Part shown: one piece after another, positions 1 through 64,000 of the stretch
Numbering within the stretch: the stretch's first letter is position 1
How the letters are laid out: each line of letters opens with the position of its first letter
From: Fulvivirga sp. M361
GTDB taxonomy: Bacteria > Bacteroidota > Bacteroidia > Cytophagales > Cyclobacteriaceae
Direction: 5' to 3'
Assembly (NCBI RefSeq): GCF_007097395.1
Contig: NZ_VKDC01000007.1
Span: forward strand, 169,063 to 233,062
DNA: 64,000 nucleotides
Translations under genes and position numbers: made by a program
The notes under the pieces: generated by a model
What the model saw: the letters and a program-made list of their open reading frames with translations, nothing else
Databases searched by the model: none
Told to the model about the DNA's origin: nothing

Positions 1-108
1 ATTAGTGCCTCTTAGACTTCTAAGTGATACCCTCTAACGAATCATCATAAAAAGTGTAGCTGACCTCATTTAATTCGCAAATGTGACAGTGCAGAAAATC
101 GAGAAGAG

Positions 109-1170
109 ATGAATCACGGAATAATAATACCATGCTATAATGAATCCAGCCGGCTTGATATCGATAGTTTCCTGGATTATGCTACGAATAATAAGAAAGC
201 GACCATCTGCTTTGTGAATGATGGCAGTTCAGATGCGACGAGGTCCACTTTGGCGCACATTAAAAATTTCGAAAGTGACAATGTGCATATTTTTAACCTC
301 GCTGAGAACAGTGGAAAGGCACGGGCTGTCAAAGAAGGGGCGCTCTATCTTTACAATGAAACTGAAGTAGATACCATTGGTTTTATCGATGCAGACTTAT
401 CTACTGACTTTAACGATTATCATCACTTGCTGGATACGATAGATAACAAAGAGGATATTAAGGTGATTTACGGTTCCAGGGCAAAAAGCGATGACAACAA
501 TATCGAACGTAATCCCATCCGAAAATTCATAAGTTTTGTAATACGCTACATCATATTACTGATCACGCGGTTGAATATTCAAGACACCCAGTGTGGAGCG
601 AAGGTGTTTGACAGAGAGCTGGTGCCTAAAGTTTTTAAAGCTAATTTCAGAACCCGGTGGCTATTCGATGTTGAGATACTTTTGCGACTTAAAAGTTTGC
701 ACGGTGTAAAGAAATTTAAAGCGATGTTTTTTGAGCAACCATTACAAAACTGGGTGCATATGGACGGTTCCAAATTGGGTCTGAAAGACTCCATTAGTAT
801 CCCCTTGAATTTGATCAATATCTGGCTTATTTATGATTTTTTCCCACCGTTCAAGCCTCATATTAAGCACTTTAAAGACCATATCACCCAACCTTTTGCA
901 AGGTTTGTAAAACGATCAATGTCTAATAAAGCCGTACAATTAATAGGTTTTCTGTTAGTACTTATTGAATCTGTCTATTTAGTGTTTGACAACTTGTCGC
1001 CAAAATTAATCGAGGTACTTGAAATTGTACGCGTATCATTGTTGCCGGCGTATCTGCTGATCATCGTTTTCGAGCTTTTCAAAAACAGGTTTGGAGATGG
1101 TGCCAAATTCAAAAGATGGGTGGGGAAACTTAAAATGACTTTCAGAAATTTATCCAATCAGAATACCTGA
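109..1170 (+). CDS. GT2 family glycosyltransferase, polyprenyl-phosphate type
   Basis: Family 2 (GT-A) glycosyltransferase resembling dolichyl/undecaprenyl-phosphate sugar synthases, which move a sugar from a nucleotide donor to a lipid carrier at the inner membrane. Visible motifs are PCYNES at about residues 8-13, VNDGSSD at 36-42, the DADLS metal-binding motif at 94-98, DTQCG at 159-163 and RWLFDVE at 183-189, in the order usual for DPM1-like enzymes. Two hydrophobic segments follow (about 275-293 and 308-324), so the C-terminus is probably membrane anchored. The 124-bp gap to the next gene and the unrelated content suggest it is not part of the following operon. The lipid and sugar specificity cannot be read from sequence. 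Confidence 0.88.
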   Translation: MNHGIIIPCYNESSRLDIDSFLDYATNNKKATICFVNDGSSDATRSTLAHIKNFESDNVHIFNLAENSGKARAVKEGALYLYNETEVDTIGFIDADLSTDFNDYHHLLDTIDNKEDIKVIYGSRAKSDDNNIERNPIRKFISFVIRYIILLITRLNIQDTQCGAKVFDRELVPKVFKANFRTRWLFDVEILLRLKSLHGVKKFKAMFFEQPLQNWVHMDGSKLGLKDSISIPLNLINIWLIYDFFPPFKPHIKHFKDHITQPFARFVKRSMSNKAVQLIGFLLVLIESVYLVFDNLSPKLIEVLEIVRVSLLPAYLLIIVFELFKNRFGDGAKFKRWVGKLKMTFRNLSNQNT

Positions 1171-1294
1171 TCCGTTTTTTACCTTACGGCTGCGGACTGT
1201 TTTTAGATGATCTTTTATACCGTTTAAATAAAGCCGGTTTGCAATCTTATGTTATTGGCTGCAATTTAGAATAGGTATAAAGATCAGATACGTA

Positions 1295-1939
1295 GTGAAG
1301 AGATCGGAAATAGCGTTAGGTAATCAGGCTTTCTTTTTCACGAGGCTTCAATATGAGTCCGGTGATTGGGATGTAGACCAGCGTATGCCTTCCAATCTAC
1401 TTCATTCGCTGGTGGAATACACCACCTTAAAAGTAGATACGCAGGAGAATATTATTCCACTCAGTAGCAGTAAGATCTTTGAATGCCCTTTCTGCTATTT
1501 ATCAGGCCACAAACTGGTACAATTCAACAGAGAGGAGCGAAGTAATTTCCAACGTTATGTGGAAAATGGCGGGTTCGTTTTTGTTGATGATTGTAATCAT
1601 GACATTGATGGGCTATTTGCCAAGTCATTTGAGTCCCAGATAGCACGATTATTTGGCCGGGAAAAGCTAAAGAAAATAGGGAATGATCATCCCATTTATA
1701 CTACCTTTTTTGAATTTGAAAATGGGCCTCCCACCACGTCACAGGAGTTAAATGGCTGGGGCGATGATCTGGTGCATGACTACCTGAAAGCTGTTGAGAT
1801 CAATGACCGTATAGGTGTGCTTTATAGTAACAAAGATTATGGGTGTGAATGGGACTATGATTTTAGAAATAAAAGGTGGTATAAAATTGATAACACGCGT
1901 TTTGGAGTAAACATCGTCATGTATGCACTTACATCGTAA
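1295..1939 (+). CDS. DUF4159 domain protein, first gene of the MoxR/Bat-type operon
   Basis: A 214-residue protein matching the DUF4159 family, which in Bacteroidota is typically encoded with MoxR ATPases and DUF58/BatA proteins. The start is a GTG (MKRSEIALG). The core has the family's conserved segment around GGFVFVDDCNHD and ends with an alpha/beta pattern resembling a glutamine-amidotransferase-like fold, but with no obvious catalytic triad. There is no signal peptide. Its stop is 3 bp from the next start, so it is co-transcribed. The biochemical role is unknown; by context it belongs to a cell-envelope or stress-related module. Confidence 0.85.
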   Translation: MKRSEIALGNQAFFFTRLQYESGDWDVDQRMPSNLLHSLVEYTTLKVDTQENIIPLSSSKIFECPFCYLSGHKLVQFNREERSNFQRYVENGGFVFVDDCNHDIDGLFAKSFESQIARLFGREKLKKIGNDHPIYTTFFEFENGPPTTSQELNGWGDDLVHDYLKAVEINDRIGVLYSNKDYGCEWDYDFRNKRWYKIDNTRFGVNIVMYALTS

Positions 1940-1944
1940 AATTG

Positions 1945-2403
1945 ATGGATAAATTCACCTTAAGAGAAGCAATACTTGATGACCTTCCTCATATCGTCAA
2001 TATGTTGGCAAGTGATAAGTTGGGAGTGCAGCGAGAGTCGTTCACAGATCCTTTGCCGGAAGCCTATGTTCAGGCATTTGATCAGATCACCGCCGATCCG
2101 GCCCAATATCTGATGGTGATGGAACTTCAGAGTGAGTTGGTCGGTACGTTGCAGCTGAGTTTTTTGCCGTACCTTACCTATCAGGGGGGCGTCAGGGCTC
2201 AGATAGAAGCCGTGCGTGTTCATAATGATCATCGCGGTAAAGGATTAGGAAGAAAAATGATAATGAGGGCCATAGAAATGGCCCAAAAAAAAGGCGCGCA
2301 CATGGTGCAGTTAACCACTGATAAAAAGCGACCTGAAGCTATTCGGTTTTATAATGACCTGGGCTTTACAGCAACACATGAAGGAATGAAATTACATTTT
2401 TGA
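1945..2403 (+). CDS. GNAT family N-acetyltransferase
   Basis: GNAT-fold acyl-CoA-dependent N-acyltransferase of about 152 residues. The acetyl-CoA binding motif A is visible as VRVHNDHRGKGLGRKMI (R/Q-x-x-G-x-G/A), followed by the beta-bulge and the C-terminal segment EAIRFYNDLGFTATHEGMK typical of the family. A TTG lies one codon upstream, but the ATG at 1945 is the simpler start. The stop codon overlaps the ATG of the MoxR gene, so the two are translationally coupled. An acetyltransferase inside a MoxR/DUF58 operon is less usual and may act on a product or component of that module. The substrate is unknown. Confidence 0.88.
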   Translation: MDKFTLREAILDDLPHIVNMLASDKLGVQRESFTDPLPEAYVQAFDQITADPAQYLMVMELQSELVGTLQLSFLPYLTYQGGVRAQIEAVRVHNDHRGKGLGRKMIMRAIEMAQKKGAHMVQLTTDKKRPEAIRFYNDLGFTATHEGMKLHF

Positions 2404-3419
2404 TGACAAACGAAGAGCTGAAAAATACAGAGCAGGAAGTAAGTCAGGTGGTCAGTAAGCTCGGATTACTAAAGAGTGAGATGCAAAAAGTGATCATTGG
2501 CCAGGATGAGACGATAGAGCAGTTGATCATTACGTTCCTGGCAGGCGGACATGCCTTGCTTGAAGGGCCCCCCGGACTTGCAAAAACACTTATGGTACGC
2601 ACACTTTCCCAGGCGGTGGATCTGGACTTCCGGCGTATACAGTTTACACCTGATCTTATGCCTTCGGATATTATAGGCACAGAAATACTGGAGGAAGACC
2701 ATACCACTGGAAAAAAGTTTTTTAAGTTTAATAAAGGACCCGTATTTTCTAATATCATCCTGGCAGATGAAATTAACCGGACCCCCCCAAAGACGCAGGC
2801 TGCCTTATTAGAAGCTATGCAGGAATTTGAAGTTTCCTATAGTGGTAAAACCTATCAGTTAAAACGACCTTTTTTCATTTTAGCCACGCAAAACCCTATA
2901 GAACAAGCCGGTACCTTCCCACTTCCTGAAGCCCAGTTGGACCGGTTTTTATTATACATACAGATAGGCTATCCTGGAGAAAATGCGGAAACAAATATTC
3001 TGAGGAGTACGACAGGTGCTGGTTCAGTTTCGATAGAAAAGGTACTGGACGGACCTGATATTATCGAGTTGCAGGAACTTGTGCGTGAGGTAGTCATCGC
3101 GGACGACCTTATCGCTTATGTAAGCCGGCTGGTGAGGGGTACAAGACCTCAAACCACCACGAGCGAATACGTCAAAAGCTGGGTAAGCTGGGGGGCTGGT
3201 CCAAGAGCCGGACAGGCGCTTATACTCACAGCCAAGGCCCGTGCCCTATTGAAGGGTAGATACGCGGTGATACCTGAGGACATACATGTCATGTCCAAAC
3301 CGGTATTGCGTCACAGAATATTGATAAATTTCAAAGCGGAAGCTGAAGGAGTATCCTCCGATGACATTACCTCTGAGCTGCTTAAGGTGTATACGTTACC
3401 ATCAAATGGTTTGAAATAG
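2403..3419 (+). CDS. MoxR-type AAA+ ATPase
   Basis: Cytoplasmic AAA+ chaperone-like ATPase of the MoxR family. Walker A is GPPGLAKT (about residues 55-62), Walker B is IILADEIN (118-125), and the family signature ATQNP followed by EQAGTFPLPEAQLDRF supplies sensor and arginine-finger elements. Length (about 339) is normal. The start is the ATG overlapping the preceding stop, in preference to the in-frame TTG just before it. MoxR proteins usually work with a DUF58/vWA partner, encoded here immediately downstream with a 1-base overlap, to remodel or activate envelope protein complexes. Confidence 0.95.
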   Translation: MTNEELKNTEQEVSQVVSKLGLLKSEMQKVIIGQDETIEQLIITFLAGGHALLEGPPGLAKTLMVRTLSQAVDLDFRRIQFTPDLMPSDIIGTEILEEDHTTGKKFFKFNKGPVFSNIILADEINRTPPKTQAALLEAMQEFEVSYSGKTYQLKRPFFILATQNPIEQAGTFPLPEAQLDRFLLYIQIGYPGENAETNILRSTTGAGSVSIEKVLDGPDIIELQELVREVVIADDLIAYVSRLVRGTRPQTTTSEYVKSWVSWGAGPRAGQALILTAKARALLKGRYAVIPEDIHVMSKPVLRHRILINFKAEAEGVSSDDITSELLKVYTLPSNGLK

Positions 3420-4306
3420 TGTTAAGTGAGTACAAAGAGCTGCTGAAACCTGAAATCATCAATGCTATCAAGGGCCTTGAACTGATATCCCGGGTAATTA
3501 CAGAAGGCTTTTTAAAAGGACGGAACAAAAGTTCTAACATAAGCTTAGGCCAGGAATTCAGTCAATACAGAAGCTATGAACCCGGCGATGACCTACGACT
3601 ATTAGACTGGAAGATGCTGGCACGTTCTGCACGTTATTACATCCGCCAATCCGAATTAGAAACCGATATAGCTGTTACATTTATATTAGATGCCAGTCAT
3701 TCTATGCAGCATACGGAAAACGGACTGTCCAAAGTTGATTATGCGAAAGTATTGATTGCATCTATGGCATACCTTGCCCGACATCAGGGAGATAGTATTG
3801 GCCTATGGTCAGTTAATGACCTAAGAGAGCATAAAGTGTATCCGCGAAATGACAAACAACATTTTCAGCGAATTTTACATTATTTGATTGAAACTAAGGC
3901 GCAAGGACGGTGGCCGGGCGATGCGAAGATGGAACCTGCACGTTACAGCAGTGGCCGGGAGCTTGTTATTTTTATCTCTGACATGTATGAGCACGAAAAA
4001 GAACACGTAAGCTTTCTTAAAGCTTTAAAGACCAGGCGAAATGAAGTAGCCGCTATTCAATTGATCGGTAATGACGAATGGCAATTGAAGTATCCTGAGG
4101 CGGTGACTTTACAAGACCTTGAGACTGGTGAGAAAGTAAAGATCGGAGGTATGCGGGAGGCCTATAGGTCAAACCTCAATGAGCATCACGAGAAACTTCG
4201 TCAGACGATGTTAGATAACCAGGTGGATTATCATACCTATTCACTGCAGGAGCCAATGGATGATGTGCTGGTTCGGTTTTTACAAAGGCGGAAAACGTTA
4301 TTGTGA
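3419..4306 (+). CDS. DUF58 domain protein with vWA-like fold, MoxR partner
   Basis: DUF58 family protein of 295 residues. The hallmark segment YEPGDDLRLLDW lies at about residues 53-64 and is followed by a von Willebrand A-like region with a partial metal-site motif DASHS (from residue 91). The start is GTG, overlapping the MoxR stop by one base, and the gene's own stop overlaps the next start. Proteins of this family bind MoxR ATPases and are thought to recruit their targets. It has no signal peptide or membrane segment, so it acts in the cytoplasm facing the membrane-bound BatA-like proteins that follow. Confidence 0.93.
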   Translation: MLSEYKELLKPEIINAIKGLELISRVITEGFLKGRNKSSNISLGQEFSQYRSYEPGDDLRLLDWKMLARSARYYIRQSELETDIAVTFILDASHSMQHTENGLSKVDYAKVLIASMAYLARHQGDSIGLWSVNDLREHKVYPRNDKQHFQRILHYLIETKAQGRWPGDAKMEPARYSSGRELVIFISDMYEHEKEHVSFLKALKTRRNEVAAIQLIGNDEWQLKYPEAVTLQDLETGEKVKIGGMREAYRSNLNEHHEKLRQTMLDNQVDYHTYSLQEPMDDVLVRFLQRRKTLL

Positions 4307-5607
4307 TGTCATTTTTAGCCGGTGAATATCTTTTTGCACTAATGGGGCTACTGGTGCCTCTGGTCATACACCTTTGGAGTAAAAAAGAAGGTAAAGTGAT
4401 CAAAGTAGGTAGCATACGTTTTTTTCCGAAACAGGAAACCAAGAAATCTCAAAGTATCAGGCTTCATGAATTGGGCTTACTTGTGTTGAGGTGTCTGATG
4501 GTTATCTTTTTGGTTGGCATACTTGTGCAGCCTTTGATCCGGACAAAAAAGAACAGACAAAAGCATGTGATATTGGTGGAAGGTGAATTATGGGCAGATG
4601 ATCGTTTTACGCTGATAAAAGATAGCCTGATCCGGTCTCAGGGTTATGAGCTACGTCTTTTGCAAAAAGGATTTCCACTTGCTGAAGAAGATATAAATGT
4701 GCAGCAAGAAACCATACATTACTGGCAGCTGCTTCAAAGTGCCAGGAAACTTGAGGCAGACAGTATCTCGGTTTTTGCACAATCAAGGCTAAGAGCATTC
4801 AAAGGAAAGAGGCCAAAAGTACCGTATATTCTACAATGGTATACAGTGCCAGGCAATAAAACCAGTGAGTTTATTGCAGAAGCTTATCACGGAACCGACG
4901 GCATCAACGTGCTGAGCGTCCGGACAAGCCCGGACGTGACACATATTAGGCATTATGTCATAAATGAAGCGGGTACAGCAGAAGTCAAAAGTAAAGAGGA
5001 AGGAGGGAACCACTACGTTAAAACGGATGGACAAGAGAACTGGATAAAAGCCAACGTACCTGTTCAGCAACGAATTTATATATGGTATGATCAGGCTTTT
5101 ACAGAAGATTCCTACTTCATGGAGGCAGCTATTAAGAGCATAGAGCAACACCTGGGAATAGCTTTTAAGGTGTTGCGCCAACTGTCATCGGAATACCAGG
5201 AAACAGGGCCTACAGACCTTGTCATTTGGTTAAGTCAAACCTCTTACCCGGGAGGAAGCAGTAAATCAATTGTTTATGCACATGATCCTGTGTCTTCCAT
5301 GATAATTCAACCTTCATTACAATCAGAGAAATATTATTTAACGAATAAACTATCTTATGATGTGGTCTTTCAGGAAGACCTGATTGCTCATCTTCTGCCG
5401 CTCATTTTTGATCTTTATCGCACAGATTCACTGATCACGGCTCTGGATAAACGAGTTGCGACGAGTGATCAACGAAAAGCTATCCAGCAAAATGTTGATA
5501 TTCAAGGCGAAAGGTCACAGCAAGCGGGAATCCCTTATTTTGTATGGGTTTTATTTGCTGTCCTTTTTTTAGCGGAAAGAGTATTGTCATTCATGAGAAA
5601 ACAATGA
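4306..5607 (+). CDS. BatA-domain membrane protein
   Basis: The N-terminal 75 residues match the BatA N-terminal domain: a hydrophobic first helix (GEYLFALMGLLVPLVIHLW), a basic loop, and a second helix (LLVLRCLMVIFLVGILVQPL). A long periplasmic domain follows, then a final hydrophobic helix near the C-terminus (YFVWVLFAVLFLAERVL). The ATG at 4306 is chosen over a GTG one codon earlier; it overlaps the DUF58 stop. In Bacteroidota these proteins form a membrane complex with DUF58 and MoxR, sometimes linked to aerotolerance. The periplasmic part (about residues 85-405) has no motif I recognise. Confidence 0.85.
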   Translation: MSFLAGEYLFALMGLLVPLVIHLWSKKEGKVIKVGSIRFFPKQETKKSQSIRLHELGLLVLRCLMVIFLVGILVQPLIRTKKNRQKHVILVEGELWADDRFTLIKDSLIRSQGYELRLLQKGFPLAEEDINVQQETIHYWQLLQSARKLEADSISVFAQSRLRAFKGKRPKVPYILQWYTVPGNKTSEFIAEAYHGTDGINVLSVRTSPDVTHIRHYVINEAGTAEVKSKEEGGNHYVKTDGQENWIKANVPVQQRIYIWYDQAFTEDSYFMEAAIKSIEQHLGIAFKVLRQLSSEYQETGPTDLVIWLSQTSYPGGSSKSIVYAHDPVSSMIIQPSLQSEKYYLTNKLSYDVVFQEDLIAHLLPLIFDLYRTDSLITALDKRVATSDQRKAIQQNVDIQGERSQQAGIPYFVWVLFAVLFLAERVLSFMRKQ

Positions 5608-7844
5608 GCCAGGGTAAAAAAATATTGCATAATATCAAAACGAGGTGGCGGTTCTATCGATGGGTGGAGACATCCATTTATGCGGTATGCCTCGCGTTGA
5701 TTGCTTATTCTTTTGCCGGGACAGTGGCGGCATTTATTACGTTTATCATGGGCTTATCAATGATCATGTTATTGCTTAGACCATGGGACCTGAACATGGC
5801 CACTGTAGTTCAGTTAGTGAACCTACAACTAAAAGCTATTCATTACAGTGCGGAATGCTTACTGGCCAATCCGGTAAGTCTTACCCGACTGGGAAAGATC
5901 CAACAGCGTAAAACAGCTTATTTACTTGCTGAAAAGCGCCGTCAGGTAAAAGTGCCAATACCCGTTAAACGCATTGCATTGATCTTCTGTCTCTTTTCAA
6001 TGGTCTTTTTGGGTACACGTTATGTACCATTGACAAATCAAATGACCTCACCTCACATAACAGCCGGAGACCTTGTATTGCCTGCCGATACGCTGGCAGA
6101 AAACTATAATTGGCCAGTGGTGGAAAGTCTTATTGTTGATATTACCCCTCCCAAATACACTCTCCTTTCTTCCTTCACTCAAAATGGCCCCGGTATTAAT
6201 GTAGTTGAAGGTGCTTATGCAAAGTGGGAAGTACGGCTTTCACATGCTATTGATGGTATTGATTTAATCACTTCTGCCAATAAAGTCTATCCTATGAAGG
6301 CTGAGGGCAATGTTTATACCTGCGGTGCGAGGTTATTTCAAAACGGATTTTATAGTTTCAGGTTCACAAATGGAATAAGAGAATATGTCAGTGATCTTTA
6401 TGAAATTAAGGTCATCCCGGATAATCCCCCCGAATTGGTGCTGAGAGGTGTGCCGATTCATACTTATTTCGATTACAACCAACCGAAAGTGATAAATATT
6501 ACGTGTGATGTACAAGATGATCATGGTATCACGGATGTTTATTTGATAGGGACAGTTACCCAGGGATCAGGAGAATCGGTGAAGTTCAGAGAAGAAAAAC
6601 TATTCTTTGACGCGGGTTGGGAAAAAGGTAGTAAACGTTTAACACTTTCCAGGCGCATTGACCTGGACCAGCTAGCAATGGGACCTGGTGATGAGCTGTA
6701 TTTTTATGCTGAAACTCTTGATAATCGTTACCCTAAAACACAGAAAAATCGCACAGAAACTTTTTTTGTGGGTGTAAAAGACACGACGAAAGTAGAATTC
6801 TCATTAGCAGGCTCACTGGGGGTAGATGTCATGCCCGATTATTTTCGCAGTCAGCGTCAACTGATCATTGATACCGAAAAACTGATCAAAGAGAAGAAAA
6901 CCATCCCAGCGCAATCATTTAAATCTAAAAGTAACGAACTGGGGCATGACCAGAAAGCACTACGTATCCGGTATGGAAAATTTATGGGAGAAGAGTTTGC
7001 TACTACTTCGCCTGGTCAGGAGAGAGGTGCACCTGAACCCGATCCAAAGACCGGACCTAAAGACCCCCTAAAAGCATTTATGCATGACCATGATGGTGAC
7101 AATGAACATCACCTGGTAGAAGATCATGACCATGATGACCATAGCGAAGATAAACAAAATAAGGAAGGAAATGACCCATTACATGCGTATCAGCATATAC
7201 ATGATGATACGGAAGAAGCCACCTTTTTTACCATGTCTGTGAGGCAAAAGCTAAAGCAGGCGTTAACAGAAATGTGGGATTCGGAACTCTATTTACGTCT
7301 TTATCAGCCGGAGAAGTCACTGCCTTATCAATATAAAGCATTGAGGTTATTGAAGGAGATAAAAAATCATTCCAGGATATACGTACATCGGATTGGGTTT
7401 GAACCTCCTCCCATTAAGGAGGAAAGCCGCTTAAAGGGGGATTTTGATGAAGTGATTAGCCGTACCAAGACAGTATATCATGTTTCCACAGAACCTTATA
7501 CGAGCCTAAGAAATTCAATACCTTTACTTCAAAGACTATTGACCACAAACGCGACCCTTGACATAGAACAAAAAGCACTGCTGGAAAAAGCCGGTGATGA
7601 GCTTGCAGGATTAATAATTCAACAGCCGGGGCAGCACCTGGAAACCCTGCAGAGTTTGCGTAAAGTGCTCACCTCGGATAGTGATCCGGTAAGCAGGGCT
7701 GCTTTAATTGAGAAGGCCTTGAATGGAGTTGTCCAGGCCGTGCCTTCATTGTTACCAAAACCTTCCGTGGAAAATACCGGGGAACACATACTCACGCAGT
7801 TGTTCCGGTTAAATCTGGATTCAATCAGGAGGCGGAAGCCATGA
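5604..7844 (+). CDS. DUF4175-like membrane protein with a His/Asp-rich insert
   Basis: Large membrane protein (746 residues from the ATG that overlaps the preceding stop). A longer frame opens 60 bp upstream inside the BatA-like gene and is not needed. It has two adjacent hydrophobic helices near residues 16-62, a third near 123-142, then a large periplasmic region. The domain layout and operon position fit the DUF4175 family seen beside DUF4159/MoxR genes. Around residues 492-545 there is a striking low-complexity stretch with many His and Asp residues, interrupted by Glu/Lys, that could bind divalent metal; that is inference. The gene overlaps the next one by an ATGA junction. Confidence 0.72.
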   Translation: MSQGKKILHNIKTRWRFYRWVETSIYAVCLALIAYSFAGTVAAFITFIMGLSMIMLLLRPWDLNMATVVQLVNLQLKAIHYSAECLLANPVSLTRLGKIQQRKTAYLLAEKRRQVKVPIPVKRIALIFCLFSMVFLGTRYVPLTNQMTSPHITAGDLVLPADTLAENYNWPVVESLIVDITPPKYTLLSSFTQNGPGINVVEGAYAKWEVRLSHAIDGIDLITSANKVYPMKAEGNVYTCGARLFQNGFYSFRFTNGIREYVSDLYEIKVIPDNPPELVLRGVPIHTYFDYNQPKVINITCDVQDDHGITDVYLIGTVTQGSGESVKFREEKLFFDAGWEKGSKRLTLSRRIDLDQLAMGPGDELYFYAETLDNRYPKTQKNRTETFFVGVKDTTKVEFSLAGSLGVDVMPDYFRSQRQLIIDTEKLIKEKKTIPAQSFKSKSNELGHDQKALRIRYGKFMGEEFATTSPGQERGAPEPDPKTGPKDPLKAFMHDHDGDNEHHLVEDHDHDDHSEDKQNKEGNDPLHAYQHIHDDTEEATFFTMSVRQKLKQALTEMWDSELYLRLYQPEKSLPYQYKALRLLKEIKNHSRIYVHRIGFEPPPIKEESRLKGDFDEVISRTKTVYHVSTEPYTSLRNSIPLLQRLLTTNATLDIEQKALLEKAGDELAGLIIQQPGQHLETLQSLRKVLTSDSDPVSRAALIEKALNGVVQAVPSLLPKPSVENTGEHILTQLFRLNLDSIRRRKP

Positions 7845-9577
7845 TTACCTTGCCGGATACAAAATACCTGTTCTGGATATGGGCATTGGGGCTTCTATTG
7901 TTTTTAATATTGGTGATCGTTGAATTTATGCGTAAAAGCGATCATTTTTATTACAGGATCATTGCTTTGTCAGGATGTGTCCTATCTTTAATGGGGATAG
8001 TACTGAAACCTGCATTTCCTGAGAAGATACAGCGCAAAAACCTCATAATTTTAACGGATAATTATAGCCAAAAAGTACTGGATAGTTTACAGAGGTATAG
8101 TGCCAGCCAGGTGGTCCGGTGGGATTCATTGTCAGTAGATCTGTCCCGGTTTGATAAGTTTCATTTGCTGGGTGCGGGTATCCCGGTATATGACCTTTGG
8201 CAGATGAAAGACAAGTCGGTCCGTTATGTTCCCGCTGAACTTCCGGAAGGAATTACCAGGATCAAATACGCTTCCTATATAACCGCAGGAGAATCTGTCA
8301 TTCTTCAGGGGGAATACAGGCAGTCAGAGGCAAATCATGTAAAACTTATACTGAATGGTCCATCCGGAAAAAAAATGGATTCTACCTCCGTATCCATAAG
8401 CGGAACCACACAATTTTTATTGAAAGGGCCTTCTTTTGCTACAGGAGAGCTTTTATATACGTTGGAAGTACGGGACACTACATCCTTACTTTCCAGTGAG
8501 ACCGTGCCCGTAGTAGCCCAGGCTCCTACGGTAATGAACGTGTTTATTATTAATGACTATCCAACATTTGAAACCCGTAGCCTTAAGCAGTTATTGGTCT
8601 CCGAAGGTCACAAAGTAACAGTAAGGAACAAGGTCACTCAAGATCGTTATAGCTATGAATATTATAATACCCGCGCCAGGCAGATCGATCGGTTAACGTC
8701 CGGATTACTACAGGCAGTTCACGTAATCATTATTGATTTTGATTCTTTCAAAGGACTTACGGATAGCGAGTATCAGGAATTACACAGGCAAATGACGGAA
8801 GCAGGGCTGGCTTTGTTCATACAACCTGATGAGGCAATGTTCCACTCGGGTTTGGAGAGGCTGCCGTTCTCATTTTCGAAAGCCGATTCTAAGGAGACGG
8901 TGCTGAAAGTGAATGATGAACCTTTATCCGTGCCTACCTACTCCTATAGACCTGTAATGAAATTGGGAGTGGAGGCGATAACGAATTTTTCAACATTTCC
9001 TGTTTTCTTTTTCCATCATTCCGGTCGTGGGAAAATAGGGTCTGCCTTGTTAACAAAAACTTACCAGATAGGCCTGCAAGGGGATACAATAAGCTACAAT
9101 CGTATTTGGAATACGGTATTTGATCGCCTGTTGGCGGATGTCAATGAAGCAATAGAACTTGACCGGCAAATGGTTTATGAAAATGAACCCCTTCAAGTAT
9201 TCTGGTTTTCAAAAGATGAGAAGCCCTTTGAGGTTAAATACAGGCAGGAACTGCTACCTCCCATTCAAACTGCATTGATCCCGGAACAATGGAGCAGTCA
9301 GCTATGGCCTGATAAAAAAGGATGGGACGAACTGGTATTTATTCGTGATTCATTAAGGCGATATTCATTTTATGTGCATGATGCCGCAGACTGGAAGACA
9401 GTTCGTCAGTTTGAAAGAATAAATGCTAACATTCGTGCCTTTGGAGCGTTCACTAAACTATCTGAGAGCATCAAAAAGAAGGATGAAGTCACTGAACAAA
9501 TACCAATAGAGCCCATTTGGTTTTATTTGATCTTTTTGGGATGTGCAGGATATTTGTGGATAGAACCAAAATTTTAA
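7841..9577 (+). CDS. Membrane protein with N-terminal BatA/BatB-like anchor, last large gene of the operon
   Basis: A 578-residue protein with two N-terminal hydrophobic helices (about 9-28 and 40-57), a long periplasmic region, and a C-terminal helix (PIWFYLIFLGCAGYLWIEP). This anchor-soluble-anchor layout parallels the BatA-like protein two genes upstream, suggesting related architecture and perhaps interaction. The region after the second helix (about 215-330) looks like an alpha/beta fold related to glutamine-amidotransferase-like domains of this operon type (VIIIDFDSFKGLTDSEYQEL), without clear catalytic residues. It begins at an ATG overlapping the DUF4175-like stop. No specific function is assigned. 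Confidence 0.75.
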   Translation: MITLPDTKYLFWIWALGLLLFLILVIVEFMRKSDHFYYRIIALSGCVLSLMGIVLKPAFPEKIQRKNLIILTDNYSQKVLDSLQRYSASQVVRWDSLSVDLSRFDKFHLLGAGIPVYDLWQMKDKSVRYVPAELPEGITRIKYASYITAGESVILQGEYRQSEANHVKLILNGPSGKKMDSTSVSISGTTQFLLKGPSFATGELLYTLEVRDTTSLLSSETVPVVAQAPTVMNVFIINDYPTFETRSLKQLLVSEGHKVTVRNKVTQDRYSYEYYNTRARQIDRLTSGLLQAVHVIIIDFDSFKGLTDSEYQELHRQMTEAGLALFIQPDEAMFHSGLERLPFSFSKADSKETVLKVNDEPLSVPTYSYRPVMKLGVEAITNFSTFPVFFFHHSGRGKIGSALLTKTYQIGLQGDTISYNRIWNTVFDRLLADVNEAIELDRQMVYENEPLQVFWFSKDEKPFEVKYRQELLPPIQTALIPEQWSSQLWPDKKGWDELVFIRDSLRRYSFYVHDAADWKTVRQFERINANIRAFGAFTKLSESIKKKDEVTEQIPIEPIWFYLIFLGCAGYLWIEPKF

Positions 9578-9628
9578 CGCGTTCTTTGCGTGTAGGCTGG
9601 TTTTATTGTTTGATATTTTTATAAGTGT

Positions 9629-9811
9629 ATGAAGTCTTCAAAAAAGATCTTTTTGTTTTTAGCCATAACATTTTTCATTGGAATGATATATTTAGGGTAT
9701 GATATTTCGAGTAGAACCACGTTCCCTGGTTCTAAACCTCAATTGAAAGAAAGAATAATTAAAGATGCCAAAGCAGACTCCATTGAGTTGGATTCAGGGC
9801 GATCTTATTGA
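9629..9811 (+). CDS. Small single-span membrane protein
   Basis: A 60-codon frame beginning MKSSKK, with one hydrophobic helix (about residues 7-25) and a polar, charged tail of 35 residues. It starts 51 bp after the MoxR/Bat operon on the same strand, so it may be read through from it. The basic N-terminus followed by a clean helix argues for a real inner-membrane protein with a periplasmic tail, but I recognise no family. A chance frame remains possible. Confidence 0.5.
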   Translation: MKSSKKIFLFLAITFFIGMIYLGYDISSRTTFPGSKPQLKERIIKDAKADSIELDSGRSY

Positions 9812-9852
9812 CTTGAAGTTCTATGATTAGAAAAAAAATTGTGTTATTCCAT

Positions 9853-9882
9853 TTTGGTATTAGAAAATTTCCTGTATATTCG
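9853..9882 (+). promoter_or_regulatory. Bacteroidota-type promoter of tandem RNA unit 1
   Basis: TTTG at 9853-9856, 18 nt spacer, then TATATTCG at 9875-9882, close to the Bacteroidota -33 TTTG / -7 TAnnTTTG consensus. The conserved RNA head begins 8 nt further on, where transcription would be expected to start. Confidence 0.55.
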
Positions 9883-9890
9883 TCTTAATT

Positions 9891-9950
9891 AAAGCCAACT
9901 ATAAACGATGAATTATTCCCTGACAGAGCACTTTGTCAGGGAATTTTTTT
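9891..9950 (+). ncRNA. Candidate small RNA, tandem unit 1
   Basis: Predicted transcript of about 60 nt. It starts with AAAGCCAACTATA, runs through ACGATGAAT and ends in a terminator with arms TTCCCTGACA (9916-9925) and TGTCAGGGAA (9934-9943) and a run of seven T. The head matches units 2 and 3, while the hairpin sequence is completely different from theirs, so the hairpin structure and not its sequence is kept. A 14-codon frame (ATG at 9908) exists only in this copy and is probably chance. I recognise no known RNA family. Confidence 0.55.
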
Positions 9951-10176
9951 AGCGCTGTCTGATATCATTTGAATGTGGCATTGGGCATTATAGACTATTA
10001 CCTTTTGTTTTGATATTTAGCCGGTGCATAGTGCTCAATAAATTTCTGCTGATTCTGACAATATGATCAAATAAGTGTGGTGATTATTCGGGTGTGTAAT
10101 GTGCTGGTTTTTAAATTCCTCATCATCGTTTCTAAGCGCTATTTATCGGCCTTAAGATACGTTGGTCGATGAAACT

Positions 10177-10207
10177 TTTGTCATCAGGTTCCGGGTATTT
10201 AGTTTTC
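10177..10207 (+). promoter_or_regulatory. Bacteroidota-type promoter of tandem RNA unit 2
   Basis: TTTG at 10177-10180, 19 nt spacer, TAGTTTTC at 10200-10207. The conserved head starts 7 nt downstream, the same geometry as in unit 1. Confidence 0.5.
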
Positions 10208-10214
10208 AATACAT

Positions 10215-10271
10215 AAAGCCAACTATAGACAACGAATTATCCTCCGGAGCCAGGTCTTCGGGGGATTTTTT
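10215..10271 (+). ncRNA. Candidate small RNA, tandem unit 2
   Basis: Head AAAGCCAACTATAGACAACG, followed by a hairpin with arms ATCCTCCG (10239-10246) and CGGGGGAT (10259-10266), one T-G wobble, loop GAGCCAGGTCTT and a T-run. The loop is identical to that of unit 3, and the stem position that wobbles here is a Watson-Crick pair there. Predicted length is about 57 nt. Confidence 0.55.
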
Positions 10272-10481
10272 GTATCCACTGATATCTCATTCGTCTATTA
10301 TATCCCGTTTTTATTATTCCTGATATCATGTGCTAAATCAAGTAATATACAGGCGACCTTGTTTTAATGCGTTAAGAACGCTATTAAAAAAGGCAACACA
10401 CCTGTTATCTGTCACATTTACTTTTTATCGTCACTTTTAGAGGTTGATCGAATGAAGATTTATTTAGCATCATTTACTTAT

Positions 10482-10489
10482 TACATTTA
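10482..10489 (+). promoter_or_regulatory. Candidate -7 element of tandem RNA unit 3
   Basis: TACATTTA, one mismatch from TAnnTTTG, placed 8 nt before the conserved head as in unit 1. The -33 element is not clear: an ATTT lies 20 nt upstream. Confidence 0.4.
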
Positions 10490-10497
10490 TACCAGTT

Positions 10498-10556
10498 AAA
10501 GCCAACTATAGACAACGAAAAATCCCCCGGAGCCAGGTCTTCGGGGGATTTTTCGC
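10498..10556 (+). ncRNA. Candidate small RNA, tandem unit 3
   Basis: Head AAAGCCAACTATAGACAACG is identical to unit 2. It is followed by a perfect 12-bp stem (10518-10529 with 10542-10553) closing the 12-nt loop GAGCCAGGTCTT, ending in TTTTT. Predicted transcript is about 57 nt. The three units lie 324 and 283 bp apart, all on the plus strand, between the Bat-type operon and the ECF sigma operon. Confidence 0.55.
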
Positions 10557-10745
10557 TTTACATATAAAATGTTTGGCCGTACTTTGCCAAAAAAGCCTTC
10601 CTAATGTATCGTTCACGTCCTACCGGGGCTATGGTTTAATCGCATTATTAATTACTTTGGAAAATATTTTTTGCTGAGGCAACCGATCCTAATAAATATC
10701 CGTGTTGTGTAAAATTTAAAGCTAAAAGAGTCAGTAAGTATACTA

Positions 10746-11285
10746 ATGGTGCTTATTAAGGGATGTCAGGAAGGAGACCGTGAAAGTCAGCGATTGCTGT
10801 ATAAGCACTATTATGTATACTGTATGAGTATTTGTGTGCGCTATGCCCAGAGTGAAGAGGAAGCTAAAGAAATATTAAATGATGCTTTTATTAAAGTATT
10901 TAATAAAATTAGTCAGTATGATACTGATAAGCCATTCAAAGGATGGTTGAGAAGAATAATGATCAATACGGCTATAGATCATTTCAGGTCCAATAAGAAG
11001 CATTATTATCATGCAGATATTGACGATGGTTATGATGAGCCTGTGGAGGCAAATGTTGTTGGTGATCTTTCTTATGAAGAAATTTTGCTATTAGTTCAAA
11101 AACTAAGTCCGATGTATCGGTCTGTATTTAGTTTATATGTAATAGATGGGTATAATCATGAAGATATATCCGGGAAGTTGGGGATTTCCGTAGGGACGTC
11201 CAAGTCGAATTTGTCTAAGGCCAGGGCAAATTTGAAGAAGATGTTGGTTAAAGCGAACAAAGATATTTATGAGCAATATGTCTGA
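10746..11285 (+). CDS. ECF-type RNA polymerase sigma factor
   Basis: A 179-residue sigma-70 family extracytoplasmic-function factor. Region 2 is seen in YAQSEEEAKEILNDAFIKVF and GWLRRIMINTAIDHFRS (about residues 35-80). Region 4 is LVQKLSPMYRSVFSLYVIDG followed by the helix-turn-helix HEDISGKLGISVGTSKSNLS (about 115-165). Its last 17 bases overlap the next gene, which encodes a membrane-anchored protein, an arrangement typical of sigma/anti-sigma pairs. The five genes from here to 15175 have gaps of at most 27 bp and form one operon. Confidence 0.93.
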   Translation: MVLIKGCQEGDRESQRLLYKHYYVYCMSICVRYAQSEEEAKEILNDAFIKVFNKISQYDTDKPFKGWLRRIMINTAIDHFRSNKKHYYHADIDDGYDEPVEANVVGDLSYEEILLLVQKLSPMYRSVFSLYVIDGYNHEDISGKLGISVGTSKSNLSKARANLKKMLVKANKDIYEQYV

Positions 11286-12897
11286 GAAGGATCTTGATAA
11301 TCTGTTCAGAAAAGCGGCTGATGAGTATACCACACCTTTTGACGAAGAGGCATGGGACGCATTAAATGACCGCCTGGATGGGAAGGGGGCTGGGCTCATG
11401 CCTGACTATTATAAAATAACAGGGGGTATAATACTCATGTTCGTTTTATTATCATTGTTCATATGGTATTCAGCTTATAATAATCCGCAAACCGTTACTG
11501 AAATCAGTAAGACGGAAGAGTCACAAACGAGCTCGAAGAGTTTCAGATCAAAGCGTGAGCAAGAGTCTCAAATAGCATTTGAGGCACAGGATAAAACACG
11601 ATCATCACAGTCGCAATCTGAAGCACAAGGTCATGTTAAGGACAACTCAGGCAGGGCTGAGACCGGCAAGAGATCAGCAGAAAACCTGAATGATCCGGCT
11701 ACTAGCCTTGATGAGGAAGGAGATACAGGCAACGTAGCTGAAAATGACCAGCGCACCATTGAAAACTCCTCTCAAAAAGATATGTATGAAGAAGGCATTG
11801 ACAGGGTAGGGCAGGAGAGTGCCGGGGTAAGGCGATCTTTAACTTCCGAGGTGTCTGATAATGCATCGTCCAATGATAAACGTACCAATGCATCCCCCAC
11901 CATTGAATCAATGGATGAAAAAGCAGATCCGGATAAAAGGACACCCCCTAATGCCATCGTAAAACCTCTTGGGTCCCGGGAACCTGAAACAAATGGTAAT
12001 GCGTTATCCGACAGGAGGCCTGCCAGACCTCAAGAGCATCAAAAATTAAACTTAAACGATGATCAGGCTGCTATAGCAAATGTTGACGAAGAGGACTCTC
12101 ATTTAACAGGTTACTCTACGGATGATGGCCCCACAATTATTTCAGGAAAAACAGAAGAAGGCTTTCCGTATCTTTTAATAGGGTATAGGGAAGGTTTTGA
12201 TCATTTATTGATGCTTCCGGAGGTTGACCTTGAAACCGTTGAGGTAGAAAAGGCCGAAGAAGTTGTAGATGAGGAAGAGAAGGATGCGGATACCCCGGAA
12301 AAGGATAAAATTTTTGCACTAAAATTTATGCTGGCCCCCGATCTGAGTTCAGTAGGCTATTTTAAACCGGATGAACCAGGCTCTAACATAGGGATTATGT
12401 TAGAATATTACCTGGGGAAAAGATGGAGTATATCAGGCGGGGCCATCCGCTCAAGGAAAATCTATTTCACGGATGATGCGCTGGACATTGGCCGGTATGC
12501 TTCCAATCCTAATGTTTCCCGCGTAGACGCGGCTTGCACGGTGATTGATATTCCCGTGAACCTGAGCTATTATATACAACAGCATAAGCGTCATAACTTC
12601 ATGGCTACCCTGGGTTTTTCCAGTTATTTGATGCTTTCTGAAGATTATCGATATTTTTTAGAAGTTCAAGGCAACCCTACGGAATGGACACAACGTATTG
12701 AAGGGGAAAATAATCATATTCTTAATATGTTGAATTTGTCCATTACTTACGAAAGACGCCTTAATGAACATTTCTATTTACAACTGGAGCCTTTTGTTAA
12801 AGCACCCTTGTCAGGTGTGGGTGAAGGGGAAGTTGACCTGGTAAGTAGTGGTCTTTTCATCAACCTGAAATACAATTTTTTAAGACCCAAAAAGTAA
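11269..12897 (+). CDS. Membrane-anchored protein with C-terminal outer-membrane barrel-like domain; putative anti-sigma component
   Basis: A 542-residue protein. Residues 1-45 are acidic and cytoplasmic in predicted topology (EKDLDNLFRKAADEYTTPFDEEAWDAL), as in Bacteroidota anti-sigma-like proteins. One transmembrane helix follows (about 48-66), then roughly 250 highly charged, Ser/Glu/Asp-rich residues likely to be disordered. A beta-rich C-terminal domain (about 345-542) has alternating aromatic/polar strands and ends LFINLKYNFLRPKK, as in small outer-membrane barrels. It overlaps the sigma gene. An ATG three codons later (11278) is an alternative start. The inferred role is control of the sigma factor from the envelope. 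Confidence 0.7.
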   Translation: MSNMSEKDLDNLFRKAADEYTTPFDEEAWDALNDRLDGKGAGLMPDYYKITGGIILMFVLLSLFIWYSAYNNPQTVTEISKTEESQTSSKSFRSKREQESQIAFEAQDKTRSSQSQSEAQGHVKDNSGRAETGKRSAENLNDPATSLDEEGDTGNVAENDQRTIENSSQKDMYEEGIDRVGQESAGVRRSLTSEVSDNASSNDKRTNASPTIESMDEKADPDKRTPPNAIVKPLGSREPETNGNALSDRRPARPQEHQKLNLNDDQAAIANVDEEDSHLTGYSTDDGPTIISGKTEEGFPYLLIGYREGFDHLLMLPEVDLETVEVEKAEEVVDEEEKDADTPEKDKIFALKFMLAPDLSSVGYFKPDEPGSNIGIMLEYYLGKRWSISGGAIRSRKIYFTDDALDIGRYASNPNVSRVDAACTVIDIPVNLSYYIQQHKRHNFMATLGFSSYLMLSEDYRYFLEVQGNPTEWTQRIEGENNHILNMLNLSITYERRLNEHFYLQLEPFVKAPLSGVGEGEVDLVSSGLFINLKYNFLRPKK

Positions 12898-12924
12898 CAA
12901 TTAACACAACAGGATATTTGAATT

Positions 12925-13740
12925 ATGCGAGGAAAATTAAAGAGCCTTGGTGCTATAGGTATGGCCGTTTCAGTAGGTTTTATAGCTGCATGTACTGGTG
13001 AGAAAGACCCGGAACCGGCATTTGATTGCAGTCTGTCAGACTTACAGATCGTTGAAGTCAGAACACAGGAATTGACAGGTTGTACGTCGTTGGACGGTAT
13101 TATAGAAGTAACTTCTACCGGAGGGGAAGGAGACAAAAGTTTTCAGTTGAATGAAGGTGCGCCACAACCCACCGGTCTTTTTGAAAACCTGGCTTCCGGC
13201 ACCTACAGATTATCCGTTACGGACCAGAATAAATGTACCTCACAGGTGGAAATAGTGCTTACGGCTGTGGATTCTGATCTGGTGATCTCTGATGTTAACT
13301 CAACCCTCTCAGGGTGTGAAACATCTAACGGGGTGCTTACGATCAATGCCAGTGGACAGGGGACCCTAAGGTATAAAATAGATAATGGTGCTTTTCAGGA
13401 GGGAAATGAATTTGGAAACCTACAGGCAGGAGAGTATACCGTTACTGTTATGGATGATATCTGTGAAACGACCAGCCTTCACCGGATACAGACCGGTGTA
13501 TCTTTTGACGATCAAATAAAAACAATTTTATCTACGAATTGTATACTTTCAGGCTGCCATAATGGTGGTAACAGTTTACCTAATTTTTCTAATTTTTCCG
13601 AAGTTAAAGAAAAGGCTTCCGGCATCAGGAGCCGAACACAAAGTGGCAATATGCCTCAACGCAGCTCCGGTTTAACACTAACACAAGAACAAAAGGACCT
13701 GATCGCCTGCTGGGTGGATGATGGAGCACTAAACAATTAA
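12925..13740 (+). CDS. Lipoprotein with two SprB-like repeats and a CX4CH haem-like domain
   Basis: Secreted lipoprotein: signal peptide with lipobox IAAC (Cys about residue 23). Two beta-rich repeats of about 80 residues follow, each with a paired Cys (for example GCTSLDGIIEV...NKCTSQVEI), resembling the SprB repeat of Bacteroidota adhesins. The C-terminal 70 residues start SFDDQIKTILSTNC and carry CILSGCHNGG, a C-x4-C-H motif, then a Met in GNMPQRSSG and the closing ACWVDDGA. This pattern is common in Bacteroidota cytochrome-c-like domains; the standard motif is CXXCH, so covalent haem is plausible but unproven. YceI and DUF5777 genes follow, a recurring trio. Confidence 0.75.
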   Translation: MRGKLKSLGAIGMAVSVGFIAACTGEKDPEPAFDCSLSDLQIVEVRTQELTGCTSLDGIIEVTSTGGEGDKSFQLNEGAPQPTGLFENLASGTYRLSVTDQNKCTSQVEIVLTAVDSDLVISDVNSTLSGCETSNGVLTINASGQGTLRYKIDNGAFQEGNEFGNLQAGEYTVTVMDDICETTSLHRIQTGVSFDDQIKTILSTNCILSGCHNGGNSLPNFSNFSEVKEKASGIRSRTQSGNMPQRSSGLTLTQEQKDLIACWVDDGALNN

Positions 13741-13760
13741 ATCACTATAAACTTTAAAAA

Positions 13761-14297
13761 ATGAGAACCTTATTATTAGCTGGGCTGGTATGCATAACAT
13801 TTACAGCCTCTGCACAAAAGTACAAGTCAAACAAAAGCTACGTAAAGTTTTTTTCAGAGGCCACTTTAGAGGACATAGCCGCAGAAAATAAAGATGGGGT
13901 CAGTGTAATCGACCTTGCTACCGGTAACGTGGTTTTTTCTATTCCTATTAAGTCTTTTGAATTTGAGAAATCTCTTATGAAGGAACATTTCAACGAAAAA
14001 TATATGGAGTCGGAGAAATATCCTAAAGCAGTGTTTAAAGGAGTTATTGATAATGTAACTGATCAGGCTGGTATTCAAAAAGTGAAGGCAAAAGGTGATA
14101 TGACCATTCATGGAGTAACGAAGAAAATGGAGGTAGAAGGGGAAATAGACAAAACAGGCGATACGGTTTCACTGAAAACCCAATTTAAGGTGCGCCTGGA
14201 AGACCACAAAGTAAAAATACCAAAGCTGCTATGGCAAAATATCGCCGAAGTTGTAGAAGTAACCGTTGATTTTGAATATAAACCTATTGAACAGTAA
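13761..14297 (+). CDS. YceI family protein
   Basis: Periplasmic YceI/lipocalin-like beta-barrel protein of 178 residues with a signal peptide (cleavage near ASA-QK). The family signature is visible: FEKSLMKEHFNEKYMESEKYPKAVFKG and the segment GDMTIHGVTKKMEVEG. YceI proteins bind isoprenoid or amphiphilic ligands. The gene ends with its stop overlapping the start of the DUF5777 gene, so the two are coupled. Confidence 0.93.
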   Translation: MRTLLLAGLVCITFTASAQKYKSNKSYVKFFSEATLEDIAAENKDGVSVIDLATGNVVFSIPIKSFEFEKSLMKEHFNEKYMESEKYPKAVFKGVIDNVTDQAGIQKVKAKGDMTIHGVTKKMEVEGEIDKTGDTVSLKTQFKVRLEDHKVKIPKLLWQNIAEVVEVTVDFEYKPIEQ

Positions 14298-15175
14298 TGA
14301 AGTATTTTTTCATAATCCTCTTCTTTTTAGCGATATCTCAAAGTTCTTTTGCCCAGGATGATCTGATGGATCTGCTGGATGAAGGGCCAAAAAAGAAAGA
14401 GCCTGTATATGCCACTTTCAAGGGTTCCAGGGTAATTCTGGGCCATTCAGTGAAGTTAAAAGAAAAGAAAGAGTTGGAATTCCTGATAAGCCACAGGTTT
14501 GGAGCCCTCAATTCCGGGGCCCACGAATTTTGGGGGCTGGACGCTGCCAATATCCGGTTGGGGTTAGAATATGGACTGCTGGATAATTTGAACATTGGTG
14601 TTGGAAGAAGCTCTTTTGATAAAAGTTTCGACGGGTTCATAAAATATAAGCTGGTACAGCAGTCCAAAGGACCGGGAAGCTTTCCTTTTTCTATTGTCTT
14701 ATTCAGTAGTGTAGCGGCGCGAACTACGCCAAGGCAAGAGGATGACGCAACGTATGACTTTAATGACAGACTGGCGGGTACCTACCAGATTTTGATTGGA
14801 AAAAAGATAAGTCCTGCACTATCACTACAGTTAATGCCGGTTTTTGTACATAAAAACCGGGTGGCACAAATCGATGATAATGATCAGGCAGCTATTGGAG
14901 TAGGGGGACGGATAAAACTGACCAAGAGTTTGGCATTGAATCTTGAATACTACTACCGGCTTTCACCGCCGGACCAGACAGAATTTCACAATTCGTTGTC
15001 CGTAGGGCTTGACATAGAGACAGGTGGGCACGTTTTTCAACTCCACTTTACAAATTCTGACATGACATTGGAAAGAGCATTTGTTACTGAAACAACAGGG
15101 GACTTTTTCGATGGAGACATCCGTTTCGGGTTTAACATTTCCAGGACTTTCCAGCTGGGTGGAAAGCGTATATAG
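14297..15175 (+). CDS. DUF5777 family outer-membrane beta-barrel protein
   Basis: A 292-residue protein with a signal peptide (cleaved near SFA-QD) and a beta-barrel pattern throughout. DUF5777 features include the N-terminal FKGSRVILGHSVKLKEKKEL, then LEFLISHRFG, FDGFIKYKL, and the final LGGKRI. The family is routinely encoded with YceI and a haem-like lipoprotein, as here. It is expected in the outer membrane; its transported or bound ligand is unknown. It is the last gene of the sigma operon and is followed by a strong terminator. Confidence 0.88.
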   Translation: MKYFFIILFFLAISQSSFAQDDLMDLLDEGPKKKEPVYATFKGSRVILGHSVKLKEKKELEFLISHRFGALNSGAHEFWGLDAANIRLGLEYGLLDNLNIGVGRSSFDKSFDGFIKYKLVQQSKGPGSFPFSIVLFSSVAARTTPRQEDDATYDFNDRLAGTYQILIGKKISPALSLQLMPVFVHKNRVAQIDDNDQAAIGVGGRIKLTKSLALNLEYYYRLSPPDQTEFHNSLSVGLDIETGGHVFQLHFTNSDMTLERAFVTETTGDFFDGDIRFGFNISRTFQLGGKRI

Positions 15176-15202
15176 CTATTATTGTTAGGTTGGGGGACCG
15201 CT

Positions 15203-15239
15203 ATCGGAGTATGACGCTGAGTTATGCTCCGATTTTTTT
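15203..15239 (+). terminator. Intrinsic terminator of the ECF sigma operon
   Basis: Arms ATCGGAGTAT (15203-15212) and ATGCTCCGAT (15224-15233) form a 10-bp stem with one wobble, followed by a run of seven T that reaches the stop codon of the convergent kinase gene. Confidence 0.85.
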
Positions 15240-15855
15240 AGCTAAACAGGCCATTTATTTCTGCATCAATACGCTGTATTACCAAAGAACGGTCTTCTAT
15301 GTTGTTGACAAAATCCAGTTGATTCACATCTATCACCAGGTGTTTTCCTAAATCATAACTGCTTATCCAGTTCGTATAGTGCTGATTTAGATTTTTCAGA
15401 TAATCCAGCCGGATGGCATTTTCATATTCCCTGCCACGCTTCTCAATTTGACTGACCAGCTTGGGGATATCTGCTTTTAAATAAACGAGCAGATCCGGAG
15501 GCGTGACGTGCTCTATCATAGATTCAAAAAGTGTCTGATAGCAGGCATAGTCCCTGGCATTCATAAGGTCGGAAGACTTGAGATTAGCGGCAAATATATA
15601 AGCATCTTCATAGATCGTTCGGTCCTGGACGGTAGACACCTTGCTCGATCGTATATTTTTAACCTGTCTGAACCTGCTGTTAAGAAAATAAACCTGCAAG
15701 TGGAACGACCATCGCTGCATGTCTTCGTAGAAGTCAGCCAGGTAAGGGTTTTCTTCAACGGATTCTAATTCGGCATGCCAGTTGTATTGTTTGGCAAGTA
15801 GTTTGGCAAGGGTGGTTTTTCCGGACCCAATGTTTCCGCAGATGGCTATGTGCAT
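15238..15855 (-). CDS. Deoxynucleoside kinase (dGK/dAK type)
   Basis: Cytoplasmic deoxynucleoside kinase of 205 residues that phosphorylates salvaged deoxynucleosides using ATP. Visible motifs are the P-loop GNIGSGKT (residues 7-14), the substrate-pocket segment EENPYLADFYEDMQRWSF, the DRTIYEDAYIFA motif (DRS-type, about residues 78-89) and the lid region IEKRGREYENAIRLDYL. Length and motif order match bacterial deoxyadenosine/deoxyguanosine kinases. It is a single gene, convergent with the sigma operon. Confidence 0.93.
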   Translation of the reverse strand: MHIAICGNIGSGKTTLAKLLAKQYNWHAELESVEENPYLADFYEDMQRWSFHLQVYFLNSRFRQVKNIRSSKVSTVQDRTIYEDAYIFAANLKSSDLMNARDYACYQTLFESMIEHVTPPDLLVYLKADIPKLVSQIEKRGREYENAIRLDYLKNLNQHYTNWISSYDLGKHLVIDVNQLDFVNNIEDRSLVIQRIDAEINGLFS

Positions 15856-15910
15856 AAGTATTCAGTTAGAGCCTCAAATTTACGATCGTTAAGGAAAGCA
15901 CTGGCATATA

Positions 15911-15977
15911 AAAACAAAAAGGTCGACCGTCTGTCGACCTCTTTTTAACCTAAATGAAACCTTATGAAGAAGTTTAC
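15911..15977 (-). ncRNA. Candidate small RNA between the TonB receptor and kinase genes
   Basis: On the minus strand a perfect TAnnTTTG element (TATCTTTG, 15990 down to 15983) is followed after about 6 nt by a non-coding stretch of about 37 nt. A stable hairpin follows with arms AGGTCGAC and GTCGACCT (15940-15933 and 15927-15920) and then TTTTTGTTTTTAT. A TTTG is found 22 nt upstream of the -7 element, a slightly long spacing. The unit would make a transcript of about 65 nt. The hairpin could instead simply terminate transcription from the TonB receptor gene. Confidence 0.4.
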
Positions 15978-16182
15978 GGGTGCAAAGATATTGCTGACAT
16001 CTACTTACCATTCAAAACGTTAGTTACGGATTTATTATAAAATGATTGTTAGACTTAACCATTTGATAATGATCAAAGAAGCAGTTTCTAAACTTCACAC
16101 TTCAAATTCTATGTGTGGAGTTATTTTGTCTTCGTTATTTCCAAAATACTTTTCGTTCAATCAGTACTATTAAGAGGTTCCT

Positions 16183-18624
16183 TTATTTATTATTATCAGC
16201 GATGGAAGCTCTGACACTAAGAATAAAATTTCTTCCCGGAGCGCTGATGCCGCTTGAGTACGGCCGGTAATGTCGGTCGAGTATATTTTCCAATGCTGCA
16301 GTAATGAGAAAAGTCTTGTTCAGTTCGTATGCTCCGCTGATATTTAATGTATACCAGCCTGGAGAACCATCTTTGGACTGATCAGTGCGATGTCGCGCAT
16401 ATAAGTACGGTTTATCCACTATTTCATTATCAGGGATATCATCACGAAGGCGCGGACCATTGAACTCTGAAAAGAACTCCGCTCTTAGAGCATCTTTCTG
16501 GTAGATAACGGACCATCGCCCAAACACAGGTGTGGTATGGCGAAGGGGCTGATCATTGGTCCTGTCGTTACCTGCAGTCTCTGTGATACTCAGGCTAGAG
16601 GCCCAGTGCGTCGAAATATTCCAGTCCAGCTGTATACTTCCACCGTAGATAATGGCCTCACTGGCATTGACTTGAGCCAGCACTTTTCGGTTAATTCCAT
16701 CGGTTAAAACAGAGTCCTGACCATTCACTGTAAAATCCCCTCGTACAATGGCGTTATCCAGGAAAGTGATAAAGCCCGTAAGCCGCCAACTGAACGTATC
16801 CGAATTTTTGCTCCAGCTTACCTCCGTATTGTAACTAAATTCAGGTTTTAAATTTTCGTTGGGTACTATGATGGTATTGTCATTTAACTCAAATACCTTT
16901 CCCACGTCATCTACATTGGGTGCACGAAACCCTGAAGAAAACAGTAAGCCCAGTTTCTGATCTTTGAGCCCTTTATAGACGATACCCAGACTACCATTCA
17001 ATGCACTATTATTAAGGTCTATTTTACCAGCGTCAATAAAAGTGGCCTCCTGATTTCTCGTAGTTGCTGTCAGTCTTACATTAGTAAAGCGCATCCCTCC
17101 GCTTAAAATGAACTTTTCAAGACGATGGGTATAACTGCTGTACAATGCGGTAGAGTAGTAATCACTCCCCCCATCCGGATATCGCGAACTGGTATTGGTT
17201 ATCTCCAGGGTGTTAAGGTCTTTTCTAATGCCTTTGGACTGTACATCATTGTATAGAAACTCACCCCCGTAAAATAAGGAATGAATGCCTATTGGCTTAT
17301 CGAAATCGAGGTTTACGGAATACAAGTCTACATCCTCTGTTCGGGTACGCAACCGGGGGCTTCCAAAGCTACGGTCATTTCGGCTTTCGCGATAGTCCTG
17401 GTAGGCGGCCACAAGTTTGGCCTGATGGAATAGTTTTCTTGGAGAGGTATATTCCACTCTAAGCGCATGCATCCCCCAACGTTGAGGCCCATAATACCAT
17501 TCAGCATTCGTTAACAAGTCTGTACCTGTTACAGGTTCTGTAAGAGCGTCGTACCTGGGAATATCAGTAGTATTGCTCCAGTAGAATCCATAAGACAGGT
17601 TAAGTTCTTTGCTTGGTCTATAGGCAAATTTTTGGATGATGTTCCAGCTATCGAAGCCACTGGGAACCTGATTTTCGGGTTTGTCATTGGGTATGAGTAT
17701 ATCTGTACCATTTGCCGCCTGATCCACGAATGAGTTCCTCTTTCCAAATTCAGGGTAATCATCAGGCCGGTTACTACCGCTTCTCAGGTCATCAAAAGAG
17801 CTGAATGAGAAGGAACTGAATGAAGCTAGTTTACCACCTCCTATTTTAAGGTCCAGGTGTCCGGTTTTTTCGTTCGTAGCAGTAGAACCACGTAATAATG
17901 TGTTGCCCATTACAAGTATCGATTTATTGGTAGCGAACTGCGGGTCTTGTACATGAAAGTCCATCACGCCTCCTAGAGCATCACTTCCATAAATAACTGA
18001 GCCTGGCCCCATAATGACCTCAGTGCCTTCCAGGGCATTAGGGTCTACACTGATTACATTTTGAAAGTTACCACTGCGATAGATGGCATTGTTCATTCGT
18101 ACTCCATCCACCACAATTAACGTAGAGTTAGCTGAGAAACCTCGTAACTTTGGGCTGCCTCCACCAAGCTGACTTTTTTGAACAAATACCTCTCCTGAAG
18201 TGGCAAGCAGGTCTGCGGAGGTTTGTGGATTATGGTAAGCTACCTGTCTGGCTTTAATACTCAGTATTCTGTTGGGGATCTCCGAGATATCCTGCTCCCA
18301 CTTATTGGCCGAGACCACGACACTTTGCATTTCGATAATAAGGTCTTCTAACGTTACTACATCATTAGGTACCTGACTTTTTATCACCGTCAAATCACGG
18401 TAAGATGGGTGTTGGAAATGGAGCGCTTCAGTATTTTCAAATATGCTGATATCTGCCTTACCTTCCATGTTGGTCAAAATGGAGGTTTCTCTGGCTTTAT
18501 TAAAAATAACAACATTGGGAATGGGTACACCGTGTTTATCCAACACCTTTATTTGCTGCCCAAATGCGGCTGTAATACTCAATATACACCACGCAATCAT
18601 AAAAAAATACAGCCTTGTTTTCAT
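16183..18624 (-). CDS. TonB-dependent outer-membrane receptor, iron/haem-uptake type
   Basis: Outer-membrane receptor of about 813 residues. Starting at MKTRLYFF (12 codons inside the longest frame) gives a proper signal peptide ending TAAFGQ. An N-terminal carboxypeptidase-regulatory-like beta-sandwich follows (about 25-105), then a plug with VVSANKW, GGGSPKLRGFSANSTLIVVDGVRMNN and GPGSVIYGSDALGGVMDF, and a 22-strand barrel ending in ILSVRASIADNNK. The plug resembles receptors of the haemoglobin/transferrin/siderophore class and not SusC proteins, and no SusD gene is adjacent. The ligand is not determined. No cobalamin-riboswitch-like leader was seen upstream. Confidence 0.88.
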   Translation of the reverse strand: MKTRLYFFMIAWCILSITAAFGQQIKVLDKHGVPIPNVVIFNKARETSILTNMEGKADISIFENTEALHFQHPSYRDLTVIKSQVPNDVVTLEDLIIEMQSVVVSANKWEQDISEIPNRILSIKARQVAYHNPQTSADLLATSGEVFVQKSQLGGGSPKLRGFSANSTLIVVDGVRMNNAIYRSGNFQNVISVDPNALEGTEVIMGPGSVIYGSDALGGVMDFHVQDPQFATNKSILVMGNTLLRGSTATNEKTGHLDLKIGGGKLASFSSFSFSSFDDLRSGSNRPDDYPEFGKRNSFVDQAANGTDILIPNDKPENQVPSGFDSWNIIQKFAYRPSKELNLSYGFYWSNTTDIPRYDALTEPVTGTDLLTNAEWYYGPQRWGMHALRVEYTSPRKLFHQAKLVAAYQDYRESRNDRSFGSPRLRTRTEDVDLYSVNLDFDKPIGIHSLFYGGEFLYNDVQSKGIRKDLNTLEITNTSSRYPDGGSDYYSTALYSSYTHRLEKFILSGGMRFTNVRLTATTRNQEATFIDAGKIDLNNSALNGSLGIVYKGLKDQKLGLLFSSGFRAPNVDDVGKVFELNDNTIIVPNENLKPEFSYNTEVSWSKNSDTFSWRLTGFITFLDNAIVRGDFTVNGQDSVLTDGINRKVLAQVNASEAIIYGGSIQLDWNISTHWASSLSITETAGNDRTNDQPLRHTTPVFGRWSVIYQKDALRAEFFSEFNGPRLRDDIPDNEIVDKPYLYARHRTDQSKDGSPGWYTLNISGAYELNKTFLITAALENILDRHYRPYSSGISAPGRNFILSVRASIADNNK

Positions 18625-18897
18625 AGGGAGTGAAGCTATTGAAAATAAATAGCAAGTCATATGATGACTCTTATGTTCGGTTGATTTATTATTTAAAGCT
18701 TCAGCTTCATTTCCGGCATGCTACCATACGGCCTTCCTTGAAAAGATATTGAGCAGGAGTTCTTTTGAAAGTTTATCCGGTATTATTTTCAGGAATCAGA
18801 TGAAGTAATGCCAAAAACCTCATGTACGGCATGGGTAAGTCAATTTTTTTATTTTAGCGAAAAGTGTTTAGTAAGTAGCTCTTAGTTTATTGAACTA

Positions 18898-19320
18898 TTA
18901 GGGCCCTTCCTGTACAAGTTTTATGTCGCTTACTTCTACGAAACACGGTATAGACACGGACTGGGGTTGATATTCCAAGGTGGGTTTGTCCATATAGGTA
19001 CGGGGTTCTACAATCCCCTTGATCTGTACTCTCTTACCTTTGAAACGATCAGCTTCTTCAGTTGGGCGGACTGATGCGGGCATGTATGGAGGTAAAAGGA
19101 GAACTTCCAATGTTTCACTTATTTTTAGACTGTACCTGCCCGTATGTACTCCCTTTGCCGGCTTTTGAGCTAGTTTGCTCTCCACGTAAATACCTTGCAA
19201 GGTCACCGTCTGTCCGGAGATCTTCTCAATGTCTTCAACAGTATTGATTTTCATAGCGCGTTGATTCGAATTACATCCAGTATAGAACAATACTGTTAAA
19301 ATAAGTGGTAAGACTTTCAT
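18898..19320 (-). CDS. Lipoprotein with OB-fold-like domain, partner of the DUF4157 gene
   Basis: A 140-residue protein with a lipoprotein signal (lipobox FYTGC, Cys about residue 16). The mature part has two beta-rich segments that each contain a strand pattern of the type GQTVTLQGIYV and GKRVQIKGIVE, suggestive of an OB-like fold; this is inference. Its ATG starts at the base next to the stop codon of the DUF4157 gene, so the two are co-transcribed and probably act together. It could be a periplasmic immunity protein, an inhibitor or an unrelated envelope protein. No family is recognised with confidence. Confidence 0.65.
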   Translation of the reverse strand: MKVLPLILTVLFYTGCNSNQRAMKINTVEDIEKISGQTVTLQGIYVESKLAQKPAKGVHTGRYSLKISETLEVLLLPPYMPASVRPTEEADRFKGKRVQIKGIVEPRTYMDKPTLEYQPQSVSIPCFVEVSDIKLVQEGP

Positions 19321-20859
19321 TTATTTTTTCTTGATCCTTATTGTGGTAGGAGATTGCCCATGTAGATTGGTATCTTCATGTTGTTCATGGAATGTTTGAC
19401 CGGCCTTATGTGTTCCGTACATAGCAAAATCCCATTTTTTGTTTTCTATAGACGGGTCACCGACAGCGTAATTTTCCAGGGTCACCTTATCTTTTTTATC
19501 GTCACTTTCTGCTACTACACCACCCCAATGAAAATTCCAGGTATCACTTTCATAACCCGGGACGGGGCTTCCTCCGCTGGCCATGGTATAGCCTTCACCC
19601 ACTTCCGGAACGGCATAGCGATTGATGGCTAGATCCTGATCTATAGACGCTTGTTCGCTAGGGGTAAGCCCGTTGTAATATGTCCAAAGAACTTCGGTTT
19701 TTTTGTCATTTTCAAGAATATAATCCTTGATTATTTTGTCTTTATCGCTGGGGGTGGTAGCCGTACTGTAATCTGATGCGAGGACACCTAGCTTCGCATC
19801 TATCACGGTAACTGCGTCCAGTACCTTTTTAATTTTGGTCTTTTTACTTGCACTGGTGGTACTCAAGCCATACGTATGGTTAAGCCAGGCATTCATAATT
19901 TCACCTCGCATGGAGGAGGGACCTTGTGCAGCAGTTTCTATCGTAGCGCCACTTCCGGGTGATTGGTACATTCCTACGCGTGATTCACTGCCCACCACAA
20001 CTCCCGCGCTTTTGCCGCAGTCGGCCCATAGATCCATAGCTGTACCAGCGGTAGAGTTCTGAAGGTTTTCCGGTAAGACTTTCTTTAATGTTTTTTTCTT
20101 TGTGCCATCAGATACCTCTATGGTTGGCGACATTTCTTTCAGTTTTATCCCTGAACCTACCGATTTCAAAGCGCTATTGGAAGTAGCGGCCTTACCAGAG
20201 GCCAGGTACATTACATGGTTTGGATAACCTACTTTTACTGTTGCGCTCAGGTCATCAGCCACCCGATAATTGTCAGAACGTATATTATCTACAAAGTATC
20301 CCTGGATGGGGCCTTTACTATTGGCGGTGGCTTGTTGTTCAATTGAACCTATGGCGGAAGGTTCTCCTCTGGCGGCTCTGACTCCGGCTGTGTCTGCTTC
20401 TTTCTCTAATCCGGGGTCGTCATTAATGTTACTTTGACCCGCCTGCACTCTGCCTTGCCTCTGCTGTACAACATGCGCAAATTCATGACCTATAAGCTCC
20501 TGGCCTTTACTGCTTTCAGGATTAAATTGGCCTGGAGCGAAGTGCACATTTTCACCTTGAGCAAATGCCAGTGCTCCAAAACTTTTTGCCTGTGCTGAAT
20601 TGGTTTTGATCTTTACGGAAGAGAAATCAGTATTAAAAGATTCTTCCATTTTTTTCTGAATAACGTGCGGTAATGGACCCATGCCGATACTGCTGTCATT
20701 TGTCAGGGGTGTATCTTTTTCTGACGGATCAAAATTAGCATTTATATGCGATGGATCTACAGCTCTTTGTATCCTTTGACGTTGGGACTGATTCTTAGTA
20801 TGAATATCAGGATCACGAGAAAAACTAACCTTGTCGTTACTTTGTTCTTTGAACTCCAT
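19321..20859 (-). CDS. DUF4157 (eCIS-core) putative metallopeptidase with C-terminal thiol-hydrolase-like region
   Basis: A protein of about 512 residues from MEFKEQSN; the longest frame extends 27 codons further with an unlikely N-terminus. There is no signal peptide. Residues about 60-160 are a DUF4157 domain: PLPHVIQKKMEESFNTDFSS, then a zinc motif HEFAH (H125, E126, H129) and a downstream Glu in EKEADTAG. DUF4157 proteins are often linked to contractile injection systems and polymorphic toxins. The C-terminal half contains ADCGKS (C281), WNFHWGGVV (H444) and TLENYA (N463), spaced like a papain-type Cys-His-Asn set. It closes with KWDFAMYG and GQTFHEQHED. The two-domain reading is inference. 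Confidence 0.75.
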   Translation of the reverse strand: MEFKEQSNDKVSFSRDPDIHTKNQSQRQRIQRAVDPSHINANFDPSEKDTPLTNDSSIGMGPLPHVIQKKMEESFNTDFSSVKIKTNSAQAKSFGALAFAQGENVHFAPGQFNPESSKGQELIGHEFAHVVQQRQGRVQAGQSNINDDPGLEKEADTAGVRAARGEPSAIGSIEQQATANSKGPIQGYFVDNIRSDNYRVADDLSATVKVGYPNHVMYLASGKAATSNSALKSVGSGIKLKEMSPTIEVSDGTKKKTLKKVLPENLQNSTAGTAMDLWADCGKSAGVVVGSESRVGMYQSPGSGATIETAAQGPSSMRGEIMNAWLNHTYGLSTTSASKKTKIKKVLDAVTVIDAKLGVLASDYSTATTPSDKDKIIKDYILENDKKTEVLWTYYNGLTPSEQASIDQDLAINRYAVPEVGEGYTMASGGSPVPGYESDTWNFHWGGVVAESDDKKDKVTLENYAVGDPSIENKKWDFAMYGTHKAGQTFHEQHEDTNLHGQSPTTIRIKKK

Positions 20860-21135
20860 TTGTTGGCCAGGGGTTTTAAATGAATAAATATATAACTTAT
20901 CCTTAAATAACGCAAAATCATGAAATGTGGTAATGAACAAAATGATCTGGGTATTTTTATGCTGATTTCAATTTATCTTATTAAAACGCTGACATCCTTA
21001 CCTTCTACAGATAGAAACCTGTAATAATCTTGAGCGCGAATCTAAAGATAATTCGAAACCTGGTATCTCCTGAAATAAATTTGATACAAGGAAAGTTTTG
21101 ACAGAGTATCTGAGATCATACTTCTTTACATAATT

Positions 21136-22098
21136 GTGCCCCTGGTAAATTCTACATACAAAGCTCCGTTCTTCTTGAGAAACGGACATATAGCTACAGT
21201 CATCCCAAGCATTTTGCGCGAGGTGAGTGATATACATTACGTACGGGAAAGAATAGATACACCCGATGATGACTTTCTGGATCTGGACTGGCTTACTGCT
21301 TCATCAGGAACATTGGCAGTAATCACACATGGGTTAGAAGGAAGTTCCAATCGGCCTTATGTTTTGGGAATGGGTAAATACCTGTACCAGAATGGGATCG
21401 ATGTACTTGCCTGGAACTGTCGTAGCTGTAGTGGCGAAATAAATCGTCAGGCTCGGTTTTATCATCATGGTGAAACTCAGGATATTGAACTGGTGATTTC
21501 GCATGCGTTGCAAACCAGGGCTTACAAAGCCGTGGTTCTAATCGGTTTTAGTATGGGAGGCAGTATTACGTTAAAATATCTTGGAGAAAACGCACACCTG
21601 GTACCAAAAGAGGTGAAAACAGGGGTAGCGATATCTGTACCTACGGACCTGCGTAGTAGTGCAGATCAATTTGAAAAGGCCCATATGGCATTCTATAGAA
21701 AGCGATTTTTGAAAAAACTGGAACTGAAGGTGAAAGTAAAGGCTCAATTATATCCTGATAAGATTGAATATTTAGATTTTTCAAAGATCAGGGCTTTCCG
21801 ACATTTTGATAATACGTACACTGCTCCTTTGCATGGATTTACGGATGCAAATGATTTTTATGAAAAAGCCAGTGCTCAAAATTACATTCCCGGCATAAGG
21901 GTGCCATTTTTGCTAATTAATGCATTGAATGATCCTTTTCTTACTCCACAGTGTTTTCCGAGGAGTTTAGCCCGGGATCATCCGCTTTTTCATTTAGAGA
22001 TACCTGACTATGGAGGGCACGTAGGGTTTACCCGGTATAATAGCAGTATTAGCTATATGGAGATGAGAACATATGAATTTGCAAAAAATATGCTTTAA
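21136..22098 (+). CDS. YheT family alpha/beta hydrolase
   Basis: A 320-residue alpha/beta hydrolase of the YheT group. The start is GTG (MPLVNSTYKAP) with the family N-terminal pattern FFLRNGHIATVIPSILR. The catalytic set is complete: oxyanion-hole motif THGLEGSS (about 69-76), nucleophile elbow GFSMGGS (Ser about 142), Asp in ALNDPFL, and His in YGGHVGF. It is predicted to be cytoplasmic or membrane associated. Substrates of the family are poorly defined, with short-chain ester activity in related enzymes. It stands alone, divergent from the DUF4157 gene. Confidence 0.88.
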   Translation: MPLVNSTYKAPFFLRNGHIATVIPSILREVSDIHYVRERIDTPDDDFLDLDWLTASSGTLAVITHGLEGSSNRPYVLGMGKYLYQNGIDVLAWNCRSCSGEINRQARFYHHGETQDIELVISHALQTRAYKAVVLIGFSMGGSITLKYLGENAHLVPKEVKTGVAISVPTDLRSSADQFEKAHMAFYRKRFLKKLELKVKVKAQLYPDKIEYLDFSKIRAFRHFDNTYTAPLHGFTDANDFYEKASAQNYIPGIRVPFLLINALNDPFLTPQCFPRSLARDHPLFHLEIPDYGGHVGFTRYNSSISYMEMRTYEFAKNML

Positions 22099-22150
22099 TT
22101 ATTTGCAATAAATGTATTACTTGTGACGTCATTGTGATAGAAGAATTTTT

Positions 22151-24028
22151 GTGAAACAGAGCTATTTTATTTTTTTACTTTCGAGTTACTTCCTAATCTT
22201 TTCCGGGGACCTGGGTGCCCAACAGTTGACGGAGATAGCTGACCTGAGAAAAAAGCTGGAAACTGCTAATGACACTACATTGGCTGGCATCTACTTTGAG
22301 CTCTCTATGAAATACCAGCATATGAAGCCTGATTCGGCCATGTATTTCGCTGAGGAGGCCATTGTTCACAGTCGAACTATCAACTACCAGAAAGGAGAGG
22401 CGGACGGCCTGATAAGTTTAGGAAGGTTGAAGAGGGATAAAGGCGCTTACGCGGAGGCGTTGGATGACCTTTTTATGTCTTTGAAAATATTTAGGGACAT
22501 AAAGGATAAAAAACAGATAGCCAATGCCCTGAATGACATTAGTATAGTTTATGCAATTTCCGAGGATTATGAGCAATCGCTTGATTTCTTTAAACAGGCG
22601 TTAACTATGTTTCAGGAACTTGGAGATGAAAAAGGGGAGTCTTATGCATTGAATAATATTGGTATCATTTACCAGGAAATGGGACTTGATAGTACTGCAC
22701 GCGACTATTTTTTACAATCCTTGCATATAAAAGAAAAGAATAATGACGGCTATGGCATATCCAGAGCATACAGTAATCTTGCTTCCATTATGGAAGAGTA
22801 TGAACTCTATGACGAAGCCCTCCTGTATTATTTCAAAGCTGATAGCGTATACCAGACCCAATTCGACTTAAGGGGAGAGGCGGATAATTATATATCCATT
22901 GCTAACCTTTATCATTTAATGAATGCTCATGATTTAGCACTAAAATATGGTTTAAAAGGACTTGAATTGAGTTATGAAATTAATCTCCCACCCATCCGGC
23001 AAGATGCCCTGCAGGTATTGACTATTATATATGAGAGTCTTGGAAATTATAAAGAGGCACTTAAATATCAAAGGTCTTACCAATACCTTACAGATAGTCT
23101 TTTGAATGTGGTGAGTCTTGAAAATGTAGAAAGACTTAAGGAAAAATTTAATACAGAAGAGAAAGAAAGAGAGATAATAGCTCTAAAAAAGAACCAGGAA
23201 TTGCAGCAAGCCCTGGTAGAGAGAAGGACTATACAAGGTTATCTGCTTATCGGGTGTGTAATGTTACTATTACTATCGTCGGTTTTTCTATATATTGCCT
23301 ACTCAGCCGGTAGGAAAAAGAAAAATACCTTGTTAAAAATGAATCGGGATAAAGACCGGTTTCTTTCCATTCTGTCGCATGACATAAAAAGTCCGTTAAA
23401 TACACTTAAGGGGTTTTCTCACCTATTATCTTCCTCAGTGGATCATCTGAGTCAGGATGAGATAAAAACTTTTGGCAATCGTATAAATAGCTCTTTGAAT
23501 AAGTTGACACAACTTATAGACAATCTTTTAGAGTGGTCTATGGTGCGGACAAATGTGAGTGAAATGCACTTCGATAAGATCGATATGAAAGAGCTTATAC
23601 AGGATGTGGTAGAACTTTATCAGTTGACGGCTGAGCATAAAAAAATAGAAATAGTCACCGATGCTTCTTCTGATGCATTTGGCTATGCCGATTATAACTC
23701 GATCCATACAGTCTTGAGAAACCTTTTATCGAATGGTATAAAATTCTCCCATCCTGATAGTAAGATTATGATCAAGACCGAGTCAGACAAAGGACAGGTA
23801 AGGACTTCCGTGAAGGATTTTGGAGTTGGTATCGGTAAGGAAGTGCTGAATCGCTTATTTAGCTTAACGAAAGATAAAGTACGAAACGGTACTGCTGACG
23901 AGAAGGGAACAGGTCTGGGTCTGGCGCTTTCCAAGGAATTGATCTTAGAAAATAATGGAGAGCTTAACGTGATGAGTCAGCCGGGACAGGGGAGCGAGTT
24001 CAGTTTTCTAATTCCTGCTTATCAATAA
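22151..24028 (+). CDS. TPR-domain sensor histidine kinase
   Basis: A 625-residue membrane kinase beginning at GTG (MKQSYFIF) with a signal peptide cleaved near GDLGAQ. The periplasmic sensor region is built from about seven tetratricopeptide repeats (for example ALDDLFMSLKIFRDIKDKKQ, then SYALNNIGIIYQEMG). A coiled coil, one transmembrane helix (LLIGCVMLLLLSSVFLYIAY, about 357-376) and a HisKA domain with FLSILSHDIKSPLNT follow. The ATPase domain has LRNLLSNGIKFSHP (N box), VKDFGVGIG (G1) and GTGLGLALSKEL (G2). No response regulator is adjacent, so it is an orphan kinase in this window. Confidence 0.92.
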   Translation: MKQSYFIFLLSSYFLIFSGDLGAQQLTEIADLRKKLETANDTTLAGIYFELSMKYQHMKPDSAMYFAEEAIVHSRTINYQKGEADGLISLGRLKRDKGAYAEALDDLFMSLKIFRDIKDKKQIANALNDISIVYAISEDYEQSLDFFKQALTMFQELGDEKGESYALNNIGIIYQEMGLDSTARDYFLQSLHIKEKNNDGYGISRAYSNLASIMEEYELYDEALLYYFKADSVYQTQFDLRGEADNYISIANLYHLMNAHDLALKYGLKGLELSYEINLPPIRQDALQVLTIIYESLGNYKEALKYQRSYQYLTDSLLNVVSLENVERLKEKFNTEEKEREIIALKKNQELQQALVERRTIQGYLLIGCVMLLLLSSVFLYIAYSAGRKKKNTLLKMNRDKDRFLSILSHDIKSPLNTLKGFSHLLSSSVDHLSQDEIKTFGNRINSSLNKLTQLIDNLLEWSMVRTNVSEMHFDKIDMKELIQDVVELYQLTAEHKKIEIVTDASSDAFGYADYNSIHTVLRNLLSNGIKFSHPDSKIMIKTESDKGQVRTSVKDFGVGIGKEVLNRLFSLTKDKVRNGTADEKGTGLGLALSKELILENNGELNVMSQPGQGSEFSFLIPAYQ

Positions 24029-24111
24029 GTGTATGTTATTCGAGGGTATAAGGGAAGTGTTTTCTTTGTACTCGTAACTAATTGCAATGCGTTGAAATAA
24101 TCATGATAGAT

Positions 24112-24582
24112 ATGAAAAAAGTCATTTACGCTTTTATGATCGTGTTTTTGGGGTGTACTGCCAAAGAAACTACGGAATCCGATATGGGAGAAGGCAAAAC
24201 AATAAAGTCAGTACCCATAGATATTACAGGCACATGGGCAAATCTATCACTGAAAGTGGATATTGGATCTGATCCTGATTCAGTTGTTGATGTACCGGCA
24301 GGTGAGTGGGAGAACGTATTGCAGATCAAACCTATTGTCACCACATTCAGGAAAGACAGTACGTTTGTTTCGGAATACCGAAATTTGGGAGATTCGCTTT
24401 TTATGACCAGTTCAGGAGTGTGGTGGATGCAGGGCGACTCTCTTTTTATGGAAGAACAGGGAGTGATGAATTCGTATTTTGTAGAGCTTTCTACAGATAC
24501 AGCCACATTTACAGCTTACCTGGACTGGGACCAGGATGGTGATGCGGATGACTTATACAGTGGAATGCAGATTAGAAAATAG
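24112..24582 (+). CDS. Lipoprotein with lipocalin-like beta-barrel pattern
   Basis: A lipoprotein of about 156 residues starting at MKKVIYAF; the frame opens 10 codons earlier without a signal-peptide-like N-terminus. The lipobox is VFLGC. The mature chain contains DITGTWANLSLKVDI and GVWWMQGDSLFMEEQG, a strand-and-GTW pattern that resembles lipocalin-like stress proteins of Bacteroidota. It lies 83 bp after the kinase gene and could be co-expressed with it. No exact family is recognised. Confidence 0.7.
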   Translation: MKKVIYAFMIVFLGCTAKETTESDMGEGKTIKSVPIDITGTWANLSLKVDIGSDPDSVVDVPAGEWENVLQIKPIVTTFRKDSTFVSEYRNLGDSLFMTSSGVWWMQGDSLFMEEQGVMNSYFVELSTDTATFTAYLDWDQDGDADDLYSGMQIRK

Positions 24583-24629
24583 AACTAATGCTCCATATGT
24601 GATAAATCATCACACATGGAGCATTAGTT
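24583..24629. terminator. Long hairpin, probable bidirectional terminator
   Basis: A 21-bp inverted repeat (24583-24603 with 24609-24629) with one wobble position and a 5-nt loop begins right after the lipoprotein stop codon. There is no T-run on the plus side; the minus side has only CTATTTTCT. It may terminate transcription or protect an mRNA 3' end. Confidence 0.6.
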
Positions 24630-24788
24630 CATTCTAAAAGCCTTCTCCGGATACAAGATCATAGAAGCAGCGTCCTGGTTACACCCTTTTCTGTATTCAG
24701 TGAAGTGGTAAGAATTTTCTGTTTAACTGACTTTGCTCTTAACGCACTTCACCTCACAAGAGAACAAAATAAATGTTCAATGAAATGC

Positions 24789-25934
24789 TTAATATTTAGC
24801 CAGTGATTGATCTATCTGATCTGCATAGGCCAGAATACCACCTTTCAGATTATAAAGGTTTTTGAACCCGTATTTTTTCTCCAGGGTCCGGATGGCCTTA
24901 GCGCTTCTTACACCGCTTCTACAGTGTACCACCACTTTTTTATCTGAAGAGATTTGATTGACCTGTTCTTCTATGTCACCCAAGGGGATAAGTGTGCCTC
25001 CAATCTCTGCAATTTCAAACTCATAATCCTCACGGACGTCTATGAGTTGAAAGCCGTTACCATTACTTTGCATTTGAGCCAGCTCTTCTACAGTGATTTC
25101 CTTCACTTCTTCTTCCTGTTCTTCTTCACCACCTATTCCACAGAAAATTTGATAATCAATCAGTTCAGTAACTGGTTTTTGGTCGGGATCTTTGATCAGT
25201 TTTACTACCCTTGTCTCAAAAGTGAGTGCATCAAAAAGAAATAACCTTCCGGAGAGTGGGTCGCCTATTCCTGTGATCACCTTTATAACTTCGTTGGCCT
25301 GCAAACTGCCTATGATGCCTGGCAGAACACCAATCACACCACCTTCAGCGCAGCTGGGTACCAGACCTGGCGGCGGTGGGGCAGGGAAGAGGTCACGATA
25401 ATTAGGGCCGCGCTCACCTTTTTCATTTACATAGTTGAAAACTGATACTTGTCCGTCGAACCGGAATATGGAGGCATAGACGTTCGGTTTGTCTAAAATT
25501 ACGCAGGCGTCATTTACCAGATACCTTGTAGGGAAGTTATCTGTACCGTCGGCTACCAAATCATAGTCTTTGATAATATCCAGCGCATTTTCGGAAGTAA
25601 GCTGTACATTATAGGTATTGAAAGTTATATGAGGGTTTAATCCTTTTAGCCTTTCTACCGCGGCTTCTACTTTAGGACGGCCAATATCGTTTACTGAGAA
25701 AAGCACTTGACGCTGTAAATTGGACTCATCTACAACGTCAAAGTCTACAATTCCTAAAGTGCCTACTCCTGCAGCAGCAAGATATTGTAACAAAGGTGCC
25801 CCAAGACCACCGGTTCCTACTACCAATACCTTGGCTCCTTTAAGTTTACGTTGCCCTTTGATGTTAAAATCAGGGATGATCAAGTGCCTGCTGTACCTTT
25901 CCAGCTCAGCTTTGTTGAAATTGATTTCTTCCAT
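24789..25934 (-). CDS. moeZ: MoeZ/MoeB-type adenylyltransferase-sulfurtransferase with rhodanese domain
   Basis: A 381-residue E1-like enzyme that adenylates the C-terminus of a small ubiquitin-like sulfur carrier and then passes sulfur to it. The N-terminal ThiF/HesA domain shows VVGTGGLGAPLLQYLAAAGV, DFDVVDESNLQRQ and the adenylation-loop region DNFPTRYLVNDA, then LPGIIGSLQANEVIK. The C-terminal rhodanese domain (about 280-381) has active-site loop HCRSGVRSA with the catalytic Cys. It follows the sulfur-carrier gene by 7 bp in a four-gene operon, so its partner here is most likely the CysO-like protein, though it could also serve molybdopterin or thiamine carriers. Confidence 0.9.
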   Translation of the reverse strand: MEEINFNKAELERYSRHLIIPDFNIKGQRKLKGAKVLVVGTGGLGAPLLQYLAAAGVGTLGIVDFDVVDESNLQRQVLFSVNDIGRPKVEAAVERLKGLNPHITFNTYNVQLTSENALDIIKDYDLVADGTDNFPTRYLVNDACVILDKPNVYASIFRFDGQVSVFNYVNEKGERGPNYRDLFPAPPPPGLVPSCAEGGVIGVLPGIIGSLQANEVIKVITGIGDPLSGRLFLFDALTFETRVVKLIKDPDQKPVTELIDYQIFCGIGGEEEQEEEVKEITVEELAQMQSNGNGFQLIDVREDYEFEIAEIGGTLIPLGDIEEQVNQISSDKKVVVHCRSGVRSAKAIRTLEKKYGFKNLYNLKGGILAYADQIDQSLAKY

Positions 25935-25941
25935 TTTGCAT

Positions 25942-26220
25942 TTAGTTTATTCCACCTGCTATGGCAGGTATGATACTTACTATACTGCTACTGTCAAGTT
26001 TAGTATTTTGATTGTCCAGTGCTTTAATGTCGTCTTCGCCAACGTAGATGCGCACAAAACTTCTGATATTTCCGTCTGCATCAAACAAGTGTTTTTGCAG
26101 TTCAGGAAAATTATTAGCCAGTCCTTTGATGGCTTGCTCCACAGTACCTTCAGAAGTTTCAATGGAACTCTGGTTTTCTGTGAATTTACGTAATGGTGTT
26201 GGAATAATTAATTTTGCCAT
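25942..26220 (-). CDS. cysO: CysO/MoaD/ThiS-like sulfur carrier with GGIN tail
   Basis: A 92-residue ubiquitin-fold sulfur carrier of the MoaD/ThiS/CysO superfamily. It has the beta-grasp pattern (IIPTPLRKFTENQSSIE, VRIYVGEDDIKAL, SSIVSIIPAIAGG) and the di-glycine needed for thiocarboxylate formation. Unusually, two residues follow the GG (Ile-Asn) before the stop, verified codon by codon at 25942-25953. Some carriers, such as QbsE, need a JAMM protease to expose GG, and a JAMM protein is encoded 4 bp upstream in the operon. It is expected to deliver sulfur to O-phosphoserine or O-acetylserine with the CysM-like enzyme. Confidence 0.88.
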   Translation of the reverse strand: MAKLIIPTPLRKFTENQSSIETSEGTVEQAIKGLANNFPELQKHLFDADGNIRSFVRIYVGEDDIKALDNQNTKLDSSSIVSIIPAIAGGIN

Positions 26221-26224
26221 TTTT

Positions 26225-26647
26225 CTATTTTTTATTAATGTTTAATTCTTCTTTCTCAAATCGTGACGCATCATTTAGTATCCAGCTGGTCACTTCTGCA
26301 CTGATACCTTCCATGACACTTATAATAATATATGAAAACACGGGTACCGCACTTATTCGGTCGTGTTCTGATGGCACTGCAGGGTGGTTTGGGTGGGAGT
26401 GGTATACTCCTAACAAATCCAACCCATGTTTTAATGCATACCTTTCTCCCTTTAAGTAATCTTCCGGTGATATTTCAAAACGTCTGCGTTGGTCTCCGTC
26501 TTTTGTATTGTTTATCACCAGTACTTGGCTGACTGTTTTTTCGTCTCCATATTGACCATAAAAAAAACCGCAGCATTCATTTGGGAAACGTGTTTCAGCA
26601 TCGTGTTTCATAGCTTCCCATGCCGAATTATTTATTACTATCTTCAT
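26225..26647 (-). CDS. JAMM/Mov34 (M67) metallopeptidase, Mec-like
   Basis: A 140-residue zinc peptidase of the M67/JAMM family. The catalytic Glu lies in FPNECCGFFYG (about residue 21), and the metal motif is HSHPNHPAVPSEHD, matching H-x-H-x10-D. In Mycobacterium the homologous Mec enzyme hydrolyses the CysO-cysteine adduct to release cysteine. Here it lies between the cysM-like and cysO-like genes (gaps 7 and 4 bp), strongly supporting the same role. It may also trim the two residues behind the carrier's GG. It is cytoplasmic, with no signal peptide. Confidence 0.9.
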   Translation of the reverse strand: MKIVINNSAWEAMKHDAETRFPNECCGFFYGQYGDEKTVSQVLVINNTKDGDQRRRFEISPEDYLKGERYALKHGLDLLGVYHSHPNHPAVPSEHDRISAVPVFSYIIISVMEGISAEVTSWILNDASRFEKEELNINKK

Positions 26648-26654
26648 ATCTTAT

Positions 26655-27587
26655 TTAGGATAAGAACAAACCATTGATGATCTCACTGTATTTATCAGAG
26701 CTGTCAGGAAACAGTGTGACTATTACACCTTCGTCAATTTCGTCAGCCAGCTTCAGTGCCCCGGACAGGTTAGCTGCAGAAGAAGGGCTCAGTATTAACC
26801 CCTCCTTAGCGGCACATAAACGTATCATCTCAAGGGCTTCGTAAGAGTCGATCTCTTCATACCTGTCAGGAAGTTTGTCATGGTAAATGCCGGGAACTTT
26901 AGCTGTCTCCAAATGCTTCCACCCTTCCATCAGATGAAGGGCACTGTCCGGCTGTAGTGCTATCAGTTCTATTGCAGAGTTGTATTCCTTTAATCTTTTT
27001 CCTGTGCCTGAGAAGCTTCCTGTAGTGCCTAATCCTGTAATAAAATGAGTAATTTCTCCTTTTGTTTGTGTTATAATTTCTTCAGCGGTGCCATAATAAT
27101 GAGCTTTCCAATTGTTGGGGTTATTGTATTGATCAGCATAAAAGAATTTACCGGGATCAGACCTGTAAAGTCCCATGGCGACATTTTGGGCTTCATCGGT
27201 AGATCCAAATTCAGAAGTGTAAATAATTTCTGCTCCCAGGGCTTTCAGTAGCATCTTACGTTCTTTTGAAGCATTAGAGGGGAGGCAGATGGTAACAGGA
27301 ATGTTCAAGGAAGCTCCTATTGTAGCGTAGGCAATCGCTGTGTTACCACTTGATGCGTCTAGCAAGGTTTTTTCTTTATCTAACTCACCGTTTTTAATCG
27401 CATTTTTGATGATGTTGAAAGCAGGCCGCGCCTTTACGCTACCTCCGAATTGTTGCCATTCCAGTTTTGCATAAAGCTTTACACGTTCTTTTTGCAGTAT
27501 ATTGTTGAGCGGGAAAAGGGGGGTGTTCCCGATAAAATCACTAAGATGTGTAACCTCTTCCTGAAGTTTTTCTTCTGATATAAACAT
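26655..27587 (-). CDS. cysM: CysM-type PLP-dependent cysteine synthase
   Basis: A 310-residue fold-type II PLP enzyme. The PLP lysine sits in GGSVKARPAF (about residue 52), the substrate loop is SSGNTAIAYA, and the phosphate-binding loop is GLGTTGSFSGTGKRLKE. It makes cysteine from an activated serine. With a sulfur carrier, JAMM protease and MoeZ encoded directly downstream, it most likely uses carrier thiocarboxylate instead of free sulfide, as the mycobacterial CysM does. It is the first structural gene after a Cys-rich leader peptide and terminator, so attenuation by cysteine supply is the likely control. Confidence 0.9.
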   Translation of the reverse strand: MFISEEKLQEEVTHLSDFIGNTPLFPLNNILQKERVKLYAKLEWQQFGGSVKARPAFNIIKNAIKNGELDKEKTLLDASSGNTAIAYATIGASLNIPVTICLPSNASKERKMLLKALGAEIIYTSEFGSTDEAQNVAMGLYRSDPGKFFYADQYNNPNNWKAHYYGTAEEIITQTKGEITHFITGLGTTGSFSGTGKRLKEYNSAIELIALQPDSALHLMEGWKHLETAKVPGIYHDKLPDRYEEIDSYEALEMIRLCAAKEGLILSPSSAANLSGALKLADEIDEGVIVTLFPDSSDKYSEIINGLFLS

Positions 27588-27628
27588 TGTATTTGCTTTG
27601 GATTAAGCCCCGGTTTATAAAAGGAAGA

Positions 27629-27665
27629 GCAATAAAAAGGCCCTTCCAAATACTGGAAGGGCCTT
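27629..27665 (-). terminator. Attenuator terminator upstream of cysM
   Basis: On the minus strand a perfect 12-bp stem (27665-27654 with 27648-27637, 5-nt loop) is followed by TTTTTATT. It lies 22 nt after the stop codon of the Cys-rich leader peptide and about 50 nt before the cysM start, the standard place for a transcription attenuator. The leader sequence GGAGGG (27716-27711) can pair with CCUUCC/CCCUUCC of the stem's first arm, a candidate antiterminator. Confidence 0.8.
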
Positions 27666-27687
27666 CATTTCATTTTTTTCAATAACC

Positions 27688-27768
27688 TTATACTATATAA
27701 TAATGAAAGTCCCTCCGTTTCAGACAACAGTTACAACAACACATTGTATTTTGACTAGTTCTTTTCAT
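27688..27768 (-). CDS. Cys-rich leader peptide of the cysM operon
   Basis: A 26-codon frame, ATG at 27768 to TAA at 27688. Codons 9-15 read MCCCNCC, that is five TGT codons among six, in an otherwise basic peptide (starts MKRTSQ, later KRR). It is followed by a terminator hairpin and the cysteine biosynthesis operon, so the natural reading is ribosome-mediated attenuation: stalling at Cys codons when cysteinyl-tRNA is scarce would allow read-through. A weak promoter candidate (TTTG 27837-27834, 19 nt, TATTTAGC 27814-27807) would start the transcript about 30 nt upstream. Confidence 0.75.
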   Translation of the reverse strand: MKRTSQNTMCCCNCCLKRRDFHYYIV

Positions 27769-27888
27769 TATCAGTTAAAACAACGCAAGATTGGTTTTTA
27801 AGTTCTGCTAAATAAACAAAAAAAAACAAAAAGCAAACCATTTGTTCGTAATAGTCTGAAAAACAATTTGTTATATATTGGACTATAG

Positions 27889-29085
27889 TTAGATTTTTTT
27901 CAATACTTTTTCAGCAACTGTATCTCCAATAGAAAGTGATGATGTCGCAGCGGGTGATGGCGCATTACATACATTAACGGCTCTTTCATTTTCCAGGATC
28001 AGAAAATCATCGATCAGTCCACCATTACGATCACATGCCTGTGCCCGAACACCAGCGCCACCAGGCATGAGATCAGCTTCGGAAAGTTCGGGCATCAGTT
28101 TTTGTAATGCCCGGGTAAAAGCTGACTTTGAAAATGAACGATACATTTCACCAAACCCTGTCTTCCAATACTTCGATGCTACTTTCCGGAAACCAGGCCA
28201 GGCTAAGGTCTCTGCCAGTTCACCCAGATGAATATCTGTTTTGGTATATCCCTCTCTTTGAAATGCCAGTACGGCATTAGGGCCTGCTTCTACGCCACCT
28301 TTGATCATACGTGTAAAATGTACTCCTAAAAATGGGAAATTCGGATCGGGTACCGGATAGATGAGATTTTTGACTAAATGCTGTTTTTCAGGCTTTATTT
28401 CATAGTATTCCCCCCGGAAAGGGATGATCTTCACAGATGATTCCATACCTGTGAGTTTGGCTACCTTATCGGAATACAGGCCTGAGCAATTTACAACAAG
28501 CTTTGTAGAGTAGGAAGATCGATCAGTGATTACCACACTTCCTTTTGCATTCTTTTTAACACCGATTACTTTCTCATCAAAGTGTAACTCCCCGTCATTT
28601 TTACGGATCACTTCGGCATATTTCAGAGCTACTTCTTTGTAATCTACAATTCCTGTCTGCGGTACGTAGATGGCTTCTAAACCGTTGACATGCGGTTCGT
28701 ATTCTTTGAGTTGTTCCCTGCCAAGTACTTTTAGGCCCTCCAGACCATTTTCTATGCCTCTATTATGAAGGGTGTGCATCAGTGGGATTTCTTCTTTAGA
28801 AGTAGCCACTACCAACTTACCACAGAGTTCAAATGGAATATCGTACTTCTTACAAAACCGGATGAGCATTTCATAGCCCCGTATACAATTGATTGCCTTT
28901 AAACTTCCAGGCTTATAATAGAGACCGGAATGTATTACTCCACTGTTATGCCCGGTTTGATGAGCAGCAACTTCAGACTCCTTGTCCAGTACCAATATTT
29001 TTAAAGAGGGATTCTTTTCTTTGAGTTTCAAACTGGTGGCAAGTCCTACAATACCTGCTCCAATAACCACAACATCATATGCCAT
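27889..29085 (-). CDS. lhgO: L-2-hydroxyglutarate oxidase
   Basis: A 398-residue FAD-dependent oxidoreductase of the DAO superfamily that oxidises L-2-hydroxyglutarate to 2-oxoglutarate. It has the N-terminal dinucleotide motif GAGIVGLA (about residues 9-16), HQTGHNSGVIHSGLYYKPGS typical of LhgO, the segment FRGEYYEIKPEKQHLVKNLIYPVPDP, and the C-terminal GGAGVRAQACDRNGGLIDDF. It probably passes electrons to the quinone pool at the membrane face. It precedes the cysM leader on the same strand, and its downstream region merges into that leader. Confidence 0.93.
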   Translation of the reverse strand: MAYDVVVIGAGIVGLATSLKLKEKNPSLKILVLDKESEVAAHQTGHNSGVIHSGLYYKPGSLKAINCIRGYEMLIRFCKKYDIPFELCGKLVVATSKEEIPLMHTLHNRGIENGLEGLKVLGREQLKEYEPHVNGLEAIYVPQTGIVDYKEVALKYAEVIRKNDGELHFDEKVIGVKKNAKGSVVITDRSSYSTKLVVNCSGLYSDKVAKLTGMESSVKIIPFRGEYYEIKPEKQHLVKNLIYPVPDPNFPFLGVHFTRMIKGGVEAGPNAVLAFQREGYTKTDIHLGELAETLAWPGFRKVASKYWKTGFGEMYRSFSKSAFTRALQKLMPELSEADLMPGGAGVRAQACDRNGGLIDDFLILENERAVNVCNAPSPAATSSLSIGDTVAEKVLKKI

Positions 29086-29129
29086 ACTACGCTAATTGAA
29101 TCAAGCTGCGAAATTAGGTATGAAAAAGA

Positions 29130-29155
29130 AAAACCCCTCAAAATTGAAGGGTTTT
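29130..29155 (-). terminator. Terminator of the msrB gene
   Basis: Minus-strand hairpin AAAACCCTTCA / TGAGGGGTTTT with one mismatch, followed by TTCTTTTTC. It lies between msrB and lhgO and should stop msrB transcripts. Confidence 0.65.
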
Positions 29156-29196
29156 AATACTTGTGTGGCGTTTTAATTATCTTTCAACGATATATA

Positions 29197-29703
29197 TTAT
29201 TGTTGCTTATTCTTTTCAAAATCCAAAGAAGCAGAATTAATGCAATAACGTAACCCGGTAGGTTCAGGACCATCCGGAAAAACATGACCGAGATGACCGC
29301 CACATCGGGTACATACCACTTCTTCTCTGACCATACCAAAACTTGTGTCCTTTTCTACTGTCACATTCTCTTCATCAATTGGCTCATAAAAGCTAGGCCA
29401 TCCGCTCCCAGATTCGAATTTAGTGCCTGATGAAAATAACTTTTGATGACATGCAGCGCAATAATACGTCCCCTCTTCATGATTGTCCCAAAATTCACCT
29501 GTAAAAGCTCTTTCCGTACCTTTTTCCCGAAGTATATTATACTCTTCTTTCGTTAATTCCTTTCTCCACTCTTCTTCAGATTTCACTATTCTATCGTCCA
29601 TATTTTTTATTATAGTTTTTCTTGATTCCTGACCTGTACTGCATGAAAAAAACAATATACCCGTCAGAATCAAAATACCATGAATAAAATTGATGTTTTT
29701 CAT
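29197..29703 (-). CDS. msrB: Peptide-methionine (R)-S-oxide reductase, lipoprotein form
   Basis: MsrB repairs methionine-R-sulfoxide in proteins. The 168-residue product begins with a lipoprotein signal (lipobox FFSC), so it is an envelope enzyme and not the usual cytoplasmic form. The domain is complete: [22 protein letters not shown], zinc pairs CAACH and [17 protein letters not shown], and the catalytic Cys in RYCINSAS. It is a single gene, divergent from yfiR. Confidence 0.95.
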
Positions 29704-29894
29704 GTTGAAAATTTTTATCTACATGTATCTTAAACTCAATCTATCAGATAAGGTTTATAGAATAAAGTATTTACCGGCAAGATGTCCAACATCAGACATT
29801 TTTTAGGCGATCTTTAATTCAAAAGCGTGATATTGATCAATAATTTATTATTTTGGCTTTATTTTTTAGAAGTAAGAAATTCTGTTGGCTTCAT

Positions 29895-29929
29895 TATATT
29901 TGGTTGCACTCGTAATTTCTTTAATTTCG
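29895..29929 (+). promoter_or_regulatory. Promoter candidate for the yfiR-like gene
   Basis: TATATTTG (29895-29902) is a perfect TAnnTTTG. Alternatively its TTTG (29899-29902) serves as the -33 element, with TAATTTCG 19 nt downstream as -7, giving a very short 5' leader before the ATG at 29937. Confidence 0.45.
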
Positions 29930-29936
29930 CTTCTCT

Positions 29937-30437
29937 ATGAAGAAATTATTGTTTTTGCTTTTATTACCTCTTACTAGTATACTTCCATCTTTTGGTCAAA
30001 ATTATCAACTTCATTCAGTTTATATTTATAGCTTCATCAAGTATGTACAGTGGCCCAATACTTCTGATTCGGAGTTTATCATAGGAGTTTATGGAAATTC
30101 TCCTATAACAGATCATTTGAAAAAAATGGCTGCAGTAAAAAAAGCTGGAGATAAAACCATTATAGTTAAAAACATAAATAATTTAAGTAATACAGCAAAT
30201 CTCAGTATACTGTTTGTATCAAAAGCGGTGTCTGGTGAACTGGATTCCATCATTAGAAAAATGATGGGTTCCAGCACTTTGTTAATTACTGAAGTAGAAG
30301 GTGCAGCTGCAAAAGGCAGTAACATCAATTTCGTAATCAGGTCCGGTAAATTGGCTTTTGAACTGAATCGTAGTGCCATGGATCGAGACAATTTAAAAGT
30401 ATCGTCAGAACTGACTCGTTTGGCGATCATTATTTAG
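29937..30437 (+). CDS. YfiR family periplasmic protein (DUF4154)
   Basis: A 166-residue secreted protein with a clear signal peptide (cleavage near SFG-QN). YfiR/DUF4154 features are YQLHSVYIYSFIKYVQWP, FIIGVYGNSPI, LSILFVSKAV and the ending INFVIRSGKLAFELN. In Pseudomonas YfiR is a periplasmic repressor of the membrane diguanylate cyclase YfiN. Here it sits 30 bp upstream of a HAMP receptor gene, so it probably acts as that receptor's periplasmic partner. Confidence 0.9.
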   Translation: MKKLLFLLLLPLTSILPSFGQNYQLHSVYIYSFIKYVQWPNTSDSEFIIGVYGNSPITDHLKKMAAVKKAGDKTIIVKNINNLSNTANLSILFVSKAVSGELDSIIRKMMGSSTLLITEVEGAAAKGSNINFVIRSGKLAFELNRSAMDRDNLKVSSELTRLAIII

Positions 30438-30467
30438 CAATATAAACTTATAGAACAACGTAACATC

Positions 30468-32390
30468 ATGCGTAAGATCAGGTTTTCCATTGGGAATAGA
30501 ATTTTTGGAGGATTTTTAGCACTCATCATTTTGTTTGCTGTAAATGCTACTATCATTTTCTACACAGGTAACCAAATTGATAATGTTGTAGACCGGTCAA
30601 GAGAGGTCATCAGGCCCTCTGAAGATGCGATCAATAACTTTATTCTGTTAGTCACCCGCTCCAAAATGCTTATTATCAACTGGGTATATGTCCAAAGCAA
30701 TACTGATGACAAGGAAGCATTGAAGGACTTGCACAATTTCGAATATCCACAATTGAAGGACGATCTGGTTGAACTGAGGGAGTTATGGAGTCTGGATAGT
30801 CAGAAACAGGAACTGGATTCCGTTTTTGCTCAGTTTGAAAGCCTGCTGGCTATTGAACAAGACGTAATGTCACAACTGGTCACTTTTGAGAATTATGAGG
30901 ACCCACTTACTAAACTCCTGGCAGAGGATGCCATAGAAAGTCAAGTGATCCCTATGACTACTTTGATCATTAACCGCTTGAAAACGGTGGCACAGCTTCA
31001 GCAAGAAGTTACCAGAGAGTCTAGTGAGATGCTATCGCTTGCTACCAAACGGCTGCGTACTATCACTATAGTATTGGGACTAGTGTCAATTGTTATTGGA
31101 TTATTGTTTGCCTATTTCATGGCCCGTTCTATGACGCGACCGGTGAATTATATTAAAAACCTGTTGCTCAAACTTGGTAAAGGAGAATTGGTGGATGATC
31201 AGGGTAGAAAGTTCAATAATGATGAGATTGGAGAAATGTCTGTGGCGATGGACAATCTTATCAAAGGGCTTAGGTCCACGACTATTTTTGCTGAGAATAT
31301 CGGAAAAGGTGAATATGATTCAGAATTTAGTCCTTTAAGTGAAGAAGATGTGCTTGGCAACGCGCTGATAGAAATGAGAAATAACCTTGCCCGGGTGGCA
31401 CAGGAAGATAATAAAAGGAACTGGTCTACTGAAGGACTGGCAACCTTTGGAGAAATTCTCAGGAGAAACAATGACGATATAGAAAAACTGAGTGATGATA
31501 TCATTCGCAATCTCGTGAAGTATACGGGGTCGAATCAAGGGGGATTATATATTATTGATGATACCAATACGGATGATCCAAGTATGAGCTTAATGGCTTG
31601 TTATGCCTGGGATAAGAAGAAATACGTTGATCAAAAAATACACAGAGGAGAGGGACTGGCCGGACAAGTTTGGCAGGAAAAAGATAAGATCTATCTAACG
31701 GATGTTCCTGACGACTACGTTAAAATAACCTCAGGACTTGGTGATGCAAATCCAAGAAGTATCCTTATCGTACCCCTTATGGTCAATGAAGAGATTTACG
31801 GAGTGGTAGAGGTTGCTTCTTTCAGAGAGTTTGCCGATCACGAAGTCGAGTTTGTAGAAAAGATAGCAGAAAGCATTGCTTCTACAATATCTTCTGTTAA
31901 GATCAATGCTAAAACACAAAAGCTTCTGGAAGAATCACAGGAAATGACTGAGCAGATGCGTTCACAAGAAGAGGAAATGCGTCAGAATATGGAGGAATTA
32001 CAGGCCACCCAGGAAGAGATGCAGAGAAGCCAGGCAGAATCAGAAAGTACGATGGAGGCCATCAATGAGGCTTTAGGTACGATAGAATTTGATCCTGAAG
32101 GTAAAATACTGAACGTGAACAATAACTTCCTGAATATTATGGGGTATACAAAAGACGAGATAATGGGTGAACATCATCGTATTTTTGTACCAAAGGAAGA
32201 TCGTCTGTCTGAAGAATATAAGCAACTTTGGAAGGACCTGGGTTCAGGCATAAGCAGGAGCGGAGAATTCAAAAGGATCAATAAATTCGGTGAGATAAAG
32301 TGTCTTTTGGCAAGTTATACCGTCGTAAAAGGAAGAGATGGCGGCGTCAATAAGGTGATTAAATTTGCTTTTGATATAAGTAAAGAATAA
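30468..32390 (+). CDS. HAMP-GAF-PAS membrane receptor without recognisable output domain
   Basis: A 640-residue sensor. Transmembrane helix 1 is at about 12-31, a helical periplasmic domain follows (about 32-195), helix 2 is at about 199-217, then a HAMP segment (MTRPVNYIKNLLLKLGKGEL), a GAF domain (about 345-480) and a Glu/Gln-rich coiled coil (EESQEMTEQMRSQEEEMRQN, about 485-530). A C-terminal PAS domain with PAC-like end (LNVNNNFLNIMGYTKDEI) ends IKFAFDISKE. No histidine kinase, GGDEF, EAL or MCP signalling tip is visible after the PAS. It is coupled to the YfiR-like gene upstream. The output partner is unknown. Confidence 0.87.
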   Translation: MRKIRFSIGNRIFGGFLALIILFAVNATIIFYTGNQIDNVVDRSREVIRPSEDAINNFILLVTRSKMLIINWVYVQSNTDDKEALKDLHNFEYPQLKDDLVELRELWSLDSQKQELDSVFAQFESLLAIEQDVMSQLVTFENYEDPLTKLLAEDAIESQVIPMTTLIINRLKTVAQLQQEVTRESSEMLSLATKRLRTITIVLGLVSIVIGLLFAYFMARSMTRPVNYIKNLLLKLGKGELVDDQGRKFNNDEIGEMSVAMDNLIKGLRSTTIFAENIGKGEYDSEFSPLSEEDVLGNALIEMRNNLARVAQEDNKRNWSTEGLATFGEILRRNNDDIEKLSDDIIRNLVKYTGSNQGGLYIIDDTNTDDPSMSLMACYAWDKKKYVDQKIHRGEGLAGQVWQEKDKIYLTDVPDDYVKITSGLGDANPRSILIVPLMVNEEIYGVVEVASFREFADHEVEFVEKIAESIASTISSVKINAKTQKLLEESQEMTEQMRSQEEEMRQNMEELQATQEEMQRSQAESESTMEAINEALGTIEFDPEGKILNVNNNFLNIMGYTKDEIMGEHHRIFVPKEDRLSEEYKQLWKDLGSGISRSGEFKRINKFGEIKCLLASYTVVKGRDGGVNKVIKFAFDISKE

Positions 32391-32432
32391 GCAGCAGTGG
32401 CAACGTATGCAACGTTCAACGCAATATGTTGC

Positions 32433-33089
32433 TTAAGGGGTGGTGACAGACTTAATGATAGATTTTAACTCCGTCGGACTGTAAGCCAGGTGATGAACTC
32501 CTGTTTCTTTTAATTTTTTGTCATGACCCTTCAGAATGTGACTTGCTCCGCAAAACCCGATTACTTGCATGCCTGCAGCGATAGCTGATTTTGCCCCACT
32601 GAGGCTGTCTTCAATAACAAGACAGTCATCAGGGCTCTTTTTGGTCGTTTTAGCTGCATGCAGGTATACATCAGGATGCGGTTTGGGGTGTTCTACCATT
32701 TCTGCGGAAAAATAATGTTCACCAATAATATCACCGATATTAAGAAATTTGATGGCTTTTTCAACCTGCCATATGTTGCTATTTGATGCCAGTGCTATTG
32801 GCAAAGGTAGTGATCTCAGCAATTCAGGCATGCCTTTGATTACCTTGAGATTACTGTATATTTCACGTTCAATTTCTTCAGCAAAATCAATTATCGACTG
32901 ATTAGCCTCGGGTTTGATCTCAAGGTAGGATAATATTGATGTTAATGTTTTGCCTGTGTGGTTGTTCAGATATTCTTCTACTGAAATACTTATTCCTAAT
33001 GGGCTAAGCTTATTCGTTACTACCTCGGCTGCTACGATTTCTGTGTCCACTAACACACCATCACAGTCAAAAATTATCTGTTGGATCAT
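32433..33089 (-). CDS. HAD-superfamily phosphatase, beta-phosphoglucomutase-like
   Basis: A 218-residue HAD subfamily I hydrolase. Motif I is DCDGVLVDTE (residues 8-17), motif II is the Ser in LASNSNIW, motif III is the Lys in HPKPHPDVYL, and motif IV is VIEDSLSGAKSAIAAGM. The cap insertion and length match YieH/PGMB-like phosphatases acting on small phosphosugars or nucleotides. Its substrate is not determinable. It converges with the receptor gene; no strong terminator separates them. Confidence 0.9.
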   Translation of the reverse strand: MIQQIIFDCDGVLVDTEIVAAEVVTNKLSPLGISISVEEYLNNHTGKTLTSILSYLEIKPEANQSIIDFAEEIEREIYSNLKVIKGMPELLRSLPLPIALASNSNIWQVEKAIKFLNIGDIIGEHYFSAEMVEHPKPHPDVYLHAAKTTKKSPDDCLVIEDSLSGAKSAIAAGMQVIGFCGASHILKGHDKKLKETGVHHLAYSPTELKSIIKSVTTP

Positions 33090-33180
33090 GATTTATATAT
33101 TAAAGATGCAATGTTAGTACTTCCAAGGCAGTGATGGTGTGAATAAATTGTATAAATTGCGATAAAAGGTTGTAAGCACA

Positions 33181-34389
33181 TTGAAGTTTGAAGATTTTGG
33201 CCTCGACGCGAGGCTTTTAGAAGGAATAAATGCTATCGGTTACCAGGAAGCTACTCCGATACAAGAAAAGGCCATTCCGCCGATACTTTCAGGAAAAGAT
33301 ATAATAGGTTCAGCTCAGACAGGTACCGGGAAGACTGCTGCATTTTTGTTGCCAATAATTGACCTGATCTTACGTTCGGAACATGATGGGAACATTCGTG
33401 CGTTGATCGTGGTGCCTACCCGGGAGCTGGCGGTACAGATAGACCAGCAAATGGAAGGGTTGTCCTATTTTACAGGCATTAGCTCTATAGCTGTATTTGG
33501 TGGGAGTGATGGGAGTTCTTTTACACGTGAAAAGACGGCCCTTACTACTGGTGCCGATGTAGTTATAGGTACACCTGGTCGATTAATTGCACATCTGAAC
33601 CTTGGATATGTTAAAAGTAACCAACTCAGGTACCTGATATTGGATGAAGCTGACCGAATGCTGGACATGGGTTTTCATGATGACCTTATGAAGATCGTTT
33701 CACACCTGCCGGAAGGTCGTCAGAATTTGTTATTTTCTGCTACCATGCCACCAAAAATGCGGACGATGGCAGATAAAATATTGAAAGATCCGGTAGAGGT
33801 CAAGATCGCAGTATCTAAACCGGCTGAACGCATTTTTCAAGCGGCTTTTGTGCTTTATGATACTCAAAAGATCCCTCTGGTAACGCATTTGCTTCAGGCG
33901 AAGAAATTACAAAGCGTTATAATATTTTGCAGTACCAAACAAAGTGCTAAAGATTTAAATCGAGAGCTTCAAAGGCTTGAGTTCTCTTCAGAAGATATCC
34001 ACTCTGACCTTGAACAGACTGAAAGAGAGAATGTGCTGAGAGAATTTAAAAATAGAACATTGGGTATCCTGGTCGCCACGGATATTCTATCGCGGGGTAT
34101 AGACGTAGAAGACATTGATTTAGTGATCAACTACGATGTGCCTAATGATGGTGAAGATTATATTCACCGTATTGGACGTACGGCACGCGCAGCTTCAAGA
34201 GGGGTAGCTTTTACCCTTATAAATGAAAAAGACCAGGCAAATTTCCTGCAAATTGAGGAGCTGTTGGGAGAACCTGTGAAGAAGGCAAAAGTACCTGTGC
34301 ATTTGGGCGAAGTACCGCAATACAATCCAAAGAAAAACCGCGGGAAGGGAAGACGCCCGGGAGGGAAACGGTCAACCAGGCGAAAATAA
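33181..34389 (+). CDS. DEAD-box RNA helicase, RhlE type
   Basis: A 402-residue ATP-dependent RNA helicase starting at TTG (MKFEDFGLD), which restores the normal Q-motif region (GYQEATPIQEKAIP). Motifs present are I AQTGTGKT, Ia PTRELAVQ, II DEAD in LILDEADRMLDMGF, III SAT, IV VIIFCST, V ATDILSRGID and VI HRIGRTAR. A short basic tail (KKNRGKGRRPGGKRSTRRK) would bind RNA. It is likely involved in ribosome assembly or cold/stress RNA remodelling. It stands alone. Confidence 0.94.
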   Translation: MKFEDFGLDARLLEGINAIGYQEATPIQEKAIPPILSGKDIIGSAQTGTGKTAAFLLPIIDLILRSEHDGNIRALIVVPTRELAVQIDQQMEGLSYFTGISSIAVFGGSDGSSFTREKTALTTGADVVIGTPGRLIAHLNLGYVKSNQLRYLILDEADRMLDMGFHDDLMKIVSHLPEGRQNLLFSATMPPKMRTMADKILKDPVEVKIAVSKPAERIFQAAFVLYDTQKIPLVTHLLQAKKLQSVIIFCSTKQSAKDLNRELQRLEFSSEDIHSDLEQTERENVLREFKNRTLGILVATDILSRGIDVEDIDLVINYDVPNDGEDYIHRIGRTARAASRGVAFTLINEKDQANFLQIEELLGEPVKKAKVPVHLGEVPQYNPKKNRGKGRRPGGKRSTRRK

Positions 34390-34439
34390 TTACCTGTTTA
34401 TCTATCTACATTTGAAATGCAAAATTTATTCCTCCTGTT

Positions 34440-34840
34440 TCATTCCGAGATGAAGAAAGCAGTACTTCAAGCAATAATTCCAATTTGTAAGGATGGCAAA
34501 GTTGCCTACGGCATGACTTAAATAAGCAGAATCGTTCTTGAAACCACGAAGTCATCCGTAGGAATCCTTGCAGCAAAGAAAGTCATTGGTATGGATTTGC
34601 AGCAGGGTAAAGATGCCTATGGTAAAACTTAACATTCAGGTCGTTAAAGAATTCTCAGATGGCCTTTGCTGCTGAAAAGATCTTTGCGAGATGACTTCCG
34701 GATTTTAAATGCGTATTATAATCAGTTAGTCATTTCGTAGCAAAGCGAAGAAATCTTTGCCATATAGCAAGTCCGCCACATTCTTTCTACCTGGTTAGAT
34801 GTCTTCACCAGGTTGCGACATGACTTCGTAAATGAAAACT
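34440..34840. repeat. Cluster of degenerate interspersed repeats
   Basis: The 595-bp gap 34390-34984 holds no gene. At least five related segments with a GTCAT-nnCG core followed by AAnnCTTTGC-like sequence occur on both strands, near 34482-34520 (minus), 34548-34575 (plus), 34664-34700 (minus), 34728-34760 (plus) and 34801-34830 (minus). They resemble the short, imperfectly palindromic repeats common between genes in Bacteroidota. The repeats are too degraded to define unit ends. Confidence 0.5.
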
Positions 34841-34984
34841 AATTGCGACAATTTGAAATGCAACCCCTGAATTGAGGGACTGCCTGCCCTTCGTACGACT
34901 TCGGAAGGCGAGGTACTACCCTAAACCTCCGTTAATTGGTGGACTCTCGGATCGTTCTCTTCTGTTTTTTATACCGAACTCAGG

Positions 34985-36130
34985 TTAGTAAGCCGAATAA
35001 AACGAACCTATACTACGGGTTAAATTATTATAAATAGGATCGGTAAAAGCCACAAACATTTGCTGAGGAGAAGGAGGGGATTTCTCCTTGCGCTTGCATA
35101 TCTTGACTTGTTCATCCGTCAAAGCTCTTTCGTCACCTTTGAAGTATCCCCATTTTGCATTCCATACATACTGTCCTCTGAACTTTTGGTTTTTCAATAC
35201 GGCATTTGTATTGCCATTGATTACTTCCATGCTCAGTACACCGTGAGACCGAAGGGATTTGGTTAAAGTAGTAACTTTGGCATGTACCGTGCTGTAAACA
35301 GCTTGCTTGGTGCCATCTTTCAATTTGACCGTACCCACTTTTACACTGTCTTTGCTTACAGATTCTATGACCTTTTCAGTATGTGAATCGCCTAAAGCAA
35401 AATCATCGAATTGTAACCTTAAAAAATGATCTACATAAGGCAATTGTTCTGATTCTGCCTCATACGGCGTGTAAAACCTTACAAACGGGGTTCTTTTGGA
35501 AGGTTTATGCAGATAACTCTCAATTTTATTCTGAAAGAACTCAGCGCTTAAGTTATATTGAGTAGGAACGGGTATTTGTTCTACCACTACTTTTAAAGTG
35601 GCCTTAAACTTTGACTCCTCAAGTTTATCTCTCACATCTTTGTATTCAGACACGAACCCCTGAACATCTTTAAACCTGTAAAACGCTTCTTTAGCATCTT
35701 CGCGTGTATCCTTTTCCAGGGCCTCAATTCCGGCTTCATAACTTTCTTCTGCTGCTCTTTCTTTCAGTTGTGCTACTTTGGTGTAATAATCCACCGGGTT
35801 AGGAATGATCCGCATAGCTCCTGGTGATCTACGAATTTCTTCATACAAAAAATTGATCTTTTCATAGTTACGGAAGGCCTCACGATACTTAAACTCTACA
35901 TCCGCTGAAATAGCATTTATCGCATTTCTTTCAAAAGTTTCTACAGCCAATGGATAACTCTGTTTAAGTGTCTCCCTGGATTTCTTATGGGTGGGGTTCT
36001 GACGTAACCTGCTTACGGATTTCATCACCGCCTGGTAATAGTCACCTTGCTCAAAGGATTTTTTGCCGGAAGAGCAGGAAAACAGTGCTAAAGAACAAAG
36101 GAAAAAGAATGAATAATAGAATCGGCTCAT
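34985..36130 (-). CDS. Lipoprotein with TPR-like helical repeats
   Basis: A protein of about 381 residues from MSRFYYSF (the frame opens 8 codons earlier); lipobox ALFSC. The N-terminal region reads SFEQGDYYQAVMKSVSRLRQ and continues with helical repeats of TPR character to about residue 185, followed by a beta-rich C-terminal part. This resembles widespread but uncharacterised Bacteroidota envelope lipoproteins. It is a single gene with no informative neighbour. Function is unknown. Confidence 0.75.
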   Translation of the reverse strand: MSRFYYSFFFLCSLALFSCSSGKKSFEQGDYYQAVMKSVSRLRQNPTHKKSRETLKQSYPLAVETFERNAINAISADVEFKYREAFRNYEKINFLYEEIRRSPGAMRIIPNPVDYYTKVAQLKERAAEESYEAGIEALEKDTREDAKEAFYRFKDVQGFVSEYKDVRDKLEESKFKATLKVVVEQIPVPTQYNLSAEFFQNKIESYLHKPSKRTPFVRFYTPYEAESEQLPYVDHFLRLQFDDFALGDSHTEKVIESVSKDSVKVGTVKLKDGTKQAVYSTVHAKVTTLTKSLRSHGVLSMEVINGNTNAVLKNQKFRGQYVWNAKWGYFKGDERALTDEQVKICKRKEKSPPSPQQMFVAFTDPIYNNLTRSIGSFYSAY

Positions 36131-36233
36131 ACTTGAGTTAAATTTTGACAACAACTTACAAATAACACATTTGATGCCAATATTTCAATGATACCTTACA
36201 GATATCTCTTTATATCATTTCATTATCTCATTC

Positions 36234-37760
36234 TCAGTGTTGATCTGTAGTGTTTTCATTGTCATTCACCAAAAGGTTAAAAAGCCCTGCTATTATCATG
36301 GAGGAGCCTCCTAATACTAAAGCGAATATAAATTCTCCATTGAAGAATTGTGTAACAAGAAACCCAAGGATACTGGCGGCTATGATTTGTGGGATGACAA
36401 TAAAAAAGTTAAAAATTCCCATGTAGTATCCCATTTTATTGGCAGGTAGTGAAGCTGATAACATAGCGTATGGAATAGTGAGAATACTGGCCCAGGCAAT
36501 GCCTACGCCAACCATAGAAATGATCAGAAGAGTTGGGTCCCGGATGAAATAAAAAGACACTAACCCTATACCTCCACTTGAAAGAGCTAACATGTGCATG
36601 AACTTTCTGCCAACAACCCGGGCAAGGTAAGGTATCGCTAATGCGAAGATTGCGGCCACACCATTATATCCTGCAAATAGCAATGAAACCCAATCAGCAC
36701 CTTCATTATAGGTGACGGTAGTTGGATCTGAAGACCCGTAAATATGACTGGTGACCGCTGAAGTAGTGTATATCCACATAGCAAACAGTCCAAACCAGGA
36801 AAAAAACTGGACAAATGCCAGTTGCACCATGGTCTTGGGCATATGCTGAAAATCCTGAACGATCTGTACAAGACCATTTTTAGATTGAGAGCGTTGCATA
36901 AACATGGCTGCGACTACATAGGTCAGACCAAAAAGTGCGAACATGCCTGCAAAAACGTAGAGTTGTGGTTCCAGCCCTTGAATAGCAAACCAGACGGAGA
37001 GTGAAATAGCTACTGCGAATAAAAGCGCCCCTATTTTAAAATAGTAAAACGGGCTATGTCCTGTATTAAGGGATTCTTCCTCCTGTCGCACGTCATTGTC
37101 TGTAATTTCCTCTTCAGGAGGATATTCCTTTGTGGTAAAAACCGTCCACATCACAGCAAAGAAAAAAGCAAAAGCCCCAATATAGAATGACCATTTAACG
37201 GAGCTTGGTATCTCTCCTTCATCGGCTACATTGCTTATCCCTAGCCAATTGGTGAATATCCAGGGTAAGGCAGAGGCCACCACAGCACCAACACCGATAA
37301 AAAAACTTTGCATCGCAAATCCTTTTGTACGTTGTGATTCGGGAAGCATGTCACCAACGAAAGCCCGGAAAGGTTCCATACTTACATTAATCGAAGCATC
37401 CATGATCCATAAGGCTCCAATGGCTACCCATAGTACCGAAGAATTAGGCATAAGTATTAGAGCTGAGGAGGCCAAAATAGCGCCAATAGCGAAAAAAGGT
37501 CTTCTACGACCCCACTTAGGATGCCAGGTACGATCACTGTAATAGCCTATAATAGGTTGCATGAGCAAACCGGTGACAGGTGCGGCAAGCCAGTAAATAG
37601 CCAGGTTTTTGGTGTCACTTCCCAGGGTTTCAAATATTCTGCTGGTATTTGCGTTTTGTAAGGCAAAACCAAACTGTATGCCCAAAAAACCAAAACTCAT
37701 ATTCCATATTTGCCAAAAACTCAAACGAGGTTTGGCTGATGAGATAGATATATTTTCCAT
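36234..37760 (-). CDS. MFS sugar transporter, SLC45-like
   Basis: A 508-residue inner-membrane transporter with about 12 hydrophobic helices. The N-terminus (QIWNMSFGFLGIQFGFALQN) and the loop YSDRTWHPKWGRRRPFF match the SLC45/GPH-like MFS group, which includes sucrose/maltose-proton symporters. It starts 7 bp after the GH31 glucosidase stop, so both are in one operon. The inferred job is uptake of maltose or malto-oligosaccharides across the inner membrane. Confidence 0.88.
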   Translation of the reverse strand: MENISISSAKPRLSFWQIWNMSFGFLGIQFGFALQNANTSRIFETLGSDTKNLAIYWLAAPVTGLLMQPIIGYYSDRTWHPKWGRRRPFFAIGAILASSALILMPNSSVLWVAIGALWIMDASINVSMEPFRAFVGDMLPESQRTKGFAMQSFFIGVGAVVASALPWIFTNWLGISNVADEGEIPSSVKWSFYIGAFAFFFAVMWTVFTTKEYPPEEEITDNDVRQEEESLNTGHSPFYYFKIGALLFAVAISLSVWFAIQGLEPQLYVFAGMFALFGLTYVVAAMFMQRSQSKNGLVQIVQDFQHMPKTMVQLAFVQFFSWFGLFAMWIYTTSAVTSHIYGSSDPTTVTYNEGADWVSLLFAGYNGVAAIFALAIPYLARVVGRKFMHMLALSSGGIGLVSFYFIRDPTLLIISMVGVGIAWASILTIPYAMLSASLPANKMGYYMGIFNFFIVIPQIIAASILGFLVTQFFNGEFIFALVLGGSSMIIAGLFNLLVNDNENTTDQH

Positions 37761-37767
37761 AAGTAAA

Positions 37768-40173
37768 TTACCAGCTGATCGTCAGCGGGCCTGTAGTGTA
37801 GTCTAGAAGTAGGTAAGGTAGATCCTTTAATACGAACTCTTGTCGGCGGTCTCCGACAGGATCAAAATTTGAGATTTTTTGGATGTAACGATAGTCTTCA
37901 TAAAAAGTATCAGCCAGTTTGCTATTCACTTTAAATCGGGAGCTTTCAAAACCATGGAAGCAGATTTTTAGTGCGTCAAAACGGGAAGAATAACTTCCTT
38001 CAACTTCCGCTATTTTTAGCTGTGACTTGTCAGGATCAAATGCTATGGTACGTTGATGGAAGTCCCCTTCTTTGTAAGCGTAGGACTCTCCGTCATCTTC
38101 GTAATAGAAAAACTCGTTTTTATCCTGGCCATAATAAATATGAATTTCCAAAGTGGTTCCCAGGCCTTGCGTATTGTTCTTTGCATAGGGAGCCATAGGT
38201 ATAATAGCAGAGCCTTTGACGTATAACGGTACCGTTTCAATAGAGCATTCGGCAATGATTTGTTGTTGTCCGATATGCTTTTTATCCGTGAAAAACTCAT
38301 ACCATTCACCTTCAGGTAAATACACTTTAGCCAAAGAAGCATTACTTTCTACTGGCGCCACCATTAGGGAAGGCCCAAAAAGATATTGTTGTTCAAAAAG
38401 ACCATCATAAATGTGAGCATCTTCCGGGTAGTAGATGGCCAGGCTGCGTGAAACAGGTATTCCTGTTTTTGTGGCCATGTAAAAGCAAGAGTATAGGTAG
38501 GGTAGCAGTTTATAACGGAGCGTGATGAAATTACGTGATACTTCTTCTACCTCCTCACCATACGACCATGGTTCGGAATCTCTGCTATTGACCATAGAAT
38601 GCCCGCGAAAGAAAGGAGAAAAGGCGCCAATCTGAAGCCAACGTGCAAAAAGAGACTCATGTGCATTGCCTACAAAACCACCAATGTCATAGCCGGCGAA
38701 TGCGATTCCGGTAAGCCCTAAGCTATTGACAAGACGTACTCCAAGCATCATGTGCTCTTCGTTAGCCACATTATCTCCTGTCCATACAGCTGCGTAACGT
38801 TGTATACCCGAAAATGCGGACCGGGTTAGGTTAAAGGGTCTTTTACCGTTGAGAAGTTCACGTGTACCTTCATAAGTACTACGTGACATTTGTAGGCCAT
38901 AAACATTTCTACCTTCGCGGGACGACGTCTTATTGCCGTCAAAATCAAATTCTATAAGTTCTGGTAGCGTATTGCCCCAGGTGGCTATCTCGTTCATATC
39001 ATTCCAAAACCCGTCAATACCAATTTCTGAATAGCTCTTCAAGCTATTCTTCCACCATTCACGAGCCTCCGGTTTGGTGAAGTCCGGGAAATAGCACCAA
39101 CCCGGCCATACCTGACCGGAATAATGTGTTCCATCCGGGTACTTTAGAAAGATGTCATGTTCCTTTCCGGATTCATAAGGGGCATATCCATCTTCTGCCT
39201 TTATGCCCGGATCACACATGACAACCACATGAAATCCTTGTTCTTTTAATGTTTGGATCATGCCGGCAGGATCCGGGAAGTGATTTTTATCCCAGGTAAA
39301 GATCTTGAATTGATCCATATAGTGAATGTCAAGCACGATAACATCCGCTGGAATGTCCTTTTCCCGGAATGTTCGGGCTGTACTCAATACTTCTTTATCA
39401 GGGTAATAACTGTATCGGCACTGCTGATAACCAATACTCCATAATGGAGGCAATTCCATCCTTCCGGTAAGCTGTGTATAGTACTCGATAATGCCACTGA
39501 CCGAATCGTCATAAATGAAATAATAGTTCATATCTCCGCGATCCGCAGCGAAGCTCATGAAACGATTATTGGAAGCGCCGAAGTTAAAATGCGTCTTATG
39601 GCTGTTGTCAAAATAAATGCCATAGGCCTGACCAGCATGGATACCGATATAAAAAGGTGTGGAGCAATAGAGCGGATCTGACCCATTATGATAGGCATAA
39701 TTATCGGTATTCCAGTTCTGATAACCGTTTCCGCGTCTGTCCAGTGATCCGGTCTTTTCCCCAAGGCCAATAAAGCGTTCGTCCGGTTGTAATTTTTTGT
39801 AGGTACTTACCTGTTCTCCTATCCACGAAGTACCGAATGCTGCGTCGTCTTCATTGATCACATTACCCTTTAGATCCTTGAATACAAACCTAACGGGAGT
39901 GCGATATAGGATCAACTGTATTTTGGATGTAGTGATTACCAATGACGTCTCACTTTCTTCCAATTTGAAGTCCCCGGATGGTGTATCAACTACTGCATAA
40001 GAATGGTCATTGTATTGAGCTAATGTAGCATGTATCCTGATGGTATGTGGGTTGTAAACAACTACTTTAAATGTGCCATGAGAAGTGTGACCTTCAATGC
40101 CATGGTCTATTTTGGTATATCGTCGTAAATCACCTAATGACTGATTTGTATTATGTTTGTCTATGTCCGTCAT
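37768..40173 (-). CDS. GH31 alpha-glucosidase
   Basis: An 801-residue glycoside hydrolase family 31 enzyme that releases glucose from the non-reducing ends of alpha-glucans. It has the N-terminal beta-sandwich, the nucleophile motif GFWNDMNE, the acid/base region WTGDNVANEEHM, FRGHSMVNSRDSEPW, and C-terminal beta domains. No signal peptide is seen, suggesting a cytoplasmic or periplasm-independent role with the adjacent MFS transporter. It diverges from the gntR gene; a LacI-operator-like palindrome lies 114 bp upstream of its start. Confidence 0.93.
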   Translation of the reverse strand: MTDIDKHNTNQSLGDLRRYTKIDHGIEGHTSHGTFKVVVYNPHTIRIHATLAQYNDHSYAVVDTPSGDFKLEESETSLVITTSKIQLILYRTPVRFVFKDLKGNVINEDDAAFGTSWIGEQVSTYKKLQPDERFIGLGEKTGSLDRRGNGYQNWNTDNYAYHNGSDPLYCSTPFYIGIHAGQAYGIYFDNSHKTHFNFGASNNRFMSFAADRGDMNYYFIYDDSVSGIIEYYTQLTGRMELPPLWSIGYQQCRYSYYPDKEVLSTARTFREKDIPADVIVLDIHYMDQFKIFTWDKNHFPDPAGMIQTLKEQGFHVVVMCDPGIKAEDGYAPYESGKEHDIFLKYPDGTHYSGQVWPGWCYFPDFTKPEAREWWKNSLKSYSEIGIDGFWNDMNEIATWGNTLPELIEFDFDGNKTSSREGRNVYGLQMSRSTYEGTRELLNGKRPFNLTRSAFSGIQRYAAVWTGDNVANEEHMMLGVRLVNSLGLTGIAFAGYDIGGFVGNAHESLFARWLQIGAFSPFFRGHSMVNSRDSEPWSYGEEVEEVSRNFITLRYKLLPYLYSCFYMATKTGIPVSRSLAIYYPEDAHIYDGLFEQQYLFGPSLMVAPVESNASLAKVYLPEGEWYEFFTDKKHIGQQQIIAECSIETVPLYVKGSAIIPMAPYAKNNTQGLGTTLEIHIYYGQDKNEFFYYEDDGESYAYKEGDFHQRTIAFDPDKSQLKIAEVEGSYSSRFDALKICFHGFESSRFKVNSKLADTFYEDYRYIQKISNFDPVGDRRQEFVLKDLPYLLLDYTTGPLTISW

Positions 40174-40286
40174 AAAAAATGATCGTTTTAAAAGAGGTTT
40201 TCATAAAGAGATAAAAACGTCTGCTGATGAATCTAAAGTAGTCATAAATATTCCAGATTGATAGGAGGTAGGTGGTAAAAAGTTCC

Positions 40287-40298
40287 GTAAACGTTTGC
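40287..40298. promoter_or_regulatory. LacI-operator-like palindrome upstream of GH31
   Basis: GTAAACGTTTGC, near-palindromic with a central CG as in LacI-family operators. Similar 12-mers occur at 56175-56186 and 59162-59173, each about 80-115 bp upstream of a minus-strand saccharolytic gene. Confidence 0.4.
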
Positions 40299-40503
40299 AT
40301 GAACAGAAATGGCTTGACCACAGTGTCTTATTTTGTTATTATTAGGAAAAGTGTAGCTTGTGATGATAAGGAAAATGAGATAAACACCCGATCGTCTAGG
40401 TAGGATGGATTGAGACTTTGCAGAATAGTGCCGTTTTTCGGTGACTTTCCTCAGTTTTTGTCAAAAAAATGACAATTAAATTGGCATTTGAAAAAAGGAT
40501 AGC

Positions 40504-40528
40504 TAAATTGGTTGACCAGTTGCTGGTA
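40504..40528 (+). promoter_or_regulatory. Candidate GntR/FadR-type operator upstream of gntR
   Basis: Contains AATTGGTTGACCAG followed by TTGCTGGTA. The TTGGTnnACCA core is the class bound by UxuR/FadR-like GntR regulators, and a second palindrome overlaps it. A nearly identical 25-bp site (23/25) is found before the PL7 cluster at 59095-59119. It lies 15 bp upstream of the gntR start, consistent with autoregulation. Confidence 0.6.
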
Positions 40529-40543
40529 GGTTAATTATAGGAT

Positions 40544-41266
40544 ATGAGAAAAGAGATTTTAAATAACTTCAGTGAGATCGTCATCGAGAAACCGGTTGAC
40601 AAGATCATCCATCAAATTCGTGAGCTCATATCGTCCGGACAACTACAGCCGGGGGATAAGTTGCCATCAGAACGTATGTTAAGCGAGCGGTTTGGTGTAG
40701 GTCGTACCAATGTGCGGGACGCTATTAAGAAGCTCGAGTTTTATGGCATTTTAAAGACGTTGCCACAAAGCGGAACTGTAGTGGCCGGGTTTGGTATCGT
40801 TGCTTTGGAAGGACTCATTACGGATGTGTTAATGTTAGAAGGTAATGATTTCCATTCATTGGTAGAAACCCGGGTGCTCCTGGAAAGTAACTCTGCCAAG
40901 CTAGCTGCAATGAGACGAACGGATGATGACATTGTTTCTCTTTCCAAGGCGCTGAATGCTTATGAAAAAGCTGTGAAGGCAGGAAAGTCGGCAGTTGAAG
41001 AGGACCTTCTGTTTCATTTGGAAATCGCCGAGGCCAGCAAAAACTCCGTATTAAAATCGCTCATGTTAATTGTGACTCCTGATATACTCACTGCATTCAA
41101 GGAAAATGATATCTGCGGTGGAGACCGGCCTGAATTGGCCCTGGAGGAACATCATGCCATATTGGATCACATAACAAAACGTGATGCTGTGCACGCCGAG
41201 CAATCAATGAGAATTCATTTAAGTGACATACTCAATTTTTATAGTGAGAACACAACCCCTAAATAA
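40544..41266 (+). CDS. FadR-subfamily GntR transcription regulator
   Basis: A 240-residue regulator with an N-terminal winged helix (KIIHQIRELISSGQLQPGDK, then LPSERMLSERFGVGRTNVRD, residues about 17-85) and a C-terminal FCD ligand-binding domain (LVETRVLLESNSAKLAAMRR, LLFHLEIAEASKNS, HHAILDHITKRDAVHAEQSM) with metal-binding His/Asp positions. FCD regulators often sense uronate-derived acids such as KDG or DEH, which fits the alginate operon that starts 217 bp downstream. Its own promoter carries a candidate operator. Confidence 0.93.
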   Translation: MRKEILNNFSEIVIEKPVDKIIHQIRELISSGQLQPGDKLPSERMLSERFGVGRTNVRDAIKKLEFYGILKTLPQSGTVVAGFGIVALEGLITDVLMLEGNDFHSLVETRVLLESNSAKLAAMRRTDDDIVSLSKALNAYEKAVKAGKSAVEEDLLFHLEIAEASKNSVLKSLMLIVTPDILTAFKENDICGGDRPELALEEHHAILDHITKRDAVHAEQSMRIHLSDILNFYSENTTPK

Positions 41267-41296
41267 TATCAATGAAAGAAAAAAACGGATAAAACA

Positions 41297-41325
41297 AAAT
41301 GGATTAACTAAGAGCTAATCCATTT
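41297..41325 (+). terminator. Hairpin after gntR
   Basis: A 10-bp inverted repeat AAATGGATTA / TAATCCATTT with a 9-nt loop, 30 bp after gntR. No T-run follows, so it may be a weak terminator or a regulatory site before susC. Confidence 0.45.
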
Positions 41326-41483
41326 AGGCAGGATTGTAATCGGTGGTGGTATCGCGAAATAGTTCCACCCATTCCAATGCATTGTATCAACAAAGATAAT
41401 TGATATAGCACAAAATATCAATGTGGTGATAGCCTTTCCCTGCCTTTATAGCGCTGAGCCACTCTACCCCAAATTCAGAAACA

Positions 41484-44400
41484 ATGAAAAAAACTTTTAC
41501 AAAAAGATTTTTATGGGCACCCCTTTGCCTGCTTTTTACCGCCCTGGTAATAGGCGATCTGGCTGCTCAGGAGGCTTACACGTTAAATGGGCGTGTTACG
41601 GATGATACTGGTGAGGCATTGCCCGGTGTTGCAGTATTAGTTCAGGGAACCAGCTCAGGTACAGTGACTGACATTAATGGAGCTTATACGGTCAATGTTA
41701 CCGGAGATCAGGTTCTTGTTTTCTCCTTCATAGGATACAAGACTACCCAACAACCAATAAATGGAAAGACCCAGCTTGATATAAGTATGGAGGTTGATAT
41801 TGAAGAACTGGAGGAAATTGTGGTCGTAGGTTATGGTACACAGAAACGATCACATTTGACCGGATCGGTATCAAAGGTAAATAATGAGAATTTAGATCAG
41901 ATACCTTTGGCAAGGGTGGATGACGCGCTCGTAGGCCAAATTGCAGGTGTAATGGTTTCACAAACCAATCCGGCAGCTGGTGAGGCGCCTGTTCTACGTG
42001 TAAGAGGACAAGGGTCAATTTCTTATGATTCTGATCCTTTAATCGTATTGGATGGGATCGCTGTGGGAAATGACAGTGATTTTCTTTCCAGTCTGGACAT
42101 GAATGACGTAGAGTCTGTAGAAGTGCTTAAAGATGCTTCTTCATCCGCTATATATGGCTCCCGGGGAGCTAATGGTGTGATTATGATAACGACCAAACAA
42201 GGTAAGGAAGGTCCTACAAGGTTTTCCTATAATGGCTACGTTGGATTTAAGTCGGTCCCTGACAATGACTTACTTCCCCAACTCGATGATTGGTATGATT
42301 TTGTGAGGGCTAATAATGGAGGTGAGCTTACTGAACGGGCACAATACATTCAAGAATTGGGTACACGAACAGATTGGCAGGATGTAATGATGGATGGAGG
42401 AACCATTACCAGTCATGCTCTGTCAGCCAGAGGGGGTACTGAAAATACCAAATATACCGCTGCACTTAGTTATTTGAACGATGAAGGAGTTTTGCTTACA
42501 GATAATTTTGAAAAGATCAATTTCCGTTTGAATGTGAATACCAAGGTGAATGATAAAGTAGAATTTGGCCTCAATCTAAACCCTTCACATACAGAGCAGC
42601 GAAGGTTCCCCATAGGAGTGCATGACGCCATTCGTCAGGGCCCCTGGCTGCCATTGTACCTGGACGAAAATAATTTCCAATATGTTAATTTAGATCCTAC
42701 CAGACCTAATTATGGTGACGCAGAATACCTGTTTTCAAATGCGGCTATTGGTGGGTATGCCATGGAGCGCTTTTTCGATGATTATGATTTGGTTAATGGT
42801 CAATCGGTCAATGACGGTGGAACGGATATCTCTGCTACTTCAAATCAAAATGCTTTGGCCAAAGTTTTGGAGCGTGATCAGCGTAGATTCCAAACCATGT
42901 TATATGCCAACACCTTTGTCAAGGTAAATATTAATGATGATCTATTCTTTAGACAGACTTTTGGGGGTGATTTCAGGTATATAAGAAATACTAATTGGAC
43001 CGGAGTTTTGGCGTCAAGAAATGGTCCGGGCGATTCTGAATCCACACGAACGACTAACCTTCGAATGCACGCTGTTTCTGAGAGTACCATTAATTATTCC
43101 AAGAACATCGGGAATCATTCCGTGAGCGCTGTTGCCGGATTTGCCTATGAACATTGGCAATATGAGGAATCGGAATTAGAAGCGGCTGGCTTTGATAATG
43201 ATTTTATCCAAACGATTCCAGAGGCTAATCAAAACGGTGGTTTTAGCTTAGAAGCGGAAGAGATCCTGGTTTCTTATTTGGCAAGAGTGAACTATGCTTA
43301 TGATAATAAGTACCTGTTTTCTTTTAGCGCCAGACGGGATGGAAGCTCTAAATTTGGGCTGAATACGAAGTTTGGATTCTTTCCTGCTGCTTCTGTGGGT
43401 TGGAACCTGACCGAGGAATCTTTCCTTTCTGGTAATAAAATTGTTCAGGACCTTAAGCTTCGTATGAGTTATGGGGAAACCGGTAACAATAACGGGATAG
43501 GTCAATATGGTCACTTTGGACTTATTTCTCCTGTAGGTACCGGTTTTGGTTCTACTGGATTCAATGCAGACAACATTCGAAATCCGGATCTTGGATGGGA
43601 AAAACTAGTGGAAATTAACCCGGGAATAGATGCTTCTTTCCTATCCGGACGTCTGAATTTTTCCGTTGACTACTACAAAAGAACCAGTAAAGATCTGCTA
43701 TTGGATTTACCTATACCCTCAGTCACCGGCTTTACGACAGCATTGGTCAATAGGGGGGAGGTAGAAAATGAGGGAGTCGAGATCGAGTTATCCAGCATGA
43801 ATTATTCATCCAATAACCTGACATGGACTACCACGGCTAATCTCTCTCGTAACAAGAATACTCTTACGGACTTTGCCGGAGCCAGTGGCTTGATAACTAC
43901 TGTCGATAATAAAAGAGCATTGGAGTGGATAGCCTTAGAAGGAAATCCTGTTTCATCATTTTACGGATATGTAATGGATGACAGCAGGCAAATTGATCCC
44001 CAGTTTATCAATAACCCACTTTACCCTATAGGCGGTCAGACGCAAGATGTTTATGTGAAAGACCTGGATGGAAATGGTGTAATAGACTCCAATGACAGGA
44101 CAATATTAGGTTCACCCTACCCGGATGTGGTTTGGAGTGTAATCAACAACCTGAAGTTTAAAAATTTTGATTTAAGCTTTATGTTCCAGGGCTCACATGG
44201 CGCTGAGGTGAGGAATATAATTTCTGAATACGTTTTTAACGAGTTCGCCAGTGCCCAGGATTATACAGGTAGTTTCCCCGATGCGGATCTGGTTAGAAGA
44301 AGAATTAACACAGACGACGATATTCAGGATGCCTCTTATGTGGTGCTAAGGAACCTTAATATAGGTTACAGAATTCCCGAAAGTTTTCTCAGCCCGGCGG

Positions 44401-44585
44401 GAATAAGAAGTGCAAGAGTATATGTGGCTGCTCAGAACCTCCTTTATATCATGGCAGATGGGTACCAGGGATATAATCCTGAAGGGATTGACCGTGCTTT
44501 AGACAGTCCTCTGACTTACGGGTATCAAAGAGGCCCGGCACCAATCTATAGGTCTTTTTCTGTGGGTGTAAATATTGAATTCTAA
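41484..44585 (+). CDS. susC: SusC/RagA-type TonB-linked outer-membrane transporter
   Basis: A 1033-residue SusC-like importer. The signal peptide ends LAAQEA. A carboxypeptidase-like domain (LNGRVTDDTGEALPGVAVLV) follows, then the TonB box region EEIVVVGYGTQKRSHLTGSV, plug motifs (LRVRGQGSISYDSDPLIVLD, ASSSAIYGSRGANGVIMITT) and a large barrel ending SVGVNIEF. It works with the SusD protein encoded 4 bp later to import oligosaccharides through the outer membrane. The operon content (PL17, KdgF, DEH reductase, KdgK) indicates alginate oligomers. Confidence 0.95.
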   Translation: MKKTFTKRFLWAPLCLLFTALVIGDLAAQEAYTLNGRVTDDTGEALPGVAVLVQGTSSGTVTDINGAYTVNVTGDQVLVFSFIGYKTTQQPINGKTQLDISMEVDIEELEEIVVVGYGTQKRSHLTGSVSKVNNENLDQIPLARVDDALVGQIAGVMVSQTNPAAGEAPVLRVRGQGSISYDSDPLIVLDGIAVGNDSDFLSSLDMNDVESVEVLKDASSSAIYGSRGANGVIMITTKQGKEGPTRFSYNGYVGFKSVPDNDLLPQLDDWYDFVRANNGGELTERAQYIQELGTRTDWQDVMMDGGTITSHALSARGGTENTKYTAALSYLNDEGVLLTDNFEKINFRLNVNTKVNDKVEFGLNLNPSHTEQRRFPIGVHDAIRQGPWLPLYLDENNFQYVNLDPTRPNYGDAEYLFSNAAIGGYAMERFFDDYDLVNGQSVNDGGTDISATSNQNALAKVLERDQRRFQTMLYANTFVKVNINDDLFFRQTFGGDFRYIRNTNWTGVLASRNGPGDSESTRTTNLRMHAVSESTINYSKNIGNHSVSAVAGFAYEHWQYEESELEAAGFDNDFIQTIPEANQNGGFSLEAEEILVSYLARVNYAYDNKYLFSFSARRDGSSKFGLNTKFGFFPAASVGWNLTEESFLSGNKIVQDLKLRMSYGETGNNNGIGQYGHFGLISPVGTGFGSTGFNADNIRNPDLGWEKLVEINPGIDASFLSGRLNFSVDYYKRTSKDLLLDLPIPSVTGFTTALVNRGEVENEGVEIELSSMNYSSNNLTWTTTANLSRNKNTLTDFAGASGLITTVDNKRALEWIALEGNPVSSFYGYVMDDSRQIDPQFINNPLYPIGGQTQDVYVKDLDGNGVIDSNDRTILGSPYPDVVWSVINNLKFKNFDLSFMFQGSHGAEVRNIISEYVFNEFASAQDYTGSFPDADLVRRRINTDDDIQDASYVVLRNLNIGYRIPESFLSPAGIRSARVYVAAQNLLYIMADGYQGYNPEGIDRALDSPLTYGYQRGPAPIYRSFSVGVNIEF

Positions 44586-44589
44586 TACA

Positions 44590-45975
44590 ATGGAACTTAT
44601 TAAAAAAATAACAAAACTACTTACGCTGTTGCTTTTGGCATTGGCCTTGGCAAGTTGCGGTGAAGATACATTGGAGCTAACACCTATTTCAGCCATTGCC
44701 GATGAAGAATTCTACCAAAATGATGATGATTTGGCGTTAGCAACATTGGCGATCTATGATGGGCTTCAAGCTGTGCCCTTACGTGAATTTGCGCTTACAG
44801 AAATGAGATCAGATAATGCGGAAACCAACATTGGTGAAGGGGAATGGGCGGAATTCGAGACTTTAAATGTACAGACTACTAACGGAGCAGTGGCTACCTA
44901 TTGGGCTGATAACTATAATGTGATTTTCAGGGCCAATGTCGTTCTGGAAAACCTCGATGTGATGACAGATGAAGCTTTGAAAAGTCAATTTGAAGGAGAA
45001 GCAAAGTTTGCACGTGCCCTGGCTCATTTCAATTTGGTGCGAGCTTTTGGTGCTGTCCCTTTGGTAGATAGGGTCTTATTATTGACAGATACAGAGCATT
45101 TTGGCCGAGATGAAATTGCAGAAGTGTATAGTGCGATCACTGCTGACCTTATAGACGCCGCAGCTTTGCTCCCGTCCAAGGGTGGGATAGAGTTTGGTCG
45201 TGCGACTTCCGGTGCTGCTCAGGCTCTTTTAGCAAAAGTGTATTTGACCACTGACAACCATTCATTAGCAGAACCCTTACTCGCCGCGTTGATAGCTGAT
45301 CCAAATTACCGACTAGTCGAAAAATACAGAGATGTGTTCTACGATGAGCAAAACAGTGAGATCATCTTTGCTATTCCATACATTGATAATAATGCCATTG
45401 AAAGTCAGGATTTTTCATTTGAAATGTCTGGAGGAGGAACCGCCAGTGGGTTAAATTATTTAACGGATGACTTCCTTTCCTCCATGACCCCTTCGGATAC
45501 AGCCCGAAATGCAGTTCTTAGTAATCCGGATAATCAAAAGACAACAGGTAAGTTCCTTAATGAAGGAAGCAACGCAAGGCTGGCTGGTAACGATTGGATC
45601 GTTCTCCGGTTAGCGGATGTCTATTTGATGCATGTCGAAGCTATTATGAATGGTGCCGGCTCTACACAAAGTATTGCAGCCATTGAATCTTACAATGCCG
45701 TTCGCGATCGTGTAGGTTTAAGCGAGCTGCTTACGGATGGCAGTGAGACCATTACCTTAGAAATGTTGCTGAATGAGCGAAGATTTGAATTGGGATTCGA
45801 AAATCATCGCCTGTACGATTTAGTTCGTACCGGGCAAGCTATGACTGTCCTGACTGCTTTTGCGGATGCCGAAGGTTATAATTTTAACGCTGATGATCTT
45901 TTATTGCCTATACCTCAAAATGAAAGAAATGTGAGTGAAGGGCTTCTTAGCCAAAATCCAGGATATCAACAATGA
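44590..45975 (+). CDS. susD: SusD/RagB-family surface lipoprotein
   Basis: A lipoprotein of about 461 residues, starting at the ATG at 44590; a TTG 15 bp upstream overlaps susC. The lipobox is LALASC. The family pattern is complete: FYQNDDDLALATLAIYDGLQ, FEGEAKFARALAHFNLVRAFG, AQALLAKVYL, NDWIVLRLADVYLMHVEA, ERRFELGFENHRLYDLVRTG and the ending LPIPQNERNVSEGLLSQNPG. It forms the lid that captures glycans for the SusC channel. Confidence 0.94.
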   Translation: MELIKKITKLLTLLLLALALASCGEDTLELTPISAIADEEFYQNDDDLALATLAIYDGLQAVPLREFALTEMRSDNAETNIGEGEWAEFETLNVQTTNGAVATYWADNYNVIFRANVVLENLDVMTDEALKSQFEGEAKFARALAHFNLVRAFGAVPLVDRVLLLTDTEHFGRDEIAEVYSAITADLIDAAALLPSKGGIEFGRATSGAAQALLAKVYLTTDNHSLAEPLLAALIADPNYRLVEKYRDVFYDEQNSEIIFAIPYIDNNAIESQDFSFEMSGGGTASGLNYLTDDFLSSMTPSDTARNAVLSNPDNQKTTGKFLNEGSNARLAGNDWIVLRLADVYLMHVEAIMNGAGSTQSIAAIESYNAVRDRVGLSELLTDGSETITLEMLLNERRFELGFENHRLYDLVRTGQAMTVLTAFADAEGYNFNADDLLLPIPQNERNVSEGLLSQNPGYQQ

Positions 45976-46018
45976 GGCAATAAGTGGACATTTCCGCATC
46001 ATGGTTAAAAACAGAATT

Positions 46019-46174
46019 ATGAAAAACCTGGTATATAATCTTTTTGCAAAGACAGGCGTTCCGGCATTCACTCTTATCCGGCACGACTTTCTGGCAGCAA
46101 ATTATATGACCAAAGAAGGTGAAGGTGCTTTTGCCGATGTGAAATACCATGATCCGGAAGTGTCCCATCCTTAA
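46019..46174 (+). CDS. Possible 51-residue protein between susD and PL17
   Basis: A frame starting MKNLVYNLF and ending DVKYHDPEVSHP sits in the 213-bp gap between susD and the PL17 gene; upstream in-frame starts extend it into susD. It has no signal peptide or recognisable family. It could be a small protein, a remnant of a larger gene, or chance. The PL17 start follows 14 bp later. Confidence 0.25.
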   Translation: MKNLVYNLFAKTGVPAFTLIRHDFLAANYMTKEGEGAFADVKYHDPEVSHP

Positions 46175-46188
46175 ATCTCAACTATACA

Positions 46189-48444
46189 ATGCGATACATA
46201 GCGATCATATTAATACTTCTGATAATAACCCACGCCGGGTTTTCTCAAGATCATCCTTCCATTATTCTTACCAAAGGGGGAGTAGAAGAGATAAAAAGGC
46301 AGCGAGAGAAACTACCTATCATGGATCAGTCGTTTAACCAGGTTGAGAAAGAGGTAAAGGAAGCTATGAAAAATGGGATACAGGTTCCTTTACCTAAAGA
46401 TTTGGCGGGTGGCTATTCTCATGAACAACATAAGCGTAATTTCTTTGCGCTTCAGAAGGCGGGAGTGCTTTTTCAGTTGACAGAAGATGAACGTTATGCT
46501 GTTTTTATACGAGATGTTTTGTTAGAATATGCGAGGTTATTTCCTGGTATCGACAGGCACCCCGCTACACGTTCTTATGCGCCGGGAAAGTTTTTCTGGC
46601 AATGCCTGAACGACGCCAACTGGTTGGTGTATGTAAGCCAGGCGTATGATTGCATTTATGATTGGCTGGACCCTAAAGTGAGGAAAAAACTGAATAAGCA
46701 GCTTTTTAGACCATATGCCGACTTTCTATCCAATGAAACACCGCAGTTTTTTAACCGAATACATAATCATAGTACCTGGGGTAATGCTGCTGTGGGTATG
46801 ATTGGTCTTGTAATGGATGACGAGGAATTGGTACAACGTGCGTTATATGGCGCTTCAAATGCAGTTTCTTCCAACCTTAAAAAAGACAATGATGGAGGGA
46901 CCATTGATTTGTCCGGAAAAAAAGAAGCTGGCTTTCTGGCCCAGATCGATCATGCTTTTTCACCCGATGGCTACTATACGGAAGGACCGTACTATCAACG
47001 TTACGCAATGTATCCATTTCTGATCTTTGCTCAGGCATTGCAAAACAAAAAACCGGACTTAAAAATATTTGATTACAAACAGGGAGTGTTGATAAAGGGC
47101 GTATATGCTTTGCTTAATCAAACAAACGCTGCCGGTGAGTTCTTCCCACTTAATGATGCGCAAAAAGGCATGTCATTTCTATCCCGGGAACTCGTGACAG
47201 CAGTAAACATAGCTTATCATTTCGGAGCGCAGGATATGTCCTTGTTGAGCATTGTTCAACAGCAAGGCAGGGTGCCTCTCAATGATACAGGGTTAAGTAC
47301 TGCCCGTGCTTTGACTTCAGGTAAGGTTGCTTCATTTACTAAAAAAAGCCTGGAGTTAAAGGACGGTGCAAGTGGTACTGAAGGAGGTATAGGTATTTTA
47401 AGAAGCAGGGCAGCGGAAAATGATTTTGCTCTGGTTATGAAATATTCGAAACATGGTATGGGGCATGGGCATTTTGATAGGCTTTCCCTCACTTTTTACC
47501 AGGGGGAAGATGAGGTTTACCAGGACTATGGTGCGGCCCGATGGGTGAACATAGAGCAAAAGGATGGTGGCGGATACCTGAAAGAAAATACCACCTGGGC
47601 CAAGCAGACCATTGCGCATAATACTGTGACAGTAAATCAAAAATCGCAATTCAATGCTAACGTTGGTTTGGCAGACGAGCATCACCCAACCCCTTATTTG
47701 TTTGATACTGCCAATCCCGAAATGCAGGTAGTAAGTGCGAAAGAAAGTATCGCTTATTCAGGCATAGAATTTCATAGAACTACAGCGTTAATTGAAAATG
47801 ATCTGTTTAGCAATCCGGTCTTATTGGATTTCTTTCGGGTCACCTCAGATAGTGAGAACGCTACTTATGACCTGCCCTTTTACTTTCAGGGAGAAGTTAT
47901 GAAAACCAACTTTACGGTAGAGCAGCCTCCTTATGTCAAAAGTTTAGCTAAGGGCCATGGCTATCAGCATTTAGGTGTTGAAGCGATAGGTCAGACCAGT
48001 TCCGGTAATGCAGTATTGAATTGGCTATATAAGGGTCACTTTCACACTCTAACGGCGGTGACAGGGAACCAGGATAGCCTGATTTTTGGACGGATCGGTA
48101 AAGCCGACCCTTCTTTTAACTTACGTCGGGACCCTGTATTTATGCTTAGAAAAAGTAATGTCAAAAACGCTTTTTTTGCTTCGGTTACAGAGTCACATGG
48201 CAAATATTCGACAGTAACAGAAATAGCTACCGAGGCTTATGGAAATGTAAAAGCATTAGAGGTATTAAGGAATGATGCGAACTATTCCGTTCTGCAGGTA
48301 ATCACTAAAAATGACAAGCGAATGGTGTTTGCGTTGTGTAATGATAATAATGAGCCAATGGCCCGGCACAGCGTGACCCTTGATAATGAGACGTTGCAAT
48401 GGGAGGGGCCCGTTGCACTAATTCAGCGAAAATTAATGAACTGA
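46189..48444 (+). CDS. PL17 oligoalginate lyase
   Basis: A 751-residue polysaccharide lyase of the heparinase II/III-like family 17. It has a signal peptide (near HAGFSQ), an alpha/alpha-barrel with catalytic-region motif RIHNHSTWGNAAVGMIG (Asn/His) and GYYTEGPYYQRYAMYPFL (Tyr), then a beta-sandwich with HGMGHGHFDRLSL and IAHNTVTVNQKS. PL17 enzymes cut alginate oligomers exolytically to unsaturated monouronate in the periplasm. It is followed 3 bp later by the KdgF-like gene. Confidence 0.93.
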   Translation: MRYIAIILILLIITHAGFSQDHPSIILTKGGVEEIKRQREKLPIMDQSFNQVEKEVKEAMKNGIQVPLPKDLAGGYSHEQHKRNFFALQKAGVLFQLTEDERYAVFIRDVLLEYARLFPGIDRHPATRSYAPGKFFWQCLNDANWLVYVSQAYDCIYDWLDPKVRKKLNKQLFRPYADFLSNETPQFFNRIHNHSTWGNAAVGMIGLVMDDEELVQRALYGASNAVSSNLKKDNDGGTIDLSGKKEAGFLAQIDHAFSPDGYYTEGPYYQRYAMYPFLIFAQALQNKKPDLKIFDYKQGVLIKGVYALLNQTNAAGEFFPLNDAQKGMSFLSRELVTAVNIAYHFGAQDMSLLSIVQQQGRVPLNDTGLSTARALTSGKVASFTKKSLELKDGASGTEGGIGILRSRAAENDFALVMKYSKHGMGHGHFDRLSLTFYQGEDEVYQDYGAARWVNIEQKDGGGYLKENTTWAKQTIAHNTVTVNQKSQFNANVGLADEHHPTPYLFDTANPEMQVVSAKESIAYSGIEFHRTTALIENDLFSNPVLLDFFRVTSDSENATYDLPFYFQGEVMKTNFTVEQPPYVKSLAKGHGYQHLGVEAIGQTSSGNAVLNWLYKGHFHTLTAVTGNQDSLIFGRIGKADPSFNLRRDPVFMLRKSNVKNAFFASVTESHGKYSTVTEIATEAYGNVKALEVLRNDANYSVLQVITKNDKRMVFALCNDNNEPMARHSVTLDNETLQWEGPVALIQRKLMN

Positions 48445-48447
48445 CAA

Positions 48448-48804
48448 ATGATGGAAAAATTAAAAGCAAGTGAAGAATTTTTATTCGGAAACCAACTAAA
48501 ATGGGAAGAGGTAGGTCCGGGCCTGAAAAGGCAGATCATGGGATATGATGATAAGATCCTGATGGCAAGAGTGCTATTTGAAGAAGGTGCTGTAGGTACT
48601 GTTCATGAACATTTTCATAGCCAGGCGACGTATGTGGTTAGTGGAAGGTTTGAACTGCAGGTGGGCGAAGAGAAGAAAGAGATCGGCCCTGGCGATGGTT
48701 TTTACATTCCGCCAAATGTTGCACATGGGGCAATATGCCTGGAAAAAGGAGAATTAATTGATGTTTTCAGCCCGATAAGGGAAGACTTTTTTGAAACCGT
48801 ATAA
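48448..48804 (+). CDS. kdgF: KdgF-like cupin, unsaturated uronate to DEH
   Basis: A 118-residue single-domain cupin. The metal-binding motif is VHEHFHSQATYVVSGRFELQ (His-x-His, Gln, downstream His in PPNVAHG). KdgF proteins linearise 4,5-unsaturated uronates to the keto form DEH, the step between PL17 and DEH reductase. The position between those genes and the 1-bp spacing to the transporter support this. Two adjacent ATGs are possible starts. Confidence 0.92.
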   Translation: MMEKLKASEEFLFGNQLKWEEVGPGLKRQIMGYDDKILMARVLFEEGAVGTVHEHFHSQATYVVSGRFELQVGEEKKEIGPGDGFYIPPNVAHGAICLEKGELIDVFSPIREDFFETV

Positions 48805-48805
48805 A

Positions 48806-50065
48806 ATGAAGGTTAAAGGACTACGCTGGATTATTATTGGGCTTATTTGCCTGGCTACCGTCATCAATTATATTGACCGGTCAGCTTTGGGTATTATGTG
48901 GCCCAGTATATCCGAAGATGTTGGGATGACCAAAAGTGATTATGCCCTCATCTTAAATATTTTTATGGTGGCCTACGCTGTTGGGCAATCTGTATCAGGA
49001 CGCATGTTTGATAAGATTGGTACACGTATGGGGTTCGTCATTTCAATTACTGTGTGGGGGATAGCTACTATTCTTCACTCAGCAGCACGAAACTTATTGA
49101 CATTCAGTGTTTTTCGTGCATTGTTAGGGTTGGGAGAAGCAGGCAACTGGCCTGGTGCAGTAAAGAGTAATGCTGAGTGGTTTCCGTTAAAAGAACGTGC
49201 CATGGCTCAGGGTATATTTAATTCCGGTGCTGCTCTGGGTTCTGTCGTTGCTCCACCGCTCATAGCGATCTTATGGGCAGCTTTTGGATGGAAAATGACC
49301 TTCATACTGGTAGGTGTCCTGGGGCTCCTGTGGGTGATCCCCTGGATCTTGATCAATAAGGCTTTGCCTGCCAAACACCCCTGGATCACTGAGGAGGAAA
49401 AACAGCATATTTTGGGAGAATCGGAAGAAAAAGAAACTACCGAACCTTCACAAAGCCTGAGTATGTCACAGATCCTTAGTCATCGGGCATCTTGGGCAGT
49501 ATTAGTATCACGTTTTTTTGTAGAACCTATATGGTGGCTGTTTGTAGGCTGGATGCCTATTTATCTGGCCGATCAATATGGTTTCAATGTAAAAGAGATT
49601 GGCTTTTTCGCGTGGGTGCCCTATGTTGGCGCAGCGTTGGGAAGTCTTTCGGGAGGGTATTATGCCGGTGAGCAAATGCGTAAAGGAGCTACAGTGGATA
49701 AGGCTAGGAAACGTACTATTAGCATTGGCGGACTGATTATGTTTTTAGGATTAGTAGCTACTGTGCTTTTTGCAGATACAGCCCTGGTCTTTGTGATCAT
49801 AGTCGCTTTTGTATTGTACGGATTCCAGTTCGTTATCAGTAATATACAGACCATCCCCAGTGATCTTTTTCAAGGGCCTTCTGTGGGTTCTCTGGCAGGA
49901 TTGGGAGGTACTGTAGGCGTATTTTCTGTGATTATCATGAACTTTTTGGTTCCGGTGATTTCAGCTTATTCCTATGTGCCCATATTTTTGATGATAGCAG
50001 CTTTTGTGCCTTTAGGAGTGGGTTCGATCTATTGGTTGGCTAAAGAAATTAAACCCATTAAATAA
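48806..50065 (+). CDS. MFS transporter, hexuronate/DEH uptake type
   Basis: A 419-residue major facilitator protein starting at MKVKGLRW; an upstream TTG overlaps kdgF and is not needed. It belongs to the anion:cation symporter/ExuT-like group: VINYIDRSALGIMWP, GRMFDKIGTRMGF and GLGEAGNWPGAVKSNAEWFP are hallmarks. About 12 transmembrane helices are visible. In this operon it should import unsaturated uronate or DEH through the inner membrane. Confidence 0.93.
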   Translation: MKVKGLRWIIIGLICLATVINYIDRSALGIMWPSISEDVGMTKSDYALILNIFMVAYAVGQSVSGRMFDKIGTRMGFVISITVWGIATILHSAARNLLTFSVFRALLGLGEAGNWPGAVKSNAEWFPLKERAMAQGIFNSGAALGSVVAPPLIAILWAAFGWKMTFILVGVLGLLWVIPWILINKALPAKHPWITEEEKQHILGESEEKETTEPSQSLSMSQILSHRASWAVLVSRFFVEPIWWLFVGWMPIYLADQYGFNVKEIGFFAWVPYVGAALGSLSGGYYAGEQMRKGATVDKARKRTISIGGLIMFLGLVATVLFADTALVFVIIVAFVLYGFQFVISNIQTIPSDLFQGPSVGSLAGLGGTVGVFSVIIMNFLVPVISAYSYVPIFLMIAAFVPLGVGSIYWLAKEIKPIK

Positions 50066-50106
50066 TAAGTATAACATTTAATTAAGTCCATAAAAACAAG
50101 TAAACA

Positions 50107-50859
50107 ATGCTTTTAAAAAACAAAGTGGCCATAGTCGCTGGTGGTGCCAGAGATATTGGCAAGGCAGTTTCTAAGAAATTAGCCTGTGAGGGAGCCAAAG
50201 TAGTTATTAATTACTTTGATAATGAAGATCAGGCCAGAGAGACGCTTCAGGAGATTCAAGATGAAGGAGGAGATGCCATGATTGTACAGGGAGATATGAC
50301 GAAGAAATCAGATGTAGATAATTTGATCAGTGAAGCCATTAAAAAGTATGGTAATGAGATCAATGTATTAGTCAATGTAGTGGGAGGTCTGGTGGCCCGA
50401 AAGAAACTGGAAGAGATGGAAGAAGATTTCTTCGATAAGGTGATAAAACTTAATTTGAACAGTGTCTTCTTAACCATGCAGGCTACTGTACCACATATGC
50501 CGGAAGGGTCTTCTATTGTAAATTTTGCTTCTCAGGCCGGACGGGACGGCGGCGGCCCCGGGGCTTCTGCTTATGCCACGTCAAAGGGAGCTGTGATGAC
50601 ATTTACCCGGTCCATGGCCAAAGAGTTAGGACCCAAAAACATACGTGTTAACGCACTGTGTCCGGGTATGATCGCTACCACCTTCCATGATGTATTTACA
50701 AAAGATCAGGTACGTCAGAATGTGGCGAATGGTACTCCGCTAAAAAGAGAGGGTACTGCACAGGAGGTAGCTAACCTGGTGGCATGTTTAGCTTCTTATG
50801 AGACATCTTTTGTAACAGGAACAAATATAGATATCAACGGAGGTCTGGCTTTTTCGTAA
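50107..50859 (+). CDS. SDR oxidoreductase, probable DEH reductase
   Basis: A 250-residue short-chain dehydrogenase/reductase. The cofactor motif is AGGARDIGKAV, with NVVGGL, the active-site Ser in VNFASQAG and Y-x-x-x-K in AYATSKG; it ends TGTNIDINGGLAFS. Between the uronate transporter and KDG kinase genes, the expected reaction is reduction of DEH to 2-keto-3-deoxygluconate with NAD(P)H, as for alginate DehR enzymes. A few motif changes (GGxxxIG in place of GxxxGIG) are within family variation. Confidence 0.9.
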   Translation: MLLKNKVAIVAGGARDIGKAVSKKLACEGAKVVINYFDNEDQARETLQEIQDEGGDAMIVQGDMTKKSDVDNLISEAIKKYGNEINVLVNVVGGLVARKKLEEMEEDFFDKVIKLNLNSVFLTMQATVPHMPEGSSIVNFASQAGRDGGGPGASAYATSKGAVMTFTRSMAKELGPKNIRVNALCPGMIATTFHDVFTKDQVRQNVANGTPLKREGTAQEVANLVACLASYETSFVTGTNIDINGGLAFS

Positions 50860-50868
50860 CTTAACGGT

Positions 50869-51900
50869 ATGAAGATCATTACATTTGGAGAACTTCTCAT
50901 GCGTCTTACACCTCCTGGCTATGGCAGGTTTGAGCAAACCAGTAGCTACCAGGTAAATTATGGGGGCGCAGAGGCCAATACTTCCATTACACTAGCCCAA
51001 TTTGGACATGATGTAGATTTTGTAAGTGTGCTTCCTGATACGGATATTGGGAAAGGTGCACTTAGAGAGATGAAAAAGTGGGGGGTGAATACCTCCCACA
51101 TTCAGCGTCATGGCCAAAAAATGGGACTGTATTTCATGGAAAAAGGAGTTTCCATTCGTGGTGGTAACGTTATTTATGATAGAGAAAGATCTTCTTTTAG
51201 CGATATTAATGCGGATACTTTTGCCTGGGATGAAATTCTCAGCGATGCTGACTGGTTCCACTGGACCGGTATTACACCCGGGCTATCTGCGGGAGCAGCT
51301 GAAGCCTGTAAGAAAGCTATTGAAGTAGCGCACAAGCATAATGTCACAGTGTCCTGCGATCTCAACTACCGGAGAAAATTATGGAACTATGGAGTCGCTC
51401 CTTTGGAAGTAATGCCGGAACTCATTGGAGGCTGTGACATTGTATTGGCCAACGAGCATGATGTGGCGAATTACCTTGGGATCGTACCAGGTAAAGAGGA
51501 TTATAAACGACTGGACCGTTTTGAAGAAAGAAGTTATGCCTTTGTCAGTAAAATGTTGATGGATAAATTTCCCCAGGTAGGTAAGGTGATCAGTACGTTG
51601 AGGCAAACCATCAGTGCTACACACAATTTATGGTCTGGTGTAGTTTATGATGGATCAGATTTTACATACGGACCAGTTTTCGATATCAATAACATTGTAG
51701 ACCGTATAGGAGGAGGGGATTCATTCATGGGTGCCTTTATTCATGGAGCGTCTCGATTTGAAGAAGATAAAAAAGCCCTTGAATTCGCATTGGCTGCATC
51801 TAGTTTAAAACTCACTATCCCGGGAGATTACAATATACTTTCTGAAAAGGAAGTAATGAACTTCCTGTCGCAAAATGGCAAAGGAGAGATGAACAGGTAA
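50869..51900 (+). CDS. kdgK: 2-keto-3-deoxygluconate kinase (PfkB family)
   Basis: A 343-residue PfkB/ribokinase-family sugar kinase. The N-terminal motif is FGELLMRLTPPGYGRFEQ, the substrate loop is GGAEANTSITLAQFG, and the catalytic motif is DRIGGGDSFMGAFIHG with Asp in GGGD. It phosphorylates KDG to KDPG, the last operon-encoded step. KDPG aldolase, the next enzyme, is not found in the window. It is separated from the SDR gene by 9 bp. Confidence 0.93.
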   Translation: MKIITFGELLMRLTPPGYGRFEQTSSYQVNYGGAEANTSITLAQFGHDVDFVSVLPDTDIGKGALREMKKWGVNTSHIQRHGQKMGLYFMEKGVSIRGGNVIYDRERSSFSDINADTFAWDEILSDADWFHWTGITPGLSAGAAEACKKAIEVAHKHNVTVSCDLNYRRKLWNYGVAPLEVMPELIGGCDIVLANEHDVANYLGIVPGKEDYKRLDRFEERSYAFVSKMLMDKFPQVGKVISTLRQTISATHNLWSGVVYDGSDFTYGPVFDINNIVDRIGGGDSFMGAFIHGASRFEEDKKALEFALAASSLKLTIPGDYNILSEKEVMNFLSQNGKGEMNR

Positions 51901-52069
51901 CGGTGAAAACCTGGCACTGACTTAGTACAAGTCGAAGATCTTTTTTTAAGCACCATCCGGGCCCCGGTGCTTCACAGGTATTGAAAGAAATACCATTCTA
52001 TTGCCTTGTAATATTTAAAAGCTTAGGACTATCCATTGGACAGACCCGGGCACCCTATTGTAGTAATTA

Positions 52070-52097
52070 ATCCAATTCCAAACTAAACCTAATTATT
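52070..52097 (+). promoter_or_regulatory. Leader element shared with the amylase gene
   Basis: CCAAACTAAACCTAATTATT directly before the ATG of the CBM32-PL7 gene. The amylase gene at 56077 (minus) has the same leader with two changes. It is either a shared 5' UTR signal or the product of a duplicated promoter. Confidence 0.4.
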
Positions 52098-53393
52098 ATG
52101 ACAAACCAACAAATTTCAGAAAGGAGTGGAGGCCACTGTTTTCTACGGGCATTGCACTATACAATGACCTTTTTAATTCTTGCTTTTTTTGCAGCATGTA
52201 CGGAAGAAAATAGTGTAGACCCTATGGTTCAAAATGCTCCGGAGGATGTTCCGGAAATAACGTCGAAGACCAACATCAATGCAAGGTCGGCGGCAGTATT
52301 GGCCGTTTCCAGTGTTTCTGCCAGTTCGCATGACGGAAATGTACCGCAAAATACGCTGGATGGCAATTTTTCCACACGATGGTCTGCCAACGGAGCCGGG
52401 CAGTACATTACTTTCGACCTGGGGTCATCCAAGACCGTGGGTAGCATGAAAGTAGCCTGGCACAAGGGAGATCAACGAGTAGCTGACTTTAAGATCAGAG
52501 TAGGTAATTCCACTTCCAGCATGAGTACGGTCTTTGATGGATTGAGTAGCGGGAATACAACTTCACTGGAGAGCTATGATTTCAATGATGTATCCGTCAG
52601 ATATGTACGAATTACTGGGTTTGGGAACACCTCGAATACCTGGAATAGTATTGCGGAAGTGGAGATCTTAGGCAGTGATGGTACCGGTGGTGGTGGCGGT
52701 ACTACAGGTTATCCCAGCAGCTTGCTCAATCTCAGTGCCTGGTCATTGACCTTGCCTATTCCTGAAAACAATGATCCTAACAATCCAAAAGATATCTACC
52801 AGCCCGCATTGAATACGTTTCAACACAGTACTTACTTTCGTTTGAACAGTGCTGGCAATGCGGTAGTGTTCAGAGCACATGCAGGGGGTACCACTACACC
52901 AGGGTCAAGCTATCCCAGGTCAGAGTTGAGAGAAATGCAACCCGGCTACTCAGGAAATAACCCTAAGGCAAGTTGGTCTACGAATTCCGGCAGACATACG
53001 ATGTATATCCGGCAGGCTATCACCCATGTGCCGCCGGTTAAAAAACACGTAGTGGCAGGTCAGATCCATGATGGCGGTGATGATGTTATCGTCTTTCGGT
53101 TAGAGAATAAAAAGCTTTTCATAGACCTGAACGGAAATGATGGCCCCGTTTTAGACAGCAATTACAATTTAGGAGAAATATTCGAGGTGAAATTTGTAGC
53201 GCATGATGGCGTGATTGATGTTTATTATGGCAATATGAACAGCGTATTCTGGACGTATGATGAGCCGGAAGCCAATACTTCAGGTTGTTACTTTAAAGCA
53301 GGCTGTTATACACAGTCTAATACGGATAGGGGTGACGCAGCGAGCGCATATGGTCAGGTGCTGATCTATGATCTCTCCATTTCGCATAATTAG
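52098..53393 (+). CDS. PL7 alginate lyase with N-terminal CBM32/F5-8C domain
   Basis: A 431-residue secreted lipoprotein (lipobox FFAAC). Residues about 65-192 form an F5/8C-type (CBM32) carbohydrate-binding domain (NTLDGNFSTRWSANGAGQYI, YVRITGFGNTSNTWNSIAEV). A Gly-rich linker (about 195-202) and a PL7 catalytic domain follow. All PL7 catalytic motifs are present: RSELRE, QIHD, and YFKAGCYTQ with the acid Tyr. It is likely surface-exposed and makes the first endolytic cuts in alginate. It is transcribed separately from the kdgK operon (197-bp gap). Confidence 0.93.
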   Translation: MTNQQISERSGGHCFLRALHYTMTFLILAFFAACTEENSVDPMVQNAPEDVPEITSKTNINARSAAVLAVSSVSASSHDGNVPQNTLDGNFSTRWSANGAGQYITFDLGSSKTVGSMKVAWHKGDQRVADFKIRVGNSTSSMSTVFDGLSSGNTTSLESYDFNDVSVRYVRITGFGNTSNTWNSIAEVEILGSDGTGGGGGTTGYPSSLLNLSAWSLTLPIPENNDPNNPKDIYQPALNTFQHSTYFRLNSAGNAVVFRAHAGGTTTPGSSYPRSELREMQPGYSGNNPKASWSTNSGRHTMYIRQAITHVPPVKKHVVAGQIHDGGDDVIVFRLENKKLFIDLNGNDGPVLDSNYNLGEIFEVKFVAHDGVIDVYYGNMNSVFWTYDEPEANTSGCYFKAGCYTQSNTDRGDAASAYGQVLIYDLSISHN

Positions 53394-53418
53394 ATTTTGC
53401 CGTATGACCACATTAAAT

Positions 53419-53510
53419 GTTACTGGTTTTTAGCTCCGGACCAGTAACAGGATCAAACCCACCCTAATTAAACTTACGCCCTTGCGAAGTTTTGGGTGGG
53501 TTTTTGTTTG
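53419..53510 (+). terminator. Double hairpin terminator after the CBM32-PL7 gene
   Basis: A first hairpin GTTACTGG / CCAGTAAC (53419-53426, 53441-53448) is followed by a second with arms AAACCCACCC (53455-53464) and GGGTGGGTTT (53494-53503) and TTTTTGTTT. Confidence 0.75.
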
Positions 53511-53648
53511 GAGTCCCAATGGTCAATTATCGAGATCAGCTTTTAACTTACTGGAGTAAAACACGAAATTTTATTTGTGACGTTTTATGCCGGAATTTTT
53601 ATAACTACGTAAAATGGGCAATTTCGATAAGCATAAGACCGGCATGAC

Positions 53649-54608
53649 TCAAAGTGGAGCACTTAGAAAACCAAGATCTTTTTTCAGCAGATAGGTTTGG
53701 CCGGAAGTAAAAGAGAACTCAATGAACTTTTTAGAAATACGAAAGCTATCCACCGGGACAGGGCAGTAGAATGAATAGTTTTCGATGAATCGCTGTGATT
53801 TTCTCAATGTATGATTTCCTGATAGCGCTGTGGTCAGTGATAGGGCTGCATTTGCCGTTACCTGGAGCTTTTCCGGAAGCACCTGTAATTCATTGTCAGA
53901 ATGATTGACTATTTTAAACTTCAGATGTAGTGTATCCCGCCACAGATAGGCATGAAGTTGTAGATTAACTCCTGCCAGGGCGAGCTCATTTTCGTCAACA
54001 TATACAAAATCCGACTTCCCAAGTTGCTCTTGATAAGCCTGTTGCACTTGCTTGTCTAATCGAGGTTTGAAAAACCGTATGTGCGGTTCTAAGGCATGAT
54101 GTTGCCGGTAGTTTTCCCATACAGTATCGGCTAACTCAAAATGCAAAGCTGCTGTAATGGACCGAAGTTTTAAGCTAAGCGTATAAGACTTATTTAAATC
54201 ACCTTTTAAACCCGTCTTCATGAATAATTTACGATTATGGGTAGGTTGAAATTGAAGACGGAGCTTTTGAATGTTACCGGATGTTATAGCAGAGTCATTC
54301 AAAGGATCACTAAAATTGCCCTCTGGCGTCTGTAGCGTGATTTCAATATCCTCCGAAGTTATTGACTTCTCTTCGTTATACGCAAGAAATAAGCCTGCCA
54401 TCATTTTTCCGTCATCCGATGAAGCCAATAGCTGACCTTTGATAAACAAGCCCTTTACACTGTCTTTGCTTTTAAGCGTATAGCATATGTCAAAATCAGA
54501 GTGTTCACCTTTTTGCCCGGAGAAAAATGTATTGGCTTGCTCTTCATAACGGACAGTACAGCTAAAGAGCATCAGGAAATAAATGAGGAAGGGTAAAAGT
54601 TTTAACAT
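53649..54608 (-). CDS. Uncharacterised beta-rich lipoprotein in the saccharolytic locus
   Basis: A 319-residue lipoprotein (lipobox MLFSC). The mature part is rich in beta-strand-like segments and shows no catalytic motif I recognise. Its gene lies 77 bp downstream of the GH13 amylase gene on the same strand, so it could be a surface glycan-binding or envelope accessory protein of the starch part of the locus. I recognise no family. Confidence 0.7.
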   Translation of the reverse strand: MLKLLPFLIYFLMLFSCTVRYEEQANTFFSGQKGEHSDFDICYTLKSKDSVKGLFIKGQLLASSDDGKMMAGLFLAYNEEKSITSEDIEITLQTPEGNFSDPLNDSAITSGNIQKLRLQFQPTHNRKLFMKTGLKGDLNKSYTLSLKLRSITAALHFELADTVWENYRQHHALEPHIRFFKPRLDKQVQQAYQEQLGKSDFVYVDENELALAGVNLQLHAYLWRDTLHLKFKIVNHSDNELQVLPEKLQVTANAALSLTTALSGNHTLRKSQRFIENYSFYCPVPVDSFRISKKFIEFSFTSGQTYLLKKDLGFLSAPL

Positions 54609-54685
54609 ACCTGTAAATCAGTAAAATACCCCGGCAAAACCAAAGAAGAATTGCCGGGACATATGTCAACAGTAAGTACGTCTCG

Positions 54686-56077
54686 TTACTTCGGAGACCA
54701 GATAGAATAGCTGTTCGGTGGGCATTGGATCTTTACCCAGGTGTCTCCCTGCGTAGCAGGCTCCCAGTTGGAGTTACCGGTGAAATCTTTGATCACCGTA
54801 TTAGACCAGTTGGTGGGTATCCATCTTTCTACCCAGCCATTGGAGTCATTCAGGTAAACCACTAATCCTGGAGAGCCATTCCTTCTTGCGATGTACTCGT
54901 CATTATCTGTATAAAGTATGGAAGTATTGCCCACGGCTTTATTTCGATGGATCCAGATCAGGTTATCCAGTTTGGCTTTATCCAGCCATTCCTCATAGTC
55001 ACGATAAAATACAGTAGGATATCCCTCGTGTGTCATAATGTAAGCATAGGCATGCATCTTGTCCCAGATGATGTCCGTATCATGGTTGGCTACAAAAGTT
55101 ACCGCCTTTGCAGGATCACGTTTCCACAGCATGTCATCGTTTAGCTTGTTCAGGTTGTTCCCGTCGAAAGCTTCATCCATTTTGTAATAAGCAGCGAAAT
55201 CAAAGGCAGAAGACTTGCGGTCTGTGCTGTTTACCCAGTTCTGCAGCAATCCGGCGTTTCCATCCCAGTATTCACCTACGGAAAAGCCACCTACTTCATT
55301 CACCCAGTCACGTACTACCCAGCCGCCAAAACCTTTTACGTAGTCGAAACGCCAGCCATCAAAGCCCATCGTATTCTTGTAATATTTGCCCATACTGTCA
55401 CTGCGCTTCCACAGCCAGTCCTGTACATAGGGCACAGAATGGCTCACGTCCGGAAAGCCACCGAATATGCCTTCATCTGAATTTCGGATGTTATTGGGGT
55501 GGAAATCACCATATGACCGAAAAAACTTCCCTGATGCCGGGTTATAGTCGGTATACGTATTGGCTCCTGCGTACGGGTTCCATTCCAGATCGCCACCACT
55601 ATTGTGATTGATCACCACATCAGCGTATACGTCAATGTTGAACCCGTGTGCCGTACTAATGAGGCTTTGCAACTCTGTTTTGGAGCCAAAACGGGTTTCG
55701 GTAGAACCTTGCTGGTTGTAATCCCCAAAATCCCAGTAATCGAACGGATCATATCCCATTGAAAAAGGACCATTTTGGGCTTTGGAGACGGGAGGGAGCC
55801 AAATGGCTGAAAAGCCGGCAGCATCCCAGGCAGCAAGTTTACTGGTAACCGTATTATACCACGTGCCTCCTGCGGGCACGTCCCAGTAAAAGGCCTGCAT
55901 CATCACGCCGCCTCCCGGCCCCGGTAGCCTGCCGACGGCACTTCCCGGATGGGAAACCTCCTCTTCAGGAGTAACTTGGATCACCTGATTTTCAGGCTGG
56001 ACCTGTGGCTCACTACAAGCCACAAGCAGTGCCATGACACCGAAGTGCCAATGGCGGTGTAGTTTGGATTTTAACAT
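54686..56077 (-). CDS. GH13 alpha-amylase, lipoprotein
   Basis: A 463-residue extracellular amylase with lipobox ALLVAC. The GH13 regions are intact: DVVINHNSGG (region I), GFDGWRFDYVKGF (region II with nucleophile Asp), SVGEYWDG (region III with acid Glu) and FVANHDTD (region IV). The length and N-terminal GVMMQAFYWDVP match GH13 subfamilies of single-domain amylases with a C-terminal beta domain. It would hydrolyse starch to oligosaccharides for the GH31/MFS pair. It shares its leader sequence with the CBM32-PL7 gene. Confidence 0.93.
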   Translation of the reverse strand: MLKSKLHRHWHFGVMALLVACSEPQVQPENQVIQVTPEEEVSHPGSAVGRLPGPGGGVMMQAFYWDVPAGGTWYNTVTSKLAAWDAAGFSAIWLPPVSKAQNGPFSMGYDPFDYWDFGDYNQQGSTETRFGSKTELQSLISTAHGFNIDVYADVVINHNSGGDLEWNPYAGANTYTDYNPASGKFFRSYGDFHPNNIRNSDEGIFGGFPDVSHSVPYVQDWLWKRSDSMGKYYKNTMGFDGWRFDYVKGFGGWVVRDWVNEVGGFSVGEYWDGNAGLLQNWVNSTDRKSSAFDFAAYYKMDEAFDGNNLNKLNDDMLWKRDPAKAVTFVANHDTDIIWDKMHAYAYIMTHEGYPTVFYRDYEEWLDKAKLDNLIWIHRNKAVGNTSILYTDNDEYIARRNGSPGLVVYLNDSNGWVERWIPTNWSNTVIKDFTGNSNWEPATQGDTWVKIQCPPNSYSIWSPK

Positions 56078-56098
56078 AACAATTAGGTTTAGATTGGA
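56078..56098 (-). promoter_or_regulatory. Leader element shared with the CBM32-PL7 gene
   Basis: Minus strand CCAATCTAAACCTAATTGTT immediately before the ATG. It differs at two positions from the leader of the PL7 gene at 52098. Confidence 0.4.
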
Positions 56099-56174
56099 CT
56101 CACAATTTCGAAAGAGTAGCTCTTAAATACCGGGTTAGGTAAGGATAAATGGCTTTAAGAAAATGGAAACGTGT

Positions 56175-56186
56175 GTGCAACCGTTT
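56175..56186. promoter_or_regulatory. LacI-operator-like palindrome upstream of the amylase gene
   Basis: GCAACCGTTTGC, near-perfect palindrome with central CG, 98 bp upstream of the amylase start. It is related to the sites at 40287 and 59162. Confidence 0.4.
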
Positions 56187-56337
56187 GCGAGGATTGTTGC
56201 AGGGTTTGGATGTAAGATTAAAGCGCTAAGTACTTTGAAGAGAAGGACCAGTAGCCTCAGATATGGGATCAGTAGTTTAGCTGGTAAGCTAATCATCCCA
56301 CAGCGTTAAGTTATCCCGTGATCATCGATCAAAAAGG

Positions 56338-56415
56338 GTGTCTATACGTAATTGTCCTGTGGAGATCGGGTAGACACTTTACTTCCTTCCTGGATTTATA
56401 GCAGTGTAAGTGTCT
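56338..56415. repeat. Short inverted and direct GTGTCTA repeats in the 435-bp amylase-PL7 gap
   Basis: GTGTCTA (56338-56344) pairs with TAGACAC (56371-56377), and a third GTGTCTA occurs near 56410. On the minus strand the pair is followed by CCTTTTTG, so it could terminate transcription. The rest of the gap 56078-56512 holds no gene. A segment near 56435-56464 (GCAAAGGCGCAGAGAG) resembles a dispersed intergenic repeat. Confidence 0.4.
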
Positions 56416-56464
56416 ATCCACTAAACTGACTTAATTTTTTCACTGCAAAGGCGCAGAGAGAACA

Positions 56465-56506
56465 AAAGAAACCAGCCTACCAAAACCTATAAAGAGTGGT
56501 TTCTTT
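56465..56506 (-). terminator. Terminator candidate of the PL7 cluster
   Basis: Arms AAAGAAACC (56465-56473) and GGTTTCTTT (56498-56506) with a 24-nt loop. On the minus strand it lies just after the stop of the last PL7 gene and is followed by TGTTCTC, a poor T-run. Confidence 0.5.
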
Positions 56507-56512
56507 AACCGT

Positions 56513-57316
56513 TTAATGTGTTACTTCTAACTGATAAAATTTCACAACGGCCTTTGAGCCAGGTTCTTTGGTTTGCAGGTAATTACCTGCATTGAAATAA
56601 TTTTCAAAGGGCCATTTTCTGGTACTTGTATCTCTGTAAACGATGGGCTTCAGATCATTTAAGTGTACTTCTACCCGGCCATCGGACACCACTATTTTAA
56701 TATTCGCTTTCTCGAATGATACGGTGCCTTTAAAGTATCTACCCGAATCATCCTTCCAGGCACTTTTTTCCAGTAAATCATTTCCTGAAGTGCTTTCGTC
56801 TTCGAGTACTTTCCGCTGGATCCTGATCCGTTCATTCTGCCAATAGACTTTTAATAGCGGCATAGAAATGCTTTTTTCTCTATCCATTTTCTCATTCTGT
56901 TCTTTTGTGCTTCTACCCTGGACTTCGAAAAGAAGAGTTCTGTGATATTTTTTGGAAGTTTCCTTTGACATTTCAGTGACCTGGAATTCTGCCGTAAGTG
57001 TGCCTCCTTCCTGCATGGTCCAGTTTTTACTGCTTGAACCCGGTTCCATTTGCTCTCGCAGGGTATTTTTAGTGTACTTTGCCTTTGATTTTCCAGGGCT
57101 GGGATAGGCTTCCATCACCAGGCTTCCGTTCGTTGGGTCCAGGTAAAAGAAGGGTTTGGCAAACTTGTCTTTCTGAAAGTTTGAGAGCTTCCATTCTGAT
57201 GCCGTGTATCCGGTAGGTAACTCAAGTTTCCAATGCGAAAGGTCGATTTCTCCCGCTTTCTGACCAAACGTCAGAAGGGGTAACAATAACAATACGGTAA
57301 TTCTTATCAATGTCAT
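56513..57316 (-). CDS. Divergent PL7-family protein lacking catalytic Gln and His
   Basis: A 267-residue secreted protein (signal peptide ending LLTFGQ) with a full-length PL7 fold, clearly related to the two upstream paralogues (IDLSHWKLELPTG start, YFNAGNYLQ end). In PL7 lyases RTELREQ and QIHGR supply Arg, Gln and His. Here the aligned segments read KNTLREQ (residues 83-89) and EVQGR (131-135): Gln is Glu and the catalytic His is Gln. The Tyr motif is kept. It may be a non-catalytic binding protein or have altered chemistry. It is the last gene of the tandem cluster, 2 bp after its neighbour. Confidence 0.88.
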   Translation of the reverse strand: MTLIRITVLLLLPLLTFGQKAGEIDLSHWKLELPTGYTASEWKLSNFQKDKFAKPFFYLDPTNGSLVMEAYPSPGKSKAKYTKNTLREQMEPGSSSKNWTMQEGGTLTAEFQVTEMSKETSKKYHRTLLFEVQGRSTKEQNEKMDREKSISMPLLKVYWQNERIRIQRKVLEDESTSGNDLLEKSAWKDDSGRYFKGTVSFEKANIKIVVSDGRVEVHLNDLKPIVYRDTSTRKWPFENYFNAGNYLQTKEPGSKAVVKFYQLEVTH

Positions 57317-57318
57317 GT

Positions 57319-58131
57319 TTAATGTTTTACTTCCAATGAATAATATTTCACATAAGCGTGTGATCCTGACTCTTTGGATTGAAAATAATTGCCTGCTTTA
57401 AAATAATTTTCAAATACTCCCCATTTTTGCATATGTATATCGTTATATACAAAAGTTTCCTTATCGTTCAATGATACTTCCATACGCCCCTCACTTACTT
57501 TTATTTCCAGGGTAAACTTGTCCGTTCCCACTATTTCCTTGAAATTTCTGCCTTTATCATCCCCCCAGGCCTTTTCATGTAAAATTTCAGGTTCCGATGC
57601 GTTCGTGTCTTTGAGTACCTTGGTTTTAACTCTTATTTTACCCTCATCCCAGTAGATCTTTAAAATAGGCGGGGCGTTGTTATCGTCTTCCCCGATGAGG
57701 TCTCTTTGTTCATTGGTAAGACGACCGTGAATTTGCATAATGATCACCTGGTGATAATTTCCCACCGCGTCTTGTGTTACCTCCGGTACCGACAAGGTCC
57801 CTCTCATGATACCCCCGTCAGCAAAAGTCCAATTCGTAGAGTTCTTACCGGGTACCATCTGTTCTCTCAGCTCTGTTCTTGAGTAAGAAGAATTCCTGGT
57901 GGAAGAAGCAGGGTATGCGTAGAATACGAGGGCCCCGTCCTTTGGGTCTTTGAAAAAGAAGGGTTTTAATGCTTCGTTATTCTGATAGTCTAAGATCTCC
58001 GGTGGAGACACTTCTGTGGGTCTTCCTGTTGGTATGGTTACTTTCCAATGGTTCAAGTCAATGCCCTGCCCCATAGCTGTACTCAGGCTTATTGAAATAA
58101 AAGCGAAAAACACATATGAGCGTTTAATCAT
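57319..58131 (-). CDS. PL7 alginate lyase, secreted
   Basis: A 270-residue PL7 lyase, starting at MIKRSYVF inside the upstream gene's last codons. The signal peptide ends STAMGQ. Catalytic motifs are intact: SRTELREQ (84-91), QIHGR (133-137) and YFKAGNYFQ near the C-terminus. It lacks a lipobox, so it should be periplasmic or released, unlike its lipoprotein paralogue upstream. The 8-base overlap with that gene indicates translational coupling. Confidence 0.93.
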   Translation of the reverse strand: MIKRSYVFFAFISISLSTAMGQGIDLNHWKVTIPTGRPTEVSPPEILDYQNNEALKPFFFKDPKDGALVFYAYPASSTRNSSYSRTELREQMVPGKNSTNWTFADGGIMRGTLSVPEVTQDAVGNYHQVIIMQIHGRLTNEQRDLIGEDDNNAPPILKIYWDEGKIRVKTKVLKDTNASEPEILHEKAWGDDKGRNFKEIVGTDKFTLEIKVSEGRMEVSLNDKETFVYNDIHMQKWGVFENYFKAGNYFQSKESGSHAYVKYYSLEVKH

Positions 58132-59080
58132 GGCTAACCTCCAGTTCATAATACTTTACTTTCGCAGAAGCTCCTTCATCTTTTGTGACGAGATAGTTTC
58201 CTGCTTTAAAATAATTTTCAAAAACGCCCCACTTTTGCATGTGAATGTCATCGTAAACAAAGGTTTCCGCATCGTTTAACGTCACTTCCATCTTGCCTTC
58301 TGAGACCACCACTTCAAGCGTGAATTTTCCGGTACCTACCTCTTCAGAAAAGCTCTTGCCCTTGTCGTCTCCCCAGGCGTTGGTAAACAGGATCTCAGTG
58401 TTTGACGCATTTAAGTCTTTTAACACTTTGGTTTTTACCCGCACAAAACCGTTGACCCAATAGATCTTTAATACAGGCGGAGCATTGTTATCATCTTCAC
58501 CGATCAGGTCCCTTTGGGCATTGGTCAACCGGCCATGTATTTGCATAATGATGACTCTATGCGGTTTTCCGTCTTCATCCGTCGAAATTTCAGGAACAGC
58601 CAGCGTACCTCTCATGCTACCCCCTTGGGCGAATGTCCAATTGGTGCTGTTACTCCCCGGCACCATCTGTTCCCGAAGCTCGGTCCTGGAAAAAGAGGAG
58701 TTCGCGGTGGAAGCCCCTGGATAAGTATAGAAAACGATAGATGTATCCGAAGAGTCGTTGTACATAAATGGAATTAACGTTTCATTAGTAGCATAATCGA
58801 GAATTTCAGGAGGTTCTACCTCTAGCGGCTTGCCATCTGACCGGGGTATGGGCAAGGTCACTTTCCAGTTATTAAGGTCAATATTAGTGAAGCTACGATC
58901 GGTGTTTGGCTTTTCGACCTCGTCGTCCGGTTTAGGTGAATCAATACGCTCGAGGGGAGTATCGGAAGAATCACTATCGCAGCTAAAGCATAGCAACGAT
59001 ATCATCAAACAGAAGGTAAAAACACTGAATAAGCCAGGTGCCTTACTTCGAATTTTTAACATCCATGAATTGTTTTTCAT
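58124..59080 (-). CDS. PL7 alginate lyase, lipoprotein
   Basis: A 318-residue lipoprotein (lipobox LCFSC), with a short Asp/Ser/Pro-rich linker and then a PL7 domain from about residue 67. Catalytic motifs SRTELREQ and QIHGR are intact; the Tyr motif reads YFKAGNYLV, with Val where the other paralogues have Gln. It is the first gene of a three-gene PL7 tandem array and is probably surface anchored. Two candidate regulatory sites, a GntR-type operator at 59095-59119 and a LacI-like palindrome at 59162, lie just upstream. Confidence 0.93.
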   Translation of the reverse strand: MKNNSWMLKIRSKAPGLFSVFTFCLMISLLCFSCDSDSSDTPLERIDSPKPDDEVEKPNTDRSFTNIDLNNWKVTLPIPRSDGKPLEVEPPEILDYATNETLIPFMYNDSSDTSIVFYTYPGASTANSSFSRTELREQMVPGSNSTNWTFAQGGSMRGTLAVPEISTDEDGKPHRVIIMQIHGRLTNAQRDLIGEDDNNAPPVLKIYWVNGFVRVKTKVLKDLNASNTEILFTNAWGDDKGKSFSEEVGTGKFTLEVVVSEGKMEVTLNDAETFVYDDIHMQKWGVFENYFKAGNYLVTKDEGASAKVKYYELEVSHD

Positions 59081-59094
59081 AACACAAACTAGTT

Positions 59095-59119
59095 TACCAG
59101 TAACTGGTCGACCAATTTA
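59095..59119 (-). promoter_or_regulatory. Candidate GntR operator of the PL7 cluster
   Basis: Minus strand AATTGGTCGACCAG followed by TTACTGGTA. It matches the site before gntR at 23 of 25 positions, contains a perfect TGGTCGACCA palindrome and a second overlapping ACCAGTTACTGGT palindrome, and lies 15 bp upstream of the PL7 start. Confidence 0.6.
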
Positions 59120-59161
59120 TGAATGATTTCAATAAATACAAATGATTAAAGTCATTTTCTC

Positions 59162-59173
59162 GAAAACGTTTGC
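59162..59173. promoter_or_regulatory. LacI-operator-like palindrome upstream of the PL7 cluster
   Basis: GAAAACGTTTGC, 82 bp upstream of the lipoprotein PL7 start. It is related to sites at 40287 and 56175. Confidence 0.4.
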
Positions 59174-59242
59174 TGGAAATCAAGCTATTGGGAATCATCA
59201 GGCTAGGGTGTATTGGTTTATTGTTTCGGGTTTGTAGGTTCA

Positions 59243-59352
59243 CATTAGCATCTTAATGCAAGCTGGCCAGAGGCCTCAGTAATATCTATCACTCGCCTAA
59301 GAGGCAAGCGATTGTTATGCTTTTTTGAGCGTGGAAGTGACTGAGAAGAGTA
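59243..59352 (+). repeat. Imperfect direct repeat A upstream of the toxin-antitoxin pair
   Basis: About 110 bp that align with 60233-60343 at roughly 75-80% identity by eye. Shared blocks include CTTAATGCAA, AGAGGCAAGCGATTG and TTATGCTTTTTTGA. Together the copies bracket the antitoxin and toxin genes. Confidence 0.65.
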
Positions 59353-59382
59353 CAATCTTTCCGTTCATTACAGCGAAAACTA

Positions 59383-59432
59383 TGTACATGAAGTTTTCGT
59401 TAGTATTTCATATATTTGTACCATATTGGTAC
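59383..59432 (+). promoter_or_regulatory. Promoter and operator region of the yefM/yoeB-like pair
   Basis: TGTACA (59383-59388), a perfect TAnnTTTG element TATATTTG (59411-59418), and an overlapping palindrome GTACCA-tat-TGGTAC (59418-59432). E. coli YefM-YoeB operators also use TGTACA cores and are autoregulated, so these are likely antitoxin-binding sites. Confidence 0.55.
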
Positions 59433-59449
59433 GCAAAATTTACAACATT

Positions 59450-59701
59450 ATGTTAGTGATAAGCAGCAGGGAATTTAGACAGAACCAGAAGAAATACTTT
59501 GAAAGAGCGGATAAAGGAGAGCATATTATCGTTCAAAGGGGAAAAGACAAAGCCTACGCTTTAACTCCAGTAAGCGAGGATGATATGTACTTCAATGCTG
59601 AAATGGTCGATAAAATCAGGCAGAGCATTTTAGAAGTCCGGCGAGGGGAAGTTCAAAAGGTATCCACTTCTAAGGAAATCAGTGACTTATTGGGTCTATG
59701 A
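59450..59701 (+). CDS. Phd/YefM-type antitoxin
   Basis: An 83-residue antitoxin starting at MLVISSREFRQN; the frame opens 8 codons earlier without conserved sequence. The N-terminal DNA-binding fold (ISSREFRQNQKKYFERADKGEHIIVQRG) is followed by an acidic, probably disordered toxin-binding tail. It neutralises the adjacent toxin and represses its own promoter. Its stop overlaps the toxin start (ATGA). Confidence 0.9.
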   Translation: MLVISSREFRQNQKKYFERADKGEHIIVQRGKDKAYALTPVSEDDMYFNAEMVDKIRQSILEVRRGEVQKVSTSKEISDLLGL

Positions 59702-59976
59702 GTTATACGTTAGAGTTCTCTAAAACGGCTTTAGAAGATATTGAAAAACATAAGAAATCAGGAGACAAATCTACACTCAGGAAAATTGAAAAATTGCTCA
59801 ATGAACTGATGGAGCACCCTACCACGGGAACCGGGCAACCTGAAATGCTGAAACACGATCTCGCAGGGTTGTACTCTCGCCGGATCAATAGAAGACATAG
59901 ATTAATTTACTCCATCAAAGAGCAGATCGTTACTGTATACGTGTTGAGTGCCTGGTCGCATTACGGAGATAAATAG
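59698..59976 (+). CDS. YoeB/Txe-type mRNA interferase toxin
   Basis: A 92-residue toxin of the RelE/YoeB superfamily. It has FSKTALEDIEKHKKSGDKST, HPTTGTGQPEMLKHDLAGLY, then SRRINRRHRLIYSI and the ending VYVLSAWSHYGDK with His and Tyr near the C-terminus as in YoeB. It would cleave mRNA in the ribosome when released from antitoxin. The pair lies between two imperfect direct repeats. Confidence 0.92.
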   Translation: MSYTLEFSKTALEDIEKHKKSGDKSTLRKIEKLLNELMEHPTTGTGQPEMLKHDLAGLYSRRINRRHRLIYSIKEQIVTVYVLSAWSHYGDK

Positions 59977-60232
59977 CTATGTTTCATTCCACGCAAAACT
60001 CGTCACTCTCAAGCTGTTCAGATATCCGGGTGATCACTATTGAATAGGTCTCAGGCCGGGATGACTTATATAAAAGAGAAAATAATGAAAGGTATGGTGT
60101 GGGTATGGGTTTTACAAGCTTTCGAGTTGAGTTATTGAAGAATGTCTAAGGTATACTCAGCCCGTACTTTATTAGTTATTAGTATCACGGGATTGTCATT
60201 AAAAAGCATATAGACATCTGTATTACTTCAGC

Positions 60233-60343
60233 AATCAGCACCTTAATGCAAACCGGTAAGGAGGCCTAAGTGATACCTATCATTCTCCCAAAAGAGGCAA
60301 GCGATTGTTGTTATGCTTTTTTGAACATACAAGTGACTTAAGA
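60233..60343 (+). repeat. Imperfect direct repeat B downstream of the toxin-antitoxin pair
   Basis: Second copy of the repeat at 59243-59352, same orientation, with small insertions and deletions (for example an extra TTG before TTATGCTTTTTTGA). The 634-bp gap 59977-60610 otherwise holds only a terminator and no convincing gene. Confidence 0.65.
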
Positions 60344-60480
60344 AGTCAATATTGGTCAATTTGTCATTATCATTTTCCTTGACCTTACGAGATGGCGGAA
60401 TAAAATCATAGGATGACCGACAGGGTGATTCGTTGTTGCAGGCTAATAATGTAAGTAACAAAAAAACAAAGAAAAAAAAA

Positions 60481-60516
60481 GAGGCCGTCTCAAAAGTGAT
60501 TGAGGCGGTCTTTTTA
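60481..60516. terminator. Bidirectional terminator of the PKD/SusD/SusC operon
   Basis: A continuous 13-bp stem with a few wobbles (60481-60493 with 60500-60512) and a 6-nt loop, flanked by an A-rich stretch on one side and TTTTT on the other. It can terminate the minus-strand operon ending at 60611. Confidence 0.75.
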
Positions 60517-60610
60517 CTTTTTTTACCATAAAAAGAAGGTGCCTTTTGAGACACCCTCAATTTTTATCAAACTGAAATAGTCACCAAAAATGAATGGTCC
60601 ATCGACCCTA

Positions 60611-62467
60611 TTAATTTTCGGCTATTGAAAAGGTATCAGCATAACCCACGGCCGCACCGGTATTCGTGATGTAGATGGCTATGGTCGTATTAGCCCCCGA
60701 GTTAAATGGAATATCAACAGAAGTAAAATCCCCCCTACCAGTACCATTTTCGCCGATATGAGAGGCAATGGTAGCGCCACTAATAGCTGCTGGATCATTA
60801 ACCTGACCAGCAAGTACTGCTACCAAAACAGAAATACCAGGGCCTTGACTTTCAATGGAATATTTGTAAGAAAGTATGTAGTCTGTATTTGCTTCTACGG
60901 TTATTTCCTGATAAGCAATTCGATCATTGGATGTTGGGAATTTGGCAGCGCCACCACCATCAAAGTCACTACTACTTGACACCTGGATAACTCCTCCTAA
61001 ATCACCGTTTCTCCACGGGCCTTTTGTATCTTCATTATTACCTAAATCAAATCCAGGGGCCAATATTACCGGAACAAAACCTTCTGCAACGATTATGTCC
61101 TCGGAGGCTTCACTGGTTATACCGGAAATACCCGTAGCAGTAAGTGTAACTTTATATGTACCAGCTTCCGGGAAAGTATAAGTAGGTGATACCTCAGTAG
61201 AAAGGAAACCATCTCCAAAATTCCATAAAAAGCTTTCTGCATCTGTGGAAGTATTCGTAAAGGATACCTGCAAAAAGTTATCCGGGTCCTGAACGTATTC
61301 AAAGGATGCTGCGACAGGGTCGGGGATCACTACATCCAGTTTGAAGGTGTCCGTGGTAAAAAACCTGCTTTCAGCCACTAACGTTACGGTATAGGTGTCT
61401 ATCCCGGGGAATTCATGCACTGGATTTTCTTCCTGAGAGAGCTCAGACCCGTCCCCAAAATCCCAAACATAATTGGCTGCATTTAAAGAACTATTAGAGA
61501 ACTCATACTGAAGTATGTTACTTGCACTGGGTTCTGCTGTAAAGGCAGCTGTAGGAGGGATAAAATCTGCTTGTGTGATTTCAATAGTAAAGTCATCCAA
61601 TCTTGCTACATCAGACTGTCTGTTAAAAAAGTAAATCGCAATTTCATCGCTATCTCCCGAATTGAAGGTAACAGACCCGGGAACAAAAGTAGAGGGGTCT
61701 TCTTGATTGGTTCCTGTGAATGATCCTATTGTTGCCGCTTTTGCCTCTTCTTCCGAACTAACGGGGCCACTTAAAACGGATACCGTTACAAAACCTCCGG
61801 GTTTATTATCCTCCAGGTTGTAAAAGAAGCTCAACCTGTAGTCTTGTGCAGTATCCACTTGTACCAGTTGATACCCAATTCGTTCACTGGTCTCGGTACC
61901 CGGTAACTTTACCGATTGTAATCCACTATGGACATTGTTATTTGGCTGTGTCGGATCAGACCTCTTTGAAATCTGTACAATACCTCCCAAATCCCCATTA
62001 AGCCAACAGTCACGTCCGTCACTTCTGCCTTCTCCATTATCACAACCCCCAGCACCGGGACTCAAAGGTTCAAAGCCAGACTCGAAAATGATCGGCTGGA
62101 ACGGCCCTTCGGCAACCTCAATGTCCCGAAGCAGGGTATCTACAACACCTAGCTTGTCGGAAGAGATCAACCTAATGGTATAGGTGCCAAACTCGCCGTA
62201 CGTATTTACAGGGTCCGCTTCCATGGAGGTGTTTCCATCCCCGAAATCCCATTCGAAATTAACGGCACTTTGCGATTCATTCGTAAAAGTTACCATCAAC
62301 TGATTTTCTGCATCTTGTCGAAACGAAAACCCGGATTCAGGTGGAGTCAAATCCGCGATACTCCCCACATCGGGCAAGTCTGTTTCACAACGCATCAACG
62401 ATGCTGCCACTACTAAAACTGCGCAGTATAACGAGACGAGTTTTAATTTTCTGCCAAAATTTTTCAT
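60611..62467 (-). CDS. PKD-domain lipoprotein, likely surface glycan-binding protein
   Basis: A 618-residue lipoprotein starting at MKNFGRKL (three codons inside the frame), lipobox SLMRC. It contains three PKD domains with the signature VNFEWDFGDGNTS, ANYVWDFGDGSELS and ESFLWNFGDGFLS. These alternate with two beta-rich modules beginning PIIFESGFE and PVILAPGFD, each with WLNGDLGG or WRNGDLGG, that look like carbohydrate-binding domains. Proteins of this layout accompany SusC/SusD in alginate loci. It is the last gene of the operon, 10 bp after susD. Confidence 0.88.
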   Translation of the reverse strand: MKNFGRKLKLVSLYCAVLVVAASLMRCETDLPDVGSIADLTPPESGFSFRQDAENQLMVTFTNESQSAVNFEWDFGDGNTSMEADPVNTYGEFGTYTIRLISSDKLGVVDTLLRDIEVAEGPFQPIIFESGFEPLSPGAGGCDNGEGRSDGRDCWLNGDLGGIVQISKRSDPTQPNNNVHSGLQSVKLPGTETSERIGYQLVQVDTAQDYRLSFFYNLEDNKPGGFVTVSVLSGPVSSEEEAKAATIGSFTGTNQEDPSTFVPGSVTFNSGDSDEIAIYFFNRQSDVARLDDFTIEITQADFIPPTAAFTAEPSASNILQYEFSNSSLNAANYVWDFGDGSELSQEENPVHEFPGIDTYTVTLVAESRFFTTDTFKLDVVIPDPVAASFEYVQDPDNFLQVSFTNTSTDAESFLWNFGDGFLSTEVSPTYTFPEAGTYKVTLTATGISGITSEASEDIIVAEGFVPVILAPGFDLGNNEDTKGPWRNGDLGGVIQVSSSSDFDGGGAAKFPTSNDRIAYQEITVEANTDYILSYKYSIESQGPGISVLVAVLAGQVNDPAAISGATIASHIGENGTGRGDFTSVDIPFNSGANTTIAIYITNTGAAVGYADTFSIAEN

Positions 62468-62477
62468 AATATACAAT

Positions 62478-63914
62478 TTAATTGCTGTAGCCTGGATTTT
62501 GAGTTAATACACCTCTTGAGAGGTTACGCTCATTCTGAGGTATTGGAAGAAGAAGGTCCGTACTTGTAAAAGAAGCTCCGATTTCCAACGCGTGCTCAGA
62601 AAGGACTTCTACTTCCGCACCAAATCGGAAGAGATCAAAGAACCGGTGGTTCTCATAAGCCAGCTCCATTCTTCGCTCTTCCAAAAGATCACTTTTACTG
62701 ATAGAGTTTACGGGAGTGGTGAAGCCGGCCCTGTTGCGTACACTATTATACGCGTCAAGTGCTAAGGCATCACCCGTAGTTTGATTTACGCCCATTACTG
62801 CTTCTGCATACATCAACAGTACATCAGCATATCTCAAAACGATCCAATCATTTCCGGATTGTTCTAGTATCGAACCGTTGGGCAGGTATTTTGTGACAAA
62901 AAATGTCCCCGGATCATTACTGGATTCCGTAAAAAGGGCCCGGACGGTTTCACCTCTTTCGAAATATTTATTCCGGATATTTTCGGTGGTGAAATTGAAA
63001 AACCTAAACCCCTTATCCGTCCATTCTCTACTGTAGTTTTGGCTTGTTTCCGGGTTGTCTTCTACGTAGTTAATCGCAAAGATCACCTCGGAGTTTCCAG
63101 TACCGTCGTTTACTTCATTGTAAAAAACATCGCTGTAATTAGCCTCTAAGCTAAATTCTCCCGAATTAATGATCTCTTCACACAATAACCTTGCGGCAGT
63201 GTAGTTATTACCTGCATCCGTATCTTCCGCCCCTGCCAGCGTTAAATGCACTTTTGCCAGCAAAGCTTGAGCGGCTGCTTTAGAAGCCCTTGTACGATGG
63301 GTATTATCCAGGTTTTTTACTGCAATTTCGAGGTCTTCGATGATTTGATCGTAAATAATACTTTTTTCAATCCGTGTAAAGGAGATCTCCTCTTCCTGGG
63401 GTGTTATGACGCGCAATGGCATAGGAACGTCACCGAATAAGCGAACCAATTGAAAATAAACGTAGGCCCTCGCAAATTTAGCTTCACCTTCAAAGGCACC
63501 CCTTCTGTCGTCACTGGCAGCATCTAGGTTATCCAACACCAAATGTGTTCGGAAAATGATGTTATACATACTCTCATAGTAATTCCGCACGACAAAGTTT
63601 TCAATGTTTACGGCGTACACCTCGAACTGCTGGAAGTCTGAATCTTCATTACCTCCATTTTTAGACTGTGTGTTGTCCGTACGCATCTCCGTAAGGATAA
63701 ATTCTATTTGCGTAGCTCTTAAATCACTAAAACTCGTACTATTTTCACCTTGTAACCCGTCATAGATACTTAGTATGCCATTCTCAAGTTCGTCATCATT
63801 CGTATAGTAAGAATCACCACTTACAAATGAAATAGGATCCGGCTCGAAGTAATCGTCGCATGAAAAGGCTGCGAGAAGTAGTAAGAAAGATAATTTGATA
63901 TGAATATTTTTCAT
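62478..63914 (-). CDS. susD: SusD/RagB-family surface lipoprotein, second copy
   Basis: A 478-residue SusD homologue with lipobox AAFSC. The pattern matches the first SusD: YYTNDDELENGILSIYDGLQ, FEGEAKFARAYVYFQLVRLFG, AQALLAKVHL, NDWIVLRYADVLLMYAEAVM, ERRMELAYENHRFFDLFRFG, and LPIPQNERNLSRGVLTQNPG. It pairs with the SusC whose end lies 12 bp upstream. The strong similarity of the two SusD C-termini suggests both pairs handle related glycans, perhaps alginate fragments of different size or composition. Confidence 0.94.
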   Translation of the reverse strand: MKNIHIKLSFLLLLAAFSCDDYFEPDPISFVSGDSYYTNDDELENGILSIYDGLQGENSTSFSDLRATQIEFILTEMRTDNTQSKNGGNEDSDFQQFEVYAVNIENFVVRNYYESMYNIIFRTHLVLDNLDAASDDRRGAFEGEAKFARAYVYFQLVRLFGDVPMPLRVITPQEEEISFTRIEKSIIYDQIIEDLEIAVKNLDNTHRTRASKAAAQALLAKVHLTLAGAEDTDAGNNYTAARLLCEEIINSGEFSLEANYSDVFYNEVNDGTGNSEVIFAINYVEDNPETSQNYSREWTDKGFRFFNFTTENIRNKYFERGETVRALFTESSNDPGTFFVTKYLPNGSILEQSGNDWIVLRYADVLLMYAEAVMGVNQTTGDALALDAYNSVRNRAGFTTPVNSISKSDLLEERRMELAYENHRFFDLFRFGAEVEVLSEHALEIGASFTSTDLLLPIPQNERNLSRGVLTQNPGYSN

Positions 63915-63926
63915 GATACTGATCCG

Positions 63927-64000
63927 TTAAAAATTAATATTGACTCCCAGTACAACCTTTCGTGCAATAGGAGCGCCACCCCTGTTGTAACCATAGGTTA
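63927..64000 (-). CDS. susC: SusC-type transporter, C-terminal fragment cut by the window end
   Basis: The last 24 codons of a SusC-like gene, reading TYGYNRGGAPIARKVVLGVN then INF and stop. It parallels the end of the first SusC (TYGYQRGPAPIYRSFSVGVN). The rest lies beyond the window. Confidence 0.85.
   Translation of the reverse strand, partial: TYGYNRGGAPIARKVVLGVNINF

Follow-up and report, generated by a model that had tools for sequence, protein, structure and literature searches.

A candidate cysteine-codon leader attenuator at the head of carrier-protein cysteine operons in Bacteroidota

Introduction

The leader-peptide attenuators of the trp, his and leu operons are built from codons for the amino acid that the operon makes, alternative hairpins and a terminator. 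For cysteine, the leaders of mycobacteria were reportedly put to an experimental test by Canestrari et al. in 2020. In Mycobacterium, P. acnes and B. longum, poly-Cys leader frames have been predicted before cysteine genes, and the accessible part of that study describes no conserved terminator and a Cys run placed near the stop codon (PMC1262725); according to excerpts of two papers that cite later work, the mycobacterial leaders have been tested and respond to cysteine (PMC9094748, PMC9031893). In the Rhodobacterales, the uORFC-8-2 motif is a predicted Cys-codon leader followed by a U-tailed terminator before cysS, for which stalling at low Cys-tRNA was proposed in the portion of the source available (PMC8632094). 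Leader-peptide attenuation has also been described before amino-acid operons of a flavobacterium, with cysteine not named in the available part of the report (PMC9723704).

Bacteroidota are a dominant bacterial phylum, and the open-access literature that we searched (subscription journals lay mostly beyond its scope) held no cysteine-specific RNA control for them: we found no report there of a cysteine attenuator family in this phylum, nor any that combines a SAM riboswitch with a Cys leader. A concrete and testable candidate now exists, found in a 64,000-nucleotide stretch of the genome of Fulvivirga sp. M361, the whole of which we call the window. The first-pass annotation of this DNA had considered an attenuator of carrier-dependent cysteine synthesis new for Bacteroidota. 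This part of its claim stands for the open-access literature, but the kind of switch was already known from the Rhodobacterales and the Actinobacteria, as the accessible parts of the two sources describe it (PMC8632094, PMC1262725).

Results

The leader and its operon in the window

The leader is a frame of 26 codons on the minus strand (27768..27688, from the sequence and the open reading frame list) that encodes MKRTSQNTMCCCNCCLKRRDFHYYIV and then stops. Met is codon 9 and Cys occupies codons 10-12 and 14-15, exactly as first annotated. The run Cys Cys Cys Asn Cys Cys (codons 10-15; 27724..27741, minus strand) is the proposed stall site, a designation based on the sequence and on the Cys runs of homologues; 11 codons separate the last Cys from the stop codon, and the terminator comes after. 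This terminator, detected by a terminator scan, is an intrinsic hairpin, GAAGGCCCTTCCAGTATTTGGAAGGGCCTTT (27666-27636, minus strand), with 14 pairs including G-T and a T-rich tail, TTATTGC; we refer to its 5′ arm as region 3 and its 3′ arm as region 4. The perfect 12-bp core that the annotation had placed 22 nt past the leader and ahead of cysM is indeed there, at 27665-27637, at that distance from the leader stop codon. Between the Cys codons and the stop codon, 6-20 nt past the last Cys codon, lies region 2, the putative antiterminator strand CGGAGGGACTTTCA (27717-27704, minus strand). Its predicted pairing with the terminator 5′ arm is worth -16.3 kcal/mol, whereas 200 shuffles average -8.7 kcal/mol (p 0.005). 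The leader region itself folds with a z of -2.37 relative to shuffles, three of 200 shuffles being equally stable.

The operon that follows, also on the minus strand, begins with a PLP-dependent cysteine synthase of cysM type (26655..27587, start at 27587; Pfam PF00291, best NCBIfam model cysM). Behind it are a JAMM/JAB-type peptidase (26225..26647; Pfam PF14464 Prok-JAB), which we take to be Mec+-like, a ThiS-family sulfur carrier (25942..26220; Pfam PF02597), presumably CysO-like, and a MoeZ-type activating enzyme with ThiF and rhodanese domains (24789..25934; Pfam PF00899 and PF00581, best NCBIfam MoeB/MoeZ). The Pfam families thus agree with the gene order cysM/JAMM/cysO/moeZ given by the first-pass annotation, with the names softened: because the NCBIfam scores fall below the model cut-offs, the proteins are called only ‘cysM-type’ and ‘MoeZ-type’. 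We presume that the set resembles the mycobacterial genes for carrier-protein-dependent cysteine synthesis. Upstream of the leader and on the same strand is a gene for an FAD-dependent oxidoreductase (27889-29085, minus strand; Pfam DAO), and two genes upstream is an MsrB-like frame (29197-29703), a methionine sulfoxide reductase from reading of the sequence.

Comparison of the window with Rfam at gathering scores gave no match, so neither a T-box nor a curated riboswitch was found, and no promoter was identified for the leader. Across homologues, a promoter-like motif, TAN1-3TTTG, occurs 200-40 nt before the last Cys codon at 35 of 66 loci, where 16.7 are expected and the reverse strand gives 21. 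Despite this positive overall test, the motif was not found in the leader region of the window, and therefore we claim no promoter there.

Conservation of the leader among homologues

A search of 58 related genomes returned nine loci near the window CysM, itself included, at 56-100% identity (L001-L009). Once these were oriented, a poly-Cys short frame was found upstream in eight of the nine; L009, whose cysM lacks the companion genes of the operon, has no Cys leader upstream. A profile of the nine proteins was then used to select the best 80 of 285 loci in the species collection, which span Cytophagales, Saprospiraceae, Chitinophagaceae, Flavobacteriales, one Sphingobacteriales and Balneolaceae; five of the 80 come from genomes already in the 58-genome search. 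The JAMM gene follows cysM in 78 of these 80 loci, the carrier in 77/80 and MoeZ in 74/80, and the missing downstream genes fall at contig ends, except in L089.

Together with the window this gives 81 upstream regions. In 69 of them the operon strand contains a frame where six codons include three or more Cys; the reverse strand does so in 10/81. The L101 frame among the 69 is spurious and sits inside a gene. Three or more Cys in a row occur in 68/81 regions on the operon strand and in 4/81 on the reverse strand, three of these four being Balneolaceae. The operon head is out of view at seven loci, which could not be judged: L059, L066 and L080 have less than 210 nt upstream, and L041, L098, L101 and L110 lie at contig ends. 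The 68 regions with a direct match and six heads of rearranged operons (below) then make up all that could be judged, and therefore a short frame with a Cys run stands at the head of 74/74 judgeable operons among the 80 best-matching loci and the window. An intact operon preceded by a leader without Cys codons was looked for, and none was seen among the 74. The alignment across relatives proposed in the first-pass annotation accordingly turned out in favor of the leader, with the hairpin somewhat less uniform than the Cys codons: the strict finder places a U-tailed hairpin at 65/74 loci and none at nine, namely six Balneolaceae, L058, L052 and L065. At L052 and L065 hairpins with longer loops are visible by eye; a match reported in the Balneolaceae locus L095 was rejected as spurious.

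The Balneolaceae loci have features of their own. In L060, L062, L069, L084, L095 and L099 the Cys run of the cysM leader is at or near the stop codon, and several of these leaders have a hairpin with a C/U-rich loop soon after it. In L060, L069, L084 and L099 a Cys-cluster frame also precedes a rhodanese-like gene on the opposite strand.

Between lineages, the leader peptides have little sequence in common apart from the Cys run, and their longest runs range from three to eight Cys. In twelve close pairs the Cys codons are kept at 68/72 aligned positions; only 2/68 of those kept differ synonymously, so the pairs alone are no proof of selection on the amino acid.

In six loci cysM is not the first gene (L043, L086, L090, L092, L096 and L097). 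It is preceded by a peroxiredoxin-like gene in L043, L086, L092, L096 and L097 (a Pfam AhpC-TSA match in L043 and L097, resemblance in L086, L092 and L096) and by a sulfite reductase and a tetrapyrrole methylase in L090, where a PAPS reductase-type gene closes an operon that reads sulfite reductase-cysM-JAMM-MoeZ-PAPS reductase. The longer operon is headed at each of these loci by a Cys frame and its U-tailed hairpin, and five of the six have two Cys frames. The regulatory leader thus keeps its place at the operon head while the genes behind it change order. Only the second of the two Cys frames of L090 has a hairpin; the serial leaders there (L090:1734-2069) comprise one with its run before its stop codon and one with a terminator.

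A second set was drawn evenly across the phylum. It comprised 296 genomes, 33 of them with a strong match, the window's own included, and 29 loci were read; at least four of the 29 (L243-L246) repeat the first set in leader or first-gene sequence, so the two sets are not independent. JAMM, carrier and MoeZ follow cysM in 23/29 loci, and 20 of these 23 intact operons have a Cys leader, a count of Cys leaders alone that leaves hairpins out and in which L250, L261 and L262 figure only when the frame-length limit and the start-codon requirement are lifted. In L246 the leader is at the head, before a peroxiredoxin-like gene. The intact operons of L252, L256 and L260 show no dense Cys cluster within 1400 nt of cysM; the cysM strand has other frames that end 131-312 nt upstream of the gene, and cysM may therefore be internal to a longer operon at these loci. 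No Cys leader (0/6) was found at loci of this set that lack the full gene set. Some GC-rich genomes of the set carry very different leaders, for example SPVHRCCCCCC (L249, L250 and L258).

Specificity of the association

Paralogous cysteine synthases of the relatives, outside this operon, were used as a control, and a Cys cluster precedes 0/20 of them (L028 was left out, its contig being too short). Within the 80 loci, the loose criterion of at least three Cys in six codons selects 67/78 cysM regions versus 27/336 other genes, and raising it to at least four Cys gives 61/78 versus 8/336. Six of these eight other genes are sulfur genes: four rhodanese-like, one sulfite reductase (L090) and one MetY-type (L097). 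A check of protein families covered the last two and, of the rhodanese-like genes, those of L060 and L084. The background is therefore nearer 2/336. The frame ahead of the MetY-type gene of L097, near the cysM operon and before position 8457, reads MIQYTQNMMCCCCCQPRQPDSYWCR.

Runs of Cys codons on their own served poorly for finding leaders. When 148 genomes were scanned for six Cys codons in a row, the matches mostly overlay other genes; of 30 loci selected from them, 23 have a frame of at least 100 codons covering the run in another frame or strand. The other seven are L218, L229, L217, L226, L227, L231 and L240; L218 is the ferredoxin leader of the window's own genome, and L229 was rejected, being leader-like but overlapping an asparagine-rich frame of 79 codons on the opposite strand. 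Four-Cys runs gave 35 matches in the own genome, and among the 25 distinct loci read were two leaders (L118 and L134).

Terminator and antiterminator across homologues

To the 81 regions we added L006 and L008, giving 83 loci for a survey of hairpins, 71 of which hold 96 Cys frames. By the strict finder, 80/96 of these frames have a U-tailed hairpin no more than 170 nt away (one of the 80, that of L095, being spurious); the stem lies at a median of 60 nt past the last Cys codon and 28 nt past the stop codon. At 18/62 loci there are two Cys frames, each with its hairpin. By eye, L003 (=L034) and L004 (=L037) show two serial terminators behind a single Cys leader.

Some 13 nt beyond the last Cys codon comes a strand complementary to the terminator 5′ arm. 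In 73/79 units region 2 starts 5-23 nt past this codon, compared with 24/79 when spacers are reversed, for a range that was set after inspecting the pairing results. Summed over units, the pairing of region 2 with its own arm amounts to -850.5 kcal/mol, versus -684.5 kcal/mol (sd 19.0) when arms are swapped among loci; 0/2000 permutations match the observed value, in a test that counts close relatives as independent units. Taken singly and against shuffled spacers, 37/80 units reach p <= 0.05 and 18/80 reach p <= 0.01. Reversing the spacers weakens the mean pairing modestly, from -10.8 to -9.7 kcal/mol (p 8e-4); the effect is small because the common GGAAAGG is near-identical backwards. Among eight units with CTCCAC arms there was no preference for the own arm. 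The antiterminator candidate that had been noticed just after the Cys codons is thus upheld by its pairing in the window and by covariation overall, with significance for single units at fewer than half of the 80.

The leader stop codon lies either within region 2 or close to one of its two ends. From these distances we infer that it is near enough for a ribosome stopped there to mask region 2.

A second form linked to SAM-I riboswitches

The same genome contains two further Cys runs, each right before a stop codon and just downstream of a SAM-I riboswitch (RF00162; 64.9 and 66.4 bits, cut-off 44.4), at L171 (G000:C83:257700-258750) and L172 (G000:C56:88100-89101). One frame, ...STYCPSALVCCCCCCC, precedes a ferredoxin-like gene, so called from 4Fe-4S Pfam matches just below the cut-offs, and an O-succinylhomoserine sulfhydrylase-type gene; the other, ...GSPGIIHCCCCC, precedes an O-acetylhomoserine sulfhydrylase-type gene. 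The same combination recurs at L155, L157, L162, L166, L173-L191, L195, L196, L199, L200, L202, L203, L209 and L210, with the Cys cluster mostly at the end of the leader frame.

We read 70 SAM-I riboswitch loci from the own genome and its relatives and sorted them by downstream gene. With genes assigned by sequence motifs specific to this analysis, and with ferredoxin loci set apart once the data had been inspected, a Cys-cluster frame follows the riboswitch at 18/19 metY loci and 14/14 loci with ferredoxin(-metZ), together 32/33. It follows at 1/6 loci where metZ stands without ferredoxin (L146, L161 and L150 have a lone metZ behind the riboswitch and no Cys leader), at 0/25 metH loci and at 0/6 loci with other genes.

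Among 28 SAM-I-linked leaders that were folded, 27 of them with a run of four or more Cys, no U-tailed hairpin after the run stood out by eye; many have other hairpins 3′ of the stop codon. The Balneolaceae cysM leaders look like these. C/U-rich stretches after the stop codon lead us to guess that this terminator-less form might use Rho-dependent termination; translation would be the other candidate target. In the metY leaders of the genus (L171, L173, L175, L177, L179, L182, L183 and L187-L189) the start of the peptide, MKRSIQHQTGLLA.F, is conserved with small changes, beyond what counting of codons alone needs.

Discussion

The order of the elements, with Cys codons, then region 2 with a stop codon nearby, then a terminator, suggests a leader-peptide attenuator. 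What the sequences contain is a cluster of codons for the operon's product, a terminator before the first gene, a covarying antiterminator and the spacing of the stop codon. We therefore read the leader as a ribosome-mediated transcription attenuator that would sense charged cysteinyl-tRNA, and put the probability of this reading at roughly 0.88. This predicted anatomy (Cys frame, region 2, U-tailed terminator, cysteine operon) is conserved across the phylum.

With ample cysteine, the ribosome would pass the Cys codons, reach the stop codon and cover region 2; with region 2 masked, the terminator 3:4 would form, and transcription would end before cysM. When charged tRNA-Cys is scarce, the ribosome would be held on the Cys codons and region 2 would stay uncovered; its pairing with the terminator 5′ arm, the 2:3 antiterminator, would let RNA polymerase read into cysM-JAMM-carrier-MoeZ. 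Tandem units such as those of some relatives would tighten the brake. As judged from the arrangement of these elements, the leader is probably a brake, with the operon running only at low cysteine.

Other readings of the same elements have to be weighed. A short frame arisen by chance, next to the ordinary terminator of the FAD-dependent oxidoreductase gene upstream (27889-29085), would draw on the fact that this gene shares the strand and that Cys-cluster short frames precede 27/336 other genes under the loose criterion. Chance had been called unlikely when the locus was first annotated, and the comparative data go further: the leader is present at 74/74 judgeable operons, even behind exchanged first genes, and at 0/20 paralogues, and the pairing covaries. 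The probability left to chance is negligible, and in our view these data refute it. Two other readings keep a small share. One grants the leader a role in translation, whether by coupling, by re-initiation or by hiding the cysM start, with a hairpin that just ends the upstream transcript or protects the RNA. Poly-Cys leaders without a terminator do exist in Actinobacteria, as described in the accessible part of the source (PMC1262725), and none was found here for the Balneolaceae cysM leaders and the SAM-riboswitch leaders. Yet a U-tailed hairpin on the operon strand, between leader and first gene, comes after 80/96 Cys frames (one of them spurious), and 18 loci have it twice, each time behind its own Cys frame; we hold a purely translational role to be quite unlikely.

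Slightly less improbable, and still unlikely, is that the same RNA switch is set by the nascent peptide, which, within the ribosome tunnel or close to it, would sense redox state, a metal, thiols or sulfide through its Cys residues; the stall would then be specific to the peptide instead of following a shortage of charged tRNA-Cys. Metal binding and reaction with thiols are general properties of Cys residues, and in five loci of the first set the operon that bears the leader starts with a peroxiredoxin-like gene. Such sensing is harder to reconcile with peptides that share little beyond a Cys run of three to eight residues, which codon counting fits better, and with downstream genes that make cysteine. 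Attenuation through charged cysteinyl-tRNA thus remains the reading that we prefer.

If this attenuator and the SAM-I-linked leaders are taken together, a cysteine regulon across the Bacteroidota, working through two forms of Cys leader, becomes a reasonably probable proposal. Its terminator-type attenuators, sometimes doubled, would control the carrier-protein cysteine operon as well as sulfate-reduction operons into which it has been absorbed. In the other form, a SAM-I riboswitch followed by a leader peptide with a Cys run at or near its end would place two inputs, SAM and cysteine, on metY and ferredoxin-metZ and not on metH. Such a pair would be a natural two-signal RNA gate, telling methionine demand apart from cysteine demand. 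The leader family predicts which operons belong to cysteine control, and the finding opens the way to a wider cysteine regulon.

Of the described systems, the trp, his and leu attenuators have the same layout as the window leader and differ from it in amino acid, phylum and gene set. The SAM-I (S-box) riboswitch RF00162 is found in this genome just upstream of the Cys frames of two operons besides the cysM one; it is absent from the window and from the 10 cysM loci in which it was sought. Actinobacterial poly-Cys leaders resemble the window leader in being short frames that contain a run of Cys codons and precede cysteine genes; a leaderless mRNA, in which transcript and frame begin together, is a further trait of that type. 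In contrast to them, the window leader has a terminator and an antiterminator, and its Cys run lies 11 codons before the stop codon. The SAM-I-linked leaders and the terminator-less leaders of Balneolaceae look closer to the actinobacterial type. With uORFC-8-2 the likeness extends to a short frame with Cys codons, a U-tailed terminator after it and the proposed stalling. However, that motif has two tandem Cys codons and precedes cysS in alphaproteobacteria, whereas the Bacteroidota family has runs of three to eight before a cysteine biosynthesis operon, doubled at some loci. Judged by the motif description, the window leader is set apart from uORFC-8-2 by its cysM-type gene and its different number of Cys codons. 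It belongs to a new family of a known kind of switch, one with arrangements of its own: tandem units and a fixed place at the operon head.
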